49,977 nucleotides of DNA. Origin: Candidatus Polarisedimenticolaceae bacterium. GTDB lineage: Bacteria > Acidobacteriota > Polarisedimenticolia > Polarisedimenticolales > DASRJG01. The stretch is taken from positions 1 through 49,977 of the forward strand of contig DASVAW010000132.1 in the NCBI GenBank assembly GCA_036376135.1, in the 5' to 3' direction. The notes under the pieces were generated by a model that saw only the letters and a program-made list of their open reading frames with translations, was not told the origin of the DNA and ran no database searches. Shown one piece after another: positions 1 to 49,977 of the stretch; the first letter of the stretch is position 1; every line of letters begins with the position of its first letter. A program made the translations under genes and the position numbers.

Positions 1-40
1 CGGCGGGCACGCTAGCCGGAAGCCCCCGGGAGCGTCAACT

Positions 41-78
41 GCGGCGCCGTCCCGCATGGCGGTACGGGACGGCGCCGC
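41..78 (-). terminator. GC-rich hairpin after glutamate dehydrogenase
   Basis: A perfect 14-bp inverted repeat (41-54 pairing with 65-78) with a 10-nt loop lies 6 nt beyond the stop codon of the glutamate dehydrogenase gene. No T-tract follows on the minus strand, so this is a terminator-like or transcript-end-stabilising hairpin rather than a textbook intrinsic terminator. Positions 1-40 show nothing else I can name. Confidence 0.55.
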
Positions 79-84
79 CTCGGA

Positions 85-1374
85 TCACGGGAAGATCCCG
101 CGTTCCTTGTAGACCGTCTCGAGGCGCTGGAGGGCCACGACGTACGCCGCGGTGCGCCAATCGACGCCGCGCTCGCGCGCGATGTCGCGGACCCGCTCGT
201 AGGCGGAGAGCACGCGGCGATGGAGCTTGCGGTCGACCTCCTCCAGGTCCCAGAACTCGCTCCGCTTGTTCTGCAGCCACTCGAAGTAGCTCACGATCAC
301 GCCGCCGCCGTTGCAGAGGATGTCCGGGATGACGGCGATCCCGCGATCGCGCAGGACCTCGTCGCCGTCGGGGGTCGTCGGGCCGTTGGCCCCCTCCGCG
401 ACGAGCCGGCAGCGAAGGGTCGCGGCGGTCTCCGCCGTGATCTGCCCCTCGAGTGCCGCGGGAATCAGGATGTCGCACTCCGTGTCGAGGAACGCGTCCT
501 CGGGGACGGGCGAGGCACCCGGGAACCCCTCCACGCCGCCGCGACGGCGGACGTGGGCCGCGAGCGCCTCCGGATCGATGCCGTCGCGGCGGGCGATCGT
601 GCCCGTCGCGTCCTGCACCGCGACGAGCGTCGCGCCGTGGCCGGCGAGAAGGCGCGCCGCCCAGGACCCGACGTTCCCGTACCCCTGGACGGCGAAGGTG
701 GCGAGGGAGAGATCCAGTCCGTGGTCGCGCGCCCACGCCTCGATGCAGTAGACGACGCCCTGCCCCGTCGCCTTTTCGCGGCCGAGGGAACCTCCCGCCT
801 CGACGGGCTTGCCCGTCACGACGTGCGTGGAGCGCTGCCGCTCCTGGGCGGGCATCATCTGGAGGTAGGTATCGAGGATCCACGCCATGATCTGGGCGTT
901 CGTGTTCACGTCGGGGGCGGGAATGTCGTAGTCGGGCCCGATGTTCGAGCCCAGGGCGAACGTGAATCGTCGCGTGATGTGCTCGATCTCGTTCGCGGAG
1001 TACTTCGCGGGGTCGATCTGGATCCCGCCCTTTCCTCCGCCGAACGGGATGCCGGCGATCGCGGTCTTCCAGGTCATCCAGGACGCCAGCGCGCGCACCT
1101 CGTCGAGGTCGACCGAAGGGTGGAAGCGCAGCCCGCCCTTGTACGGTCCCAGCACGTTGTTGTGTTGCACCCGGTACCCCGTGAAGGTCTCGATGCGGCC
1201 GTCGTCCATGCGCACCGGGAAGTTCACGACGATCTCGTTGGTGGTCGTGGCGAGGATCTTCCGGACGTCCGGGTCGAGCCCCATGACGTCGGCGGCCCGG
1301 TCGAACTGCCGCTTCACGTCCTCGTAGACCGATCGCTTCGCAGCGACCGGCGGTCTCTCCATCACGCCGCTCAT
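85..1374 (-). CDS. gdhA: Glu/Leu/Phe/Val family dehydrogenase (glutamate dehydrogenase)
   Basis: This is a 429-residue NAD(P)-dependent glutamate dehydrogenase that interconverts glutamate with 2-oxoglutarate and ammonium in the cytoplasm. The substrate region carries GPYKGGLRFH (residues 77-86), the glycine-rich PFGGGKGG segment with the catalytic-type lysine (about 115), and APDVNT (153-158). A Rossmann motif GYGNVGSW lies near residue 240. The length matches the roughly 420-430-residue hexameric bacterial class. The start MSGVMERP is chosen because AGGAGG lies just upstream; the frame stays open further up but that part overlaps the Cys-rich gene. It follows the Cys-rich gene by 11 nt, so the two are probably co-transcribed. 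Preference for glutamate over leucine or phenylalanine is inferred from length and motifs only. Confidence 0.95.
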   Translation of the reverse strand: MSGVMERPPVAAKRSVYEDVKRQFDRAADVMGLDPDVRKILATTTNEIVVNFPVRMDDGRIETFTGYRVQHNNVLGPYKGGLRFHPSVDLDEVRALASWMTWKTAIAGIPFGGGKGGIQIDPAKYSANEIEHITRRFTFALGSNIGPDYDIPAPDVNTNAQIMAWILDTYLQMMPAQERQRSTHVVTGKPVEAGGSLGREKATGQGVVYCIEAWARDHGLDLSLATFAVQGYGNVGSWAARLLAGHGATLVAVQDATGTIARRDGIDPEALAAHVRRRGGVEGFPGASPVPEDAFLDTECDILIPAALEGQITAETAATLRCRLVAEGANGPTTPDGDEVLRDRGIAVIPDILCNGGGVIVSYFEWLQNKRSEFWDLEEVDRKLHRRVLSAYERVRDIARERGVDWRTAAYVVALQRLETVYKERGIFP

Positions 1375-1385
1375 CGTGGCTCCTC

Positions 1386-1685
1386 CTACTCGAACTCTTC
1401 GCAGCGCCAAACCCCGGATTCGGGCTTGGGATAGGTGCAGGTGACGCGCCGCTCGCACGTCGCGCAGAGTCCCTTGAGCGCCGTCGTGCGCGGCGCCTCG
1501 GGGACCGTGAGCGCCTCCACGCCGCACGGGTCGGGAGTCTCGAGTACGAGCGGCGACAGGTCGTCGCAGAACGCGACCGGTACGCCGGGGATGCGGTGGT
1601 GGGTGCACGCGGGGGCGTGCGAACACGTCGCGCACAAACCCGTGGCGGTCGTCTCGAGAACCGGAAGCTCCATCGTCGGGGTCAT
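1386..1685 (-). CDS. Small Cys-rich protein with two CxxC motifs
   Basis: A 99-residue protein with two similar modules, GLCATCSHAPACTHH and GLCATCERRVTCTYP. The second is followed by a terminal WRCEEF, and the first by a later FCDD, so each module offers four cysteines. This is a zinc- or iron-binding pattern. The start MTPTMELP is preferred because GGAGG lies 9 nt upstream; an in-frame upstream ATG (1724) has no clear ribosome site. It ends 11 nt before glutamate dehydrogenase starts. I do not recognise a function. A redox or metal-binding partner of the neighbouring enzyme is possible but only inferred from proximity. Confidence 0.72.
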   Translation of the reverse strand: MTPTMELPVLETTATGLCATCSHAPACTHHRIPGVPVAFCDDLSPLVLETPDPCGVEALTVPEAPRTTALKGLCATCERRVTCTYPKPESGVWRCEEFE

Positions 1686-1801
1686 CGTCGTCACCCTCCG
1701 CGAGGAAGGAAGGGCAACGCGCATGCCCGGAGAAAAGCGCGGGGATCCGTCCCGGACCGGGCGCCGCCGCGGGGCGTATCACCCCGCCGGGGCGAAGCGC
1801 C

Positions 1802-3118
1802 TCAGTCCTTGAGCTTCTCCCGCAGCGTCTTGCGGTCGAGCCCGAGGATCTCCGCGGCCCGGGTCTTGTTGCCGCCCGCCGCGGCGAGCACGCGGCGGAT
1901 GTGCTCGGCCTCGACCTCCGCGAGCGTGCGAAGGTCGAGGCCGCTCCCCGCGGCGCTGAACCGCATGTGCGGGGGGAGGTCCGCGACCTCGACGACCTCC
2001 CGCTCGACCATCACCGCGAGCCTCTGGACGAGGTTCTCGAGCTCGCGCACGTTTCCGGGCCAGTGGTAGGCGCGCAGCACCGCGATCGCGGGGTCGCTGA
2101 AGCGGGACGGGGCGCGCCCGACCTCCACGGAGAACTTCCTCGCGAAGTGGGTGGCGAGGGCCAACACGTCGTCGCCCCGGTCCCGCAGCGGCGGGAGGTC
2201 GATCGTGAGCACGTTCAGCCGGAAGAACAGGTCCTCTCGAAACGCCCCCTTGCCGACGAGCGCCTGGAGGTTCTTGTTGGTCGCGGCGAGGATGCGCACG
2301 TCGACGGCGCGCGGGCGCGTCGCGCCGACCATGACGACTTCCTTGTCCTGCAGGACCCGAAGCAGCTTGACCTGCAGCCCCGGCGACAGCTCCGCGATCT
2401 CGTCGAGGAAGATCGAGCCGCCGTCGGCGGTGAGAAAGAACCCCGCGCGCGCCTCGTGGGCCCCGGTGAAGGCGCCTCGAACGTGGCCGAACAGCTCGCT
2501 CTCGATCAGGCCGTCCGGGATCGCGCCGCAGTTGACCGGGACGAACGGCGCCGAGGCCCGCGGGCTCGCGTAGTGGATCGCGCGCGCGACGAGCTCCTTG
2601 CCGGTGCCGCTCTCCCCCGTGACGAGGACCGTCGCCCGGACGGTCGCGGCCTTCGCGATCGCGCGGTGCACCTCGAGCATCGCCGGCGACTCGCCGAGCA
2701 GCCCGGACGGACGCGGCGCCTCGGAGGCGGCGCGCGCGGCCCGGCGCGCGCGGAGCCGCTCGAGCGCCCGGTCCACCGCGGCGAACAGCTCGTCGTCGGT
2801 GAACGGCTTCGCGAGGTAGTCGGCCGCCCCGGCCTTCACCGCCTCGACGGCGCCTCCGATCGAGGCGTACCCGGTCATCATCATGATCTCGACGTCGGGG
2901 AGGTTCTCGCGGACGTGCCGGACGAGGTCGAGCCCCGTCGTACGCGGCATCTTGAGATCGGTGACCACGAGGTCGATCGGGACCTCCTCGAGAGCGCGCA
3001 GCGCCGCGTCGACGTCCCGTGCGGTGAGCACCCGGTGGCCGCGTGCGCCGAGATTGCGCTCGAGGACCTCCAGCGTGTCCGCGGCGTCGTCCACGACGAG
3101 GATCGTCGAGCCTCTCAC
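1802..3118 (-). CDS. NtrC-family sigma-54-dependent response regulator
   Basis: A 438-residue response regulator that should activate sigma-54 promoters after phosphorylation. The receiver domain (about 1-120) has the acidic pair DD (10-11), the phospho-acceptor D54 in VVTDLKMP and K104. The AAA+ domain (about 140-375) has Walker A GESGTGKE (168-175), the sigma-54-contacting GAFTGA loop (215-220) and Walker B SIFLDE. A Fis-type helix-turn-helix ends the protein (NKTRAAEILGLDRKTLREKL). The start is GTG at 3118, three bases after the kinase stop, so the pair is certainly one operon. Its target promoters are unknown. Confidence 0.95.
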   Translation of the reverse strand: MRGSTILVVDDAADTLEVLERNLGARGHRVLTARDVDAALRALEEVPIDLVVTDLKMPRTTGLDLVRHVRENLPDVEIMMMTGYASIGGAVEAVKAGAADYLAKPFTDDELFAAVDRALERLRARRAARAASEAPRPSGLLGESPAMLEVHRAIAKAATVRATVLVTGESGTGKELVARAIHYASPRASAPFVPVNCGAIPDGLIESELFGHVRGAFTGAHEARAGFFLTADGGSIFLDEIAELSPGLQVKLLRVLQDKEVVMVGATRPRAVDVRILAATNKNLQALVGKGAFREDLFFRLNVLTIDLPPLRDRGDDVLALATHFARKFSVEVGRAPSRFSDPAIAVLRAYHWPGNVRELENLVQRLAVMVEREVVEVADLPPHMRFSAAGSGLDLRTLAEVEAEHIRRVLAAAGGNKTRAAEILGLDRKTLREKLKD

Positions 3119-3121
3119 GCC

Positions 3122-4759
3122 TCACACCCCCCCGGCCGGCAGCCGGACCCGGAAACGGCTCCCCTTGCCCGGCGCGCTCTCGACCTCGATCGTGCCGCCG
3201 TGCGCGGTCACGATGCCGTGCGCCACCGCGAGGCCGAGCCCGGTCCCCTCGCCGACGTCTTTCGTGGTGAAGAACGGCGTGAAGATCCGCCGGCGGGTGG
3301 CCTCGTCCATCCCGACGCCGTCGTCGGCGATCTCGATCGCGACCCCCGCGCCGTCCGCGGCCGCCGTCGCCGTCAACCGCCCCCCTTTCGGCATCGCCTG
3401 AATCGCGTTGACCGCGAGGTTCACCACCACCTGCCGGATCTGCGCCGCGTCGGCGACGATCGCGGGAAGCGCGGCGTCGAGCGCCCGCTCGACGGCGACG
3501 CCCGCGCGCGCGCAACGCAACGCGAGCAGGTCGAGCGCCTCGCCGACGACCGCGTCGACGCGCAGCGGAGCGGGGCGCGGCGGCTCGTGCCGCGCGAAAA
3601 GCATCAGCTTGCGCACGATCTCCCGGGCGTGAAGGGTTGCCTTGACGATCTTGTCGAGATCCTGCGCCGTCCCGCGGGGAAGGTCCTCCGTCTTCCCGGC
3701 CAGCTGCGCGAAGCCCAGCACGCTCCCGAGCGGCTCGTTCAGCTCGTGCGCGACGCCCGCCGCGAGCGTGCCGATCGTGGCCAACCGGTCGGCATGCCGC
3801 AGCTGCTCCTCGAGTCGGGCCCGATCGCGGGTCGCCTTCTCGCGCTCGATCAGCCGCCCCGCCTCGCCCGCAACCGCCGCGAGCAATGCGCGCTCCTCCC
3901 GCAGGAACGGATCCTCCCCCGCGTCGAGGTCGCCGTCGTAGTGGACTTCGACCGTCCCGCGCTTCACTCCGTGCGCGACGACGTCGGCCACGAGACGGCA
4001 GGGCCCTTCCAGGAACCCCGACGTCGCGTGCGCCTCGCCGTCGACCACGATCCGCGCGGACGCGCCTGCGGGGTGCTGGAAGGCCGGAGGCAGCGACGCG
4101 GCCACACGGCGCAGCGCCTCGTCGAACGGAAGCTCCCGATCGGCCGCGACGCGCGCGACCTCGAACAGGCAGGTCAGCTCCTTGATCCGCTCGGCCAGCG
4201 CCCATCGCGCGCTCTGCTGGTCGAGGGCGACCACCAGGATCTGGGCGAGGGCCTCGTACAGTCGCGTTTCCATCCGATCGAGGGGAACGGCGCCGTCCCG
4301 GGCGAGCGCGAGCACCGCCCGCGGGTCGGCGCTCACGGCCAGCGGCAGCCAGGCCGCGGTCGTCGCCCCGTCGAGCGGGACCCCGCGAACGTGTGCCGGC
4401 CGGCGATCCTCGGGAAGCGCGCGCAGGCGGGAAAGCGTTTCGCGGTCGGCGAAGACGCTTCCCAGGCGCGTGGTGAACCGGCCCTCGGGATCGAGGCGCC
4501 GAAGCAGGCCGTCCTCGTCGGGAGCCGGGACCGCGGGTGCGCGCTCCGTGCGCACCTGCGCCGCCCCGGCGACGAGCGTCCGCGAGACCTCCTCCCCGTG
4601 CTCCCGAATGCGCAGCACGATTCGGGACGCCCCGGCATCCTCGAGGAGCAGCCGCAGGGCCCGACCGACGAACGACTCCCGCGGCCGCCCTTCCTCCGCC
4701 GCGGAGAGGATCCGCCGCGCGAGGCGGCGGTAGCGCGTGGCGTGTTCGTCGAGGGTCAC
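3122..4759 (-). CDS. Soluble sensor histidine kinase (HisKA/HATPase), NtrB-like
   Basis: A 545-residue kinase, the evident partner of the adjacent NtrC-type regulator. No membrane segment is visible, so it is cytoplasmic. The N-terminal about 310 residues look like one or two divergent GAF-type sensor regions (an ILVVALDQQSARWALAERIKELTCLFEVA-type helix lies between them at about 174-202). The dimerisation domain has GVAHELNEPLGS with His338, and the ATPase domain has NLAVNAIQAM (N box), DDGVGM (G1) and GTGLGLAVAHGIV (G2). The start is a GTG (4759) in front of TLDEHATRYRR; its ribosome site is weak, but the frame further upstream overlaps the neighbouring gene and looks non-coding. The ligand is unknown. 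Confidence 0.92.
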   Translation of the reverse strand: MTLDEHATRYRRLARRILSAAEEGRPRESFVGRALRLLLEDAGASRIVLRIREHGEEVSRTLVAGAAQVRTERAPAVPAPDEDGLLRRLDPEGRFTTRLGSVFADRETLSRLRALPEDRRPAHVRGVPLDGATTAAWLPLAVSADPRAVLALARDGAVPLDRMETRLYEALAQILVVALDQQSARWALAERIKELTCLFEVARVAADRELPFDEALRRVAASLPPAFQHPAGASARIVVDGEAHATSGFLEGPCRLVADVVAHGVKRGTVEVHYDGDLDAGEDPFLREERALLAAVAGEAGRLIEREKATRDRARLEEQLRHADRLATIGTLAAGVAHELNEPLGSVLGFAQLAGKTEDLPRGTAQDLDKIVKATLHAREIVRKLMLFARHEPPRPAPLRVDAVVGEALDLLALRCARAGVAVERALDAALPAIVADAAQIRQVVVNLAVNAIQAMPKGGRLTATAAADGAGVAIEIADDGVGMDEATRRRIFTPFFTTKDVGEGTGLGLAVAHGIVTAHGGTIEVESAPGKGSRFRVRLPAGGV

Positions 4760-4797
4760 CCGGGCACGGTACGACCGTCGCCGCGCCGAGGGCAAGC

Positions 4798-6090
4798 TCA
4801 GGGGTACGCGAGGCTCACGATCACGGAGTTCGTGTCGTGGATCGACGCCGACACGTTCCCCGTCACGACGATCCTGGAGGCGTCCCCCGAGATCGCGTCG
4901 GCGAAGAAGTAGTCGGGGTCGGTCTCGCCGTGCGCCGCCATGAGGTCGTTGACGAGGACGAACCCGACGGAGGTATTCCAGAGGAAGGCGCGTTGGGGGG
5001 GCTCGCCGTTGGAGATCACCTGCGCGCCGAGATAACCGACCACGGTCGAGCCGTCGTCGGAGACGTCGAAGGCCTCGCTGCGGTCGTAGTCCGTCTCCCG
5101 CCCGTTCTCGGGGATCGTCACGAAACCGCCTCCGACCGTCCAGACGAACGGCGCCCAGTTGCCGCCGATCGAATATGCCCCTACCGCGGCGGTCGCGGCG
5201 CGGTTCACGGCGCGGACCGACTCGACGGAGCCGCCACCCGGAGGAGCCGCGATCGTCGCCGCCCCCGAGGCGTCCCAACGCACCAGCACCCGTACGCCGC
5301 CGAGATCCGCCCACCCGATCGAGCCGCTCGCGTCGTCCGCGACGAAGAGGGCGCTCGAGGCGGTGCCGACCGCCTCCATCGGCTGCCGCTTCAGCCCGAC
5401 CCAGCGTGCGGCGACGATCGACGCCTCGTCGGCCCCCGACTCGCCGACGGCGGTGCCTCCGTCGACGCTGACGTCCCAGGCGTTCGACCACGCATCGGCC
5501 GTCTCGAGCTCGCGCAGCGTCAGGCGCAACCGCCGTCCGTCGACGATCGACCACCGGGCCGCGCGCGGCGAGGCCCCCTGGGCCTGGGGAGAGACGTAGC
5601 CGACGGAGATCCGGCCGTCCGCGCTCACCGCGGCGGCACTCCCCATGCACGCGGCGCTTCCGCGCGTGGAGCACGGGAGGAAGTGGAGCCCCGCGTTCGG
5701 CGTCCAGACGAACGGCTTGTTGCGGAACTCGCGGCGCCAGAGGTTCGTGCCCACGCAGATCCCGTTGTCCGCGATCTCCGAGACGGTGTCGATCACCGAC
5801 CCGTAGTAGAGGTCCTCCGGGATCGCGAAGACCCGCGTCGGCGTCGCCGGCGACGCGAGGAACGCGACGTAGGTCTCGTTGAAGTAGATCCCGTCGCCGT
5901 CGTGGTCCCATCGGCTCGAGCCCGCGACGAGGTCGCCCGCGTCGAGGTTCGTGACTCCGATCCCCGGGCCGAAGAGGTCGGGTGCCCCCGGGACCGGACG
6001 GACCTCGGTGACCACGGGAGGAGCCGCGGCCGCGGCGGAAACGGCGAAAAGGACGAACAGAACGGCGGGACGGACGATGTCAACGCGCAT
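4798..6090 (-). CDS. Secreted HAF-like repeat (beta-propeller-like) protein
   Basis: A 430-residue exported protein with an N-terminal signal peptide (hydrophobic stretch AVLFVLFAVSAAAAAPP). The body consists of repeated units of the form 'A..VS.DG...VGY....G..RAARW', e.g. AAAVSADGRISVGY, AWDVSVDGGTAVGES and AFDVSDDGSTVVGYLG, typical of the HAF extracellular repeat family. Such proteins are probably propeller-like, and their function is usually unknown. It overlaps the 3' end of the amylase gene by 11 nt, so it is translationally linked to the sugar genes. I see no C-terminal sorting signal. Involvement in carbohydrate capture is only inferred from context. Confidence 0.85.
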   Translation of the reverse strand: MRVDIVRPAVLFVLFAVSAAAAAPPVVTEVRPVPGAPDLFGPGIGVTNLDAGDLVAGSSRWDHDGDGIYFNETYVAFLASPATPTRVFAIPEDLYYGSVIDTVSEIADNGICVGTNLWRREFRNKPFVWTPNAGLHFLPCSTRGSAACMGSAAAVSADGRISVGYVSPQAQGASPRAARWSIVDGRRLRLTLRELETADAWSNAWDVSVDGGTAVGESGADEASIVAARWVGLKRQPMEAVGTASSALFVADDASGSIGWADLGGVRVLVRWDASGAATIAAPPGGGSVESVRAVNRAATAAVGAYSIGGNWAPFVWTVGGGFVTIPENGRETDYDRSEAFDVSDDGSTVVGYLGAQVISNGEPPQRAFLWNTSVGFVLVNDLMAAHGETDPDYFFADAISGDASRIVVTGNVSASIHDTNSVIVSLAYP

Positions 6091-7339
6091 GGCGGACCCC
6101 CGTTTCCATGTACGCCGATCGGAGGTCGGCGTCGACCGTGATGCGGCAGACCGCCTCCCCTTCGCCGCGGACGAACCGCAGCCGCGATCCGACGGCCTCG
6201 ACCACCTGGAACGAGCCGGTTCGCAGCACGGGGTGGATCCGCCGAAGCCCCATCCACGTCCGGACCGCCTGCAGCCGATCGCGGTCCCAGCGGTCGTCGG
6301 CCGCGAATCCAGCGCGGGACGCGGGGGGTGCCCCGCCCTCCATCCCCACCTCGTCGCCGTAGTACAGGACCGGCGCGCCCGGAAGGGTCGCGAGCAGGGC
6401 GACCCCCAGATCGAGCGCCTTCCGATCGCCCCCTGCGGAGGTGAGGAACCGCGCCGTGTCGTGGGTCGAGAGGAACGTCCAGGACGTCAGCGTGTTCTCC
6501 CACGGGTAGAGCGCGTGCAAACGCTCCAGTTCCGCGGCGAATCGCTCCGCCCCCGAGGCGCCCACGACGAACGAGGTGACCGCGCCGTGCCACGGATAAT
6601 GGGTCACGCCGTGCCAGGCGGAACCTCCGACCCGGTCCGGAGCGGGTGGCCACGCCTCGCCGACGAGGAGCGCCTCCGGGCAAACCTCGCGCGCGCGTTC
6701 CCGCAGCTCGGCCCACAGTTCGGGAACCTCGATCTCCCCCGCCGCGTCGAGCCGGAACCCGGAGACGCCGCGACGCAGCCAGAACTCGAGGACCTTCGCG
6801 GCGTGCTCGCGCACCGCGGGCTCGTGGTGGTTCAGGACGGGCATCGACGCGTTCCCGTTCCAGCCGCGGAATCCGGCCCCTTCCCGCACGAACCAACGCC
6901 GCCAGGGCGATCGCTCGCCGTAGGTGAGCACGTCCTGGAATCCCCGGTATCCGCTGCCGACATGGTTGAGGACCGCGTCGAGGACGACGCGAAGGCCGCG
7001 GGAGAGGGCCACGGCGACGAACCGGTCGAACGCGGCATCGCCGCCGAGCATCGGGTCGACGGCAAAGGGATCGACCGGCTTGTATCGGTGGTACGCGGGG
7101 GAGGGCCACACCGGGGAGAGGAGAATCGCGTCCGCCCCGAGGCTCGCGATGTGGTCGAGCCGGGACGCGGCACCGTCGAGGTCGCCGCCGCGATAACCAC
7201 GCACCTCGGGGCCCGAGTCCCACGGGGCGAGAGCCGACGCGTCGAGCGTGGCGGGAGCGCTGCCGCTCCGCGCGAACCGGTCCAGGAAGATCGCGTAGAA
7301 GACCGCGCCCCGCGCCCAGGCGGGGGTGCCGTCACTCAT
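6080..7339 (-). CDS. GH13 alpha-amylase family glycosidase (neopullulanase/cyclomaltodextrinase-like)
   Basis: A 419-residue alpha-glucan-active enzyme. All four GH13 catalytic blocks are visible: VVLDAVLNHVG (region I, about 118-128), GFRLDAAGE with nucleophile D198 (region II), LLVGEAW with acid/base E228 (region III) and FLSTHDTARFL with D294 (region IV). There is no signal peptide and no obvious extra starch-binding domain, so it is probably cytoplasmic and acts on imported maltodextrins or cyclodextrins. It overlaps the kinase gene upstream by 8 nt and the HAF-like gene downstream by 11 nt. Alternatives within GH13 (maltogenic amylase, trehalose- or sucrose-related hydrolases) cannot be separated by reading alone. 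Confidence 0.93.
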   Translation of the reverse strand: MSDGTPAWARGAVFYAIFLDRFARSGSAPATLDASALAPWDSGPEVRGYRGGDLDGAASRLDHIASLGADAILLSPVWPSPAYHRYKPVDPFAVDPMLGGDAAFDRFVAVALSRGLRVVLDAVLNHVGSGYRGFQDVLTYGERSPWRRWFVREGAGFRGWNGNASMPVLNHHEPAVREHAAKVLEFWLRRGVSGFRLDAAGEIEVPELWAELRERAREVCPEALLVGEAWPPAPDRVGGSAWHGVTHYPWHGAVTSFVVGASGAERFAAELERLHALYPWENTLTSWTFLSTHDTARFLTSAGGDRKALDLGVALLATLPGAPVLYYGDEVGMEGGAPPASRAGFAADDRWDRDRLQAVRTWMGLRRIHPVLRTGSFQVVEAVGSRLRFVRGEGEAVCRITVDADLRSAYMETGVRHAR

Positions 7340-8225
7340 CGAGCGCCTCGAGGTCGGCCTCGACGCGCGAGGCCGAAAGCTCCGGGTGGGCCAGCTCGGT
7401 CGAGCGCACGCACCACGCGGCCACGACCGCTCCGGCGCGAAGCTGGCGCTCGACGGGGTATCCGCGGACGTGGCCGAACAACGCGCCGGCGAAGAAGGCG
7501 TCGCCCGCGCCGTTGGTGTCCACCGCGGCGACCCCCGGCACCGCCGGGATCCGAATCCACCTCCCCTCGCCGGTGAGCGCGAGCGCCCCGTCCCTGCCGA
7601 AGGTGCAGACGACGAGTCGTTTCCCGGCGGCGACGATCCGCTCCATCGCCGCCCGCGGATCCTCCAGAGCGTCGGCGCTGAGGAAGATCCGGTCGGCCGC
7701 CTCCACGAAGTCGGAGTGGTAGGCGTTCCTCCCGTCCCAGTCGTGCAGGTCGCACCAGACCTCGCGCCCGGCGGCGCGCAGCGCGGGAAGCAGGCGCCGC
7801 GCGTAGTTCATGATGTTGACGACGACGTGGTCGTGCGACGCCGCGAGCGATTCGAGCGCGGGCAGGTCGATCGCGGGCTCGAAGGTCGCGGGTTGGGCGT
7901 AGATCGACAGCCGTCCGCCCGCGTCGTCCATGAGATTGACGTGGCGCTCGGTTCCCGCCGGGTCCCTCTCCGTCACCAGACGCACGCCCGCCTCGCGCAA
8001 CGCGGCCTGCGCGCGGCTCCCGGGGTCGTCCTCGCCGAGCAGCGCGTGCAGCGTCGTGGGGAGGCCGAGGCGCGCGAGGTTCATCGCCTTCCCCGCGCCG
8101 GTCGACCCGACGGTTTCGCGCGCGCCCTTCGCGAAGACGGTTTGCGGCCGTCCTTCCGGCAGACGATCGAGTCGGACGATCGTGTCCCAGGAAACGCCGC
8201 CCACCACGAGCACCGAGCCCGTCAT
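7332..8225 (-). CDS. PfkB-family carbohydrate kinase (ribokinase-like)
   Basis: A 297-residue sugar kinase of the ribokinase fold. The N-terminal VVGGVSWD and the GSTGAGKAMNLARLG substrate region are followed by the C-terminal signature DTNGAGDAFFAGAL (Asp as catalytic base, anion hole GAGD). The length fits the family. The substrate is not identifiable; fructose, ribose, a nucleoside or another furanose are all possible. It overlaps the amylase gene by 8 nt and lies 10 nt after the cytochrome gene, so it sits in a long polycistronic block. No good ribosome site precedes the ATG, which suggests translation coupled to the neighbour. Confidence 0.9.
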   Translation of the reverse strand: MTGSVLVVGGVSWDTIVRLDRLPEGRPQTVFAKGARETVGSTGAGKAMNLARLGLPTTLHALLGEDDPGSRAQAALREAGVRLVTERDPAGTERHVNLMDDAGGRLSIYAQPATFEPAIDLPALESLAASHDHVVVNIMNYARRLLPALRAAGREVWCDLHDWDGRNAYHSDFVEAADRIFLSADALEDPRAAMERIVAAGKRLVVCTFGRDGALALTGEGRWIRIPAVPGVAAVDTNGAGDAFFAGALFGHVRGYPVERQLRAGAVVAAWCVRSTELAHPELSASRVEADLEALDE

Positions 8226-8235
8226 GGCGCGGAGG

Positions 8236-9255
8236 TTACCGCGCCGCGCCGCTCGCGGGAAGGTCGTCGGCGATCCACCCGCGGATGAGCTCGATCGCCT
8301 CGGCGTCGGCGACGACCGTCCCGAGGGGCGGCATCTGGGACATGGGGCGGCGCGACTTCATCCGGTGGAGGAGCGCGCTGTTCTCGGGGGCCCCGGGGGC
8401 GATGCGGCGCGAGCGCTCGGGAGCGATCCCCGGAACGGCGTAGATTCCCGCGACGTCGACGGTGCTCCGAAACACCGCCGACCCCGGCTCGTGCGCGAGC
8501 ACCAGGCCCAGGCGCGCGAGCGGACCGTGGGAGTTGTGGCAGGCGCCGCAGTTCGCCGCGAGGTAACCGAGCGCCGCGCGCTCGCGAGGCGTCGCCGCCT
8601 CGATCCTGGGCGGGTGTTCGACCCACTCGCGACGATCGGGGACCAGGCGCCCCTCGTCGACGAGGGAGCGCAGGGTCACCATCCCCGGCCGGAGCGGCTC
8701 GGCGTGCGGAGCTGCGGGGTCGCGGTCGTCGGAAAGCTGGAGCGCGTCGAACCCGAGCGACTCCCCCTTCCCGCCGCGGTGACAGGCCACGCAATCGGTG
8801 CGGGCGGGGATCGAGTGGAATCTCCCCGGCGCGACTTCGGCGACGTTCGGGACCCCCTCCTCCGGGGCGAGGTACGCCTCCGACTGCTCGTCGTTCCAGA
8901 CGTACGATGCGAACAGCCACGCGTCCTGTCCGGTCTTCCAGACCAGACGCGTCTCGACCTTCTTCCCGCCGAACGCGAACTCCTTCCAGAGCTTCGTCCC
9001 GACCGGAAAGGACCAGCGGAAGGGGTCGGTCGTGTCGATCGTCGTCCCGTCGGGAATGAAGATCCACCGCGACTTCACCGCGCCGTCGGTCCAGAGCGGG
9101 TACTGGGGCGAGAAGGGGCGGTTGCGCGCGTCGACCACCGCGGTCCCGCGACCGGCGTAAAGGCCGGTCTCGGTGAGCCGCTGCGGCGGCTGCGTCGTCG
9201 CCGCGCCGAGCGCGGCGACCCCCGCGAGCGCCGCGAGGATGGAGCGCGCGCGCAT
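8236..9255 (-). CDS. Exported dihaem c-type cytochrome
   Basis: A 339-residue exported protein with a short signal peptide (ILAALAGVAALGAATT). Two haem-attachment motifs are present, CVACH (about residue 169) and CGACH (about 235). The region after the signal (YPLWTDGAVKSRWIFIPDGT) resembles a conserved N-terminal module found in large 'SO2930-type' dihaem cytochrome-like proteins, and the C-terminal part has PMSQMPPLGT, a likely axial-Met region. It starts 4 nt after the upstream monohaem cytochrome stop, so the two are co-expressed periplasmic electron carriers. The redox partner is unknown. Confidence 0.9.
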   Translation of the reverse strand: MRARSILAALAGVAALGAATTQPPQRLTETGLYAGRGTAVVDARNRPFSPQYPLWTDGAVKSRWIFIPDGTTIDTTDPFRWSFPVGTKLWKEFAFGGKKVETRLVWKTGQDAWLFASYVWNDEQSEAYLAPEEGVPNVAEVAPGRFHSIPARTDCVACHRGGKGESLGFDALQLSDDRDPAAPHAEPLRPGMVTLRSLVDEGRLVPDRREWVEHPPRIEAATPRERAALGYLAANCGACHNSHGPLARLGLVLAHEPGSAVFRSTVDVAGIYAVPGIAPERSRRIAPGAPENSALLHRMKSRRPMSQMPPLGTVVADAEAIELIRGWIADDLPASGAAR

Positions 9256-9259
9256 CGGC

Positions 9260-9805
9260 CTATTCCGCCGGCTCGATCGGCTGCGGAACCTTGTTGCGGA
9301 CGGGCTCGAGCGACCGGAGGTAGGCCCACAGGTCGGCGAGGTCCTCGTCGGTGGCGGCGCCGAGCATGAAGTACGGCATCGGCGGGAGGATCGGTCGCCC
9401 CTGCCCTTCGTGACGGCCGGTGCGCATCGTCTGCTTGAAGGTCTCGAACGTCCACTTGCCGAGGCCGGTCTCCATGTCCGGGGTCAGGTTCGCGGCGAAG
9501 CTCGTCCCCCACGGGCCGGCGAAGGCGGTGTTGGTTGCGCCCCCGACCCACACCCACGGACCTTCGGGGAGCTTGGGTGCCGGAGGCATCACGAGGTCCT
9601 GCGGGTGACCGGTCAGGGCGCGGCTCATGTCCATCTCCGGACCCTTCGGTCCCATCTTCCAGGGGGTGTGGCAGTCGTTGCACCCACGCGTCCGCACGAT
9701 GTAGGCGCCGCGCTCCGCGCTCCCCCTCACGGGCTTGAGCTCCTCGGATGCCGTCGCGGGAAGGGCGGCGGCGAGGGCGGCGATCGCGATCCAGGTCGTT
9801 TTCAT
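9260..9805 (-). CDS. Exported monohaem cytochrome c
   Basis: A 181-residue periplasmic cytochrome c. A signal peptide (WIAIAALAAALPATASEE) is followed by one haem motif CNDCH (about residue 42) and a Met-rich distal region (PPMPYFMLGAATDEDLADLWAYLRSL) typical of cytochrome c domains. The sequence between haem and distal Met is long, like diheme-like 'cytochrome c family' proteins found beside dehydrogenases. AAGGAGG precedes the ATG. It is the promoter-proximal gene of the minus-strand block, read from the 9806-9924 intergenic region that also holds the 11-bp direct repeats. Confidence 0.9.
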   Translation of the reverse strand: MKTTWIAIAALAAALPATASEELKPVRGSAERGAYIVRTRGCNDCHTPWKMGPKGPEMDMSRALTGHPQDLVMPPAPKLPEGPWVWVGGATNTAFAGPWGTSFAANLTPDMETGLGKWTFETFKQTMRTGRHEGQGRPILPPMPYFMLGAATDEDLADLWAYLRSLEPVRNKVPQPIEPAE

Positions 9806-9871
9806 GAGGTCCTCCTTCGTCGTTCCGCCTCATGAGACGCCCGAAACCGGAGGACGCCGCCATCACGAATC

Positions 9872-9898
9872 CCTAAACTCTTCCTAACTGTTTCCTAA
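9872..9898. promoter_or_regulatory. Three 11-bp-spaced direct repeats (candidate operator)
   Basis: CCTAA occurs at 9872, 9883 and 9894, exactly 11 bp apart, within (t/c)CCTAA-type units; on the other strand this reads TTAGGAA twice and TTAGGGA once. Direct repeats at one helical turn are the classical arrangement for OmpR/PhoB-type winged-helix proteins. The site lies in the 119-bp gap between the divergent cytochrome gene (start 9805) and the split-barrel gene (start 9925), whose operon encodes a protein ending in such a winged helix. Function is inferred. Confidence 0.4.
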
Positions 9899-9924
9899 GT
9901 TGGTACCGTGGGGTCGAGCGCCCC

Positions 9925-10383
9925 ATGCTGAGTGAAGAAGTTGCAAGTTTTCTGACTTCCGGGCTGTCGCTGAACGTCGCCACCGCCTCCCGGGAGCTCG
10001 AACCCAACGGCACGCGTGCCTTCGCCGCCGTCGTCGAGCCCGACCTCGCGCACGTGGTCGTCTTCGTGCACGCGAGCGTCGCGCCGGCACTGGTCCGGGA
10101 CCTCGCCGAGAATCCACGGATCGCCCTGACCTTCGGGAGGCCGGTCGATCACCGCACCTGCCAGATCAAGGGCACGTTCGTCGGGAGCCGCGAAGCGACG
10201 GCCGACGACGTCGAGGAGGTCGCGCGGCAGGCGGAAGGGTTCGCCCGGAGTCTCGAGACGATCGGCATCTCGCGCGACCTGATGGCGGGGTGGAGCCCCT
10301 GGCCCGCGGTGGCGCTTCGGTTCCGCGCGACGGAGAGCTACGAGCAGACCCCCGGCCCCGGTGCCGGCGAGCCGCTGCGATGA
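9925..10383 (+). CDS. Pyridoxamine 5'-phosphate oxidase-like (FMN split-barrel) protein
   Basis: A 152-residue protein with the split-barrel pattern: an N-terminal helix (SEEVASFLTSG), strands SLNVATAS, HVVVFVHAS and the helix ALVRDLAENPRIALTF, then the strand CQIKGTFVG. The family binds FMN, F420 or haem. Its final bases overlap the next gene's ATG (ATGA), so it is translationally coupled to a larger protein that starts with the same fold. No catalytic role can be assigned. It could be a flavin-binding partner or sensor; a general-stress or haem-degrading member is an alternative. Confidence 0.8.
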   Translation: MLSEEVASFLTSGLSLNVATASRELEPNGTRAFAAVVEPDLAHVVVFVHASVAPALVRDLAENPRIALTFGRPVDHRTCQIKGTFVGSREATADDVEEVARQAEGFARSLETIGISRDLMAGWSPWPAVALRFRATESYEQTPGPGAGEPLR

Positions 10384-11753
10384 GCGTCACCCTCGAGAGC
10401 CTGACCCCCTGTTTCCAGGGACTGATCCCCGCGACGTTCTACACCTGCTCGCGGTCGGCGGAACCGAACGTGGCGTTGTTGAGCCACGTCGATTACGTCG
10501 ACCGGAACCACGTCGCCCTGTCGTTCCAGTTCTTCAACAAGAGCCGGCGCAACGTGGCGGAGAACCCGCGCGCGCTCGTGCGCGTCTACGATCCCGACAC
10601 CCTGCGCTGCTGGAGCCTCCGGCTGCGCTTCGTCCGATCGGAGACCGAAGGACCGGTCTTCGACGCGATGGCGCTGCGCATCGAGGCGATCGCCTCGCAC
10701 GAGGGGCTCAAGGGGATCTTCCGACTCCGCGCCGCGGACATCTACGAGGTCCTGTCGATCGAGTCCGCGCCGGACGAGCCCGGGATCCCCGTCCCCGAGG
10801 ATTGCCCGCGCCGCGCGGCCGCGACGGCGGACGCGTTGTTCACGATGCGCGCGTTGCAGGAGTTCTCGGAACGCATCCATCGTACGTGCAGCCTCGAGGC
10901 GCTGCTCGACGCGGTGCTCGAAACCCTCGAGCATCAGTTCGGCTTCGCGAATTCGATCATCGTCCTCACGGGGGAGCACCCCGGCCGCCTCGTGACGATC
11001 GCCAGCCGCGGCTACCCCGAAAGCGGCGTCGGCTCCGAGGTCGGGATCGGCGAGGGAATCATCGGCATGGTCGCCGAGGCGCGAAAGCCGATCCGCATCT
11101 CCGGGATGCTCCGCGAAATGCTCTACGCCCACGCCGTCGCGATGCGCGCGCAGGAACAGGGCATCCGCGCGGAGTGCGCGATCCCCCTCCCCGGACTCCG
11201 GCAACCGGAGAGCCAGCTCGGCATCCCGCTCCTCGCCCACGGCGAGCTGATCGGGGTGTTGTGCATCGAGAGCGAGACTCCCTACCGCTTTCACGAGCAG
11301 GACAAGGCCTTCTTCGAGCTGCTCGGGAACTACCTCGCGATCGCGATCCAGAACACGCTCCTGCGCGAGCGGTCGGAGGACGCGGAGGAGCCCGCGCCTC
11401 CGGCCGCCCCCGCGCCGGCGAAGTCGACGAAGCGCCTCGAGGCGACGTATTACGCCGCCGACGAGACGGTCCTCGTGGACGGCGAGTACCTCGTGCGAAG
11501 TCTCCCCGCGAAGATCCTGTGGAGGCTGCTCCGGGAGCACGCGACGACGGGGCGCACCGAGTTCACCAATCGCGAGCTTCGTCTCGACAAGACGCTCAGC
11601 CTTCCCGAGTACAAGGACAACCTCGAAAGCCGCCTCATCCTGCTGCGGCGCCGCCTCGAGCAGCGCTGCCCCGAGATCCGGATCGACCCGGCGGGACGGG
11701 GGAGGTTCGTGTTGGCGCTCGGGGCCGAGATCGCATTGTCCGAGCGCGCCTGA
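10380..11753 (+). CDS. FMN split-barrel / GAF / winged-helix regulator
   Basis: A 457-residue multidomain protein. Residues 1-135 repeat the split-barrel fold (NVALLSHVDYVD, NHVALSFQFFNKSRRNVAENPRA). Residues about 155-335 are a GAF sensor domain (FSERIHRTCSLEALLDAVLE... IGVLCIESETPY... LLGNYLAIAIQN). A Pro/Ala-rich linker (about 341-358) leads to a C-terminal segment (about 365-450) that fits an OmpR/PhoB-type winged helix: RSLPAKILWRLLREHATTGR, NRELRLDKTLSL, then NLESRLILLRRRLEQR and a final hairpin RGRFVLAL. I read it as a one-component redox- or ligand-responsive transcription regulator. The ATG overlaps the previous stop by 4 nt. The winged-helix call is the least certain part. Confidence 0.85.
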   Translation: MSVTLESLTPCFQGLIPATFYTCSRSAEPNVALLSHVDYVDRNHVALSFQFFNKSRRNVAENPRALVRVYDPDTLRCWSLRLRFVRSETEGPVFDAMALRIEAIASHEGLKGIFRLRAADIYEVLSIESAPDEPGIPVPEDCPRRAAATADALFTMRALQEFSERIHRTCSLEALLDAVLETLEHQFGFANSIIVLTGEHPGRLVTIASRGYPESGVGSEVGIGEGIIGMVAEARKPIRISGMLREMLYAHAVAMRAQEQGIRAECAIPLPGLRQPESQLGIPLLAHGELIGVLCIESETPYRFHEQDKAFFELLGNYLAIAIQNTLLRERSEDAEEPAPPAAPAPAKSTKRLEATYYAADETVLVDGEYLVRSLPAKILWRLLREHATTGRTEFTNRELRLDKTLSLPEYKDNLESRLILLRRRLEQRCPEIRIDPAGRGRFVLALGAEIALSERA

Positions 11754-11791
11754 GCGCCTTCCCACTAGAATGACCGGTCGGAGGTTCCCCG

Positions 11792-12157
11792 ATGCCCTAT
11801 GAGCTCTGGAAAGTCGTCCACCTGATCGGCGTCATCGCGCTGTTCTCCTCGCTGGGCGGGCTCGCGGCGCTTTCGCTCGTCGGACGCCCCGAGGCGTCGA
11901 AACCGTTCAAGGTCCTCCACGGCGTCGCGTTGTTCGTGATCTTCCTCGCGGGGTTCGGCCTGCTCGCCAAGCTCGGCATGGGGGGCCCCTCCTCCTGGGG
12001 GGTTTGGGTCTACGTGAAGCTCGGGGTCTGGCTCGCGCTCGGCGCGGCGCTCGCGTTCGTCAAGTCCGCGGGACGCAACGCCACCGCCGTGCTGCTGCTC
12101 TGCGCCCTGCTCGGCGCGATCGCGGCGTGGGCGGCGGTGGCGAAGCCGGGGATGTAG
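11792..12157 (+). CDS. Small integral membrane protein, four predicted helices
   Basis: A 121-residue hydrophobic protein with about four membrane segments: WKVVHLIGVIALFSSLGGLA, VLHGVALFVIFLAGFGLL, VWVYVKLGVWLALGAALAF and TAVLLLCALLGAIAAWAAV. The first helix contains WKxxHLIG, and such a His within a helix is common in small cytochrome-b-like or SirB/CopD-type membrane proteins, but one His is not enough for a haem claim. GGAGG lies upstream of the ATG. It follows the regulator by 38 nt and meets a cytochrome gene tail to tail. No function assigned. Confidence 0.75.
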   Translation: MPYELWKVVHLIGVIALFSSLGGLAALSLVGRPEASKPFKVLHGVALFVIFLAGFGLLAKLGMGGPSSWGVWVYVKLGVWLALGAALAFVKSAGRNATAVLLLCALLGAIAAWAAVAKPGM

Positions 12158-12161
12158 GCCT

Positions 12162-12581
12162 TCAGCGCTGCTGCATCGACTCGAGGTGGTCGGCGAGGGC
12201 GCGGGCCCGCATCTCGAGCACCGCGGGGTCGTCCCCGACCCGCAACCGGAAGATCGTTCCCCAATCCGGCATCGGGGTCGTCGTGGGGCTTTCCGCGTGC
12301 CCCGACCTGATCGTCGCGAGCACGTGCCGGCGCGGGAATTCCGGCGAGTGGGTGAGCGTGAGCGCGGTCAGGTCGGCGGGTTTGTTGGCCAGCACGGGAG
12401 ACACCCCGCCGTCGCCCCTTCCGTCCTCGCCGTGGCAACGCGCGCAGTACGTCGCGTACATCGCGGCCCCCGCGGTCGGCGGCGGAGCCGATCCCTGGAT
12501 CAACTCGATGCGCTGCGCCTGGGCGGCCCCGAGCACGAACCCCGAAGCCACCGCGACGGTCACGAACCAGCGGGTTTTCAT
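12162..12581 (-). CDS. Exported cytochrome c
   Basis: A 139-residue class I-like cytochrome c with a signal peptide (FVTVAVASGFVLGAAQAQ) and a single haem motif CARCHGEDGRGDGG. The distal methionine is likely in TTTPMPDWGTIF. The start MKTRWF is chosen because GGAGG lies a few bases upstream; an in-frame ATG seven codons earlier would run into that site. It is the third c-type cytochrome within 4.3 kb. It stands divergent to the ECF sigma factor gene, with which it shares a 119-bp intergenic region. Confidence 0.9.
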   Translation of the reverse strand: MKTRWFVTVAVASGFVLGAAQAQRIELIQGSAPPPTAGAAMYATYCARCHGEDGRGDGGVSPVLANKPADLTALTLTHSPEFPRRHVLATIRSGHAESPTTTPMPDWGTIFRLRVGDDPAVLEMRARALADHLESMQQR

Positions 12582-12700
12582 GGCTGCCTCCTTCCTTTCC
12601 ACCCCCTGGTGGTCGGCCTGGGCCGGGCGTGACGCAACTCGCGAGAAATCCCGCCCAACGCCGGCCTCCCGGGCCCCGTACCCTTCCCGGAGGGAACGTC

Positions 12701-13264
12701 ATGGAGCCCGGAACCGGCCTTCTCGACGACGCGGATCTGGCCCGGCGGATTCGGGATGGGGACCTCGCGGCGGAGGAGGAGTTCGGACGGAGGTACGGGC
12801 GGCGGCTGCGCGCGATGATGCTCGCCCGCACCCGCAACCCCGCCGACGCGGAGGATCTCGCCCAGGAGGCGCTGCTCGCCGCCCTGCAGGCGCTGCGCGC
12901 GGGACGGATCGACTCCCCCGAACACCTCGCGGCGTTCGTCCACGGGATCGGCCGCAACGTGGTCGCGGGCTTCGCGCGGACCCGCGCGCGACACCCCGCG
13001 GAGGTCACGCTTCCCGAGGACCTGCGCGCGCGGCGGACGCGTTCGCGCATCACCCGCGGCAGCACGATCGCGAAGGCCATGCGCGGGGTCGCGGGGCTGA
13101 GGACCACCGACCGCGCGATCCTCGCGTTGTCCTACTGGTGCGGGCGCTCGGGGCCGGCGATCGCGCGGGCGCTCCACCTGCGTGGCGATCTGGTTCGAGC
13201 CCGGAAGGCCCGGGCGCTCCGCAAGCTCGCGCTCGCCCTCCGCGGCGGGCGAGCCGCTACTTGA
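12701..13264 (+). CDS. ECF-type RNA polymerase sigma factor
   Basis: A 187-residue sigma-70-family factor. Region 2 is seen in FGRRYGRRLRAMMLARTRNPADAEDLAQEALLAAL (about 28-65), with the DAEDLxQEA signature that contacts core polymerase and the -10. Region 4 is seen in LSYWCGRSGPAIARALHL followed by a basic RARKARALRKLAL helix. The start MEPGTGLL is chosen because CGGAGGG lies 7 nt upstream; the frame further upstream lacks a site. No anti-sigma factor is adjacent. The 3' end overlaps the convergent peroxidase gene by 8 bp. The regulon is unknown. Confidence 0.85.
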   Translation: MEPGTGLLDDADLARRIRDGDLAAEEEFGRRYGRRLRAMMLARTRNPADAEDLAQEALLAALQALRAGRIDSPEHLAAFVHGIGRNVVAGFARTRARHPAEVTLPEDLRARRTRSRITRGSTIAKAMRGVAGLRTTDRAILALSYWCGRSGPAIARALHLRGDLVRARKARALRKLALALRGGRAAT

Positions 13265-13787
13265 GCGCCGACTCGATCGCGGCGCGCAGCTCGTCGCTCT
13301 CCGGCGTCGTGCGGCTGCCGAACGAGGCGCGTACCCGGCCGTCCCTGCCGACCAGGTACTTGTGGAAGTTCCACTTCGGCTCCCCTTGGCTTGCCGTGAG
13401 GAACGCGTAGACGGGCGACTGGCCGGCCCCCTTCGTGACGACCTTCTCGAACATCGGGAACGTCACGGCGTATTTCTTCTCGCAGAACGTCCTGATCTCT
13501 TCGGCGGTGCCGGGCTCCTGCCCTCCGAAGTCGTTCGACGGGAACCCCAGGACGACGACGCCTTTGTCCCTGTACTCCTTCCAGAGCTTCTCGAGCCCCG
13601 CGTACTGGGGGGTGAAGCCGCATTCGGACGCGGTGTTCACGACGAGCACGACCTTGCCCTTGTAGTCGGCGAGGCTCTTGGCGTCGCCGCTCAGGGTCCT
13701 GACGTTGAGATCGAAGAACGACATCGGCTTCTCCGGGGGGGCGCCGGTCGCCGCGAGCGCGACGGCGAGGAACGCGTCGAGGATCAT
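13257..13787 (-). CDS. Glutathione peroxidase family (thiol peroxidase)
   Basis: A 176-residue peroxidase that reduces hydroperoxides, probably including lipid peroxides. The active-site segment is NTASECGFTPQY with Cys56 in place of selenocysteine; the family's Gln/Trp partners are in FPSNDFGGQEPG and PKWNFHKYLV. In such Cys-type enzymes the electron donor is usually thioredoxin. A short hydrophobic N terminus (ILDAFLAVALAATGAPP) suggests export. AGGAGG precedes the ATG, which overlaps the plsC stop (ATGA), so it is the last gene of the fabF-lnt-plsC operon. Confidence 0.92.
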   Translation of the reverse strand: MILDAFLAVALAATGAPPEKPMSFFDLNVRTLSGDAKSLADYKGKVVLVVNTASECGFTPQYAGLEKLWKEYRDKGVVVLGFPSNDFGGQEPGTAEEIRTFCEKKYAVTFPMFEKVVTKGAGQSPVYAFLTASQGEPKWNFHKYLVGRDGRVRASFGSRTTPESDELRAAIESALK

Positions 13788-14443
13788 GGGGCCTCCTTGG
13801 CGGTGAGGGCCCGGGAAGTGTTCCACACCGACGGCCTGGCCGCGAGGTCGGCGATCGACGCCATGACGCGGTCGACGAACGCGCCGACTTCCCCCCGCGA
13901 CGGGAAGGGCGTCGGAGCTCCGGGGAAGAACAGCGGCCTGCCGAGGTGCAACTCGACGGTCGAGCGCCGCGGAACCCACCGATGGCGCGGAAGGCTCTCG
14001 TAGGTACCGCGGATCCCGCACGGCACGACCGGCGCGCCGGACTCGGCGGCGATGCGGCCGATCCCCGGACGTCCCGACCCGACCGATCCGTCGCGGGAGA
14101 TCCTCCCTTCCGGGAAGATCGCGACGGTCGCCCCCTCGCGCAGCGCCGCCACCACGCGCTGGACCGTCGCGAGAGGGTCCTTCGCGTCGGCCGGGACCAC
14201 CCCCAGGCTCCGGAACGCCGCGGTCCAGAGCGGCGAGCGCCGGAACCACGGCTCGTTGATCAGAAATCGGACGGGCCTCCTCGGGAAGAACCCACCCACG
14301 AACCAAGGATCCATGTACGAGGCGTGGTTCGCCGCAACGATCAGCGGGCCGGAGACCCCCGCGTGCTCGGCGCCGTGGACCTCCACGCGCCAGAACCATC
14401 GCGTCGCCGGCGCGACGAGCAGATTGACGCGGTAGAGCCACAT
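13784..14443 (-). CDS. plsC: 1-acyl-glycerol-3-phosphate acyltransferase
   Basis: A 219-residue membrane-associated acyltransferase of phospholipid synthesis. It has the H(X4)D motif NHASYMD (H40, D45), the FPEGR motif (110-114) and VPCGIRGTYE for block IV. The N-terminal MWLYRVNLLVAPATRWF is a likely amphipathic or membrane anchor. It sits 9 nt after lnt and overlaps the peroxidase start. The family also includes lyso-ornithine lipid and other acyltransferases, so the exact acceptor is inferred. Confidence 0.92.
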   Translation of the reverse strand: MWLYRVNLLVAPATRWFWRVEVHGAEHAGVSGPLIVAANHASYMDPWFVGGFFPRRPVRFLINEPWFRRSPLWTAAFRSLGVVPADAKDPLATVQRVVAALREGATVAIFPEGRISRDGSVGSGRPGIGRIAAESGAPVVPCGIRGTYESLPRHRWVPRRSTVELHLGRPLFFPGAPTPFPSRGEVGAFVDRVMASIADLAARPSVWNTSRALTAKEAP

Positions 14444-14452
14444 CGACCGCGC

Positions 14453-15913
14453 TCAGCGACGTGCGAGCGAGGTGGGGCTCCGGTCGGCGGCGTCCGTCGG
14501 GCGCATCGCCGTCGCCTCCCCCCAGCGCGTGGAGTTCCGTAACCTGCCTGCCGGGTCGATCGCCGCGGAGATTCCGTTGTTCGCGGCGCGCACGACGGGG
14601 AGGTGCGTTTCCCTGGCCCTCGCCGCGACCATCCTCGCGTGCCATTCGGGAAAGACGCTCCCGTCCCACCACGCGTCGTTCGTCAGCACGACGAGGAGGT
14701 CGGCCCCGGCGTCGCGGTATCGACGCGCGAGCGCGTCGTACATCCCCTCGAAGCAGATCAGCACGCCGATCCGGGCCCCGCCCACCTCGAAAAGCGGCGG
14801 GGGCGGCCCGGGAGTGAACGGCCCGAGCAGGGTCAGCAACGACCGACGCTCCCCGGCGGTGCGCCGGTGCGGATCCCAACCGAACGCCCGCACGAACGGA
14901 ACCCCTTCGACGAACGGGAGCAGATGCTGCTTTCCGTACCAGACGGCCGGTCGGCCGTCCGGATAGGCGATCGCCGCCCCGTTGTAAAGGGCGGTCACGA
15001 CCCCCGCGTCGCGTCTCGCGATCTCGCAGCCGTAGAGGATCGGCACTCCGACACGGCGGGCGAGCGCCTCCATCTCCGGGTCCCGGAACGCCGCGGCACC
15101 GTCCCAGAGGAGAGGCGATGGACGCGCCGTTTCCGGCCAGACCACGAGGTCGGCGTCGCGGGCGGCATCGACGGTCAGCCCCTCGAGCCGGGCCCAGAGC
15201 GCCGGCCAGCGGTCCTTCCGCATCTTGTCGGCGAGCTCCACCGCCGGCTGCACGACCCCGACGCGCAGGGGGTGAGGCGCGGGAACGGACGGACCGACGG
15301 CGTCGAGGAGCACGGGGCTCAGCCAGACCGCGAGCGCCGACGACGCCCAGACCGCCGCCCGGGGCCGGCTGCCCCTCGTCTCGATCGCGCGATCCAGGAG
15401 CGCGGCGCTCGCGAACACGAGGACCTCGAGCCCGGTCGGCCCGATCCACGGGCTCGCGGCGAGCCACGCGGGGTCGGTGCCGAAGGCGTGCGCCAGCCGA
15501 TCCGCGGGGAACGAGAGGTCCCCCAGCGTGCGCAACCAGCCCCCCAGGACGTACAGCGCGCCGAACCCGACGCCGCGAGGAATCCGAAGACGCCGCTCGA
15601 GCACGAAGGCACCCCAGCACTCGAGCACGCCGAACGGCAGGATGAAGACGATGGCCAACGCGTAGATCGCGATCGCCAGCGGCGAGTAGCTCAGGAGCGC
15701 GAGGAGGAAGTGCGCCGCGACGACGTACCTCGCGGCGCCGAAGGCGAGCCCGAAGGCCACCGCTCCGCGCGGCGTCCGGACCCGACGCAACCCGCGCATC
15801 GCCAGGAGCATCGCGACCGGGAACAGCGGCGCCAGGCCGAGCGGAAGCCAGCACAGCCCCGCGAGCCCCCCGGCGGCCGTCGCGGCGAGCACGAACGATG
15901 CGTCGCGCCTCAC
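14453..15913 (-). CDS. lnt: Apolipoprotein N-acyltransferase
   Basis: A 486-residue inner-membrane enzyme that adds the third acyl chain to the N-terminal cysteine of lipoproteins. About six membrane helices fill the first 210 residues, followed by a periplasmic nitrilase-type domain. The catalytic triad is visible as E261 (VVWPETARPS), K328 (WYGKQHLLPF) and C387 (VLICFEGMYD). The start is GTG at 15913, which overlaps the stop of the ketoacyl synthase gene (GTGA). The presence of a lipobox protein at 48.7 kb gives at least one likely substrate. Confidence 0.95.
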   Translation of the reverse strand: MRRDASFVLAATAAGGLAGLCWLPLGLAPLFPVAMLLAMRGLRRVRTPRGAVAFGLAFGAARYVVAAHFLLALLSYSPLAIAIYALAIVFILPFGVLECWGAFVLERRLRIPRGVGFGALYVLGGWLRTLGDLSFPADRLAHAFGTDPAWLAASPWIGPTGLEVLVFASAALLDRAIETRGSRPRAAVWASSALAVWLSPVLLDAVGPSVPAPHPLRVGVVQPAVELADKMRKDRWPALWARLEGLTVDAARDADLVVWPETARPSPLLWDGAAAFRDPEMEALARRVGVPILYGCEIARRDAGVVTALYNGAAIAYPDGRPAVWYGKQHLLPFVEGVPFVRAFGWDPHRRTAGERRSLLTLLGPFTPGPPPPLFEVGGARIGVLICFEGMYDALARRYRDAGADLLVVLTNDAWWDGSVFPEWHARMVAARARETHLPVVRAANNGISAAIDPAGRLRNSTRWGEATAMRPTDAADRSPTSLARR

Positions 15914-17190
15914 GCGCGCACCAGCACGAGGCACGCGTTGTGCCCGCCGAAGGCGAACGAATTCGACATCGCCGCGAGCGGCGAGACGTCGCGATTCTCC
16001 CGCGGGAGGTTCAGATCGCACGCCGGGTCGGGGCGGTCGAGGTTGACGCAGCGGTGGACCAGCCCGCGCGCCAGCGAAAGCGCGGTCGTGATCGCCTCGA
16101 TGCCGCCCGCGGCGCCGATCGCGTGGCCGGTCATCGCCTTCGTCGAGTTGACGAGCAGGTCCGCCGACTTGCGACCGAAGACCCGGTGGATCGCCTCGGC
16201 CTCCTGGGGATCGTTGCGCCGGGTCGCCGTGCCGTGGGCATTGAGGTAGCCGACGTCCCCCGGGGCGAGATCGGCGTCGGCGAGAGCCCCGCGCATCGCG
16301 CGCACGATCTGCCCGCCGCCGGGCTCCGGCTGCATCATGGAGTGCGCGTCGCAGGTCGCCGCGTACCCGGCGATTCGCGCGTAGGCCCTCGCCCCGCGCG
16401 CGCGGGCGTGCTCCTCCCGCTCGAGCACGAGCAGGCCCGCACCTTCCCCGAGCACGAAGCCGTCCCGGTCCACGTCGAACGGGCGCGACGCGCGCTCGGG
16501 CTCGTCGTTGCGCGTGGACAACGTCCGGAGCAGGTCGAACCCCAGCAGGCCGTAGCCGTCCACGTCGGAGAGCGTCTTTTCCACGCCCCCGGCGAGCGCC
16601 ACGTCGAGCACGCCGTCGCGGACGAGGCGATACGCGTCTCCGATCGCCATCGTCCCGGCGGCGCACGCGGTCGAGACCGTCTTGTTCTCGCCGCGGAATC
16701 CGAAACGGATCGCCACCTGCGCGGGGAGGGCGTTGGGGATCAGCATCGGAAGGGCGTAGCGCAGGGTCCCCGAGAACCGTTCGCCCAGGACCCACGCGCG
16801 GTGGGACTCCTCGAGGGTGCACAACCCGCCGATCCCGGTGCCGAGCACCACGCCGACGCGATCGGCGTCGACGCCTTCGAGCGCCTCGGACGATCGCGGC
16901 GAGAGCCCGGCATCCTCGAGGGCGAGCGCCGCCGCCGCGAGGGCGAACCGCGACGCCGGGTCGAGCAGATCCGCCTCGCGCGGGCTCAGCCCCAGTGCCG
17001 CCGGATCGGGGTCGTCGACCGGAGCCCCGAGGCGCGAGCGGAACCCCCGGCTCCGGAACCATGGGAACTCCAGCCGCCGCACGCCGGATGCACCGCGTCG
17101 GATGCCGTCCCAGAACGCGGCCACGCCGCACCCGATCGAGGTGATCGGACCGAGTCCCGTGATGACGACGTCCTGTCCGCGTGCGGGCAT
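15910..17190 (-). CDS. fabF: Beta-ketoacyl-ACP synthase (FabF/KAS II-like)
   Basis: A 426-residue condensing enzyme. The Cys-His-His triad is present: C176 in STACAAGT, His in LNAHGTATR and His in KAMTGHAIG; the C terminus has the usual NSFAFGGHNACLVL. It elongates acyl-ACP with malonyl-ACP. No acyl carrier protein lies beside it, so whether it serves bulk fatty acid synthesis or a special lipid is open; a KAS with its own lipid operon often serves aryl-polyene or modified-lipid synthesis. GGAGGG precedes the ATG. It is the first gene of the lipid operon. Confidence 0.9.
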   Translation of the reverse strand: MPARGQDVVITGLGPITSIGCGVAAFWDGIRRGASGVRRLEFPWFRSRGFRSRLGAPVDDPDPAALGLSPREADLLDPASRFALAAAALALEDAGLSPRSSEALEGVDADRVGVVLGTGIGGLCTLEESHRAWVLGERFSGTLRYALPMLIPNALPAQVAIRFGFRGENKTVSTACAAGTMAIGDAYRLVRDGVLDVALAGGVEKTLSDVDGYGLLGFDLLRTLSTRNDEPERASRPFDVDRDGFVLGEGAGLLVLEREEHARARGARAYARIAGYAATCDAHSMMQPEPGGGQIVRAMRGALADADLAPGDVGYLNAHGTATRRNDPQEAEAIHRVFGRKSADLLVNSTKAMTGHAIGAAGGIEAITTALSLARGLVHRCVNLDRPDPACDLNLPRENRDVSPLAAMSNSFAFGGHNACLVLVRA

Positions 17191-17437
17191 CGAACCCCCA
17201 CTCCCTCCGGAGTTCGGCGCGCAGAACGTACCCACGCCCCCCGACCACGGCCATAAGTTCTTTGTTTGTATGAAGTTATGACATAGCGCCCATCGTGCAG
17301 CAGCATCTTTCGCATGCGGGGCCGGAGTGCTAGCGTGAGCGACGCGAGGTCCCGACGAGCGCCGTAGCGGCCCCTCCCGGCCCCACGGCGTCGCGCGACG
17401 TTCGCCCCGATGGACGCTCGCGACGGGGGCGAACGCC
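17191..17437. promoter_or_regulatory. Divergent intergenic region, fabF / beta-helix protein
   Basis: This 247-bp gap separates two divergent genes. A markedly AT-rich island at about 17250-17285 (with TTTGTTTGTATGAAGTTATGACATA) contrasts with the surrounding GC and is the likely promoter zone for both. I cannot fix a -35/-10 pair with confidence. Confidence 0.4.
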
Positions 17438-20400
17438 ATGTCCAGGAAGTTCCGCGGGGCAGCCGGCGCGCTGGCGCTGGCGCTCTTCACCTCCGCGCAC
17501 GCGGCGATCGTCCACGTGCGAACCGGCGGCAGCGACGCAAACTCCGGCGCCGACTGGGAGCAAGCCAAGGCCACGGTCCAGGCCGCGATCGACGTCGCGC
17601 AGGCGGGCGACGAGATCTGGGTCGCGACCGGCTTCTACCACCAGCGCATCCACAACCGTCTCGTCGCGGGGAACGCGATCGACGTCGCCTTGTACGGCGG
17701 GTTCGCCGGGACCGAGACGTCGCGCGACCAGCGCGACTACGTGACGAACCCCACGGTGCTCCACGGCGACAACGCGGGCGTCGTCGTGTCGATCACCGGT
17801 GGGGCGGGGCCCGAGACGCGCATCGACGGGTTCGTGATCACCGGGGGGAACTCCAACGGCGGAGGCGGGATCGCGATGACCGCCTCGGCGCCGGTGATCG
17901 CGAACAACGTGATCAAGTTCAACCTGACGAGCGGCCCCGGCGCGGGGATCCTCAGCTACGCCTTCGACCCGGTGCGAAACCTCCAGCCCGTGATCACCCA
18001 CAACGTCATCACCGACAACTTCTCCTACGAAGCGGAGGGGGACGGCGGCGGCATCGGGTGCGTCGGGTCCAGCCCCGAGATCAGCTGGAACTTCATCGCG
18101 CGCAACCGCGCGAACCAGAACGGCGGCGGCATCGTCTGCTGGGCCGCGGGGGACGAAGCCGCGCCCCTGTCCTCCTCCCCCACGATCGCGAACAACTGGA
18201 TCGTCGCGAACTCGGCCAACATCCTCGACGGAGGCTCGGACCAGAACTGGGGCGGCGGCGCCATCTTCGCCTCGGCGACGGACATGACGGGCGAGCCGAT
18301 CGGCGCGGACAGCGAGCCCACGATCGTGAACAACGTGATCGCCGCGAACGGCGCCTGGCGCGGCGGCGGGATCGCGCTGATGAACTCGATCCACTCCTCC
18401 GCGACCGTGGTCAACAACACGATCGTCGGCAACAGCGGCGCCGGGGTCTTCTGGGAGAACACCGCGCCGAAGCTCGCCAACAACGTCGTCGCGTTCAACA
18501 CCATGGGTCTCTCGCGCAACCCGGTCGGGAACACGGAGGCGACGATCGTCGCGAACGACGTGTGGGGGAACCAGCTCCACGGGCTCGACATGGACTACGT
18601 CCGCCTGGACGATGCGACCGGGAGCAACGGGAATCTCTCGGCCGACCCCCAGCTCGCGAACTGGAAGATGCGCGGGATGCGCCTCCAGCCGTCCTCCCCC
18701 TGCGTGAACGCCGGCTCGTCGACGTGGATCCAGGGGAGCTGGCCCGACCTCGACGGCCAGGCCCGCACGCTCGGCGCCGCGGTCGACATCGGCGCCGACG
18801 AGTCGGACGGAACGCCGTGGAACGTGACGGGGGCCCGGTTTCACGTGAAGCCTACGGGAAACGACGCGTTCGACGGGCTCGGCTGGGCGACCGCGAAGCG
18901 GACGGTGCAGGCCGCGCTCACCGCGACCAGGGACGCGCCCGGGGAGGTCTGGGTCGCCGCGGGGACCTACCTCGAGCACGTCACCGTCGGCGCCTTCGCC
19001 TGGCTGTACGGCGGGTTCGCGGGGAACGAGACCGCATTCGTGCAGCGTGATCCCGCGACGAACGTGACGATCCTCGACGGCGGCGGCACCCCGACCGTCG
19101 TGACCAGCGAAAACGCCGGCTACCTCGCGAGCACGATCGACGGGTTCACGATCCAGAACGGCGGGCACTGGAGCGGCGGGAATCTCTGGGACGTCGTCGC
19201 CACGACCGCTCGGGGCGCCGGGGTGTACAGCCTCGTCTCGGGCCCGCTCCTCGAGAACAACGTCATCCGCCGGAACTCGACGGGGTCCCCGTTCGATCCG
19301 ATGTCGCCCACGCCGGCGGGGGGCGGGATCGCGGGCTTCCTGAGCACCGTCGTGGTCCGCAACAACGAGATCACCGACAACGAGATCCTGGGGATCGCCG
19401 GCACCGGCGGCGCGATGTGGTTCAACCTCTCGTGGCCGCTCGTCGAGAACAACCGCATCCACCACAACTACGGGAAATACGGCGCCGCCTTCTACGCCTT
19501 CGCCTCCGCGCCGCGCCTGACCGGCAACGTGATCGAGTCCAACACGATGTACAACTGGAGCGGCCTCGTGAACGGGCCGACGACGGGGGCGGTCGAGTTG
19601 TTCGAATGCCTCGACTACCTCGTCGATGCGAACGTCTTCCGCGCGAACGTCGGAGCCTCCGGCGGCGCGATGTACGTGGGCTCGAGCTTCGCCGGGCGCG
19701 TCGAGAACAACCTCTTCGAGAGCAACCGCGCCTGGGACTACTCGGGATTCGGGCAGGGAGGCATCGGCGGCGCGATCTACATGATCGTGCCGGCGACCCC
19801 GAACGACGACCAGGCGATCGTCAACAACACCTTCGTCGGAAACGAGGCCACGAACGTCTACGCGGGGGAGCAGGGCGCGCTCGCGATCTCCCCGCTCTCC
19901 AACCGGCTGACGATCGCCAACAACGTCTTCGCGTCGAACACCTCGGGCATCTACCGCACGATCGGGTCCGAAGCCTGGACGCCCACGCTCCTCTCGAACG
20001 TCCTCTGGAACGGCGGGGCGAACTTCGTGAACCTGCAGCCCGGCCCCACCGACAGGGTGATGGATCCCCAGCTGCACGACGTCGCGGGGGCGGTCTACCA
20101 CCTCGAACCGGACTCCCGCTGCGTCGACGCCGGCGTGAACGCGGCGTTGCTGCGCCGGGAGGCCGACGTCGAGGGCCACCCCCGCATCGTCGACGGGAAC
20201 TACGACGGAACCGCGATCGTCGACGTCGGTGCCTGCGAATGCCCGCGGGACCGCGACGACGACGGGGTGCTCGACGACGTCGACGCCGACGACGATGCCG
20301 ACGGCGTGACCGACGCGCTCGACAACTGCGCCTTCGACGCCAACCCCGCGCAGGCGGACCTCGACCTCGACGGGAAGGGTGATGCCTGCGACCCCGACGC

Positions 20401-21226
20401 CGACGGCGATCGCGTCGACGAGTCGCACGCGTCGGCCTCGCGCCTGCCCTTCGCGGCGAAGGACGCGACGGGTGCCTCGAGCACGCTGCCGACGCAGCCC
20501 GCGAACGCGTACCTCCAGGTCGTCGTCTGGGACGGCGCGGGCACGAACGGTCTCGGCTGGTGGGACGCGACGAACCGGGACTGGATCGACGGAGGCGTCG
20601 CCGCCTATCGCAAGCCGATGGCGATCTACGTCGATCCCGGCGCCTGCGGCTGCATCGACCTGCGCGAGGGGGACACGCTGGCCGTCGACACCGACACCGG
20701 GACGATCGTCGCGCTCCTGCCGGACCGTCCCGCGGGCTGGCAAGGATGGCTGTTCGTCGCCGACGACGGCTCGACCTGGCTCGAGGACACGATGGCGACG
20801 CTCGCACGCGGACCCGCTCCGCTCCCCGGGGACAACTGCGCCGGCGCCTTCAACCCCGCGCAGAGCGACGTCGACGCCGACCTCGAGGGGGATGTTTGCG
20901 ACCTCGACGACGGGATCGTCACGTTCACGGCGCATCGCGACGACGGGCTCGACTGGCAGGCCGAGACCGGGTTCGCGGCCTGGAACGTCTACCGCGGCGA
21001 TCTCGCGGTCCTGAAGGGGACCGACGTCTACACGCAGGCGCCGGGGTCGAACCCGCTCGCCGCGCGGTGGTGCGATCTCGCCGCGACTTCGCTGTCCGAC
21101 GCGACGCTCCCGGTCGGCGGCGCGACGGCCTTCTACCTCGTCACCGGCGAGAACGCCGGCGGCGAGGGAACGCTCGGGATGCGCAGCAACGGCAGCCCGC
21201 GTCCGAACGCGACCCCCTGCCCGTGA
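17438..21226 (+). CDS. Large secreted right-handed beta-helix protein with TSP3-type repeats
   Basis: A 1262-residue exported protein (signal GALALALFTSAHAA). Two modules each open with a DUF1565-like segment (HVRTGGSDANSG at about 26, HVKPTGNDAF at about 468) containing ATVQAAID / RTVQAALT and LYGGFAGTET / LYGGFAGNET. Each continues into many NNVI/NNTI-type rungs of a parallel beta-helix and ends in a choice-of-anchor-Q-like VDIGADE / VDVGACE. Residues about 935-995 are Asp-rich calcium-binding repeats (DDDADGVTDALDNC), and a second short one is near 1130. The last about 100 residues form a fibronectin-like domain also found in the 34.3-kb protein. It is probably a cell-surface or secreted polysaccharide-binding or adhesive protein; no catalytic site was identified. 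Confidence 0.9.
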   Translation: MSRKFRGAAGALALALFTSAHAAIVHVRTGGSDANSGADWEQAKATVQAAIDVAQAGDEIWVATGFYHQRIHNRLVAGNAIDVALYGGFAGTETSRDQRDYVTNPTVLHGDNAGVVVSITGGAGPETRIDGFVITGGNSNGGGGIAMTASAPVIANNVIKFNLTSGPGAGILSYAFDPVRNLQPVITHNVITDNFSYEAEGDGGGIGCVGSSPEISWNFIARNRANQNGGGIVCWAAGDEAAPLSSSPTIANNWIVANSANILDGGSDQNWGGGAIFASATDMTGEPIGADSEPTIVNNVIAANGAWRGGGIALMNSIHSSATVVNNTIVGNSGAGVFWENTAPKLANNVVAFNTMGLSRNPVGNTEATIVANDVWGNQLHGLDMDYVRLDDATGSNGNLSADPQLANWKMRGMRLQPSSPCVNAGSSTWIQGSWPDLDGQARTLGAAVDIGADESDGTPWNVTGARFHVKPTGNDAFDGLGWATAKRTVQAALTATRDAPGEVWVAAGTYLEHVTVGAFAWLYGGFAGNETAFVQRDPATNVTILDGGGTPTVVTSENAGYLASTIDGFTIQNGGHWSGGNLWDVVATTARGAGVYSLVSGPLLENNVIRRNSTGSPFDPMSPTPAGGGIAGFLSTVVVRNNEITDNEILGIAGTGGAMWFNLSWPLVENNRIHHNYGKYGAAFYAFASAPRLTGNVIESNTMYNWSGLVNGPTTGAVELFECLDYLVDANVFRANVGASGGAMYVGSSFAGRVENNLFESNRAWDYSGFGQGGIGGAIYMIVPATPNDDQAIVNNTFVGNEATNVYAGEQGALAISPLSNRLTIANNVFASNTSGIYRTIGSEAWTPTLLSNVLWNGGANFVNLQPGPTDRVMDPQLHDVAGAVYHLEPDSRCVDAGVNAALLRREADVEGHPRIVDGNYDGTAIVDVGACECPRDRDDDGVLDDVDADDDADGVTDALDNCAFDANPAQADLDLDGKGDACDPDADGDRVDESHASASRLPFAAKDATGASSTLPTQPANAYLQVVVWDGAGTNGLGWWDATNRDWIDGGVAAYRKPMAIYVDPGACGCIDLREGDTLAVDTDTGTIVALLPDRPAGWQGWLFVADDGSTWLEDTMATLARGPAPLPGDNCAGAFNPAQSDVDADLEGDVCDLDDGIVTFTAHRDDGLDWQAETGFAAWNVYRGDLAVLKGTDVYTQAPGSNPLAARWCDLAATSLSDATLPVGGATAFYLVTGENAGGEGTLGMRSNGSPRPNATPCP

Positions 21227-21229
21227 TCG

Positions 21230-21400
21230 CTAGAACGGGCTTCCGTCGTCGACGACCGCGCCGAGCGGCGTCGGCTCGGGGTCGTTCGCGGCGGTGATCC
21301 AGGTCGCGGCCGCGATCGCGCCGCCCAGACCGATCGTCCCTGCGAGAAGCCACGCGATCGCGGTGGCGATCGCCGCCCTGGGTTCCGTCTGCGTCGTCAT
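21230..21400 (-). CDS. Small single-helix membrane protein
   Basis: A 56-residue protein with one hydrophobic helix (AIATAIAWLLAGTIGLGGAIAAATW) and a short acidic tail. GGAGGG lies at a good distance from the ATG, which supports it as a real gene. Its stop is three bases from the end of the convergent beta-helix gene. Upstream (21401-21554) lies an unusually AT-rich leader for this genome. Function unknown. Confidence 0.6.
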   Translation of the reverse strand: MTTQTEPRAAIATAIAWLLAGTIGLGGAIAAATWITAANDPEPTPLGAVVDDGSPF

Positions 21401-21554
21401 CGTCGTGCCCTCCTGCGTCGATCCCGCCGCTACAACATCCCTAGGCCTCCGGAAAACACTGACTATGCTGTCTGCAAGAAACATGTATCCACAAAACGGG
21501 AATGCAAGTGTCTCCCGCCTCATGAATTGCCACTGTGTTAGTAGGGATTGAAGC
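21401..21554. promoter_or_regulatory. AT-rich intergenic region upstream of the small membrane protein
   Basis: These 154 bp are the lowest-GC stretch nearby, between the end of the giant kinase-regulator gene and the start of the small membrane protein gene, both on the minus strand. The hexamer TGCAAG occurs twice (about 21473 and 21504). I tested it for sigma-54 -24/-12 spacing on the minus strand and found no match. It probably carries the promoter of the small gene. Confidence 0.35.
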
Positions 21555-24500
21555 CTATAGGCCGTGCCGCTCGAGCTTCCGGTAAAGCGTCGCGCGGGAG
21601 ATCCCCAGAAGACGCGCCGCTTTCACCCGGTTCCCGTCGGCCGCGCGCAGCGCGCGCTCGAGCTCGGCCTTCTCCCCGGCGCGCAGGGAGAAGACCGCGC
21701 GCCGCGACGGCGCTTCGCCGCGCCCGCCGATCGAGGGATCCGAGGCGACGAGCTCCGCCGTGATCGCGCGGTTGCCCGCGAGAAGATCGAGCCGCTGGAG
21801 CACGTTCTGAAGCTCGCGCACGTTCCCCGGCCAGGAGTGCCGCTCCAGGATCGCGAGCGCCGCGTCGTCGATCGGCGTGGCCTTCCGCCCGCGCTCCCGC
21901 GCGATCCGCTCGAGGAAGGACGCGACGAGCAGCGCCACGTCCCCGGGCCGATCGCGAAGCGGCGGCAGCTCGATCGTCAGGACCTGCAGGCGGTAGAGGA
22001 GGTCCTGTCGGAAGCGCCCCGCGCGGATCTCGCCGCCGAGATCGCGGTGCGTGGCGGTGACCACCCGGACGTTCACGGGGATCGCCTTCTCGCCGCCGAC
22101 GGGGCGGACGAGTCCGTCCTCGAGCACGCGCAGCAGCTTCGCCTGCATCGGCGGGGGCATGTCGCCGACCTCGTCGAGGAACAACGTCCCGCCGTCGGCC
22201 CGCTCGAACAGCCCTTCGCGCGCGCGGTCGGCGCCCGTGAACGCCCCACGCACGTGACCGAACAACTCGCTCTCGAGCAGCGACTCGGGAATCGCCGCGC
22301 AGTTCTCCGAGAGGAACGGCCGGCGCCGGCGCGGCCCCTGGAAGTGGATCGCCCGGGCGACGAGGTCCTTGCCCGTGCCGCTCTCCCCGCGGATCAGCAC
22401 CGGCAGCTCGCTCGCCGCGATCTTCTCGACCAGGGAGAACACCGCGCGCATCGCGGGCGAGCGCCCCACGAGGCTCCCGTGGCCGGTCGCCGCCTCCGCG
22501 GCCGCCTGGAGCTGGCGGTTGTGCCACTCGAGTCGCTGGCGCATCCGCGCGTTCTCGACCGCGAGCCCCGCGTGATCGGCGAACGCCTCGACGAAGCGGA
22601 GATCCTCCGGCGTGAACGCGCGGCCTCCTCGGCGGCTGTCGAGGTAGACGGTGCCCAGGATCCGGCCGCGCGCGCGCAGGGGCACGCACATCAGGGAGCG
22701 GATGCCGTAGAGGCTCACGCTGCGAAGGTCGCGGAAACGCTCGTCGCGCCCCGCGTCGAGGGCCACGATCGACCGACCCTGCCCCGCCTGCGAGACGATT
22801 CCGAGGCTGTAGCTCTCGGCGTCGCGGGCCGTCTCGGCGTCCAGATCGCGCGACGCGTGGACGACGAACGTCCCCGCCTCCGGCCCCTCGCGGTCCTCCC
22901 GCAGGAGCACGAGACCCCGCTCGGCCTCGACCGTGCGCAGCGCCATGTCGAGGATCGACTCGAGCAGCGCGTCGGGATCGTTCTCGGAGTTGAGGACGCG
23001 GATCATCGAATAGAGCGTTTCGAGACGTCCGCCCGGGGCGCCGGCCTCGGCTTCCGGACGCAGCCCCGCGTACACGGGTCGTGCCTCGAAGGTGGCGCGC
23101 ACGGCCGGGTCCTGGATGCGCGCGGCCGCGCGGGCGAGGAGCTCGCGCCCCTCGACGACGGCGCCCAGCGCCGCGCACGCCCGCGCCTCGAACGCGGGGT
23201 ATCCCGCTTCCGCGGCGATCGCGCGCGCCGCCGCGGCCTTGGCGCGAGCGCCGGCCGCGTCGCCGCGCGACGCCGCCGAGCGCGCGAGCGCCAGCGCGGC
23301 GCGGATGCGGATCTCGCGCGTGGGGGTGCCGCCGTGGGCTTCGACCGCCAGGAACTCCGCCTCCATCCCGGCCGCGTCCTCGGCGGTCGTCGCCGCCCGC
23401 CGCTCCATCTCGATCGTCAGCGCCATCAGCCACGGGCGCGGTTTGCGCCGCTCGCGACAGCGGGCGAGGACGTCCTCGAGCGCCGCCTCGAGCACCGCGG
23501 GAGCCGCGGCACCCGTCTCGATGGACGCATCGACGAGGAGCATCCGCGCGTAGTCGACGTTCTCCGGCTCGACGCGGCCGAGGGGTAGGGACAACGCGTC
23601 GCGAAGGTCGGCGGCCGCTTCCGCCGCCCGACCGCAGCGGATCTTCGCGTCGGCGAGGTTGCACCGGCCCACCAGCGCGAGATTCGGATCGCCCAGGCGC
23701 GCGGCGAGGTCGACCGCCCGGCCCGCCAGGCGCATCGCGACGTCGAGGCGGCCGTCGTCGATCGCGATCGCGGAGAGGCGCGACAGGCACGCTTCGACCA
23801 GGTCGAGGTGCCCCTGCGCCGTCGCCTGATCCCGCACCTCCTCGAGGGTGCGTCGCGCGGGATCGAGCCGGCCTTCCCGCCAGTCGAGCACCGCGAGTCC
23901 GATGCGCGCCTTGAGCGCGTCGGACTCCCGCTCGCGCCCGCCCGCGCGCAGGCACGCCGCGATCGCCGCCTCGAGATCGCGCTGCGCCTCGGGATCCCCC
24001 GCGCGCAGGCGGCACGTCGCGAGCGCATGCGCGACCTCGGCCGCGGCGTCGGCCTCCCCCAGCTCTCGCATCCGTTCTCCCGCCTCGCGCAGCACGGGGA
24101 TCGCCTCGGCCTCCCGACCCAGGCGACCGAGCGCGATCCCGCGGGCGCGGAGGGCGTGGGCGGCGGCGAGCGCGTCCCCCCCCGCGGCGAGGGCCCCCGC
24201 GAGGGCGAGCGCGGCGTCGAATCGACCGGCCTGCGCGAGCGCGCAGGCCCTCCGTGCGAGCGCGCGATCGCGGAGGGACGCCTCGCGCGCGTGACGCGCG
24301 GCGTGGGCGTACGCCGTCGCGGCCCGATCGTGTTGCCCCGCCGACGCGAGCGCTCCGGCGCGCCGGATCCAGAGCTCCGAGCGCCCCTCCCGCGCCCGGC
24401 GCATCGCGACGAGCGCCCGCCCGTAGCGGACCGCGGCCTCCCCCGGATCGCCTCCCGCCTCGGCGGCCTGCGCGGCCCGCGTCGCGAACCCGGCGGCCTT

Positions 24501-26261
24501 CGTCGGCTCCCCCGCGCCGTTCCACAGCCGGTAGAGCAGCCACGGGTCGGCCCCGTCGCCGGCGAGCGTCACCGCCTCCCGGTGTCGCGAGGCACGGGTA
24601 TCCGGGTCCATGGTTCCGAGCACCCGCTCCACGAGCCCGCGCGAGGTGGCGCGCCAGCCCCCGCCCGAGCCCGACACCAGCCCCGACGCGACGACCTCCT
24701 CCGCCGCCTGACGGGCGGCGGGCCGATCGAGGCGCGCGAGGGTCGCCACGGCGTCGAACTCCGCCTCGCCCCCGAGGACCGCGAGCGCTTCGAGCCAGGC
24801 TCGCGCCGCCGGGGTCAGCGGCGACAGGCGCCCCTCGGCGATCCGCGCGACCGTCTCCCGCGACGCCCCGCGCTCCCACGCGGCGTCGACGAGCAGCTCG
24901 ACGGCCGCGGCCGCGTTTCCCTCCGACGCATCGAGGAGCCACGCGACGCGCTCGTCCGCGACCTCTCCGCCGAGAGCCCGCTCCGCGAGGGCGCGCACCC
25001 CGGACTCGTCCAGAGGAACGAGGTCGAGCCGCTCGACGCCGCCGATCGTCCCCGCGTCGGCGAGCAGGCGGCGCAGGGAGGAGGCACGCACCTCGCGGGG
25101 GCGCAGCGCCGCGACGACGCGAACCGCGGGCTCGCCGGGATCGCGGGCGATCCGGTCGATGCGCGCGGCGGCCGCCGCCGCGGAGGCTTCGGTGTCGTCG
25201 AGGAGCAGCAGGCCCGGAGTCCGCACGTCGTCGACCGTGGTGCGCACCGCGACGCCGCGCTGGATCGCCGCGGCTTCGAGCCACCGCAGCACGCGCGTCT
25301 TCCCGGCCCCGGCGCCGCCGGTCACGAGCGCGACGCGCGGACCCGGGGCGGGATCGAGCCAGGCGCGCAGTCGCTCGATCTCCGGCTCGCGCCCCGCGGG
25401 CGCTCCCGAGGCCATCCGCGCCGCCCGGGTGACCGCGGTTTCCTTCGGCTCGCGCAGGCCGAGGGCCCCGTCCAGCGCGGCGAGCGCCTGCGCGGCACTC
25501 CCCGGCCGTTGGCGGGGATCGGCGGCGAGCAGCCCGGCCAGCCACGGGGAGAGTCGCGGATCGAATCCCGGCGGGAGCTCCGCGAGCTTGCGCGGCGCCG
25601 ACCGCACCGCACGCGCGAAAGCCCCGATCCCGTCCTCCCCGGGAAGGAACGGAGGTGCGCCGAACACCGCCTCGTGCGCGACGACGCCGAGCGCGTAGAG
25701 ATCGCTGCGCGCGTCGGCGCGCCCTCCCTCGAAGAGCTCGGGAGCCAGATAGGGAAGGGTGCCTCGCGCGCGGTACGCCTCCGCCGCCTCGTCCTCTTCC
25801 GCCAGAGCGAGGCCGAAATCGACCACGACGAGGCGGAACCCGAGCCTGGGACGATCGCGCACGAGCAGGTTCGCGGGCTTCAGATCGCGGTGGACCAGTC
25901 CGAAGTCGTGAAGGAACGCGAGGGCTCTCAGCGCCTCGACGAGCAGTCGCGGGAGGATCGACGGTCCCTCGCGGCGCACGGCCTCGACGAATTCGCAGCC
26001 GCGCACGAACTCGAGGGTGAATCGCGGGGTCCCGTCCGGGGCGTCGTGGAACTCGTGCACCTCGACGATGCCGGGGTGACGGAGGGTCGCGAGGGTCGCG
26101 AACTCCTTCCGCAGCGCCTGCTCGTGGCGGACGCGGTCCTCGCCCACGCCGCCCGGCTCCTTGAGCGCAACCCAGGCGCCCGCGCGACGCGAGTCCTCGA
26201 CGAGCCAGACCTTTCCCGCCCCTCCTTCTCCGAGGATCCGACGGGGTTGGTACCGATCCAC
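21555..26261 (-). CDS. Ser/Thr kinase - ATPase/TPR - GAF - sigma-54 activator fusion
   Basis: A 1568-residue cytoplasmic regulator. Residues 1-265 are a Hanks-type kinase: glycine loop GEGGAGKVW (11-19), K34, catalytic [10 protein letters not shown] (124-133, D126) and DFG (148-150). Residues about 290-540 are a STAND/AAA-like ATPase (Walker A GGAGAGKT 315-322, Walker B LLLLDD). Residues about 550-1080 are Ala/Arg-rich helical repeats of TPR type. Residues about 1090-1235 are GAF, and about 1255-1490 are the sigma-54-activating AAA+ domain with GESGTGKD, the GAFTGA loop and TLFLDE. The last 40 residues are a Fis-type HTH ([20 protein letters not shown]). The start is GTG at 26261. Every key residue I looked for is present, so kinase and activator both look active. 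Signal and target promoters are unknown. Confidence 0.93.
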
Positions 26262-26328
26262 GCGGCGATGCTACTCCGCCCCGAGTCCGATATGTCTCGT
26301 TTTTGCGAAATCGGGAAGAGACGCGCGT

Positions 26329-26350
26329 CTGTCGCTTAACTGTCTGACAA
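26329..26350 (+). promoter_or_regulatory. Pho-box-like 11-bp direct repeat
   Basis: CTGTC occurs at 26329 and 26340, exactly 11 bp apart, with TTAA before the second copy. This is the spacing and core of the E. coli PhoB box (two CTGTCA-type units). It lies 67 bp upstream of the kinase-fusion start on one side and about 180 bp upstream of the small exported protein on the other. No PhoB is encoded in the window, so the binding protein is inferred. Confidence 0.35.
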
Positions 26351-26381
26351 CACTAATCTTGTTTTGCAATACCGGTTCGTT

Positions 26382-26399
26382 TGTCTCGTTATCGAGACA
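26382..26399. promoter_or_regulatory. Perfect inverted repeat, candidate operator
   Basis: TGTCTCG-TTAT-CGAGACA is a perfect 7-bp inverted repeat with a 4-bp AT spacer. A further half-site TGTCTCGTT occurs at 26293-26301. The dyad lies between the divergent kinase-fusion and small exported-protein genes and fits a dimeric repressor or activator site. It could equally form a weak hairpin in a transcript. Confidence 0.45.
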
Positions 26400-26532
26400 T
26401 GGCCTCTTGTCCCGGGTTGAACCGCGCCCGCGGCCGATCCGCGCGCACCTCCAGTCCTTTTCGCCGCAATCGGTCGACGATCGGGGCTCGGGAATCGTCT
26501 TTGCGGAGGAAGGGCGTGGGCTGGAGGTCAAC

Positions 26533-26988
26533 ATGAACACGATGCGTCGTCTCCTGTGGATCGTTTTCCTCGTCACCGCCGGCGCCGTCGCCTTCGCGTC
26601 GCTGGCCACTGCGGCCGAGACGCCGTGCGTGACGGCGGCCGTCGCGGCCCCGATCCGACTCCCGGACGGCTCCCTGCACGAAGGGGGCGAGCTCACGGTG
26701 TGCGACGTCCGCGCGCTCTCCCCGGTCGCGAGCTTCCATCGGATCTCGATCGACGGGCGGGCGGTGGGGATGTTCGTGAGCCGTCGCGGCGCGAGCGAAG
26801 CGGCCGCCGATTCGGCGCCGACGGTCCTCTTCGTCGACGACGACTCGGGAACGCTGGCGCTCGTGGGTTACGTCGTCTCGTCGTCGAGCGCGAGCACGTC
26901 CTTCCGGTTGGCGACCCCCCCGGCGGCGGTCGCGCGTCGCGGATCGGCCGCGGGGGCGGTGGTCGCGCTCGCCGCGTCCGCGCGATGA
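26533..26988 (+). CDS. Small exported protein of unknown function
   Basis: A 151-residue protein with a clear signal peptide (LLWIVFLVTAGAVAFASLATAAE) and a short mature region with two cysteines that could pair (TPCVTAAV, LTVCDVRAL). GGAGG lies 5 nt before the ATG, which is why this start was chosen. It is transcribed divergently from the giant kinase fusion across a 271-bp region with the operator-like repeats, so the fusion protein may control it. The sequence does not match a family I know. Confidence 0.7.
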   Translation: MNTMRRLLWIVFLVTAGAVAFASLATAAETPCVTAAVAAPIRLPDGSLHEGGELTVCDVRALSPVASFHRISIDGRAVGMFVSRRGASEAAADSAPTVLFVDDDSGTLALVGYVVSSSSASTSFRLATPPAAVARRGSAAGAVVALAASAR

Positions 26989-27152
26989 AACGCCCCGTGG
27001 AGGAGCCGCGCCCCGACCCCGATACGCTTTCCGGGTGGTCGGTCGAGGCGCGGCGACTCCTCCGGCTCCTCGAGGGCCCCGACGACGCGCAGGCGGGTCG
27101 CGTCGTCCCGTTCCGCCGCCCGGAGGACGAAACGCTCGAGCCACTTGCCTGA
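26985..27152 (+). CDS. Short coupled reading frame, 55 residues
   Basis: The ATG overlaps the stop of the exported-protein gene (ATGA), which favours coupled translation. The product is charged and Pro/Arg/Glu-rich (MKRPVEEPRPDPDTLSGWSV at the N terminus), with no membrane segment and no known motif. No independent ribosome site is visible. It could be a real small protein or a chance frame. Confidence 0.42.
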   Translation: MKRPVEEPRPDPDTLSGWSVEARRLLRLLEGPDDAQAGRVVPFRRPEDETLEPLA

Positions 27153-27188
27153 CGCCACCCCCGCCGCCACACTGCCGGCGTGCCCACC

Positions 27189-28121
27189 ATGGACGCGGAG
27201 CGGCGGCGGGGTCTGGCGCTCGCGCTCGCGGCATTCGGGTTCTGGGGGTTCGCGCCCCTCTACTTCAAGGCGATCCGCCATGTCGCCCCCCTCGACATCC
27301 TCGCCCATCGCGTCGTGTGGTCGGTGCCGTTCCTCGCGGCGCTGCTGTCCAGCGTGGGGACCTGGACCGGGGTGCGCGCCGCGATCGTCTCGAGGCGCAC
27401 GCTCGGCACCCTCGCCGTCACCGCGGTCCTCGTCTCGGTCAACTGGCTGACCTTCATCTACGGCGTGACGAGCGGCCGCATCCTCGACACGAGTCTCGGC
27501 TACTACATCAACCCGCTCGTCAACGTGCTGCTCGGTCTCGTGTTCCTCCGCGAGCGGCTGACCCGCCCCCAGGCGATCGCGGTGCTGCTCGCCGCCGCCG
27601 GGACGTTCTGGTTGACCGTTTCGCTGGGCCGCTTCCCCTGGATCGCGCTCACCCTCGCGTTGTCCTTCGGCGTCTACGGACTCCTTCGCCGGGGCGTCGC
27701 CGTCGACTCGATGGGCGCGTTGTTCGTCGAGACGACGCTGCTCTTCCCGGTCGCGTGCGGGTTCCTGGTCTGGCTCGGTCTGGCGGGGAGAGGGGCATTC
27801 GTCGCGGCCGGCCCCTCCACCTCCATCCTCCTCGCCTGCGCGGGCTTCGTCACGGCGATCCCGCTGATCTGGTTCGCGGGAGCCGCCAGACGCCTGCCGT
27901 TCTCGTGGGTGGGACTGTGCCAGTACCTCGCGCCGAGCCTGACGTTCCTCCTCGGCGTGTTCGTCTACGACGAACCGTTCACCGCGGCCCACGGCGTCGC
28001 GTTCGCGTGCATCTGGACGGCGCTCGCCCTCTTCAGCGCGGACCTCGTCCGCAGCGCCCGACTCAGCCGTGATTCGCGCGATCCAGCTCCATCTGGAGCT
28101 GCTGGTGGGCCCGGTCGTTGA
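27189..28121 (+). CDS. rarD: RarD/EamA-family permease
   Basis: A 310-residue inner-membrane transporter of the drug/metabolite superfamily with about ten helices in two EamA halves. Typical RarD features are GFWGFAPLYFKAIRHVAPLDILAHRVVWSVPFL at the start (given here as GFWGFAPLYFK and ILAHRVVWS) and the central VNWLTFIYGVTSGRILDTSLGYYINPL region (VNWLTFIYGVTS, LGYYINPL). RarD proteins were first linked to chloramphenicol sensitivity; the real substrate is unclear. ATG 27189 is used, and a GTG three codons upstream is possible. The last 59 bp overlap the convergent antiporter gene. Confidence 0.93.
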   Translation: MDAERRRGLALALAAFGFWGFAPLYFKAIRHVAPLDILAHRVVWSVPFLAALLSSVGTWTGVRAAIVSRRTLGTLAVTAVLVSVNWLTFIYGVTSGRILDTSLGYYINPLVNVLLGLVFLRERLTRPQAIAVLLAAAGTFWLTVSLGRFPWIALTLALSFGVYGLLRRGVAVDSMGALFVETTLLFPVACGFLVWLGLAGRGAFVAAGPSTSILLACAGFVTAIPLIWFAGAARRLPFSWVGLCQYLAPSLTFLLGVFVYDEPFTAAHGVAFACIWTALALFSADLVRSARLSRDSRDPAPSGAAGGPGR

Positions 28122-29628
28122 GCGCCCCGCCGTCGCGAAGACGCAACAGCTCGGCGGCCTGGGCCCGGTAGACCTCGCGGCGCACGTCGGCGGCGACCGC
28201 GAGGCGCCGTTCCGCGCGCGTCCTTTCGGTCGCGTCGGTGTCCTTCAGCGTCGCCAGCTCGTCGCTCATCGCGTCGCGGAGGCGATACACCGCGATCGGA
28301 CAGCTTTCCTCCGTGCAGTAGGCGTCGAGGCGGGCGATTCCCGCGGCGAGCATCGCTTCGCGCGCGGCCCGCACCTCGGCGTCCGACGGATCCTCGGCCG
28401 AGACCCCGAGCGCGCGCACCAGCGGCCCCAGGGTCAGCCCCTGCCCGACGAGGGTCACCAGGATCACCACGAGCGTGCACGCCACGATCTGCTCCCGCCC
28501 GGGGAACGGCGTCCCGTCCGCGAGCAGCGGCGGGATGGACAGCGCCGCCGCCAGCGAGACCGCGCCGCGCACCCCGCACCAAGCGGCGATGAGGACGTAG
28601 CGCGGCGGCGGATAACCCTGCTCCAGGCGCCGCAGCCGTTCGGAGAGGATCAGGGGCACGTAGGCGCCCGGGAACACCCACGCGAACCGCGACGCGATCA
28701 CGACGAGCGCCACGATGAGGGCGCTGCCGATCAGCCCCGGCATCGTCGTCAGGGCGTCGCTCAGGCGGTGGGGGGTCTCGAGGCCGACGAAGAGGAACAT
28801 CAGGGCGTTGAGCAGGAAAACGAGCTGGCCCCAGACGGCGTACAACTCGACGCGGCTCTCCGGCGCGATCACGTGTTCCCGCCAGGACGCGACGAACCCC
28901 GCGATCACGACCGCGAGCACCCCCGACGCCCCGACCGTCTCGGCGACGAAGTAGGCGACGTAGGGCGCGAGGAGCGAGAGGGTGACCAGGATCTCGGTTC
29001 CGCGGGCCCTGCAGTTGAGCCACGCCGCCCCGAGACCGACGGCGACGCCGACGGCGACGCCCAGCCCCGCGATGCTTGCGAAGCGGATCCCGATCTCCCC
29101 CGCCTCGAACATCCCGGAGGCGACGACGACGGTGGCGAGGCTCACCCCGAGCAGGCCGGTCGCGTCGTTGACGAGGCTCTCGCCGCCGAGGATCGCCGTC
29201 GCGCGCCGTGTGATCCTCAGGCGCTCGAGCACCGCGTGCACCGCGACGGTGTCGGTCGGCGACACGATCGCGCCGAGGAGGAAACAGGCCGCCCAGGGGA
29301 GCTCCGGCATCAGCATCTTGGCGACGACGCCGACGGTGACGATCGTGAACGCGACGAGCCCGATCGCGAGCTGGAGGATCGGCCGCAGCCAGCGACGGAA
29401 GTCGATCCACGAGGCGTTCCACGCGTCGGCGTACAGCAGGGGCGGGAGGAACACCGCCAGCACGATCCCGGGCTCGATCTCCGGCGCGGCCAGTCCCGGG
29501 AACAGCGACCAGGCGAACCCCGCGACCGCGAGAAGGACGGGGACGGGGAACTCGAGGCGGCGCCCGGCCCAGGCGACCGCGGCGATCACGGCGAGGACGA
29601 AGAGGATGGAGGGAAGAACGTGGGCCAT
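28063..29628 (-). CDS. Na+/H+ antiporter (CPA1/NhaP type)
   Basis: A 521-residue monovalent cation/proton antiporter of the inner membrane. About twelve helices fill residues 1-400, with LPPLLYADAW near the start, the ion-binding-type motif GAIVSPTDTVAVHAVL and GESLVNDATGLLG, all typical of the NhaP/CPA1 family. The C-terminal about 120 residues are cytoplasmic and helical (ERTRAERRLAVAADVRREVY). It exchanges Na+ (or K+) for H+ in pH and salt homeostasis. Its 3' end overlaps rarD. Confidence 0.94.
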   Translation of the reverse strand: MAHVLPSILFVLAVIAAVAWAGRRLEFPVPVLLAVAGFAWSLFPGLAAPEIEPGIVLAVFLPPLLYADAWNASWIDFRRWLRPILQLAIGLVAFTIVTVGVVAKMLMPELPWAACFLLGAIVSPTDTVAVHAVLERLRITRRATAILGGESLVNDATGLLGVSLATVVVASGMFEAGEIGIRFASIAGLGVAVGVAVGLGAAWLNCRARGTEILVTLSLLAPYVAYFVAETVGASGVLAVVIAGFVASWREHVIAPESRVELYAVWGQLVFLLNALMFLFVGLETPHRLSDALTTMPGLIGSALIVALVVIASRFAWVFPGAYVPLILSERLRRLEQGYPPPRYVLIAAWCGVRGAVSLAAALSIPPLLADGTPFPGREQIVACTLVVILVTLVGQGLTLGPLVRALGVSAEDPSDAEVRAAREAMLAAGIARLDAYCTEESCPIAVYRLRDAMSDELATLKDTDATERTRAERRLAVAADVRREVYRAQAAELLRLRDGGALNDRAHQQLQMELDRANHG

Positions 29629-29664
29629 CGGCGGATTATCGGCGAGCCGAAACGGTGCGCACCC

Positions 29665-30144
29665 TCATTCCGTCCAGCCCGACGCCGGCCCCTGCCGGAC
29701 GAACTCGATCTTCATGAACGGTTGCCACGCGTCGCCCTCGCGCTTCTCCGTGGTGGCGACGTAGCCGTCGGCCGTCCGGGTCCACGTGCTCCGCAGCACC
29801 CTGTCGCCCGCTTTCTCGTCGGGGAACCGCAGCCCGTCGGCCGTCGGCTCGATCGTTCCGCGCATCGTGCTCCCGAGGCTGTTGAAGTAGGTGAACTCGA
29901 GTTTCCCGGAGGCCTTGTCGTGGCCGAGGATCGTCTCGCCGGAGTACGGCCCCGCGCCGTCGATGACGCGGTGGCGGCTGCGGAGGAACTTCCCGCCCAG
30001 CATCGGCTCGTAACAGACGAGGTCCTTCGTCTTCCCGTCGGCGAAGGTCCCAAGGAAGCAGGACCCCGCGAGGAAGTCGAGGGGAGCGAGGGCGGGAGCC
30101 GCGGTGGACGCGGCGGCGGCAAGCAGGACGACGAGGGCGTACAT
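29665..30144 (-). CDS. Exported DUF1579-like (lipocalin-type) protein
   Basis: A 159-residue protein with a signal peptide (YALVVLLAAAASTAAPALA) and the pattern LDFLAGSCFLGTF ... LGGKFLRSRHRV ... GHDKASGKLEFTYFNSLGS, which resembles DUF1579 and related small beta-barrel proteins. GGGAGG lies upstream of the ATG. It may bind a hydrophobic ligand in the periplasm, but no ligand residues can be read. It lies 36 nt after the antiporter start on the same strand, i.e. just upstream in transcription order. Confidence 0.75.
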   Translation of the reverse strand: MYALVVLLAAAASTAAPALAPLDFLAGSCFLGTFADGKTKDLVCYEPMLGGKFLRSRHRVIDGAGPYSGETILGHDKASGKLEFTYFNSLGSTMRGTIEPTADGLRFPDEKAGDRVLRSTWTRTADGYVATTEKREGDAWQPFMKIEFVRQGPASGWTE

Positions 30145-30204
30145 GGGACCTCCCGGCAATCGCGTGGATTGTAGGCCGCTCGGGCCGCGTATGATCCGGT
30201 CCTC

Positions 30205-31662
30205 ATGCTTCCGGCCCTCTTCCTCTGCCTCGCCCCTCCGCTCGTCGTCGGCCTGCACGGCGTCGGCGTTCCGGTCCCCGTCGGGATCGCGTCGACGCTC
30301 CTTCTCTCGGCCCTGATCGGCTGGCGGCGGCGCGAGCTCCTCGAGATTCCCTGGTCGCGCGTCGCGCGCCACCCGCTGGCGGGAGCGGTGTGGGCGATCG
30401 CCTTCGCCTTGGCGGTGGTCCAGGTGGGCCGTGTCAGCGTCTACATGGACGACGTCGCGCGTCCGGAGTTCTCGGCCCACCCCGGGGACCCGTTCCGCGT
30501 GGAGCACTGCTGCCTCACCGCCTACGCGGAGGCGGCGCGTCTGGCCGCCGAAGGGCGCCCGGACCTGTATGACGCGAACCTCTACCGCCCCGGCGGCGTC
30601 CCCCGGCGGATCGGCCCGCTCACGGTCGACATGTACCACTACCCGCCGCCCTTCCTCCTGCTCCCGGGCGCGGTGCGTCTGGTGGCGACCGATTTCTTCG
30701 AGTTCCGGCGGGTGTGGTTCGCGATCCAGGCGCTGGTGCTGCTCGCGGCGCTGCTCCTGCTCGCGCGCTGGATCGGCGGGGAGACCGGACGCGACGTGGC
30801 GCTCGCCGCGGCGCTCGTGGGCGCATCCCCGCAGACCGCGTGGGCGCTGCAGATGGGGAACTTCCAGATCACCGCGATCCCGGCCGCCCTGCTCGGGCTC
30901 GCCTGGGCGCAGTCCCGCCCGCTCCCCGGATCGGCGATGCTCGCGTGGGCGACGGGGGCGAAGATGTTCCCGGCGATGCTCGTCGTGCACGTCGTCGCGA
31001 CGCGCCGATGGAGGCTCGTCGCGTGGATCGCCGGAGCGGGGATCGCGATCGCGGCGTTCACCGCCGCGGTCTACGGCCCCGACCTCTTCGTCCAGTTCGT
31101 CCGCGACGAGATGCCGCAGCTCGCCGACGGCTCGGCGTTCCCGATGACGGAGAAGCTGCGCACGATCCCGTTGAATTTCTCGATCTACGGCCTCGCGAAG
31201 AAACTCAACCTGCTCGGGGTCGAAGCGATCGACGTCCAGGCCGCGAAACGCGTCGCGCAGCTCTACGCGCTGCTCCTCGCGGGGCTCGCGGCATGGGCCG
31301 GATGGGTCGGCCGGGCGGTCGGGCTCCCCACGCAGGGCGCCGGGCGCCTGCGCCTCGCCGCGATGTGGCTGGCGATCCTCAACCTCGCCTCGTTCGCCGG
31401 ACCGTTCGTCGGCGGCGGGTACGGGAACGTCGGGACGACGTGGCTGCTCAGCCTGCTCGTCGCCGGGGGGACCACGGCGGCACGACGCTTCGGGTGGCTC
31501 GCCGTCACGGTCGTCGTCGCCGGGCACGTGCTCCTCGTTCCTTCCTCCGGCATGGGCCTCGACCCGACGCCGGCGATTCTCTGGACGTCGGTGCTCGGTC
31601 AGCTCGGCGCGATCGGCGTGAACGTTTGGGCGGTATTCTCGTGGGTCCGGAGGCGACCGTGA
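30205..31662 (+). CDS. GT87-like polytopic membrane glycosyltransferase (DUF2029)
   Basis: A 485-residue membrane protein with about eleven helices. The sequence YHYPPPFLLLPG following a first long loop, and MGNFQITAIPAALLGLAWA, match the pattern of GT87/DUF2029 proteins, which use polyprenyl-phosphate mannose as donor in actinobacteria. The loop with YMDDVARPEF contains acidic residues as in GT-C catalytic loops. Start ATG 30205. It is coupled by GTGA overlap to the PH-domain gene. Substrate and acceptor unknown. Confidence 0.82.
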   Translation: MLPALFLCLAPPLVVGLHGVGVPVPVGIASTLLLSALIGWRRRELLEIPWSRVARHPLAGAVWAIAFALAVVQVGRVSVYMDDVARPEFSAHPGDPFRVEHCCLTAYAEAARLAAEGRPDLYDANLYRPGGVPRRIGPLTVDMYHYPPPFLLLPGAVRLVATDFFEFRRVWFAIQALVLLAALLLLARWIGGETGRDVALAAALVGASPQTAWALQMGNFQITAIPAALLGLAWAQSRPLPGSAMLAWATGAKMFPAMLVVHVVATRRWRLVAWIAGAGIAIAAFTAAVYGPDLFVQFVRDEMPQLADGSAFPMTEKLRTIPLNFSIYGLAKKLNLLGVEAIDVQAAKRVAQLYALLLAGLAAWAGWVGRAVGLPTQGAGRLRLAAMWLAILNLASFAGPFVGGGYGNVGTTWLLSLLVAGGTTAARRFGWLAVTVVVAGHVLLVPSSGMGLDPTPAILWTSVLGQLGAIGVNVWAVFSWVRRRP

Positions 31663-32162
31663 TCTTCGACATCGAGCGTCCCGATCCGAAGCTGCTGACG
31701 TATTACGTGCTCTCGTGCCTGCTGACCGGGCCGCTGTTCTTCATCCTGATCGTCCCGAACTACTTCCGGTACCACACGATGCGATTCCGGTTCGACGACG
31801 AGGGGATCTCCATGCGCTGGGGGATCCTCTTCCGCCGCGAGATCCACCTGACCTACGCGCGCATCCAGGACATCCACCTCGTCAGCAACTTCGTGGAGCG
31901 GTGGCTGGGCCTGGCCAGGATCCAGATCCAGACGGCGTCGGGAAGCTCGAAGGCCGAGATGACGCTGGAGGGGATCCTGCAGTACGAGCGGGTCCGCGAC
32001 TTCATCTACTCGAAGATGCGCGGGTTCAGGTCCGGCGGGGTGTCCGCGCCGGCCCACCCGGACACATCGCACGCCGAAGCCATCGCGCCGATCCTGAAGG
32101 AGATCGCCTCCGAGCTGCGCGCCATCCGCGCGCGCCTCGAAGGAGGCGCCGACCGTGTATGA
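31659..32162 (+). CDS. Bacterial PH-domain membrane protein (YdbS-like)
   Basis: A 167-residue protein: two close hydrophobic segments (LTYYVLSCLLTGPLFFILIV) followed by a bacterial PH domain (FRFDDEGISMRWGILFRRE, LTYARIQDIHLVSNFVERWL, IQIQTASGSSKAE). The tail (EIASELRAIRARLEGG) is helical. The GTG start has GGAGG 5 nt upstream and overlaps the previous stop (GTGA). It is probably a membrane-anchored partner of the next PH protein. Confidence 0.85.
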   Translation: MIFDIERPDPKLLTYYVLSCLLTGPLFFILIVPNYFRYHTMRFRFDDEGISMRWGILFRREIHLTYARIQDIHLVSNFVERWLGLARIQIQTASGSSKAEMTLEGILQYERVRDFIYSKMRGFRSGGVSAPAHPDTSHAEAIAPILKEIASELRAIRARLEGGADRV

Positions 32163-32949
32163 GAGCCTGAAGGCGGTTCTCCTCCGCCTGCTGAAGGTGC
32201 CGCCGGAGCCGCACGCCCCCTCGGGCTCGCCGGGGAGCGTCAAGGTCTTTCGCGCGGGGCGCAACTACTATCGGTACAAGCTCGTGTTGTGGGCGATCCG
32301 CCAGCTCGGCGCCGTGGTCGGCGCGGTCGTCGTGCTCGTCTCCGTCGGCGAGGCGATGGAAAGGGGCGCGGCCAAGGCGAAGGCGAAGCTCGAGGCGGAA
32401 CCGGACCGGGCCTTCATCGCCCGCCACTTCGACACGGCGCAGACCCTGTTCGAGATCTTCGAGATCGCCGGCGTCGGCTTCCTCCTCGTGCAGATGCCGT
32501 TCACGTTCGCCGCGGTGCGCCTGGACTACGAGATGCGCTGGTACGTGACGACCGACCGGAGCCTGCGCATCCGCGAGGGGATCGTCACCGTGCGCGAGAT
32601 GACCCTCACCTTCGGCAACGTCCAGAACGTGTCGGTGCGCCAGGGGCCGCTGCAGCGCCTGCTCGGCCTCGCCGACGTGGTCGTCGAGACGGCGGGGGGC
32701 GGCGGATCGCGGTCGGCGGACTCGCACGAGGCCGGGCCGTCGCTCCACGAGGGGTACCTGCGCGGCGTCGACAACGCGGAGGCCGTGCGCGACGCGATCC
32801 TCGAGCGGCTGCGGCGTCTCAAGGACGCGGGGCTCGGGGATCCCGAAGACCCGGTCGCCGAGTCCAGCGCCGTCGACGACGTCGCGGCGGCGCGGGAGGT
32901 CCTCGACGAGGTCCGGGCGTTGAGGCGCGCGCTGGCGACGCGCTCCTGA
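32155..32949 (+). CDS. Second PH-domain membrane protein
   Basis: A 264-residue protein with two predicted membrane segments (about 45-65 and 98-122) and a PH-type domain (DRSLRIREGIVTVREMTLTFGNVQNVSVRQGPLQRLLGLADV, seen as SLRIREGIVTVRE and NVQNVSVRQGPL). The C-terminal 60 residues are charged and helical. GTG start with GGAGG 9 nt upstream; it overlaps the preceding gene by 8 nt. Two adjacent PH genes recall the YdbS/YdbT pair. Function not known. Confidence 0.85.
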   Translation: MYESLKAVLLRLLKVPPEPHAPSGSPGSVKVFRAGRNYYRYKLVLWAIRQLGAVVGAVVVLVSVGEAMERGAAKAKAKLEAEPDRAFIARHFDTAQTLFEIFEIAGVGFLLVQMPFTFAAVRLDYEMRWYVTTDRSLRIREGIVTVREMTLTFGNVQNVSVRQGPLQRLLGLADVVVETAGGGGSRSADSHEAGPSLHEGYLRGVDNAEAVRDAILERLRRLKDAGLGDPEDPVAESSAVDDVAAAREVLDEVRALRRALATRS

Positions 32950-33077
32950 GGCCTCCGCGGTAGGGATTCGCCCCATGGCCGGGCCGAACCGCCCCGCCGA
33001 TCATGCCCACCGGCCGGCACTCGTCTTCGGGGTCTCCGTGCGCCCCCCGCGATTGCCATTTCCCATGAGGTGCGGCC

Positions 33078-34127
33078 ATGAACGTGTTCTTGAAACTCGG
33101 AACGATCGCTGTGATGACCGGGACCCTGGCGGTCGCCGCGGATACGAAACAACCGTACCGCCCCGACCCGTGGATCACGACGAAGACCAAGCTCGCTCTC
33201 TACACCGCCGAGGACGTCTCGGGAACCAGCATCAACGTGGACACCTTCAACGGGCGGGTGACCCTGCACGGCAAGGTCGAAACGGCCGCCGAGCGGACGC
33301 GCGCGGAGGAAATCGCAAAGCGAATCGAAGGCGTCCTGGGGGTGCGCAACCTGGTGCAGGTCGTTCCCGGCACGAAGAAGAAGTCCGTGAAGTTCGAGGA
33401 TGCGGTCGTCGCCGATCGCGTGAAGCTCGCGCTGGACTCCGATGCGGCCCTGAAGGACAGTCAGGTCCGCGTCGCGTCGGTGAACAACGGCGTCGTCCTG
33501 CTCGACGGGAAGGCCTCGAGCCTGTCGGCCCATCTGCGCGCCGTCCGGGTCGCGACCCGCGTCGAGGGCGTGAACCGCGTCGCCAGCGAGGTGAAGAGCC
33601 CCGAGGTGTTGTCGGATCGGGAGATCCGGATGGAAGAGGAGGCCGCGCAGAAGGCCCCCGCCCCGAGCACCGGCACGGGCTCGACCTTCTTGGACATGTG
33701 GATCACCACCTCGTCCAAGGCGCGGCTGCTCGCCGACGGCGACACGCCGGCGATGGACATCAACGTGGACACCGACGACGGCGTGGTGACGCTTTTCGGC
33801 GTCGTCCCGACGGAAGGTTCCAAAGCGGCGGCGGAGGCCGAGGTGTGGAAGGTGTCGGGCGTGAAGAAGGTGGACAACGCCCTGCAGGTGGTTCCCTCGA
33901 AGGACCAGAAGGCCGTCGAGGTGCGGGATGCCGACGCCGTGACGGACGCGAAGGCGGCCCTCGCGGAGAAGGCCGCGTTCAAGGACGTCTCCGTCGACGT
34001 CAAGAACGGCGCGGCGAGGCTCACGGGAACCGTGGCGAATCAGGCCGACTGGCTCATGGCCGCGGTGACGGTCCGCTCGAGCCCCGGGATCCGCTCCGTC
34101 AACAATGACCTCAAGGTGAAGCCCTAG
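33078..34127 (+). CDS. Exported protein with four BON domains
   Basis: A 349-residue exported protein (signal LKLGTIAVMTGTLAVAAD). Four BON domains, about 60-70 residues each, are seen: WITTKTKLALY... at about 32, VVADRVKLAL at about 110, MWITTSSKARL at about 212 and VTDAKAALAEKAAF at about 288, each ending in a turn like GVLGVRNLVQVV / GVKKVDNALQVV / GIRSVNNDLKV. BON domains bind phospholipid membranes and occur in OsmY and secretins. This looks like an OsmY-type periplasmic stress protein expanded by duplication. Confidence 0.9.
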   Translation: MNVFLKLGTIAVMTGTLAVAADTKQPYRPDPWITTKTKLALYTAEDVSGTSINVDTFNGRVTLHGKVETAAERTRAEEIAKRIEGVLGVRNLVQVVPGTKKKSVKFEDAVVADRVKLALDSDAALKDSQVRVASVNNGVVLLDGKASSLSAHLRAVRVATRVEGVNRVASEVKSPEVLSDREIRMEEEAAQKAPAPSTGTGSTFLDMWITTSSKARLLADGDTPAMDINVDTDDGVVTLFGVVPTEGSKAAAEAEVWKVSGVKKVDNALQVVPSKDQKAVEVRDADAVTDAKAALAEKAAFKDVSVDVKNGAARLTGTVANQADWLMAAVTVRSSPGIRSVNNDLKVKP

Positions 34128-34311
34128 GCCTCGGGCCCTTCGTCGTCGGCGCCGTCCTTCGGGTCGGCGTCGGCGGCCGGGGGGACGGTGGGTCGGGCGC
34201 TGTAATCTCGCCGGCTGTTCCGGCCCTTGTCACGCGATTATCACCCGTTCCGGTAGCGCCGTCCCGGTCCTTGCCCGTATAGGACAGCCGGCCGCCCCGG
34301 AGGATGACCCT
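34128..34311. promoter_or_regulatory. Intergenic leader of the sugar-dehydrogenase-like gene
   Basis: These 184 bp contain TTGTCA followed by an AT-richer stretch (TTGTCACGCGATTATCACCC) and, closer to the gene, GTATAGGAC, a reasonable -10-like element. GGAGG precedes the TTG start by 8 nt. A promoter is likely but its exact elements are not settled. Confidence 0.3.
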
Positions 34312-37104
34312 TTGTCCCGCGCCCCGTACTCCGCGTTCCTCGTGCTCGCGACCCTCGCGGAGGACCTCCTGCCGTCGGGAGCCCGCGCAGCCACCCCCCC
34401 GCCCGGATTCGAAGACCGCGCACTGGTGGGCGTGGACGCTGAAGGCGGCGCTCCGTCCCCCGTCGGCATCGCCTTCGAGCCCGACGGCGGCGTGATGTTC
34501 GTCATCGAGAAGGGGGACGGGACCGCCGTCGGCCAGGCACGCGTGCGGCGCTGGCACGCGGCGACCGGCGGCGTGTCGACCGCGCTGACGATCCCCTGCG
34601 TCGACAGCACCGGCGAACGCGGCGTGCTGGGCATCGCGGTGGACCCCGACTACGACGAGCCGGGCGGTGCGTCCCGATACGTGTACCTCTATTACACGCG
34701 CGTCGCCGGGCAGTCGGGCTCGGCGTGCCACATTCCGGAGACGCAGGCCGGCGCCTACAACCGCGTGGCGCGCTACCGCGAGACCGGTGGAGTGCTCGTC
34801 GAAGAGCAGACGCTCCTGCAGGGTCCCCGACTCGGCGCGAACAACCACCAGGGCGGCGCGCTCCGCTTCGGGAACGACGGGACCCTCTTGATCGCCATGG
34901 GGGACAACGACACGGACGCTTATCCCGTACCCGCCGCGCGCGACCTGTCCGACCTCCGGGGCAAGATCCTCCGCATCCACCGGGACGGAACGATCCCCGC
35001 GGACAATCCGTTCGTCGGGCAGGCGGGCGTGCGCCCCGAGATCTGGGCGTACGGCCTGCGCAACCCGTTCCGCACCTCGGTCGATCCGGATACGGGCACC
35101 TTCTACATCGGCGACGTCGGCGAGGCGCGCTGGGAGGAGATCAACGCCGGAATCCCAGGAAGCGACTACGGCTGGCCGTGTCTCGAGGCGACGAGCACGT
35201 TCGCCTCGTGCGATCCTCCCCCGACCGCCGATGTGAAGCCGATCTACGCGTACGGCCACAACGGGCAGACGCCGCCGGTGGAGGGGGACTCGGTCATCAG
35301 CGGCCCGGTCTACCGAGCGACCGCTTTCCCCCCCGACTACCACGGGAAGTACTTCTTCGGAGACTACGGCGGGAACTGGGTACGCCGCGCTCGCATCGCG
35401 GCGGACGGGACGCTGACCGAGATCGAGACCTTCCTTCCCGACGCGACCGCCGTGGTCGACCTCGCCGTCTCGCCGGCGGGCTGCCTCACCTGGGTGAGCA
35501 TCGTCGAGGGCGTCCGCGAGGTCTGCCACGTCGGCGGCTCGAACGGCCAGCCGCACGCGGTGGCCTTCGCCGCGCCGAACTCCGGATTGGCCCCGCTCAC
35601 GGTGCAGTTCGACGGCACGGCGTCGAACGACCCGGACCAGGATCCGCTCGCGTACGCCTGGGAGTTCGGCGACTCCACGTCGAGCTCCGAAGCGGCCCCG
35701 CAGAAGACCTACACGACCAACGGGGTCCGGCAGGTGGTGCTGACCGTGGACGACGGACGCGGCACGGCGAACTCGGCGGACCAGGCGCCGCCGGTGCGCA
35801 TCGTGGTGGGGAATCGCGCTCCGGCCGGAACGATCGTCACCCCGCCCGACGGCGCACGTTACGACGCGGGGGACACCATCTCCTATTCGGGCTCGGCCAC
35901 CGACCCCGAGGACGGTGCCCTGCCTCCGTCGGCATACGCATGGACCGTGGTGTTCCACCACGGCGGACACACGCACCCGTTCCTGGGGCCCGTCACCGGC
36001 GCCACCTCCGGCAGCTTCGAGATCCCCACGTCCGGCGAGGACGCCGACGACGTCTTCTTCCGGATCCTGCTCCGGGTGACCGACTCCGGCGCGCCCCTCG
36101 GGAGCCCGGGCGCGCTCTCGCACGAATCCCGGGTCGACCTCCACCCGAATCTCACGACCCTGACCGCGGAGACGGTCCCCGCGGGGGCGGGTCTGGATCT
36201 CGGGATCGACCAGCGCTTCCAGCCCGCCCCCTTCGTGAAGTCGTCGGTCGTGAACTTCCCCCGGACCCTGACGGCCCCGTCGCTCCAGTCGGCGGCCGGT
36301 GCGTCGTGGGAGTTCGAGTCGTGGTCGGACGGCGGCGCGGCGGAGCACACCGTTCCCGCGCCCGCCGAGCCCACCGCCTACGTCGCCTCCTATCGCTGCC
36401 TCTCCGGCTGCGACTTCACGCCGCAGCTGACGGTGACGCGTCTCGTCGGGAGCGATGTGCGCTGGCATTGGGACGGTCTCGCGTGCGCCGTTTCACACGA
36501 TCTCGTTCAGGGCTCCCTCGCCACGCTGCGGGGCGGCGGTGGGAGCTTCGGCGCGGCGGTCGAGCGGTGCGTGGCCAACGACCTGAAGGCGGTGGCCGTC
36601 GAGGAATCGGCGGTGCCGACGAGCGGCGGCTCCTGGTACCTCGTCCGCGGCGTCGGCTGCCTGGGCGCGGGGACCTACGACGAGTACGGGGTCGACTCCC
36701 AATCCGGCTCGCGGGACGCGGAGATCGCGACGTCGTCCTCGTCCTGCGCGGACGGCGACGAGCAAACCCCGACCTTGCAGCTGGCGAAGGCCGCGGCCGA
36801 CACCGCGAACCTCTCGTGGTCGGGCGTCGGCTGCGCGAGCGCCTACGACGCGGTGCGCGGCGACCTCTCCGAGTTGCGGAGCTCCTCGGGGAACTTCACG
36901 GCGGCGGTGGAGGCGTGTGTCGCGAACGACCTCGTCACGACGTCGACGCAGGACGCCACCGCGACCCCGGTGGGCGGGGGGCTCTGGTATCTCGTCCGCG
37001 GCGTGGGCTGCGGTGGTCAGGGGACGTACGACGAGGACGGCGCGTTCGGCCAGGCGGCCTCGCGCGATGCGGAGATCGCCGCGTCTCCGCTCGCCTGCCC
37101 GTGA
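34312..37104 (+). CDS. Secreted glucose/sorbosone dehydrogenase-like protein with PKD and C-terminal repeats
   Basis: A 930-residue exported protein. Residues about 30-400 form a PQQ-type sugar dehydrogenase propeller (GIAVDPDYDEPGGASRYVYL at about 105, NNHQGGALRFGNDGTLLIAMGD, PEIWAYGLRNPFR, ALWEEIN-like RWEEINAGIPGSDYGWP). Residues about 420-510 form a PKD domain (YAWEFGDST), followed by further beta domains. The C terminus is a tandem pair of about 110 residues with YDAVRGDL and WYLVRGVGCGGQGTYD cores, related to the tail of the 17.4-kb beta-helix protein. The start is TTG at 34312 with GGAGG upstream. Catalysis with PQQ is likely by homology, but the metal and cofactor residues were not checked. 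Confidence 0.85.
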   Translation: MSRAPYSAFLVLATLAEDLLPSGARAATPPPGFEDRALVGVDAEGGAPSPVGIAFEPDGGVMFVIEKGDGTAVGQARVRRWHAATGGVSTALTIPCVDSTGERGVLGIAVDPDYDEPGGASRYVYLYYTRVAGQSGSACHIPETQAGAYNRVARYRETGGVLVEEQTLLQGPRLGANNHQGGALRFGNDGTLLIAMGDNDTDAYPVPAARDLSDLRGKILRIHRDGTIPADNPFVGQAGVRPEIWAYGLRNPFRTSVDPDTGTFYIGDVGEARWEEINAGIPGSDYGWPCLEATSTFASCDPPPTADVKPIYAYGHNGQTPPVEGDSVISGPVYRATAFPPDYHGKYFFGDYGGNWVRRARIAADGTLTEIETFLPDATAVVDLAVSPAGCLTWVSIVEGVREVCHVGGSNGQPHAVAFAAPNSGLAPLTVQFDGTASNDPDQDPLAYAWEFGDSTSSSEAAPQKTYTTNGVRQVVLTVDDGRGTANSADQAPPVRIVVGNRAPAGTIVTPPDGARYDAGDTISYSGSATDPEDGALPPSAYAWTVVFHHGGHTHPFLGPVTGATSGSFEIPTSGEDADDVFFRILLRVTDSGAPLGSPGALSHESRVDLHPNLTTLTAETVPAGAGLDLGIDQRFQPAPFVKSSVVNFPRTLTAPSLQSAAGASWEFESWSDGGAAEHTVPAPAEPTAYVASYRCLSGCDFTPQLTVTRLVGSDVRWHWDGLACAVSHDLVQGSLATLRGGGGSFGAAVERCVANDLKAVAVEESAVPTSGGSWYLVRGVGCLGAGTYDEYGVDSQSGSRDAEIATSSSSCADGDEQTPTLQLAKAAADTANLSWSGVGCASAYDAVRGDLSELRSSSGNFTAAVEACVANDLVTTSTQDATATPVGGGLWYLVRGVGCGGQGTYDEDGAFGQAASRDAEIAASPLACP

Positions 37105-37128
37105 CGGGACCGGCGTCGCGCCGTCGCG

Positions 37129-37365
37129 TCAGGCCTCGGGCTCGGTTTCGTCCTCGACTTCGTCCTCGTCGGCGGGGGTGGGCTGCGGGCCGAGCACGAT
37201 CCCGGCGAGATCGGGGTCCTCGACCTCGACCTCCGCGTCCGGTTCGGTCCCGTCCTCGGCCTTCTTCGCCTTCGCCTCGAGGCGGCGGGCCTGCTTTTCC
37301 TTCTGCCGCGCCTGGCGGGCGACTTCCTTCTGCCGCTTGAGGAAGCTCGACCGGGTCTTGCTCAT
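37129..37365 (-). CDS. Small charged Lys/Arg-then-acidic protein
   Basis: A 78-residue protein: a basic helical N-terminal half (FLKRQKEVARQARQKEKQAR) and a strongly acidic tail. GGAGG precedes the ATG. It follows the ATPase gene by 31 nt on the same strand and probably belongs to the EF-G operon. Such a basic/acidic split suggests nucleic acid or ribosome binding, but this is only inference. Confidence 0.7.
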   Translation of the reverse strand: MSKTRSSFLKRQKEVARQARQKEKQARRLEAKAKKAEDGTEPDAEVEVEDPDLAGIVLGPQPTPADEDEVEDETEPEA

Positions 37366-37396
37366 CGGGTGGCCTCCCGTGGGTCGGTGCTGCGGG

Positions 37397-38098
37397 CTAT
37401 TCCTTCACGAGCAGCATCGTGGTCGGGTCGAGCGCGAGGTGCACGTCCGAGACCTCGGGATTGTCGTGATCCTTGAGGAGCTTGAGGTGCACGGCCTTGC
37501 CGTCGTGCGCCATCGTCACGATGACGTCGAACTCGTCCTTGACCGCGGCGACCGGCGCCGGAACGCCCTTCTCGTCGCGCGGCGACTCGCGGTGCGTCGT
37601 CGCCGACATCCAGCACTCGGCCTTGAGGTCCTTCGCGATCGAGCGGATCTCGCCGAGCGTCGCCGGCGTCGCGTTGTCGAAGTCGAACCCCTCGACGATC
37701 AGCGCCGCGGGGACGAAGTCGAGGACGTCGCGGAGCATCTTGATGTGGTCGCGGAGCTTGTCGGTCGTGTAGGTCCCCGCGAGGTAGCACTTGATGTGGC
37801 GCTGCCGCTCCATCTCGCGACGCACGCGCGGAGCGTCCTCGAGCTTCGCGGAGTTGGCGAGATCCATGAAGACCTCGTCGTAGAACTCGCGCACGTGGTC
37901 GATCGTCTTGCCGATCGCGACGTGCAGGACCTTCCGGCCGCGGAACAGGTCGTCGAGGGCGACCCCGACCAGGAACGCCGACTTCCCGATGCCGTGGCGG
38001 GCGACCACCACCCCGAGGTTCCCGGGTCCGAGGCCGCCGTGGATCGACTGCTCGAAGATGCGCAGGGCGCTGCGCTCGGCCAGCTCGTTGAGATGCAT
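37397..38098 (-). CDS. RecA/KaiC-like P-loop ATPase
   Basis: A 233-residue cytoplasmic ATPase. The P-loop is ARHGIGKS (about 33-40), with alanine in place of the first glycine, and the Walker B-like strand is AALIVEGFDFD (about 131-141). The fold layout (P-loop, a charged helix, LHVAIGKTIDHVREFYDE, then Walker B and SATTHRE) matches RAD55/KaiC-like single-domain proteins. It starts 17 nt after the EF-G stop with AGGAGAG upstream, so it is co-transcribed with it. The role is unknown. Confidence 0.82.
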   Translation of the reverse strand: MHLNELAERSALRIFEQSIHGGLGPGNLGVVVARHGIGKSAFLVGVALDDLFRGRKVLHVAIGKTIDHVREFYDEVFMDLANSAKLEDAPRVRREMERQRHIKCYLAGTYTTDKLRDHIKMLRDVLDFVPAALIVEGFDFDNATPATLGEIRSIAKDLKAECWMSATTHRESPRDEKGVPAPVAAVKDEFDVIVTMAHDGKAVHLKLLKDHDNPEVSDVHLALDPTTMLLVKE

Positions 38099-38114
38099 CG
38101 TCGTTCTCTCCTGC

Positions 38115-40202
38115 CTACTCTTCGTCTTCGACCTTGCCGGTGCCGTACTTCTTGATCAGTTCCGCCTCGACTTCCTTCGGGACCGGGGAGTACCGCGCGA
38201 ACTCCATCGTGTACTCCGCCTTCCCCTGCGAGGACGACCGCAGGTCGGTCGAGTAGCCGAACATCTCGGCGAGGGGAACGTCCGCCTCGACGCGCACGAA
38301 GCCCTCGGCCTCGGTCGTCCCGACGATCACCCCGCGCCGCTGCATCACGGTGCGGACGAAAGCGCCCTGGAACTCCGTCGGGCCCTCGATCGCGACCTTC
38401 ATGATCGGCTCGAGGATCGTCGGCTTCGCACGATCGTAGACCTCGCGGAAGGCGCCGCGCGCGGCGGCCTGGAAGGCGTTGTCCGAGGAGTCGACCGCGT
38501 GGGCGGCGCCGTCGTTGATGACGACGCGGAAGCCGGTGACGGGAAAGCCGATCAGGCGGCCCTTCTTCATCATCGACTTGAAGCCCTTCTCGACCGAAGG
38601 GATGTACTCGCGGGGAATCGAGCCGCCGAAGATCTCGTCGACGAACTCGAAGTCCCCCTCGGCCATCGGCTCGACGTACCCGGCGACGCGGCCGTACTGG
38701 CCGGAGCCACCCGTCTGTTTCTTGTGGGTGTAGTTGAATTCCGCCCTGCGGGTCGCGGCCTCGCGGTAGGCGACCTGCGGCGCGCCGGTCTCGACCTCGG
38801 CGCCGTATTCGCGCTTCATGCGCTCGACGTAGACGTCGAGGTGCAGCTCGCCCATTCCCGAGATGACCGTCTCGCCGGACTCCTCGTCGACGCGCGAGTG
38901 GAAAGTCGGGTCCTCCTTCACGAAGCGGTTGAGCGCCTTCGCGACGTTGGCCTGGGCCTTCTTGTCCTTGGGCTTGATCGTGAGGTGGATGACCGGCGCG
39001 GGGACGTGCATCGAGGTCATCGCGAAGCGGATCTTCGGGTCGCAGAAGGTGTCGCCCGAGGCGCAGTCGATCCCGAACAACGCGACGATGTCCCCCGAGT
39101 GCGAGGACTCGATGTCCTCCATCTCGTCGGAGTGCATGCGGATCAGCCGGCCGACGCGGACTTCCTTGTCGGTGCGCGCGTTGAGGATCGAGTCGCCGCG
39201 CTTGAGCACGCCCTGGTACACGCGGATGTACGTCAGCTGGCCGAAACGCGTCTCGTCCAGCTTGAACGCGAGGCCGACGAAAGGCAGCCCCGGATCGGAC
39301 TTCAGGACGACCCGCTCCTCGTTCTTCTCGAGGTCGAGGGCCTCGTTCACGACCTCGGTCGGGTCCGGGAGGAAGTGGGTCACGGCGTCGAGCAGCGGCT
39401 GCACGCCCTTGTTCTTGTAGGCGGAGCCGCAGAAGACCGGCACGATCTCGCGGGCGATCGTCGCCTTGCGCACGGCGTCGCGGATCATCTCGGGGGTGGC
39501 CTTGTCCTCGAGGGCGGCCTCCATCAGCTCGTCCGAGAAAAGCGACACCGCGTCGAGCAGCTCGGCGCGGCGGGACTCGGCCTCGTCGCGCAGCTCCGCG
39601 GGGATCTCCTCGGCGCGGATCCTCTCGCCGTTGTCCCCGTCGAAGTACAGGGCCTTCATCTCGATCAGGTCGACGACGCCCTGGAAGGCGGCCTCGGCGC
39701 CGATCGGGATCTGGAGCATCACCGCGTTCTGCTTGAGTTTCTCGCGGAGCTGCTCGGTCACCTTGAAGGGGTTCGCCCCCGAGCGGTCCATCTTGTTCAC
39801 GAACGCCAGGCGCGGCACGTTGTACCGGCGCATCTGGCGGTCGACGGTCATCGTCTGCGACTGCACGCCCGCGACGGAGTCGAGGACGAGGATCGCGCCG
39901 TCGAGCACCCTCAGGGAGCGCTCGACCTCGATCGTGAAGTCGACGTGACCCGGAGTGTCGATGATGTTGATGTGGTGGCTCTTCCACGTCACGTGGGTCG
40001 CGGCGGACTGGATCGTGATGCCGCGCTCGCGCTCGAGGTCCATCGAGTCCATCTTCGCGCCCACGCCGTCCTTGCCCTTGACGTCGTGGATGACGCGGAT
40101 GCGCTGGGTGTAGAAGAGGATGCGCTCGGTGAGCGTCGTCTTCCCCGAGTCGATGTGCGCGCTGATGCCGATGTTGCGTACGTGTCGGAGGTCGCTGATC
40201 AC
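38115..40202 (-). CDS. fusA: Elongation factor G, mitochondrial EF-G1 / spdEFG1-like
   Basis: A 695-residue translocase GTPase. G1 is [10 protein letters not shown]3 DTPGH and G4 NKMD; domains II-V follow to the usual end. The sequence around switch I ([31 protein letters not shown], seen as [18 protein letters not shown]) is that of the mitochondrial EF-G1 and spdEFG1 subfamily rather than the classical bacterial '[14 protein letters not shown]' type. GTG start with GAGGG upstream. There are no rpsL, rpsG or tuf genes next to it, so it is not the str-operon copy. Confidence 0.93.
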
Positions 40203-40283
40203 GGGAAAACCCTCGATAAGGCGATGCTGCCGGACGAACGAAGCATCCTAGCAGACCGCTACAACCCCAAGCGAATCCGAGGG

Positions 40284-41399
40284 TTACGGCTTCGCGGCCA
40301 GCCCGCGCCGGACGGCGTCCACCGTTCGATCGAGCATCTCCGGCCGCGTCGCCGCGTACCCCATGTGCCCGACCCGGAAGTACCGGGTGCGGATCGCGGG
40401 GTGCAGCCCGCCCGCCACGATCACCCCCTCCCGAAGGATGCGCCCGACGAGCGCGGCGTCGACGCCGTCGGGGAACCACAACGCGCTCAGCGTCCAGGCC
40501 AGAAGCTCCCGCCGGACCGGGACCGGCCGGAGACCCAGGTCGTCCCATGCACGCCGCATGCGCTCGGCCGCCCGCTCGTGCGCCGCGAACCGCTCCTCGA
40601 TCCCCCCGGCGAGCATTTCGCCGAGGCCGGTGTCCAGCGCCATCACGAGATTCGTCGCCGGGGTGGCGAAATACGACGGCCTGCGTGCCTCGTAGGCCTG
40701 CATGATCGGCCGCCACTGGAGCCAGTCGAGGCTCATCGGCGGCGCCGCCGCGAGCCCCTCCCGGGCGGCGAGCGCCCGCTCGGATGCGACGAGCAGCGCG
40801 AGCCCCGGCGGAAGCCCGATCGCCTTCTGGGAGGCGGTGAGGTAGACGTCCGCCCCCCAGGCCTCCATCTCGAACCGCTCCGCCCCGGTCGCGCACACGC
40901 CGTCGAAGACCGACAGCACCTCGCGCGCGCGGGCGAGGGCGGCGAGCGGCGCGGGGTCGACGCGCACCCCGGTCGACGTGTCGACGTGGGTCGCGAACAG
41001 GGCCTTCGCCTTCGGCCCGGCGTCGAGGCGCTCCGCGACCGCCTCGGGGGACGGCGCGTCGCCCGGCTCCGCGTCGATCGCGTCGATCGTCGCCCCGAGT
41101 CGCCGGAGCATCTCCTCCATCCGGTCCGAGAAGTACCCGGTCTTCACGACGACCACGCGATCGCCGCGGCCGACGAGGTTGGCGGCGGCCATGTCCATCG
41201 CCGTCGTCCCCGACCCGGCGACCACGAACGGCTGCGCGGAGCCGCCGGCGAGCCACACGCGGCGCATCCGCTCGAGCGCGCTCCCGAACGCCTCGACGAC
41301 GCGCGCCTCGAGGTGCCCCGGCGGAGGCTGCGAGAACGCCTCGAGAACCGCGGGGGAGATCTCGATCGGTCCCGGGATCATGAGGAGGGGACGGCTCAA
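40284..41399 (-). CDS. Class V aminotransferase (alanine-glyoxylate / serine-pyruvate type)
   Basis: A 371-residue PLP enzyme. MIPGPIEISPAVLEAFSQPP at the start and HLEARVVEAFGSALERMR match the AGT/SGAT family; the PLP lysine is in LTASQKAIGLPPGLALL, with AWGADVY and SVFDGVCATGAE as cofactor region. Probable reaction: glyoxylate (or hydroxypyruvate) with alanine or serine to glycine. The TTG start at 41399 has AGGAG 6 nt upstream and overlaps the preceding DUF4126 stop (TTGA); ATG 41381 is the alternative but has no site. Confidence 0.9.
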   Translation of the reverse strand: MSRPLLMIPGPIEISPAVLEAFSQPPPGHLEARVVEAFGSALERMRRVWLAGGSAQPFVVAGSGTTAMDMAAANLVGRGDRVVVVKTGYFSDRMEEMLRRLGATIDAIDAEPGDAPSPEAVAERLDAGPKAKALFATHVDTSTGVRVDPAPLAALARAREVLSVFDGVCATGAERFEMEAWGADVYLTASQKAIGLPPGLALLVASERALAAREGLAAAPPMSLDWLQWRPIMQAYEARRPSYFATPATNLVMALDTGLGEMLAGGIEERFAAHERAAERMRRAWDDLGLRPVPVRRELLAWTLSALWFPDGVDAALVGRILREGVIVAGGLHPAIRTRYFRVGHMGYAATRPEMLDRTVDAVRRGLAAKP

Positions 41400-41959
41400 G
41401 CGCGGCTCCTCGCTCGCCTGGCGCGGAACACGAGCAGGAAGATCCCGGCGAAGATGCCGATCACGAACAAGGCGAGCAGGGGGACGAGAACGGCGAGCAG
41501 CGTCATGAGTAGGGACCCTCCCAGTTCGAGCGTGGAGACCAGCGGGTTCGCGATCCCCGCGGTCGTGAACAACGAGAGCTTGCGCGTTCCGACCGTCAGG
41601 GCCTGGACCGCCCCCGCCGTGCCGCCCCCGGCGATCGCCGCGAGGGTCCAGCGCAGCCACGGATCGACGTCGGTGAGGACCGACGCCGAGGCGATCACGC
41701 CCGCCGCGACCGCCATCGGGCTCGCGGCCGCGTCGAGCAGGTGGTCGAGCCACGGGACGTAATAGGCGCCGATCTCGAGGATCGTCGCGACGGCGAGCGC
41801 GAGGAGCGCGGCGTCGTTCGCGACCCAGCCGAACGTCGGCGCGATCTCGAGGTAGCCGCCGCGGGCGGCCAGCCCGAGACCGAGCAGCGGCAGAAAGACG
41901 CGGAATCCGCACGCGGCGGAGAGACCGATCCCGACGCAAACGCTCAGGAGCGTGTCCAT
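41396..41959 (-). CDS. DUF4126 membrane protein
   Basis: A 187-residue protein with about six hydrophobic segments. The motif ACGFRVFLPLLGLGLAARGGYL followed by WLDHLLDAAASPMAVAAG is the DUF4126 pattern (here read from GFRVFLPLLGLGLA and LDHLLDAAASPMAVAAG). Function of the family is unknown. It precedes and overlaps the aminotransferase gene. Its start codon at 41959 lies in CCATGG, whose other strand also offers an ATG to the divergent dehydrogenase; ribosome site poor. Confidence 0.85.
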   Translation of the reverse strand: MDTLLSVCVGIGLSAACGFRVFLPLLGLGLAARGGYLEIAPTFGWVANDAALLALAVATILEIGAYYVPWLDHLLDAAASPMAVAAGVIASASVLTDVDPWLRWTLAAIAGGGTAGAVQALTVGTRKLSLFTTAGIANPLVSTLELGGSLLMTLLAVLVPLLALFVIGIFAGIFLLVFRARRARSRA

Positions 41960-42005
41960 GGAAAGGACTGTACCGCATGTGGCAGCGAACGCTACGCTGT
42001 CGCGC

Positions 42006-44702
42006 GTGGAACTCCGACTGAGCCTCGAAGCGCTCCTCGCCCCCGATCGCGTCCTCACGCGCCCGCTCGACCTCGCGGTCTACGCCACCGATGCGAGCCT
42101 CTACCGCATCCCGCCCTCGGCCGTCGTGCGCCCGAAGGACGTGGAGGAGATCCGCGGCCTGTTCGCCTTCGCGCGCCGGCAGAAGATCCCGCTCACCTTT
42201 CGCGCCGCCGGCACGAGCCTCTCGGGGCAGGCGCTCGGCACGGGAATCGTCGTCGACGTCTCGCGTCACTGGCGCCGCCTGGACGTCCTCGACGACGGCC
42301 GGCGGATCCGCGTGGCGCCGGGGGTGATCGGCGGGTTCGCGAACCGGGCGCTCGCCCGGTACGGAACCAAGCTCGGACCCGATCCCGCTTCCATCGACGC
42401 GTGCATGATCGGCGGCATCGTCGCAAACAACTCGTCGGGGATGTGCTGCGGGATCGAGCGCAACGCCTATCGCACCCTCGAGTCGCTGCAATTCGTGCTC
42501 CCCTCGGGGTCCGTGGTGGACAGCGGCCTCCCCCACGCCGGCGAGCGCCTGCGGGAGTCGGAGCCGGCGATCTGGAACGGGCTCGCCCGGCTGCGCGATC
42601 GGGTGCGCGGCGACGCCCCCCTCGCCGCGAAGATCGCGAGAAAATACCGCCTCAAGAACACGATGGGGTACCAGCTCAACGCGTTCGTGGACTTCCACGA
42701 CCCGCTCGACATCCTCTGGCACCTGGTCGTCGGCTCGGAAGGCACGCTCGCGTTCGTCGCGGAGGCGACCTTCCGGACCGTTCCCGACCTCCCCCACAAG
42801 GCGACGGGGCTCCAGTTCTACGAAACCGTCCACGCGGCCTGCCGCGCGATCGAGCCGCTCCGGGAGTCCGGGGCCGCGGCGCTCGAGCTGATGGACCGCG
42901 CCTCCCTCCGCGCGGTCGAGGGGAGGCCGGGCGTTCCGGCGTCCGTCTCGCAGCTCGGGAACGACGCCGCGGCGATCCTGGTCGAATACCAGGCGGCGGA
43001 CGCCGCGGAGCTGGATTCGGTGTCGGCCTCGCTCACACGCGACGCCGCCGAGCAGGGCGCGTTGTGGACGGTCCGGAAGGGGATCATCCCCTCCGTCGGC
43101 GCGCGCCGGCGCCGCGGCACCACGCTCGTGACCGAGGACGTCGTGTTCCCTCCCGAGCATCTCGCCGACGGCGTGCTCGGGCTGCAGGAGCTCTTCCGGA
43201 AGCACCGCTACGAGGACGCCGTCGTCTTCGGCCACGCGAAGGACGGGAACCTCCACTTCCTGCTCGCGCAGGGAATGGATGCCGACGGCGCCCGTCAGCT
43301 GGAGTCCTTCACGGCCGACCTCGCCGACCTCGTGATCGTGCGTCACGCGGGCGCGCTGAAGGCCGAGCACGGGACCGGGCGGAACATGGCCCCGTTCGTC
43401 GAGACCGAATGGGGAGCCGACGCCTACGCGGTCATGCGCGAGGTGAAGCGGCTGATCGACCCGGACGGGATCCTCAACCCGGGCGTGCTCCTCAACGACG
43501 ACCGCCGCGTGCACGTCTCCTCGCTCAAGACGCTTCCCCCGATCGAGGAGGAGGCCGACGCATGCATCGAGTGCGGGTTCTGCGAGCCGCGCTGCCCGAG
43601 CCGAGACCTCACCCTCTCGCCGCGGCACCGGATCCTCGTGCGGCGCGAACGCGCGCGCCTGCTCGAGGACGGCCTCGAGGACCAGGCCGTCGCGCTCGAG
43701 TCGGAGTCGGCGTACGACGTGCTCGACACCTGCGCGACCGACGGGTTGTGCGCGACCGCCTGCCCGGTCGCGATCGACACCGGCAAGCTCGTGAAACGGC
43801 TTCGAGCCGAGGGGCACGGCCCGATCGCGCGGACGACCGCAGCCGCGCTGGCGTCGGGCTTCCGCGTGGTCGAGCCCGCGGCGCGAATGGCCTTGCGACT
43901 CGGGCGTTCCGCCGCCTCCACCTTCGGCGACGCCGCGATCTCCGGGGCGACCTCCGCGCTGGGATTTCCGGAGTGGCTTCCCGATTCGCCCCCACCGGCG
44001 CCGCCGCTCCCGCGGACCACGCGCGAGGGGGCGGCCGCCGTGTACGTCCCGTCGTGCGTCAGCCGCATCGCCGGGGACGGCGAGCAGGAGTCCCTCGCGG
44101 CGACGATCGTGGCCGTCGCCGCGCGCGCTGGGATCGCGGTCTGGATCCCCGGCGACGTCGCCGGGAGCTGTTGCGGGATGCCGTTCGCATCGAAGGGATT
44201 CCCCCGCGAGGCGGCGGCGCTCGAACGCGCGTCCCACGCACGGATCGATCGCTGGACCCAAGGGGGGAAGCTCCCGGCCTTCACCGACACGAGCCCCTGC
44301 GCCCACCAATGGGGCGGCTCGGTCCTCGACGGCATCGCCTTCGCGCACGACGTGGTCCTGCCGCGACTGCCGATCCGGCGCCGCCTGCCGTCGGTGGCGC
44401 TGCACGCCGTCTGCTCGGCGCAAAAGCTCGGGCTCGACGCGAAGTTCCGCGCGATCGCGAGCGCGTGTGCGAGGAACGTGTTCGTTCCGCCCAGCGCCGG
44501 TTGCTGCGGCTTCGCCGGGGATCGCGGGTACCTGCACCCCGAGTTGACCGCCTCCGCGACCGCGGAGGAAGCGCGCGAGCTCGCCCACCGCGAGTTCGAC
44601 GGCTACTACGCGACCAGCCGAACGTGCGAGATCGGCCTCGAGCGCGCGACCGGATGGCCGTGGCGTTCGATCTGGCGACTGCTGGACGCGGCCTCGCGCT
44701 AG
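42006..44702 (+). CDS. FAD/Fe-S fused dehydrogenase (GlcD-GlcF / Dld-II-like)
   Basis: An 898-residue flavin- and iron-sulfur-containing 2-hydroxyacid dehydrogenase. The FAD-binding domain (about 20-240) begins VYATDASLYRIPPSAVVRP and includes RAAGTSLSGQALGTG; the FAD-oxidase C-terminal cap follows. Two 4Fe-4S motifs, CIECGFCEPRCPS (about 519) and CATDGLCATACPV (about 576), are followed by CCG-type motifs GSCCGMPF (about 720) and GCCGFAGDRGYLHPEL (about 832). It oxidises glycolate or D-lactate and passes electrons to quinone. The GTG at 42006 gives the family-like N terminus; ATG 41958 with AGGAG upstream is an alternative start. Confidence 0.9.
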   Translation: MELRLSLEALLAPDRVLTRPLDLAVYATDASLYRIPPSAVVRPKDVEEIRGLFAFARRQKIPLTFRAAGTSLSGQALGTGIVVDVSRHWRRLDVLDDGRRIRVAPGVIGGFANRALARYGTKLGPDPASIDACMIGGIVANNSSGMCCGIERNAYRTLESLQFVLPSGSVVDSGLPHAGERLRESEPAIWNGLARLRDRVRGDAPLAAKIARKYRLKNTMGYQLNAFVDFHDPLDILWHLVVGSEGTLAFVAEATFRTVPDLPHKATGLQFYETVHAACRAIEPLRESGAAALELMDRASLRAVEGRPGVPASVSQLGNDAAAILVEYQAADAAELDSVSASLTRDAAEQGALWTVRKGIIPSVGARRRRGTTLVTEDVVFPPEHLADGVLGLQELFRKHRYEDAVVFGHAKDGNLHFLLAQGMDADGARQLESFTADLADLVIVRHAGALKAEHGTGRNMAPFVETEWGADAYAVMREVKRLIDPDGILNPGVLLNDDRRVHVSSLKTLPPIEEEADACIECGFCEPRCPSRDLTLSPRHRILVRRERARLLEDGLEDQAVALESESAYDVLDTCATDGLCATACPVAIDTGKLVKRLRAEGHGPIARTTAAALASGFRVVEPAARMALRLGRSAASTFGDAAISGATSALGFPEWLPDSPPPAPPLPRTTREGAAAVYVPSCVSRIAGDGEQESLAATIVAVAARAGIAVWIPGDVAGSCCGMPFASKGFPREAAALERASHARIDRWTQGGKLPAFTDTSPCAHQWGGSVLDGIAFAHDVVLPRLPIRRRLPSVALHAVCSAQKLGLDAKFRAIASACARNVFVPPSAGCCGFAGDRGYLHPELTASATAEEARELAHREFDGYYATSRTCEIGLERATGWPWRSIWRLLDAASR

Positions 44703-45772
44703 GTTGCGAGGACCGCGACCCGGTACCACGCGTTGTTCTGGTACCCCTTCGCGTTCCAGATTCCCGCGGGATGCTCCGGCTGCCCGGACCCTGCGTCGTC
44801 CCACGCGCGGGCGACGATCGTCCCCGCACCCGGCGCGAGGCGCACGCCGGCGCGGAAGCGCGTCCACGACCACCTCGAGGCGCGACGCTCCAGCGTCGCC
44901 TCCACCCAGCTTCCGCCCGCGTCGCCGGAGATCTCGACGCGCGCGATCGTGCGTCCTCCGCCCACGAGCGCGACCCCCGAAACTTCGACGCGCCCCGCAG
45001 CGAGTTCCGCGTCGGGCGACGGCGACGTCACGATCGCGTTGACGGGGAACGCGCCGAGCATCGGCCCCGCCTCCGCGCCCGGTGCCGCGTCCGCAGGCAG
45101 CAGCCGGTAGGCCCTGCGCTGGAAGTAGTTGTCGCTCGGCTGCGCCTGAACGCGGATCCGCGAGAGCCACTTGACGCTGCGCGCGCCGATGTACCCCGGC
45201 ACGAGGGCCCGCAGCGGAGCGCCGTGCACCGCCTCCAGGGGCGCGCCGTTCATCCGGTCGGCGAGGAGCACCTCGCCCCCGACCGCCTTCTCGAGGGGGA
45301 TCGACCCTCCGAAGCCGAAGGTGTCCCCGTGCCGCTCGCAGAGGTCGAGCCCTTCGAAGGCGACGTGCGCGGCGCCGTCGCGCAACCCCGCGACCGCGAG
45401 CACGTCCGCGAGCGCGAAACCGCTCCAGGCCGCATTGCTCGCCGCCTCCGGGCCCCACGGGAGCTCGCCGGGGGTCGGCGCGACGGCCATCAGCTCGAGG
45501 CGTCGGTTTCCCGCGCAAGGCAACACCGCCTCGACGTCGCGTCGAGGAAGTCGCGCGAGGTCGTCGAGCGAGAGCACGAGCTCGCGGTCGACGAGCCCCT
45601 CCACGACGAGTCGGAACGCGGCGCGATCGATGTCGGGAACGTCGGCGTGGTTGCGCACGTAGAAAAGCGGCGTCGGCGTGACGGCCTGCGCACCGAGGAG
45701 ATCGAGCGGCGCGCCGCCGTTGAACGGAGCCTCGGAGCGCACCACGAACCGCGGGTGTTTTCCGAACCTCAA
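44699..45772 (-). CDS. Sulfite oxidase-like molybdenum enzyme
   Basis: A 357-residue molybdopterin oxidoreductase. The Moco-binding cysteine is C86 in AVLPCAGNRR, and the fold continues through YIGARSVKWLSRI and the C-terminal Mo-co dimerisation domain (YQNNAWYRVAV). There is no signal peptide, so no Tat export as in some bacterial SorA/YedY. It oxidises sulfite to sulfate in the most likely reading. The TTG start (45772) lies 4 nt beyond the stop of the cupin gene. Confidence 0.9.
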   Translation of the reverse strand: MRFGKHPRFVVRSEAPFNGGAPLDLLGAQAVTPTPLFYVRNHADVPDIDRAAFRLVVEGLVDRELVLSLDDLARLPRRDVEAVLPCAGNRRLELMAVAPTPGELPWGPEAASNAAWSGFALADVLAVAGLRDGAAHVAFEGLDLCERHGDTFGFGGSIPLEKAVGGEVLLADRMNGAPLEAVHGAPLRALVPGYIGARSVKWLSRIRVQAQPSDNYFQRRAYRLLPADAAPGAEAGPMLGAFPVNAIVTSPSPDAELAAGRVEVSGVALVGGGRTIARVEISGDAGGSWVEATLERRASRWSWTRFRAGVRLAPGAGTIVARAWDDAGSGQPEHPAGIWNAKGYQNNAWYRVAVLAT

Positions 45773-45776
45773 GCGC

Positions 45777-46352
45777 TCACCAGGGGTCGTAGCACAGGGT
45801 CCGTTCCCGTCGGGACCACGTGCCGTCGGCTTCGCGCGTGTAACACGCGCACTTGAGCAGCTCGGGACCGTACACGTGCAGCGTGAGCGCGGGCGCGTCG
45901 GCGGACGCGTTCCCGTAGACGTGGTGCTCGAACGGAGGGAAGATCGCGCCGGTGTCCCCGATGCGCGTCAGCTCGCGCGCCTGCGGCTCGAATCGCCACG
46001 AGCCGTCGCGCGAGTCGAGCACGCGATACGGCTCGGAGAACGTCGCCCCCGAGAGCACCCCCTCGACGCACCAGGAGCCGTCGTGGTCGTGCACGGGCGC
46101 GAACTGCCCCGGCCCCCATGCCATCGCCACGATCGAGAACCGGCCCTCGGGATCCCGGTGGATGAGGCGGCGCGCGTAGCGATCGGGGAAGGCGCGCGAG
46201 GCGGACGGCGGCAGGGTGACCCGCGCACCGGCGATGCGGGCGGCGAGCGCCTCGCGCACCGCGGAGGCGATGGCGGCGGGATCGCCGGCGTCGAGACATC
46301 GCCCGACGGCTTCGGCGAATCCGGACAGCGGGTTCGGGGCCGGTTCCGGCAT
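45777..46352 (-). CDS. Cysteine dioxygenase-type cupin
   Basis: A 191-residue cupin. The iron ligands are H88 and H90 in APVHDHDGSW, and H143/H144 in PPFEHHVYGN; the spacing fits cysteine dioxygenase or 3-mercaptopropionate dioxygenase. It converts cysteine to cysteine sulfinate with O2. Its partner gene is the sulfite oxidase, so sulfur released from cysteine sulfinate as sulfite could be oxidised to sulfate. Substrate (cysteine versus mercaptopropionate) not decided. Confidence 0.87.
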   Translation of the reverse strand: MPEPAPNPLSGFAEAVGRCLDAGDPAAIASAVREALAARIAGARVTLPPSASRAFPDRYARRLIHRDPEGRFSIVAMAWGPGQFAPVHDHDGSWCVEGVLSGATFSEPYRVLDSRDGSWRFEPQARELTRIGDTGAIFPPFEHHVYGNASADAPALTLHVYGPELLKCACYTREADGTWSRRERTLCYDPW

Positions 46353-46440
46353 GACGCCGGAACGTACACGGAGGAACGGCTCCGGGGAAGTCGAAAAGTG
46401 GTCGAAGGTCGGGTTCCGGGACCGCCGCGCGGGGCTCTCT

Positions 46441-46446
46441 TATACT
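46441..46446 (+). promoter_or_regulatory. -10 element TATACT upstream of the aconitase-like gene
   Basis: TATACT, in the context CTCTCTTATACTGCTC, stands out in this GC-rich region 59 bp before the GTG start. No good -35 hexamer sits 17 bp upstream, so this is a likely -10 with a poor or activator-dependent -35. The remaining gap (46353-46440) shows nothing else. Confidence 0.45.
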
Positions 46447-46504
46447 GCTCGGCCGGCCCCACCCGAAGCTCGATCCGGGGCCGCCGCGCTCAGGGGGAAC
46501 CACG

Positions 46505-48553
46505 GTGCCGAAACCGCTCCACACGATCCAGCCCGCCCGCCTTCGCCCGGGGACCACGCGCGACACGCTCCCCGCGCCGCGCCCTTCCGACCTCGCCGGC
46601 ACGCAGGCGGGCCACGTCCTCCGCGGGACGGCGCTCATCTTCTGGGACCCGAAGCGCCCCGGGAGAAAGCTCGACGCGATCGACACCGACCAGATCACTC
46701 CGGCCGCCGACTGCGTGTCGGAGAGCCTCGAGACTCTCGACGAACGCTGGAAGGCCGGATCGTTCCGGCACCTCATGCCCGACTTCCGCAAGCGCGTGCA
46801 CGCCGGCCAGACGTTCGTGATCGCGGGGGAGCGCTTCGCCATCGGCTCCTCGCGCGAGATGAGCCCCGCGGGGCTCAAGGGGGTCGCCGAGGAGGCCGGC
46901 CTCGAACTGGTGATCGTCTGCTCCCACAACATGGGAGACATCTTTCGGCGCAACAGCTTCAACCTCGGCCTGCACGTCGTGCAATGCCCCGAGGCGGTCG
47001 AGGACGCCCGCGACGGCGACGTCCTGACCTTCGACACCGCCTCCCGCGAGCTGGCCAACGAGACGCAGGGGAAACGTTACCTCCCCGTGCCGCTCACGCC
47101 GAAGGAGGACGAGATCCGCCGCTCCGGCGGGATCTTCGCGATCGGCCGCCGCGAGTTCCGCGACTCGGTGAAGCACGCGCCGCGGATCGTGTGGCCCGAC
47201 CCCGAAATCGCCCGGCGCCTCACCACCTCGGAGCAGATCCTCTGGGCGCACCGCGTGGACAAGGACGCCGAGGTCAAGGCGGGAACCACCGTACGCGTGT
47301 ACGCGGACCTCCTGCCCGCCAGCGACGGCACCGCCCCGTTCGCGATCCACACCTTCAACCAGATCACCGGAGGGACCTCGATCTTCCCGAGGCAGGCGGC
47401 GATCGCGAACGATCACTTCGTCTTCACCGGCGTCGACTCCGACGAGAAGCAGACCTCGATCGGTCGCGCGTTCGCGGCCGCGCAGGGGATGGAGAAACCG
47501 TATTACGCGACCCCCGGGGACGGCATCTTCCACTTCTATTTCCCCGAGCAGGGGCTCGTCGTCCCGGGGATGATGATCCCCGGCGCCGACTCGCATTCGC
47601 GCGCCTACGGCGCCTACGGCGCGATCGGCATCGGCGTCGGCTCGACGACGCTGGGATTCGGCTGGTCGACCGGGCACATCTACACGACGGTCGCCAAGCC
47701 GCGGCGCGTGGTTTTCACCGGCGCGCTGCAGCCCTGGGTCACCGGGAAGGACCTCGTCCTCGAGCTGCTGCGCCGCTGGGGGGCGAAGCAGTCCGAGGGG
47801 ATGAGCGTCGAATTCGTGGACGCGAAGGGACAGCTCCCGATCGCCTACCGCAACACCATCTGCAACATGATGGCCGAGGCGGAGAGCTGGAACGGGATCT
47901 TCGCCCCCGACGAGATCACGTACTCGTGGTTCCGCGCGAAGGGGATGGCCGACCTCCCTTACCCGCCGATCGCCCCGGGAGCGGACGTCGCGTGGGCGAT
48001 CGACGAGACACTCGCGCTCGACGGCGTCGTCACGATGATCGCGAAGCCGTTCAGCCCGGGGAACGCCTTCCCCGCGGAGGAGGTCGCGAGGGAGAAGCTC
48101 ACCTTCGACAAGGCGATGATCGGCTCGTGCACGAACGGCGGGTACGACGACCTGCTGTCCGCGGCGCTGGTGATCCGCGCCGCGCGGCAGTCGGGAGCGA
48201 AGAAGACGGCGACGGAGCTCGTGGTTTTCCCCGGCTCCGGCGGGGTGAAGCATCAGATCGAGCGCCCCGACGCGCGCCTGGGCGGCGAGAGCATCGCCGA
48301 GGTCTTCCGGTCGGTGGGAGGGGCGATCCGCCAGAGCTGGTGCGGCCCGTGTTTCGGCCAGGGACCCGACGCCCTCAGGCCGGGCCAACGCGCGATCACG
48401 TCATTCAACCGGAATTGGCAGAACCGCATGGGAGTGGGCGGCGAGGGGTACCTCGCGAGCCCCTCGGTCGTGGCCGCCAGCGCGATCCTGGGCTACATGG
48501 CCCCCCCGAGCGAGCTCGGGTTGTCCTGGGAGGCGGAGCGCTTCTCGGTCTGA
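46505..48553 (+). CDS. Aconitase-superfamily hydro-lyase with swapped domain order
   Basis: A 682-residue [4Fe-4S] hydratase. Residues about 55-220 are the LeuD/AcnA swivel domain (IDTDQITPA, then FAIGSSREMS in place of FGCGSSREHA, and HNMGDIFRRNSFNLGL). Residues about 260-660 are the LeuC-type catalytic part: PGADSHSRAYGAYGAIGIG, GSCTNG with C542, and WCGPCFG with C613 and C616 as cluster ligands. Usually the catalytic part comes first. The start is GTG with AGGGGG upstream. Substrate unknown: citrate/aconitate, homoaconitate and isopropylmalate are all possible. Confidence 0.88.
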   Translation: MPKPLHTIQPARLRPGTTRDTLPAPRPSDLAGTQAGHVLRGTALIFWDPKRPGRKLDAIDTDQITPAADCVSESLETLDERWKAGSFRHLMPDFRKRVHAGQTFVIAGERFAIGSSREMSPAGLKGVAEEAGLELVIVCSHNMGDIFRRNSFNLGLHVVQCPEAVEDARDGDVLTFDTASRELANETQGKRYLPVPLTPKEDEIRRSGGIFAIGRREFRDSVKHAPRIVWPDPEIARRLTTSEQILWAHRVDKDAEVKAGTTVRVYADLLPASDGTAPFAIHTFNQITGGTSIFPRQAAIANDHFVFTGVDSDEKQTSIGRAFAAAQGMEKPYYATPGDGIFHFYFPEQGLVVPGMMIPGADSHSRAYGAYGAIGIGVGSTTLGFGWSTGHIYTTVAKPRRVVFTGALQPWVTGKDLVLELLRRWGAKQSEGMSVEFVDAKGQLPIAYRNTICNMMAEAESWNGIFAPDEITYSWFRAKGMADLPYPPIAPGADVAWAIDETLALDGVVTMIAKPFSPGNAFPAEEVAREKLTFDKAMIGSCTNGGYDDLLSAALVIRAARQSGAKKTATELVVFPGSGGVKHQIERPDARLGGESIAEVFRSVGGAIRQSWCGPCFGQGPDALRPGQRAITSFNRNWQNRMGVGGEGYLASPSVVAASAILGYMAPPSELGLSWEAERFSV

Positions 48554-48706
48554 GTCTCGTGAGCGGCGGCGCCGATCCGTAATGGGGATGTACCCATCGC
48601 GCGAATCCGGCACTAGAAAACGTCGAATTCTCGACAATCCCGCGCGGCGCGGCTTTCGCATGCTACGACCGCGGAAGTCACCAGAAACATGGGGGACCGC
48701 AACACC

Positions 48707-49447
48707 ATGAGTAAGAAATTCTCGATCGCAGTCACTTTCGCCGTCGCCGCGATGCTCACTCTTTCCGGGTGCAGCTCATCCGACAACGTGACGGACCCCT
48801 CCGCCGGCCAGTCCACGACGGCCGTGGAGGTCTCCGCGGCCCGGGCAGCGGCCGGGGCTCCGGTGGCCGACCTCGGCGGCGACCTTGCTGCCGGCCTCAT
48901 CCTCCAGGGCGGTGCGGGCCTCGGGACCTGCGAGGCGACGTTCGACCTCGGGAACGGGATCACCGGGACCTGTTCCGAGTCCCCGGAGGGGACCTTCAAC
49001 TTCGCCTTCTCCGGCACCACGAACGTCGGCGGCCGCAGCACGACGGTCGACGGCACGATGGTGGCGACGTCGGGAGCGACCGGGGTCACGATCGACCTCG
49101 ACGCCACCGCCACGTGGTCCGGCGGCTCCGCCACCGTGGCGGTGAACGGCACGATCACCCCCGGTTCCGGCGGCGGCCTCGGAACGGTGGCGCTGACGGT
49201 GCAGGTGACGGTCGACCAGACCGGCCGGTCGGCGGTGAGCGGGACCTTCCTCCTCACGCCGAACGGGATGTCGTTCTCGGCGTCGAACGGCGGCGTCCTC
49301 GTCGGCGTCGCCTTCAACCGCGAAACCATGACCGGAACCGCCACGGTCGGCGGCGTCGTGGTCGCCAACATCTCGGTGCAGAACGGCTGCGCGGTCATCG
49401 ACTTCGTCGACCCGACCTCGGAAGACCGGACGGTCTGCCCGGACTGA
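48707..49447 (+). CDS. Lipoprotein of unknown function
   Basis: A 246-residue protein with lipobox LTLSGC (Cys about 25), to be lipidated by Lgt and Lnt. The mature part is Gly/Thr/Val-rich with beta-strand repeats (FNFAFSGTTNVGG, TVDGTMVATSG, ATVAVNGTITPGSG). ATG 48707 has GGGGGA upstream; an earlier in-frame ATG (48689) is possible. The 153-bp gap before it (48554-48706) holds a leader with no clear -10/-35. No known domain. Confidence 0.8.
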   Translation: MSKKFSIAVTFAVAAMLTLSGCSSSDNVTDPSAGQSTTAVEVSAARAAAGAPVADLGGDLAAGLILQGGAGLGTCEATFDLGNGITGTCSESPEGTFNFAFSGTTNVGGRSTTVDGTMVATSGATGVTIDLDATATWSGGSATVAVNGTITPGSGGGLGTVALTVQVTVDQTGRSAVSGTFLLTPNGMSFSASNGGVLVGVAFNRETMTGTATVGGVVVANISVQNGCAVIDFVDPTSEDRTVCPD

Positions 49448-49458
49448 GTCCCCCCTCG

Positions 49459-49494
49459 CCCACGGCGCGGCGGCCGAGTCCGCCGCGCCGTGGG
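49459..49494 (+). terminator. Perfect 15-bp hairpin after the lipoprotein gene
   Basis: CCCACGGCGCGGCGG (49459-49473) pairs perfectly with 49480-49494 around a 6-nt loop, 11 nt after the lipoprotein stop. No T-tract follows (GTTCCTC), like the hairpin at 41-78. It probably acts as a terminator or transcript-end stabiliser. Confidence 0.65.
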
Positions 49495-49521
49495 TTCCTC
49501 TCCAGAGCCCCCGCACGCCGT

Positions 49522-49935
49522 GATGACTGGGGGTCTGCCTACCAGTACTGGTCGCTTCCGACGGTCGGTTCGATCACCTCGGGCGGCAAGACCTTCGAGG
49601 TCCGCACGCAGCTCAACGTGGCCGTCGACTACTGCTCGCCGCAGTCGTTCTGCCAATTCGGCACCGGCGACTCGACGACGCAATGGTCCGGCGGCTCGCT
49701 TGCGTGGCGCGGGTCCGGCTCCGCCGTGCTCGGCGGCGGGGGGCCTGCGACGAACTTGGGGCTCAATATCTCCACCGGCGAAGCGTACGGGTACGTCACT
49801 TCGGACGCTTTCATCCTGAGGGACTTCGAGGACATCGGGTTCACGACCCGCATCGAGAGGGGGACGGGTGCCGGGTCGATCTCGCACGGCTCGACGCTCC
49901 TCGCACGGCGGCGACGCGCACGCGCCGTGGTTTGA
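49522..49935 (+). pseudogene. Protein-like remnant without start codon
   Basis: The frame from about 49522 to the TGA at 49935 reads like a secreted beta-rich protein (SAYQYWSLPTVGSITSGGKT, LNVAVDYCSPQSFCQFGTGD, LNISTGEAYGYVTSDAFILR), with normal codon usage. No ATG, GTG or TTG with a ribosome site opens it; the frame reaches back through the hairpin into the lipoprotein gene. It is most likely the 3' end of a lost gene, or a gene whose 5' part was deleted. The rest of 49448-49977 outside this and the hairpin shows nothing I can name. Confidence 0.45.
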
Positions 49936-49977
49936 CCCCTCAAGCCCGCGAAGCTCGTTAGTCCGTCAGGAGGTCCC

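Follow-up and report, generated by a model that had tools for sequence, protein, structure and literature searches.

A predicted one-component regulator with split-barrel, GAF and OmpR-type winged-helix domains, and a conserved tandem 11-bp array before cytochrome and hemerythrin genes

Tandem 11-bp direct repeats overlapping the -35 region are found in the pho box, and OmpR-type DNA-binding domains read tandem repeats of about one helical turn. An array standing in place of the -35 box is the layout of PhoB-type activation. GAF sensors within transcription activators are found in NifA and NorR, and split barrels in the PNPOx-like FMN and haem proteins (PF01243), such as HutZ and HupZ. Likenesses to each of these systems occur together at one locus in a 49,977-nt stretch of DNA from Candidatus Polarisedimenticolaceae bacterium, an Acidobacteriota genome (contig DASVAW010000132.1; hereafter, the window). 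The locus comprises two divergent gene pairs, one of them encoding the proteins referred to here as S and Q:

8236..9255, minus strand: SO2930-type diheme cytochrome of 339 aa, predicted target (TIGR03806, 1.2e-47)
9260..9805, minus strand: monohaem cytochrome c of 181 aa, predicted target (Pfam Cytochrom_C, 6.9e-7)
9925..10383, plus strand: S gene, PNPOx-like split-barrel protein of 152 aa, first gene of the operon (Pfam PNPOx_N, 5e-6)
10380..11753, plus strand: Q gene, predicted one-component regulator of 457 aa (Pfam, AlphaFold model, relatives in several phyla)

The S and Q genes overlap by ATGA, and the monohaem cytochrome c and diheme cytochrome genes, divergent from S-Q and separated by a 4-nt gap, belong to the same predicted operon. 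The window diheme cytochrome scores 162.7 bits over the whole TIGR03806 model, below the curated cut-off of 313.3, and on this score it is a relative of the SO2930 family, not a curated TIGR03806 member. At most 10 nt behind its gene, and on the same (minus) strand, lie genes for a PfkB-type kinase and an alpha-amylase (6080-8225), which may be co-transcribed with it, with no obvious functional link. Another c-type cytochrome gene (CBB3/cytochrome c type; 12162-12602, minus strand) is convergent to the S-Q operon and has no array upstream, and a gene for an ECF-like sigma factor with sigma-70 regions 2 and 4 (12629-13264, plus strand) follows a little downstream of the locus. As a possible third gene of the S-Q operon, the downstream membrane gene at 11792-12157 was rejected, as its relatives do not recur beside S-Q. 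Scans of the window locus for sigma-70 promoters, terminators and Rfam families gave no result.

The initial annotation had described Q as a fusion of a split barrel, a GAF domain and an OmpR-type winged helix, and had named beforehand a C-terminal model without a winged helix as a result that would count against it. Pfam, AlphaFold and Foldseek agree with the proposed architecture, which is laid out along the gene as follows:

10380..10769, plus strand: split-barrel domain of Q (residues about 1-130; conserved C11, C23 and H44)
10845..11378, plus strand: GAF domain of Q (residues 156-333; Pfam GAF_2, 8.4e-19; PtsP GAF domain 3trc, 1.4e-9; Foldseek GAF matches)
11433..11750, plus strand: winged-helix domain of Q (residues 352-457; AlphaFold and Foldseek; putative recognition helix 415-429)

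The GAF domain lies well above the curated Pfam cut-offs (68.6 bits vs 28.6 for GAF_2; 59.9 vs 22.4 for GAF). PNPOx_N matches the N terminus of the window Q weakly (E 0.021; 15.6 bits, curated cut-off 28.1) and is matched in all 12 Q relatives searched with Pfam, with E-values down to 1.6e-10. Foldseek matches of the barrel include HupZ, and its nearest solved sequences, both weak matches, are the FMN-binding protein 3in6 and the haem protein HutZ. Within the barrel, C11, C23 and H44 are conserved in 96%, 92% and 96% of relatives. Residues 350-457 have no Pfam match and no PDB sequence match, and Trans_reg_C (PF00486) finds none of 14 Q members at E up to 10; in the absence of a sequence-profile match the C-terminal domain therefore called for comparison of folds. 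Modeled alone, it is predicted by AlphaFold to adopt a beta3-alpha1-beta-alpha2-alpha3-beta3 arrangement (pLDDT 93), with an N-terminal beta-sheet before the winged helix, and the full-length model (pLDDT 85.8) has the same C-terminal elements. The top ten Foldseek PDB matches are all OmpR-type DNA-binding domains, BaeR, SaeR and AdeR among them, with probabilities up to 0.99, TM-scores by target up to 0.66 and weak E-values of 0.04-0.3. Since the AlphaFold model has a winged helix, which Foldseek matches to OmpR-type domains, the model named beforehand as adverse did not arise. Residues N414, L415, R418, L419, L422 and R425, in the putative recognition helix and its start, are invariant in 74 Q relatives. 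Pfam detects only the GAF domain and the weak PNPOx_N match, that is, no receiver domain, and profile searches detect no AAA+ domain. As modeled, Q joins sensor and DNA-binding domain in one polypeptide, the make-up of a one-component regulator.

The annotation of a second barrel protein as operon partner of Q holds across phyla. S falls just below the curated PNPOx_N cut-off (27.3 bits vs 28.1), the domain is matched in 20 of 44 S relatives, and a profile search with S against PDB returned nothing meaningful. The protein is further marked by a C-terminal QTPGPxAG motif and by invariant Q80, K82, Q141, P143, G144 and G148. By tblastn, S is the gene immediately before Q in 77 of 85 loci, and in most of these the 4-bp overlap recurs; in the other eight, the DNA adjoining the start of Q encodes the S signature QTPG, so that, by these sequence criteria, S precedes Q in all 85 relatives examined. 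The range of full-length Q spans at least four bacterial phyla: it is encoded by Acidobacteriota, Nitrospira, a Planctomycetota MAG, a Gemmatimonadaceae MAG and alpha-, beta- and gamma-proteobacteria. A diverged Q-like stretch at L004/L019 (G027:C44:10034-11052) has barrel and GAF matches in separate pieces with TGA and no winged-helix match, and is perhaps a decayed or split Q. The other neighbors of S-Q vary. The commonest is a hemerythrin-domain protein of about 240 aa (57/85 loci), followed by relatives of the window cytochrome c (23/85) and of the SO2930-type diheme cytochrome (16/85), and at least one of these three is present in 76 of the 85 loci. No other regulator gene is conserved among them.

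In the window, CCTAA occurs on the plus strand at 9872, 9883 and 9894, exactly 11 bp apart, and nowhere else on either strand of the 50 kb, which confirms the repeats originally noted between the S-Q operon and the cytochrome genes. The pattern CCTAAN6CCTAA has two overlapping matches here, vs 0.04 expected, and these are also its only matches in the 4.38-Mb genome (reversed-pattern control, 1); TTARSN6TTARSN6TTARS has a single site in the same genome, at S-Q. By sequence comparison, the predicted array consists of four half-sites, one more than the three repeats first counted, and is oriented, as TTAGG, towards the cytochrome operon and not towards S-Q, an orientation assigned by comparison with all relatives:

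9888..9898, minus strand: operator half-site 1, TTAGGAAACAG (matrix scan)
9877..9887, minus strand: operator half-site 2, TTAGGAAGAGT (matrix scan)
9866..9876, minus strand: operator half-site 3, TTAGGGATTCG (matrix scan)
9855..9865, minus strand: operator half-site 4, TGATGGCGGCG, degenerate (register from relatives; L002, L030 and L031 have TGAGC here)

Read towards the cytochrome gene, the array thus runs TTAGGAAACAG TTAGGAAGAGT TTAGGGATTCG TGATGGCGGCG, followed by 16 nt and GTCTCA.

The same periodicity is found upstream of the hemerythrin genes, where pairs of TTA[AG][GC] occur 52 times at 11 bp, 39 times at 22 bp, 27 times at 33 bp and never at 44 bp, other distances averaging 0.10. Because the first three spacings are frequent and 44 bp is never seen, the predicted operator is made up of four tandem 11-bp half-sites, TTARS-N6, read towards the target. 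A matrix built solely from hemerythrin promoters exceeded the 99% shuffle threshold in 44 of 47 hemerythrin promoters and in 11 of 13 cytochrome promoters. Scanning of whole loci with this matrix at a threshold of 16 located the array in 80 of 86 S-Q loci, leaving six without it; 8 of 86 reversed-sequence controls also cleared that threshold, and the maximum over 20 loci of unrelated GAF proteins was 12.8. In most relatives the array precedes the target gene at a distance of 2-3 kb from S, and it adjoins S only where the target is divergent. Of the 80 loci with an array, 75 have it pointing at a gene for a hemerythrin, cytochrome c, SO2930 cytochrome, cupredoxin-like protein or cupin. At that position tblastn finds a cytochrome or hemerythrin in four of the remaining five (L026, L037, L046 and L088), and in the fifth (L108) a flavin-monooxygenase-like gene, identified by eye, lies in the reading direction. 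The array is turned accordingly in L038, L043 and L045, whose targets are on the other strand. In L027 (4440-4520) and in the same region of L032, Acidobacteriota arrays between two divergent promoters appear by eye to be about six 11-bp half-sites long. The matrix scans thus uphold the initial annotation of the repeats as a putative operator before cytochrome genes, one that is conserved, and extend it to hemerythrin genes, with binding as a prediction from sequence.

The distance between array and -10 hexamer is also constrained. Behind 40 of the 44 non-redundant hemerythrin arrays, a TAnnnT hexamer (TAGACT in 25 cases) starts at an offset of exactly 16 nt, and no other offset has such a hexamer more than once. 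The 16-nt offset recurs at the cytochrome targets L002, L050, L051 and L093 and the cupin targets L049 and L055, and is 17 nt at the Nitrospira cupredoxin-like targets. Given this fixed spacing, the last half-site occupies the place of the -35 box. The corresponding positions in the window are the following:

9833..9838, minus strand: -10 slot of the cytochrome promoter, GTCTCA, 16 nt after the array, unrecognizable as a -10
9904..9909, plus strand: TACCGT, weak candidate -10 for S-Q, close behind the array

At the -10 offset, the sequence in three Acidobacteriota relatives is GTCCAT or GTCTTC. Because half-site 4 is degenerate and the -10 unrecognizable, the case for activation is weaker for the window than for the family. 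TACCGT is a weak candidate suggested by its position, which is that of TATACT in L027, L028, L032 and L035.

A pattern search of 120 relatives brought up one acidobacterial genus in which three genomes carry the array just behind a previously unseen Q, while two congeners have neither array nor Q. The genes that follow the array in this genus are those for cytochrome c and the SO2930 cytochrome, as in the window. It lies between Q and the cytochrome c-SO2930 operon (L173 4300-4430 in G132, and likewise in G097 and G121) and is inverted relative to that operon, which is the one clear exception to the orientation rule. Among the other genomes matching the pattern, those tested had no full-length Q, and the counts were comparable to the reversed-pattern control. 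Whole-genome scans for the three-repeat array returned mostly the single S-Q site. In a Ramlibacter MAG (L153, G089:C230:7180-7206), a second array at about 1501-1527, away from the S-Q contig, precedes another hemerythrin gene and a small COX1-like membrane gene (ORFs 1605-2309 and 2351-2722); it is a likely second target, or else a contig from another organism. An extra array match in L138 has no hemerythrin or COX1-like gene. The exact two-repeat pattern gave 15 matches over 20 genomes or records, vs 62 for the reversed pattern, and hence no genome-wide enrichment; of these 15, 11 fall within the S-Q locus.

We propose that the OmpR-type winged helix of Q would bind the four tandem 11-bp half-sites (TTARS-N6) as head-to-tail protomers, that the array would cover the -35 region of a single target promoter, whose -10 hexamer lies 16 nt further downstream, and that Q, once bound, would recruit RNA polymerase as PhoB-type activators do. 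The predicted target in this Acidobacteriota genome is the divergent operon for cytochrome c and the SO2930-type diheme cytochrome, which, judging from the arrangement of sites, Q most likely activates; in other lineages the same regulator-operator pair would serve a hemerythrin, a cupredoxin-like protein or a cupin. Sensing of the signal would fall to the split barrel and GAF domain of Q, with S as partner or co-sensor. That signal is probably redox-related (flavin, haem, NO or thiol state), which is plausible by analogy, with barrels like those of FMN and haem proteins, conserved C11, C23 and H44, and targets that handle oxygen, NO or electrons. To this reading as a whole, a one-component activator acting through a four-half-site array, with S, barrel and GAF domain sensing a redox-related signal, we assign a probability of about 0.72. 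It is based on what the sequences and models show, namely the domain make-up, the predicted fold and the conservation, geometry and genes of the operator, from which we infer binding and activation by Q, the role of S and the nature of the signal. Since Q was the entry point for collecting the loci, its link to the array rests on synteny and co-occurrence. A more specific and still speculative version, which we consider somewhat less probable than its converse, has S and Q forming a two-protein sensory system in which S would carry or hand over flavin or haem and pair with the barrel of Q, the state of the cofactor would gate four protomers on one array, and several phyla would have taken up the one module for different proteins that handle oxygen, NO or electrons: hemerythrin, cytochromes, cupredoxin-like proteins and cupins.

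Q might instead bind the array as a repressor released by its signal, or activate the target while repressing its own divergent promoter. The overlap of the array with the expected -35 region of the S-Q promoter in divergent loci, its inversion in one genus and the unusual -10 slot of the window are in keeping with this. A repressor site, however, need not hold such spacing or orientation, and the fixed 16-nt distance to the -10 in 40 of 44 promoters, with the array replacing the -35 box, is the layout of an activator; we regard repression as unlikely. That the array serves mainly S-Q autoregulation, the cytochrome genes being bystanders, is suggested by its position 27-53 nt before S in the window and its Acidobacteriota relatives. 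Yet the array is present in just 19 of 70 non-redundant S promoters, each of them in a divergent arrangement; elsewhere it accompanies the hemerythrin, cytochrome or SO2930 gene at the opposite end of the locus and turns with the target, and the S side has no fixed -10 spacing. The whole-locus matrix scan has thus, at the level of sequence, already largely refuted this explanation, to which we accord the slightest probability of those considered. Control of S-Q by itself, which the initial annotation had included, does not stand as a general feature and would be at most a side effect of the divergent arrangement.

The array could also be bound by a regulator encoded elsewhere, with S and Q as flavin- or haem-binding proteins merely sharing the locus; the resemblance of both barrels to FMN and haem proteins fits this, as does a link between Q and array made by synteny. 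Against it, Q has an OmpR-type winged helix of its own with a nearly invariant putative recognition helix, the S-Q loci share no other conserved regulator gene, and array and Q are present or absent together within one genus. We consider this very improbable, and activation by Q remains the preferred reading.

The activator reading describes a widespread regulator family that is given, from sequence alone, together with its operator and predicted target promoter. As Q is tied by gene order to one four-repeat site before carrier genes, the genes it controls become predictable, and hemerythrins, an uncharacterized diheme cytochrome family and cupredoxin-like proteins are tied to one control system. 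Both the signal and the function of the carriers are directly testable in culturable hosts, for instance Hydrogenophaga, Variovorax, Nitrospira moscoviensis or Rhizobium etli.

We found no paper on a PNPOx-GAF-winged-helix regulator or a TTARS-N6 operator in the open-access literature, closed journals lying outside the search, and novelty is therefore provisional. S and the N terminus of Q resemble the PNPOx-like FMN and haem proteins and probably belong to their fold family, but Q differs from them in the fusion of the barrel to GAF and winged-helix domains and in conserved C11 and C23, and S in its QTPGPxAG tail. With NifA and NorR Q shares the GAF sensor, to which the NifA model matches weakly, but it has neither an AAA+ or sigma-54 interaction domain nor a Fis-type HTH, and the target promoters of S-Q have sigma-70-like -10 hexamers and no -24/-12 elements. 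The closest likeness is to the OmpR/PhoB family (Trans_reg_C, PF00486), in the modeled winged helix with its preceding beta-sheet and in an operator of tandem direct repeats at 11/22/33-bp spacing, tied to Q by synteny. In contrast to that family, Q lacks a receiver domain and phosphorylation, its sensor being split barrel and GAF, and has no Trans_reg_C sequence match, and its operator is composed of four half-sites of TTARS-N6; lacking both receiver domain and Trans_reg_C sequence match, Q is no member of the response-regulator family. Provisionally, then, the OmpR-type domain and its tandem 11-bp operator are of a known kind, and the sensor, the partner and the set of targets are apparently undescribed.

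Follow-up and report, generated by a model that had tools for sequence, protein, structure and literature searches.

The 49,977 nucleotides analysed, hereafter the window, harbour a gene termed ACN1 that is predicted to encode a single-chain hydro-lyase of the aconitase superfamily, in which a LeuD-like swivel domain precedes a LeuC-like catalytic region. Its GTG start codon is preceded, at a distance of 7-13 bases, by an AGGGGGA stretch read directly from the window sequence, and a scan of neighbouring genes at this locus found no pathway partner adjoining ACN1. The features referred to below are as follows.

46505..48553, + strand: ACN1, GTG start, 682 aa, predicted single-chain swivel-first aconitase-superfamily hydro-lyase
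46667..47059, + strand: swivel domain (LeuD-like, domain 4), residues 55-185, from an HMM built for this analysis
46703..46726, + strand: candidate substrate-recognition loop, residues 67-74 (AADCVSES), from alignment and conservation, with the role of the loop taken from an excerpt of PMC7308503
46847..46861, + strand: S115-S116-R117-E118-M119, the GSSRE substrate-binding motif plus Met
47222..48508, + strand: catalytic region (LeuC-like, domains 1-3), residues 240-668, likewise from an HMM built for this analysis
47582..47599, + strand: GADSHS motif, residues 360-365
48128..48130, + strand: C542, first [4Fe-4S] ligand, invariant in 43 of 43 relatives
48341..48352, + strand: C613 and C616 (CGPC), second and third [4Fe-4S] ligands

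Pfam identified Aconitase_C at residues 97-161 (27.0 bits against a cut-off of 22.8), followed by Aconitase at residues 248-663 (240.8 bits), and gave no other domain in the protein; together with the HMM boundaries, this bears out the swivel-before-catalytic order reported in a preliminary description of the locus. The same description regarded cysteines 542, 613 and 616 as intact, and all three are invariant across 43 aligned relatives, as are D362, S363, H364, S115, S116, R117 and E118; this alignment (A2) consists of the window and 42 of 80 loci, trimmed for size, with L082 omitted owing to a stop in its reading. C542 is also invariant in all ten rows of another alignment (A1), which includes a second swivel-first family, SF2. 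Within the candidate recognition loop, C70 and S72 are present in 43/43 of the A2 relatives and V71 in 42/43, the remaining one having Ile. Possessing both domains, the three cluster cysteines, the Ser and Arg of GSSRE and the Asp-Ser-His triplet, ACN1 is classed as an aconitase-superfamily hydro-lyase, and S115 is expected to be its catalytic base by analogy with Ser642, given as the general base of mitochondrial aconitase in an excerpt of PMC8184944.

That the reading frame is not a chance one is confirmed by 186 relatives, the best 80 of which are 69-80% identical to ACN1 and come from Acidobacteria, Chloroflexi, Eisenbacteria and a few other groups. All NCBIfam matches shown fell below their cut-offs, including those to LEU2 (245 against 610.65 bits), leuC (158.6 against 560.25) and TIGR02087 LEUD_arch (residues 57-213, 70.3 against 108.95 bits); the top models were LeuC/HacA-type for the large part of the protein and LeuD-type for the small part.

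Fold, domain order and related families

In the predicted model of ACN1 (mean pLDDT 81.2, pTM 0.83), the catalytic part is nearest to the large subunits of methanogen isopropylmalate isomerase and homoaconitase (Z 38.2 each), 4kp1 and 4kp2 being the closest solved folds, while the swivel region aligns with 3vba, 1v7l and 2pkp. Over residues 13 to 682 the model is collinear with Escherichia coli AcnB (Z 30.2, rmsd 3.8, 592 residues, 17% identity), which has the same single chain with the swivel before the catalytic part; unlike AcnB, however, ACN1 has no N-terminal HEAT-like Pfam Aconitase_B_N, and its swivel is Aconitase_C rather than Aconitase_2_N. An excerpt of PMC8184944 describes AcnB, AcnX type I and fungal IPMI as '4-linker-1-2-3', and the single chain of AcnX type I is thus arranged as in ACN1, but comparison with the AcnX structures 7cnp, 7cnq and 7d2r gave only 10-12% identity and Z of about 15, and ACN1 carries Aconitase and Aconitase_C alone among Pfam domains.

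ACN1 and its relatives form one clade (support 100/100) and make up a subfamily of their own, found in Acidobacteriota, Chloroflexota and Eisenbacteria; searches of an open-access library turned up no description of it, which is not proof of absence. SF2, which is approximately 30% identical to ACN1, is found in other Acidobacteriota, and proteins encoded by proteobacterial plasmids nest inside it. ACN1 and SF2 may or may not share a common origin: a tree of the swivel domain gave 92/65, and p-AU was 0.463 in a test from which 16 of 57 rows were omitted on grounds of speed or long branches. The close plasmid-borne relatives of SF2 belong to catabolic-looking clusters without HMGL-420 or DH3, the partners considered below, indicating that the swivel-first fold does not fix the role of the enzyme.

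The preliminary description had contrasted the order in ACN1 with that of aconitase and taken it as a sign of a changed substrate. The swivel does come first, but E. coli AcnB has the same arrangement (Aconitase_2_N 168-382, Aconitase 472-818), as do AcnX type I, SF2 and the catabolic-looking proteobacterial proteins, and domain order was consequently dropped as a marker of a new substrate; the earlier idea is to be corrected, in that order does not mark substrate in the aconitase superfamily. The order is common, which is one half of what the description itself had said would count against it, the other half being a known substrate. Nor could the SREM and GADSHS motifs be retained as active-site changes. 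The residue following GSSRE is H, S and Q in 3vba, 1v7l and 2pkp, respectively, and substrate choice is placed in a different loop by an excerpt of PMC7308503; GADSHS keeps the D-S-H, and the large subunit of Methanocaldococcus jannaschii isopropylmalate isomerase reads GADSHT. Both motifs are ordinary variation. ACN1 is a genuine and conserved iron-sulfur enzyme whose domain order, though less usual, has been described before.

Partner genes and their distribution

In 15 of 18 loci titled Chloroflexi, HMGL-420 and/or a LeuB-like gene is found near ACN1, often touching or overlapping its neighbour. HMGL-420 is a LeuA-like condensing enzyme of around 410 aa, in which Pfam detects only an HMGL domain and no regulatory domain is recognised; its best scores are to isopropylmalate synthase models, below cut-off, and homocitrate synthase models also score below cut-off. 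The LeuB-like dehydrogenase is termed DH3, and both it (L140, L142) and its Chloroflexi counterparts (L057, L069) exceed the NCBI cut-off for 3-isopropylmalate dehydrogenase. In three loci (L052, L057 and L061) the LeuB-like gene ends on the very base at which ACN1 begins, and in two others (L050 and L055) ACN1 begins 7-8 bases past the end of HMGL-420. Two loci, L057 and L062, have HMGL-420 overlapping the gene for the E2 of a 2-oxoacid dehydrogenase, and in L057 the E1 alpha and beta genes come next.

Outside Chloroflexi, neither gene was found near ACN1 in any of the 63 other loci, the window included, and no common operon was found in Acidobacteriota among the genes listed for 20 stretches around HMGL-420 and 20 around SF2 and ACN1. 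In the Acidobacteriota genome G033, HMGL-420 follows a LeuB-like gene with overlapping frames. Two genomes of family f14 (G022 and G068), which have HMGL-420 and no swivel-first enzyme, carry a same-strand row of DH3 and two individual genes, one LeuC-like and the next LeuD-like. In family f45 (G074 and G211), DH3 and SF2 are encoded on one strand, separated by approximately 60-85 bases from match to match; no HMGL-420 passed the threshold in either genome, an observation that speaks against the model of a module.

All co-occurrence counts refer to the same 247 Acidobacteriota genomes, each at least 90% complete. ACN1 was present in 27 (including G020, where the match spans only residues 273-682), SF2 in 58, HMGL-420 in 92, LeuC in 132 and IlvC in 128, while DH3 was found in 65 at E <=1e-100 and in 41 more by weaker matches, making 106. 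Every one of the 27 ACN1 genomes has HMGL-420, as do 55/58 of those with SF2, and no genome contains both ACN1 and SF2 (6.3 expected). When the swivel-first enzymes are taken together, 82 genomes have one alongside HMGL-420, three have only the swivel-first enzyme, ten only HMGL-420 and 152 neither, an association with a Fisher probability of 7e-50 that ignores relatedness. Within seven families holding both states, picked by us from those with listed members so that unlisted negatives are outside the count, both genes occur in 20 genomes, neither in 42 and only one in none. At the strict threshold DH3 is found in 25/27 ACN1 genomes, and is missing from the other two and from 27/58 with SF2, 16 of these 27 having weaker matches; HMGL-420 is absent from 4/65 DH3 genomes. 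The presence of HMGL-420 in all 27 ACN1 genomes and of DH3 in 25 is the co-occurrence expected of the 2-oxoacid elongation module proposed below.

LeuC and IlvC travel together, with 115 genomes having both, and ACN1 follows neither of them, being found with LeuC in 13/27 genomes (14.4 expected) and with IlvC in 12/27 (14.0 expected). All 14 ACN1 genomes without LeuC are also without IlvC, which means that ACN1 is not simply the missing leucine enzyme, and 12 of the 13 with LeuC have IlvC, the exception being G129. This pattern indicates that ACN1 is retained where de novo branched-chain synthesis seems to have been lost, and coexists with canonical LeuC elsewhere; 'BCAA auxotroph' status is here deduced from the absence of IlvC, not from growth. 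Replacement of LeuC by ACN1, the first hypothesis to be drawn from the Chloroflexi neighbourhoods, was rejected on the strength of this independence of LeuC and IlvC.

Candidate reaction and alternatives

Substrate choice, according to an excerpt of PMC7308503, lies with a loop of five residues in the small subunit rather than with GSSRE. The aligned loop reads RYLVY in archaeal isopropylmalate isomerase, RYNLT in the Pyrococcus enzyme, PYLRT in homoaconitase and ADCVS in ACN1, such that V71 aligns with the Arg of the YLRT sequence of M. jannaschii homoaconitase. This Arg, in the loop of MJ1271, we take to be the residue by which homoaconitase recognises its substrate. For the condensing enzyme, five pocket positions are named in an excerpt of PMC12961565, at which the 21 HMGL-420 rows read A in 20, M in 18, V in 21, C in 18 and H in 21 cases, in contrast to L/E/S/N/E in isopropylmalate synthase and H/R/T/S/H in homocitrate synthase; the Ala at the first position is common to HMGL-420 and HphA. 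Of 15 aligned Iso_dh rows, two Icd-like paralogues (L144 and L147) were set aside, and 11 of the remaining 13 have Leu-Leu in the DH3-type helix, as in E. coli LeuB, where Icd has L-N; the exceptions are Ile-Leu in L153 and Ile-Phe in L050. V71, the HMGL-420 pocket and the Leu-Leu of DH3 mean that all three enzymes point to a nonpolar side chain, with this mapping of residues resting on alignments rather than ligand-bound structures.

The probable role of ACN1 is to convert 2-alkylmalate into 3-alkylmalate, as the isomerase of a three-step module that elongates 2-oxoacids and is distinct from LeuABCD. The domain order, the catalytic residues, the Chloroflexi neighbourhood, the lock-step presence of HMGL-420 and DH3 and the independence of LeuC and IlvC are the observed basis of this proposal; what ACN1 catalyses, that the side chain is nonpolar and where the product goes are what we infer. 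A changed substrate, the conclusion of the preliminary description, gains some support from gene context and co-occurrence, although not for the reasons given there. HMGL-420 would join acetyl-CoA to a 2-oxoacid whose side chain is nonpolar, forming a 2-alkylmalate. ACN1 would dehydrate this compound, its swivel domain shutting over the cleft, with S115 acting as general base and the iron-sulfur cluster, liganded by C542, C613 and C616, as Lewis acid; the alkylmaleate intermediate would then turn and be rehydrated to 3-alkylmalate. Oxidation and decarboxylation by DH3 would yield a 2-oxoacid one carbon longer, which may perhaps become an acyl-CoA, as suggested by the overlap of HMGL-420 with the E2 gene in some Chloroflexi. 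The isomerase is proposed to be interchangeable among three builds, ACN1, SF2 and separate LeuC/LeuD-like proteins, the last of which would stand in through the DH3-LeuC-LeuD row of f14.

The main candidate substrates of ACN1 are isopropylmalate and malates with larger side chains. The former would make the enzyme an isopropylmalate isomerase in salvage, a special case of the same elongation chemistry that is possible but falls well short of an even chance, in which valine-derived 2-oxoisovalerate would be extended to 2-oxoisocaproate free of feedback by leucine, to supply leucine or perhaps isovaleryl-CoA as a starter of iso-branched lipids. Retention of ACN1 in genomes without IlvC, the nonpolar recognition residues, and the E2 overlap in L057 and L062, with E1 genes alongside in L057, are all consistent with salvage; Ala in HMGL-420 at the position of the isopropylmalate synthase Leu instead points to a larger side chain, and LeuC and IlvC are both also present in 12/27 ACN1 genomes. 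Another special case, isomerization of citramalate as pyruvate is extended to 2-oxobutyrate, is unlikely. The nearest solved subunits, 4nqy, 4kp1 and 3vba, are indeed named isopropylmalate/citramalate isomerase, but the pocket of HMGL-420, with its small residues A, V and C, does not look like a site of pyruvate size, and a role in isoleucine synthesis, which needs IlvC, was ruled out for the 15/27 ACN1 genomes that lack it.

Less likely again is that ACN1 supplies the isopropylmalate isomerase step when leucine is made de novo in genomes missing LeuC/LeuD. The source genome of the window (G000) has no LeuC above threshold and no PF00180 protein except DH3, and this reading would also accommodate the LeuC- and LeuD-type top family scores, the LeuA- and LeuB-like genes adjoining ACN1 in Chloroflexi and the dehydrogenase scores above the NCBI cut-off; it is opposed by the lack of anti-correlation between ACN1 and LeuC, by the distribution of IlvC, and by HMGL-420, which in addition to having the HMGL domain alone is without the pocket residues of isopropylmalate synthase, including the His of E. 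coli LeuA. A catabolic hydro-lyase, associated only indirectly with HMGL-420 and DH3, is very improbable: proteobacterial swivel-first relatives do lie beside LysR regulators and genes for a tripartite tricarboxylate transporter protein, RraA-like and CaiB/BaiF proteins, and HMGL-420 adjoins enoyl-CoA hydratase in G021, G035 and G036, together with thiolase and 3-hydroxyacyl-CoA dehydrogenase in G035, but ACN1 touches the dehydrogenase gene in Chloroflexi and the genes are present in lock-step within families. Least probable is an aconitase, homoaconitase or Re-citrate-type TCA enzyme acting on a polar tricarboxylate, since beyond superfamily membership and the sub-threshold homocitrate synthase scores of HMGL-420 it has to contend with a separate aconitase of about 800 aa and usual order in G000, with V71 in place of the homoaconitase loop Arg, with Met, Leu or Cys in HMGL-420 at the homocitrate synthase Arg, and with the lack of Icd residues in DH3.

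Known systems and wider context

The novelty of ACN1 lies in its combination of features and its context, both chemistry and architecture being already known. It resembles LeuC/LeuD (EC 4.2.1.33) and archaeal isopropylmalate/citramalate isomerase in both domains, the cluster ligands and GSSRE; LeuC/LeuD-type proteins are its best matches in sequence and fold, and in Chloroflexi it has LeuA- and LeuB-like partners. It differs from the separate subunits of bacterial LeuC/LeuD in being one 682 aa chain with the swivel first that scores below every NCBIfam cut-off, and in coexisting with canonical LeuC in 13/27 genomes and persisting in genomes without IlvC. Methanogen homoaconitase shares its class of chemistry, domain content and 2-oxoacid elongation context, but consists of two subunits with Arg in the loop, where ACN1 is a single chain with Val. 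A precedent outside leucine synthesis is phenylalanine homologation in cyanobacteria, for which an excerpt of PMC12961565 describes LeuA-, LeuB- and LeuCD-like enzymes, HphA, HphB and HphCD, that lengthen a nonpolar 2-oxoacid. Hph is, in the same excerpt, a cyanobacterial secondary-metabolite pathway, whereas the ACN1 module is widespread in its phylum.

A broader hypothesis, advanced tentatively and with somewhat less than even expectation, is that Acidobacteriota and Chloroflexota possess a dedicated pathway of 2-oxoacid homologation that is not part of amino-acid synthesis and persists where branched-chain synthesis has been lost, with an HMGL-420 in which no regulatory domain is recognisable and with three isomerase builds that can replace one another. 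It would extend a nonpolar 2-oxoacid not used by LeuABCD, such as ketoleucine, ketoisoleucine or phenylpyruvate, and pass the product through a 2-oxoacid dehydrogenase to an acyl-CoA for lipids or another metabolite. If the module reading is true, the pathway would be central and widespread in soil phyla that are themselves abundant. Genes of the ACN1 set are likely to be read as leucine synthesis, with DH3 labelled '3-isopropylmalate dehydrogenase' by the NCBI model and HMGL-420 nearest to isopropylmalate synthase models; LeuC and IlvC are both missing in 32/85 swivel-first genomes, so that such readings, and any leucine prototrophy deduced from them, would be wrong there.

Swivel-first proteins on proteobacterial plasmids

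Single-chain proteins annotated as 'aconitase family', of about 650-670 aa and with the LeuD-like swivel domain ahead of the LeuC-like catalytic domain, are encoded on plasmids of Caballeronia, Variovorax, Roseomonas, Comamonas, Paraburkholderia and Microvirga (L229-L235). Where annotated, the neighbours are genes for regulators of the LysR type, for a protein of the tripartite tricarboxylate transporter type, or for RraA-like or CaiB/BaiF proteins. These plasmid proteins probably represent a catabolic hydro-lyase that is yet to be characterised.

Further HMGL-420 and LeuC-LeuD loci

The genome containing the window encodes two copies of the LeuA-like condensing enzyme HMGL-420:

C139:2022-3263, HMGL-420
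C93:39697-40896, HMGL-420

These are 57% identical over the matched stretch, and perhaps differ in their acceptors. Another acidobacterial genome, G013, harbours two separate archaeal-type LeuC-LeuD pairs, on contigs C6 and C57 (L120 and L128), each adjoined by an Iso_dh gene and one also by an HMGL-like gene; this genome possibly hosts two elongation pathways. HMGL-420 is adjoined by an enoyl-CoA hydratase gene in L159, L164 and L165 (G021, G035 and G036); in L164, genes for 3-hydroxyacyl-CoA dehydrogenase and for thiolase belong to the same row.

Other genes in the window

41952-44702, +, FAD-linked oxidase domains fused to a 4Fe-4S dicluster domain (916 aa)
44699-46352, -, adjoining cysteine dioxygenase-like (CDO_I) and sulfite-oxidase-like molybdopterin genes, on the same strand

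The latter two genes may form a pair for the oxidation of cysteine sulfur.
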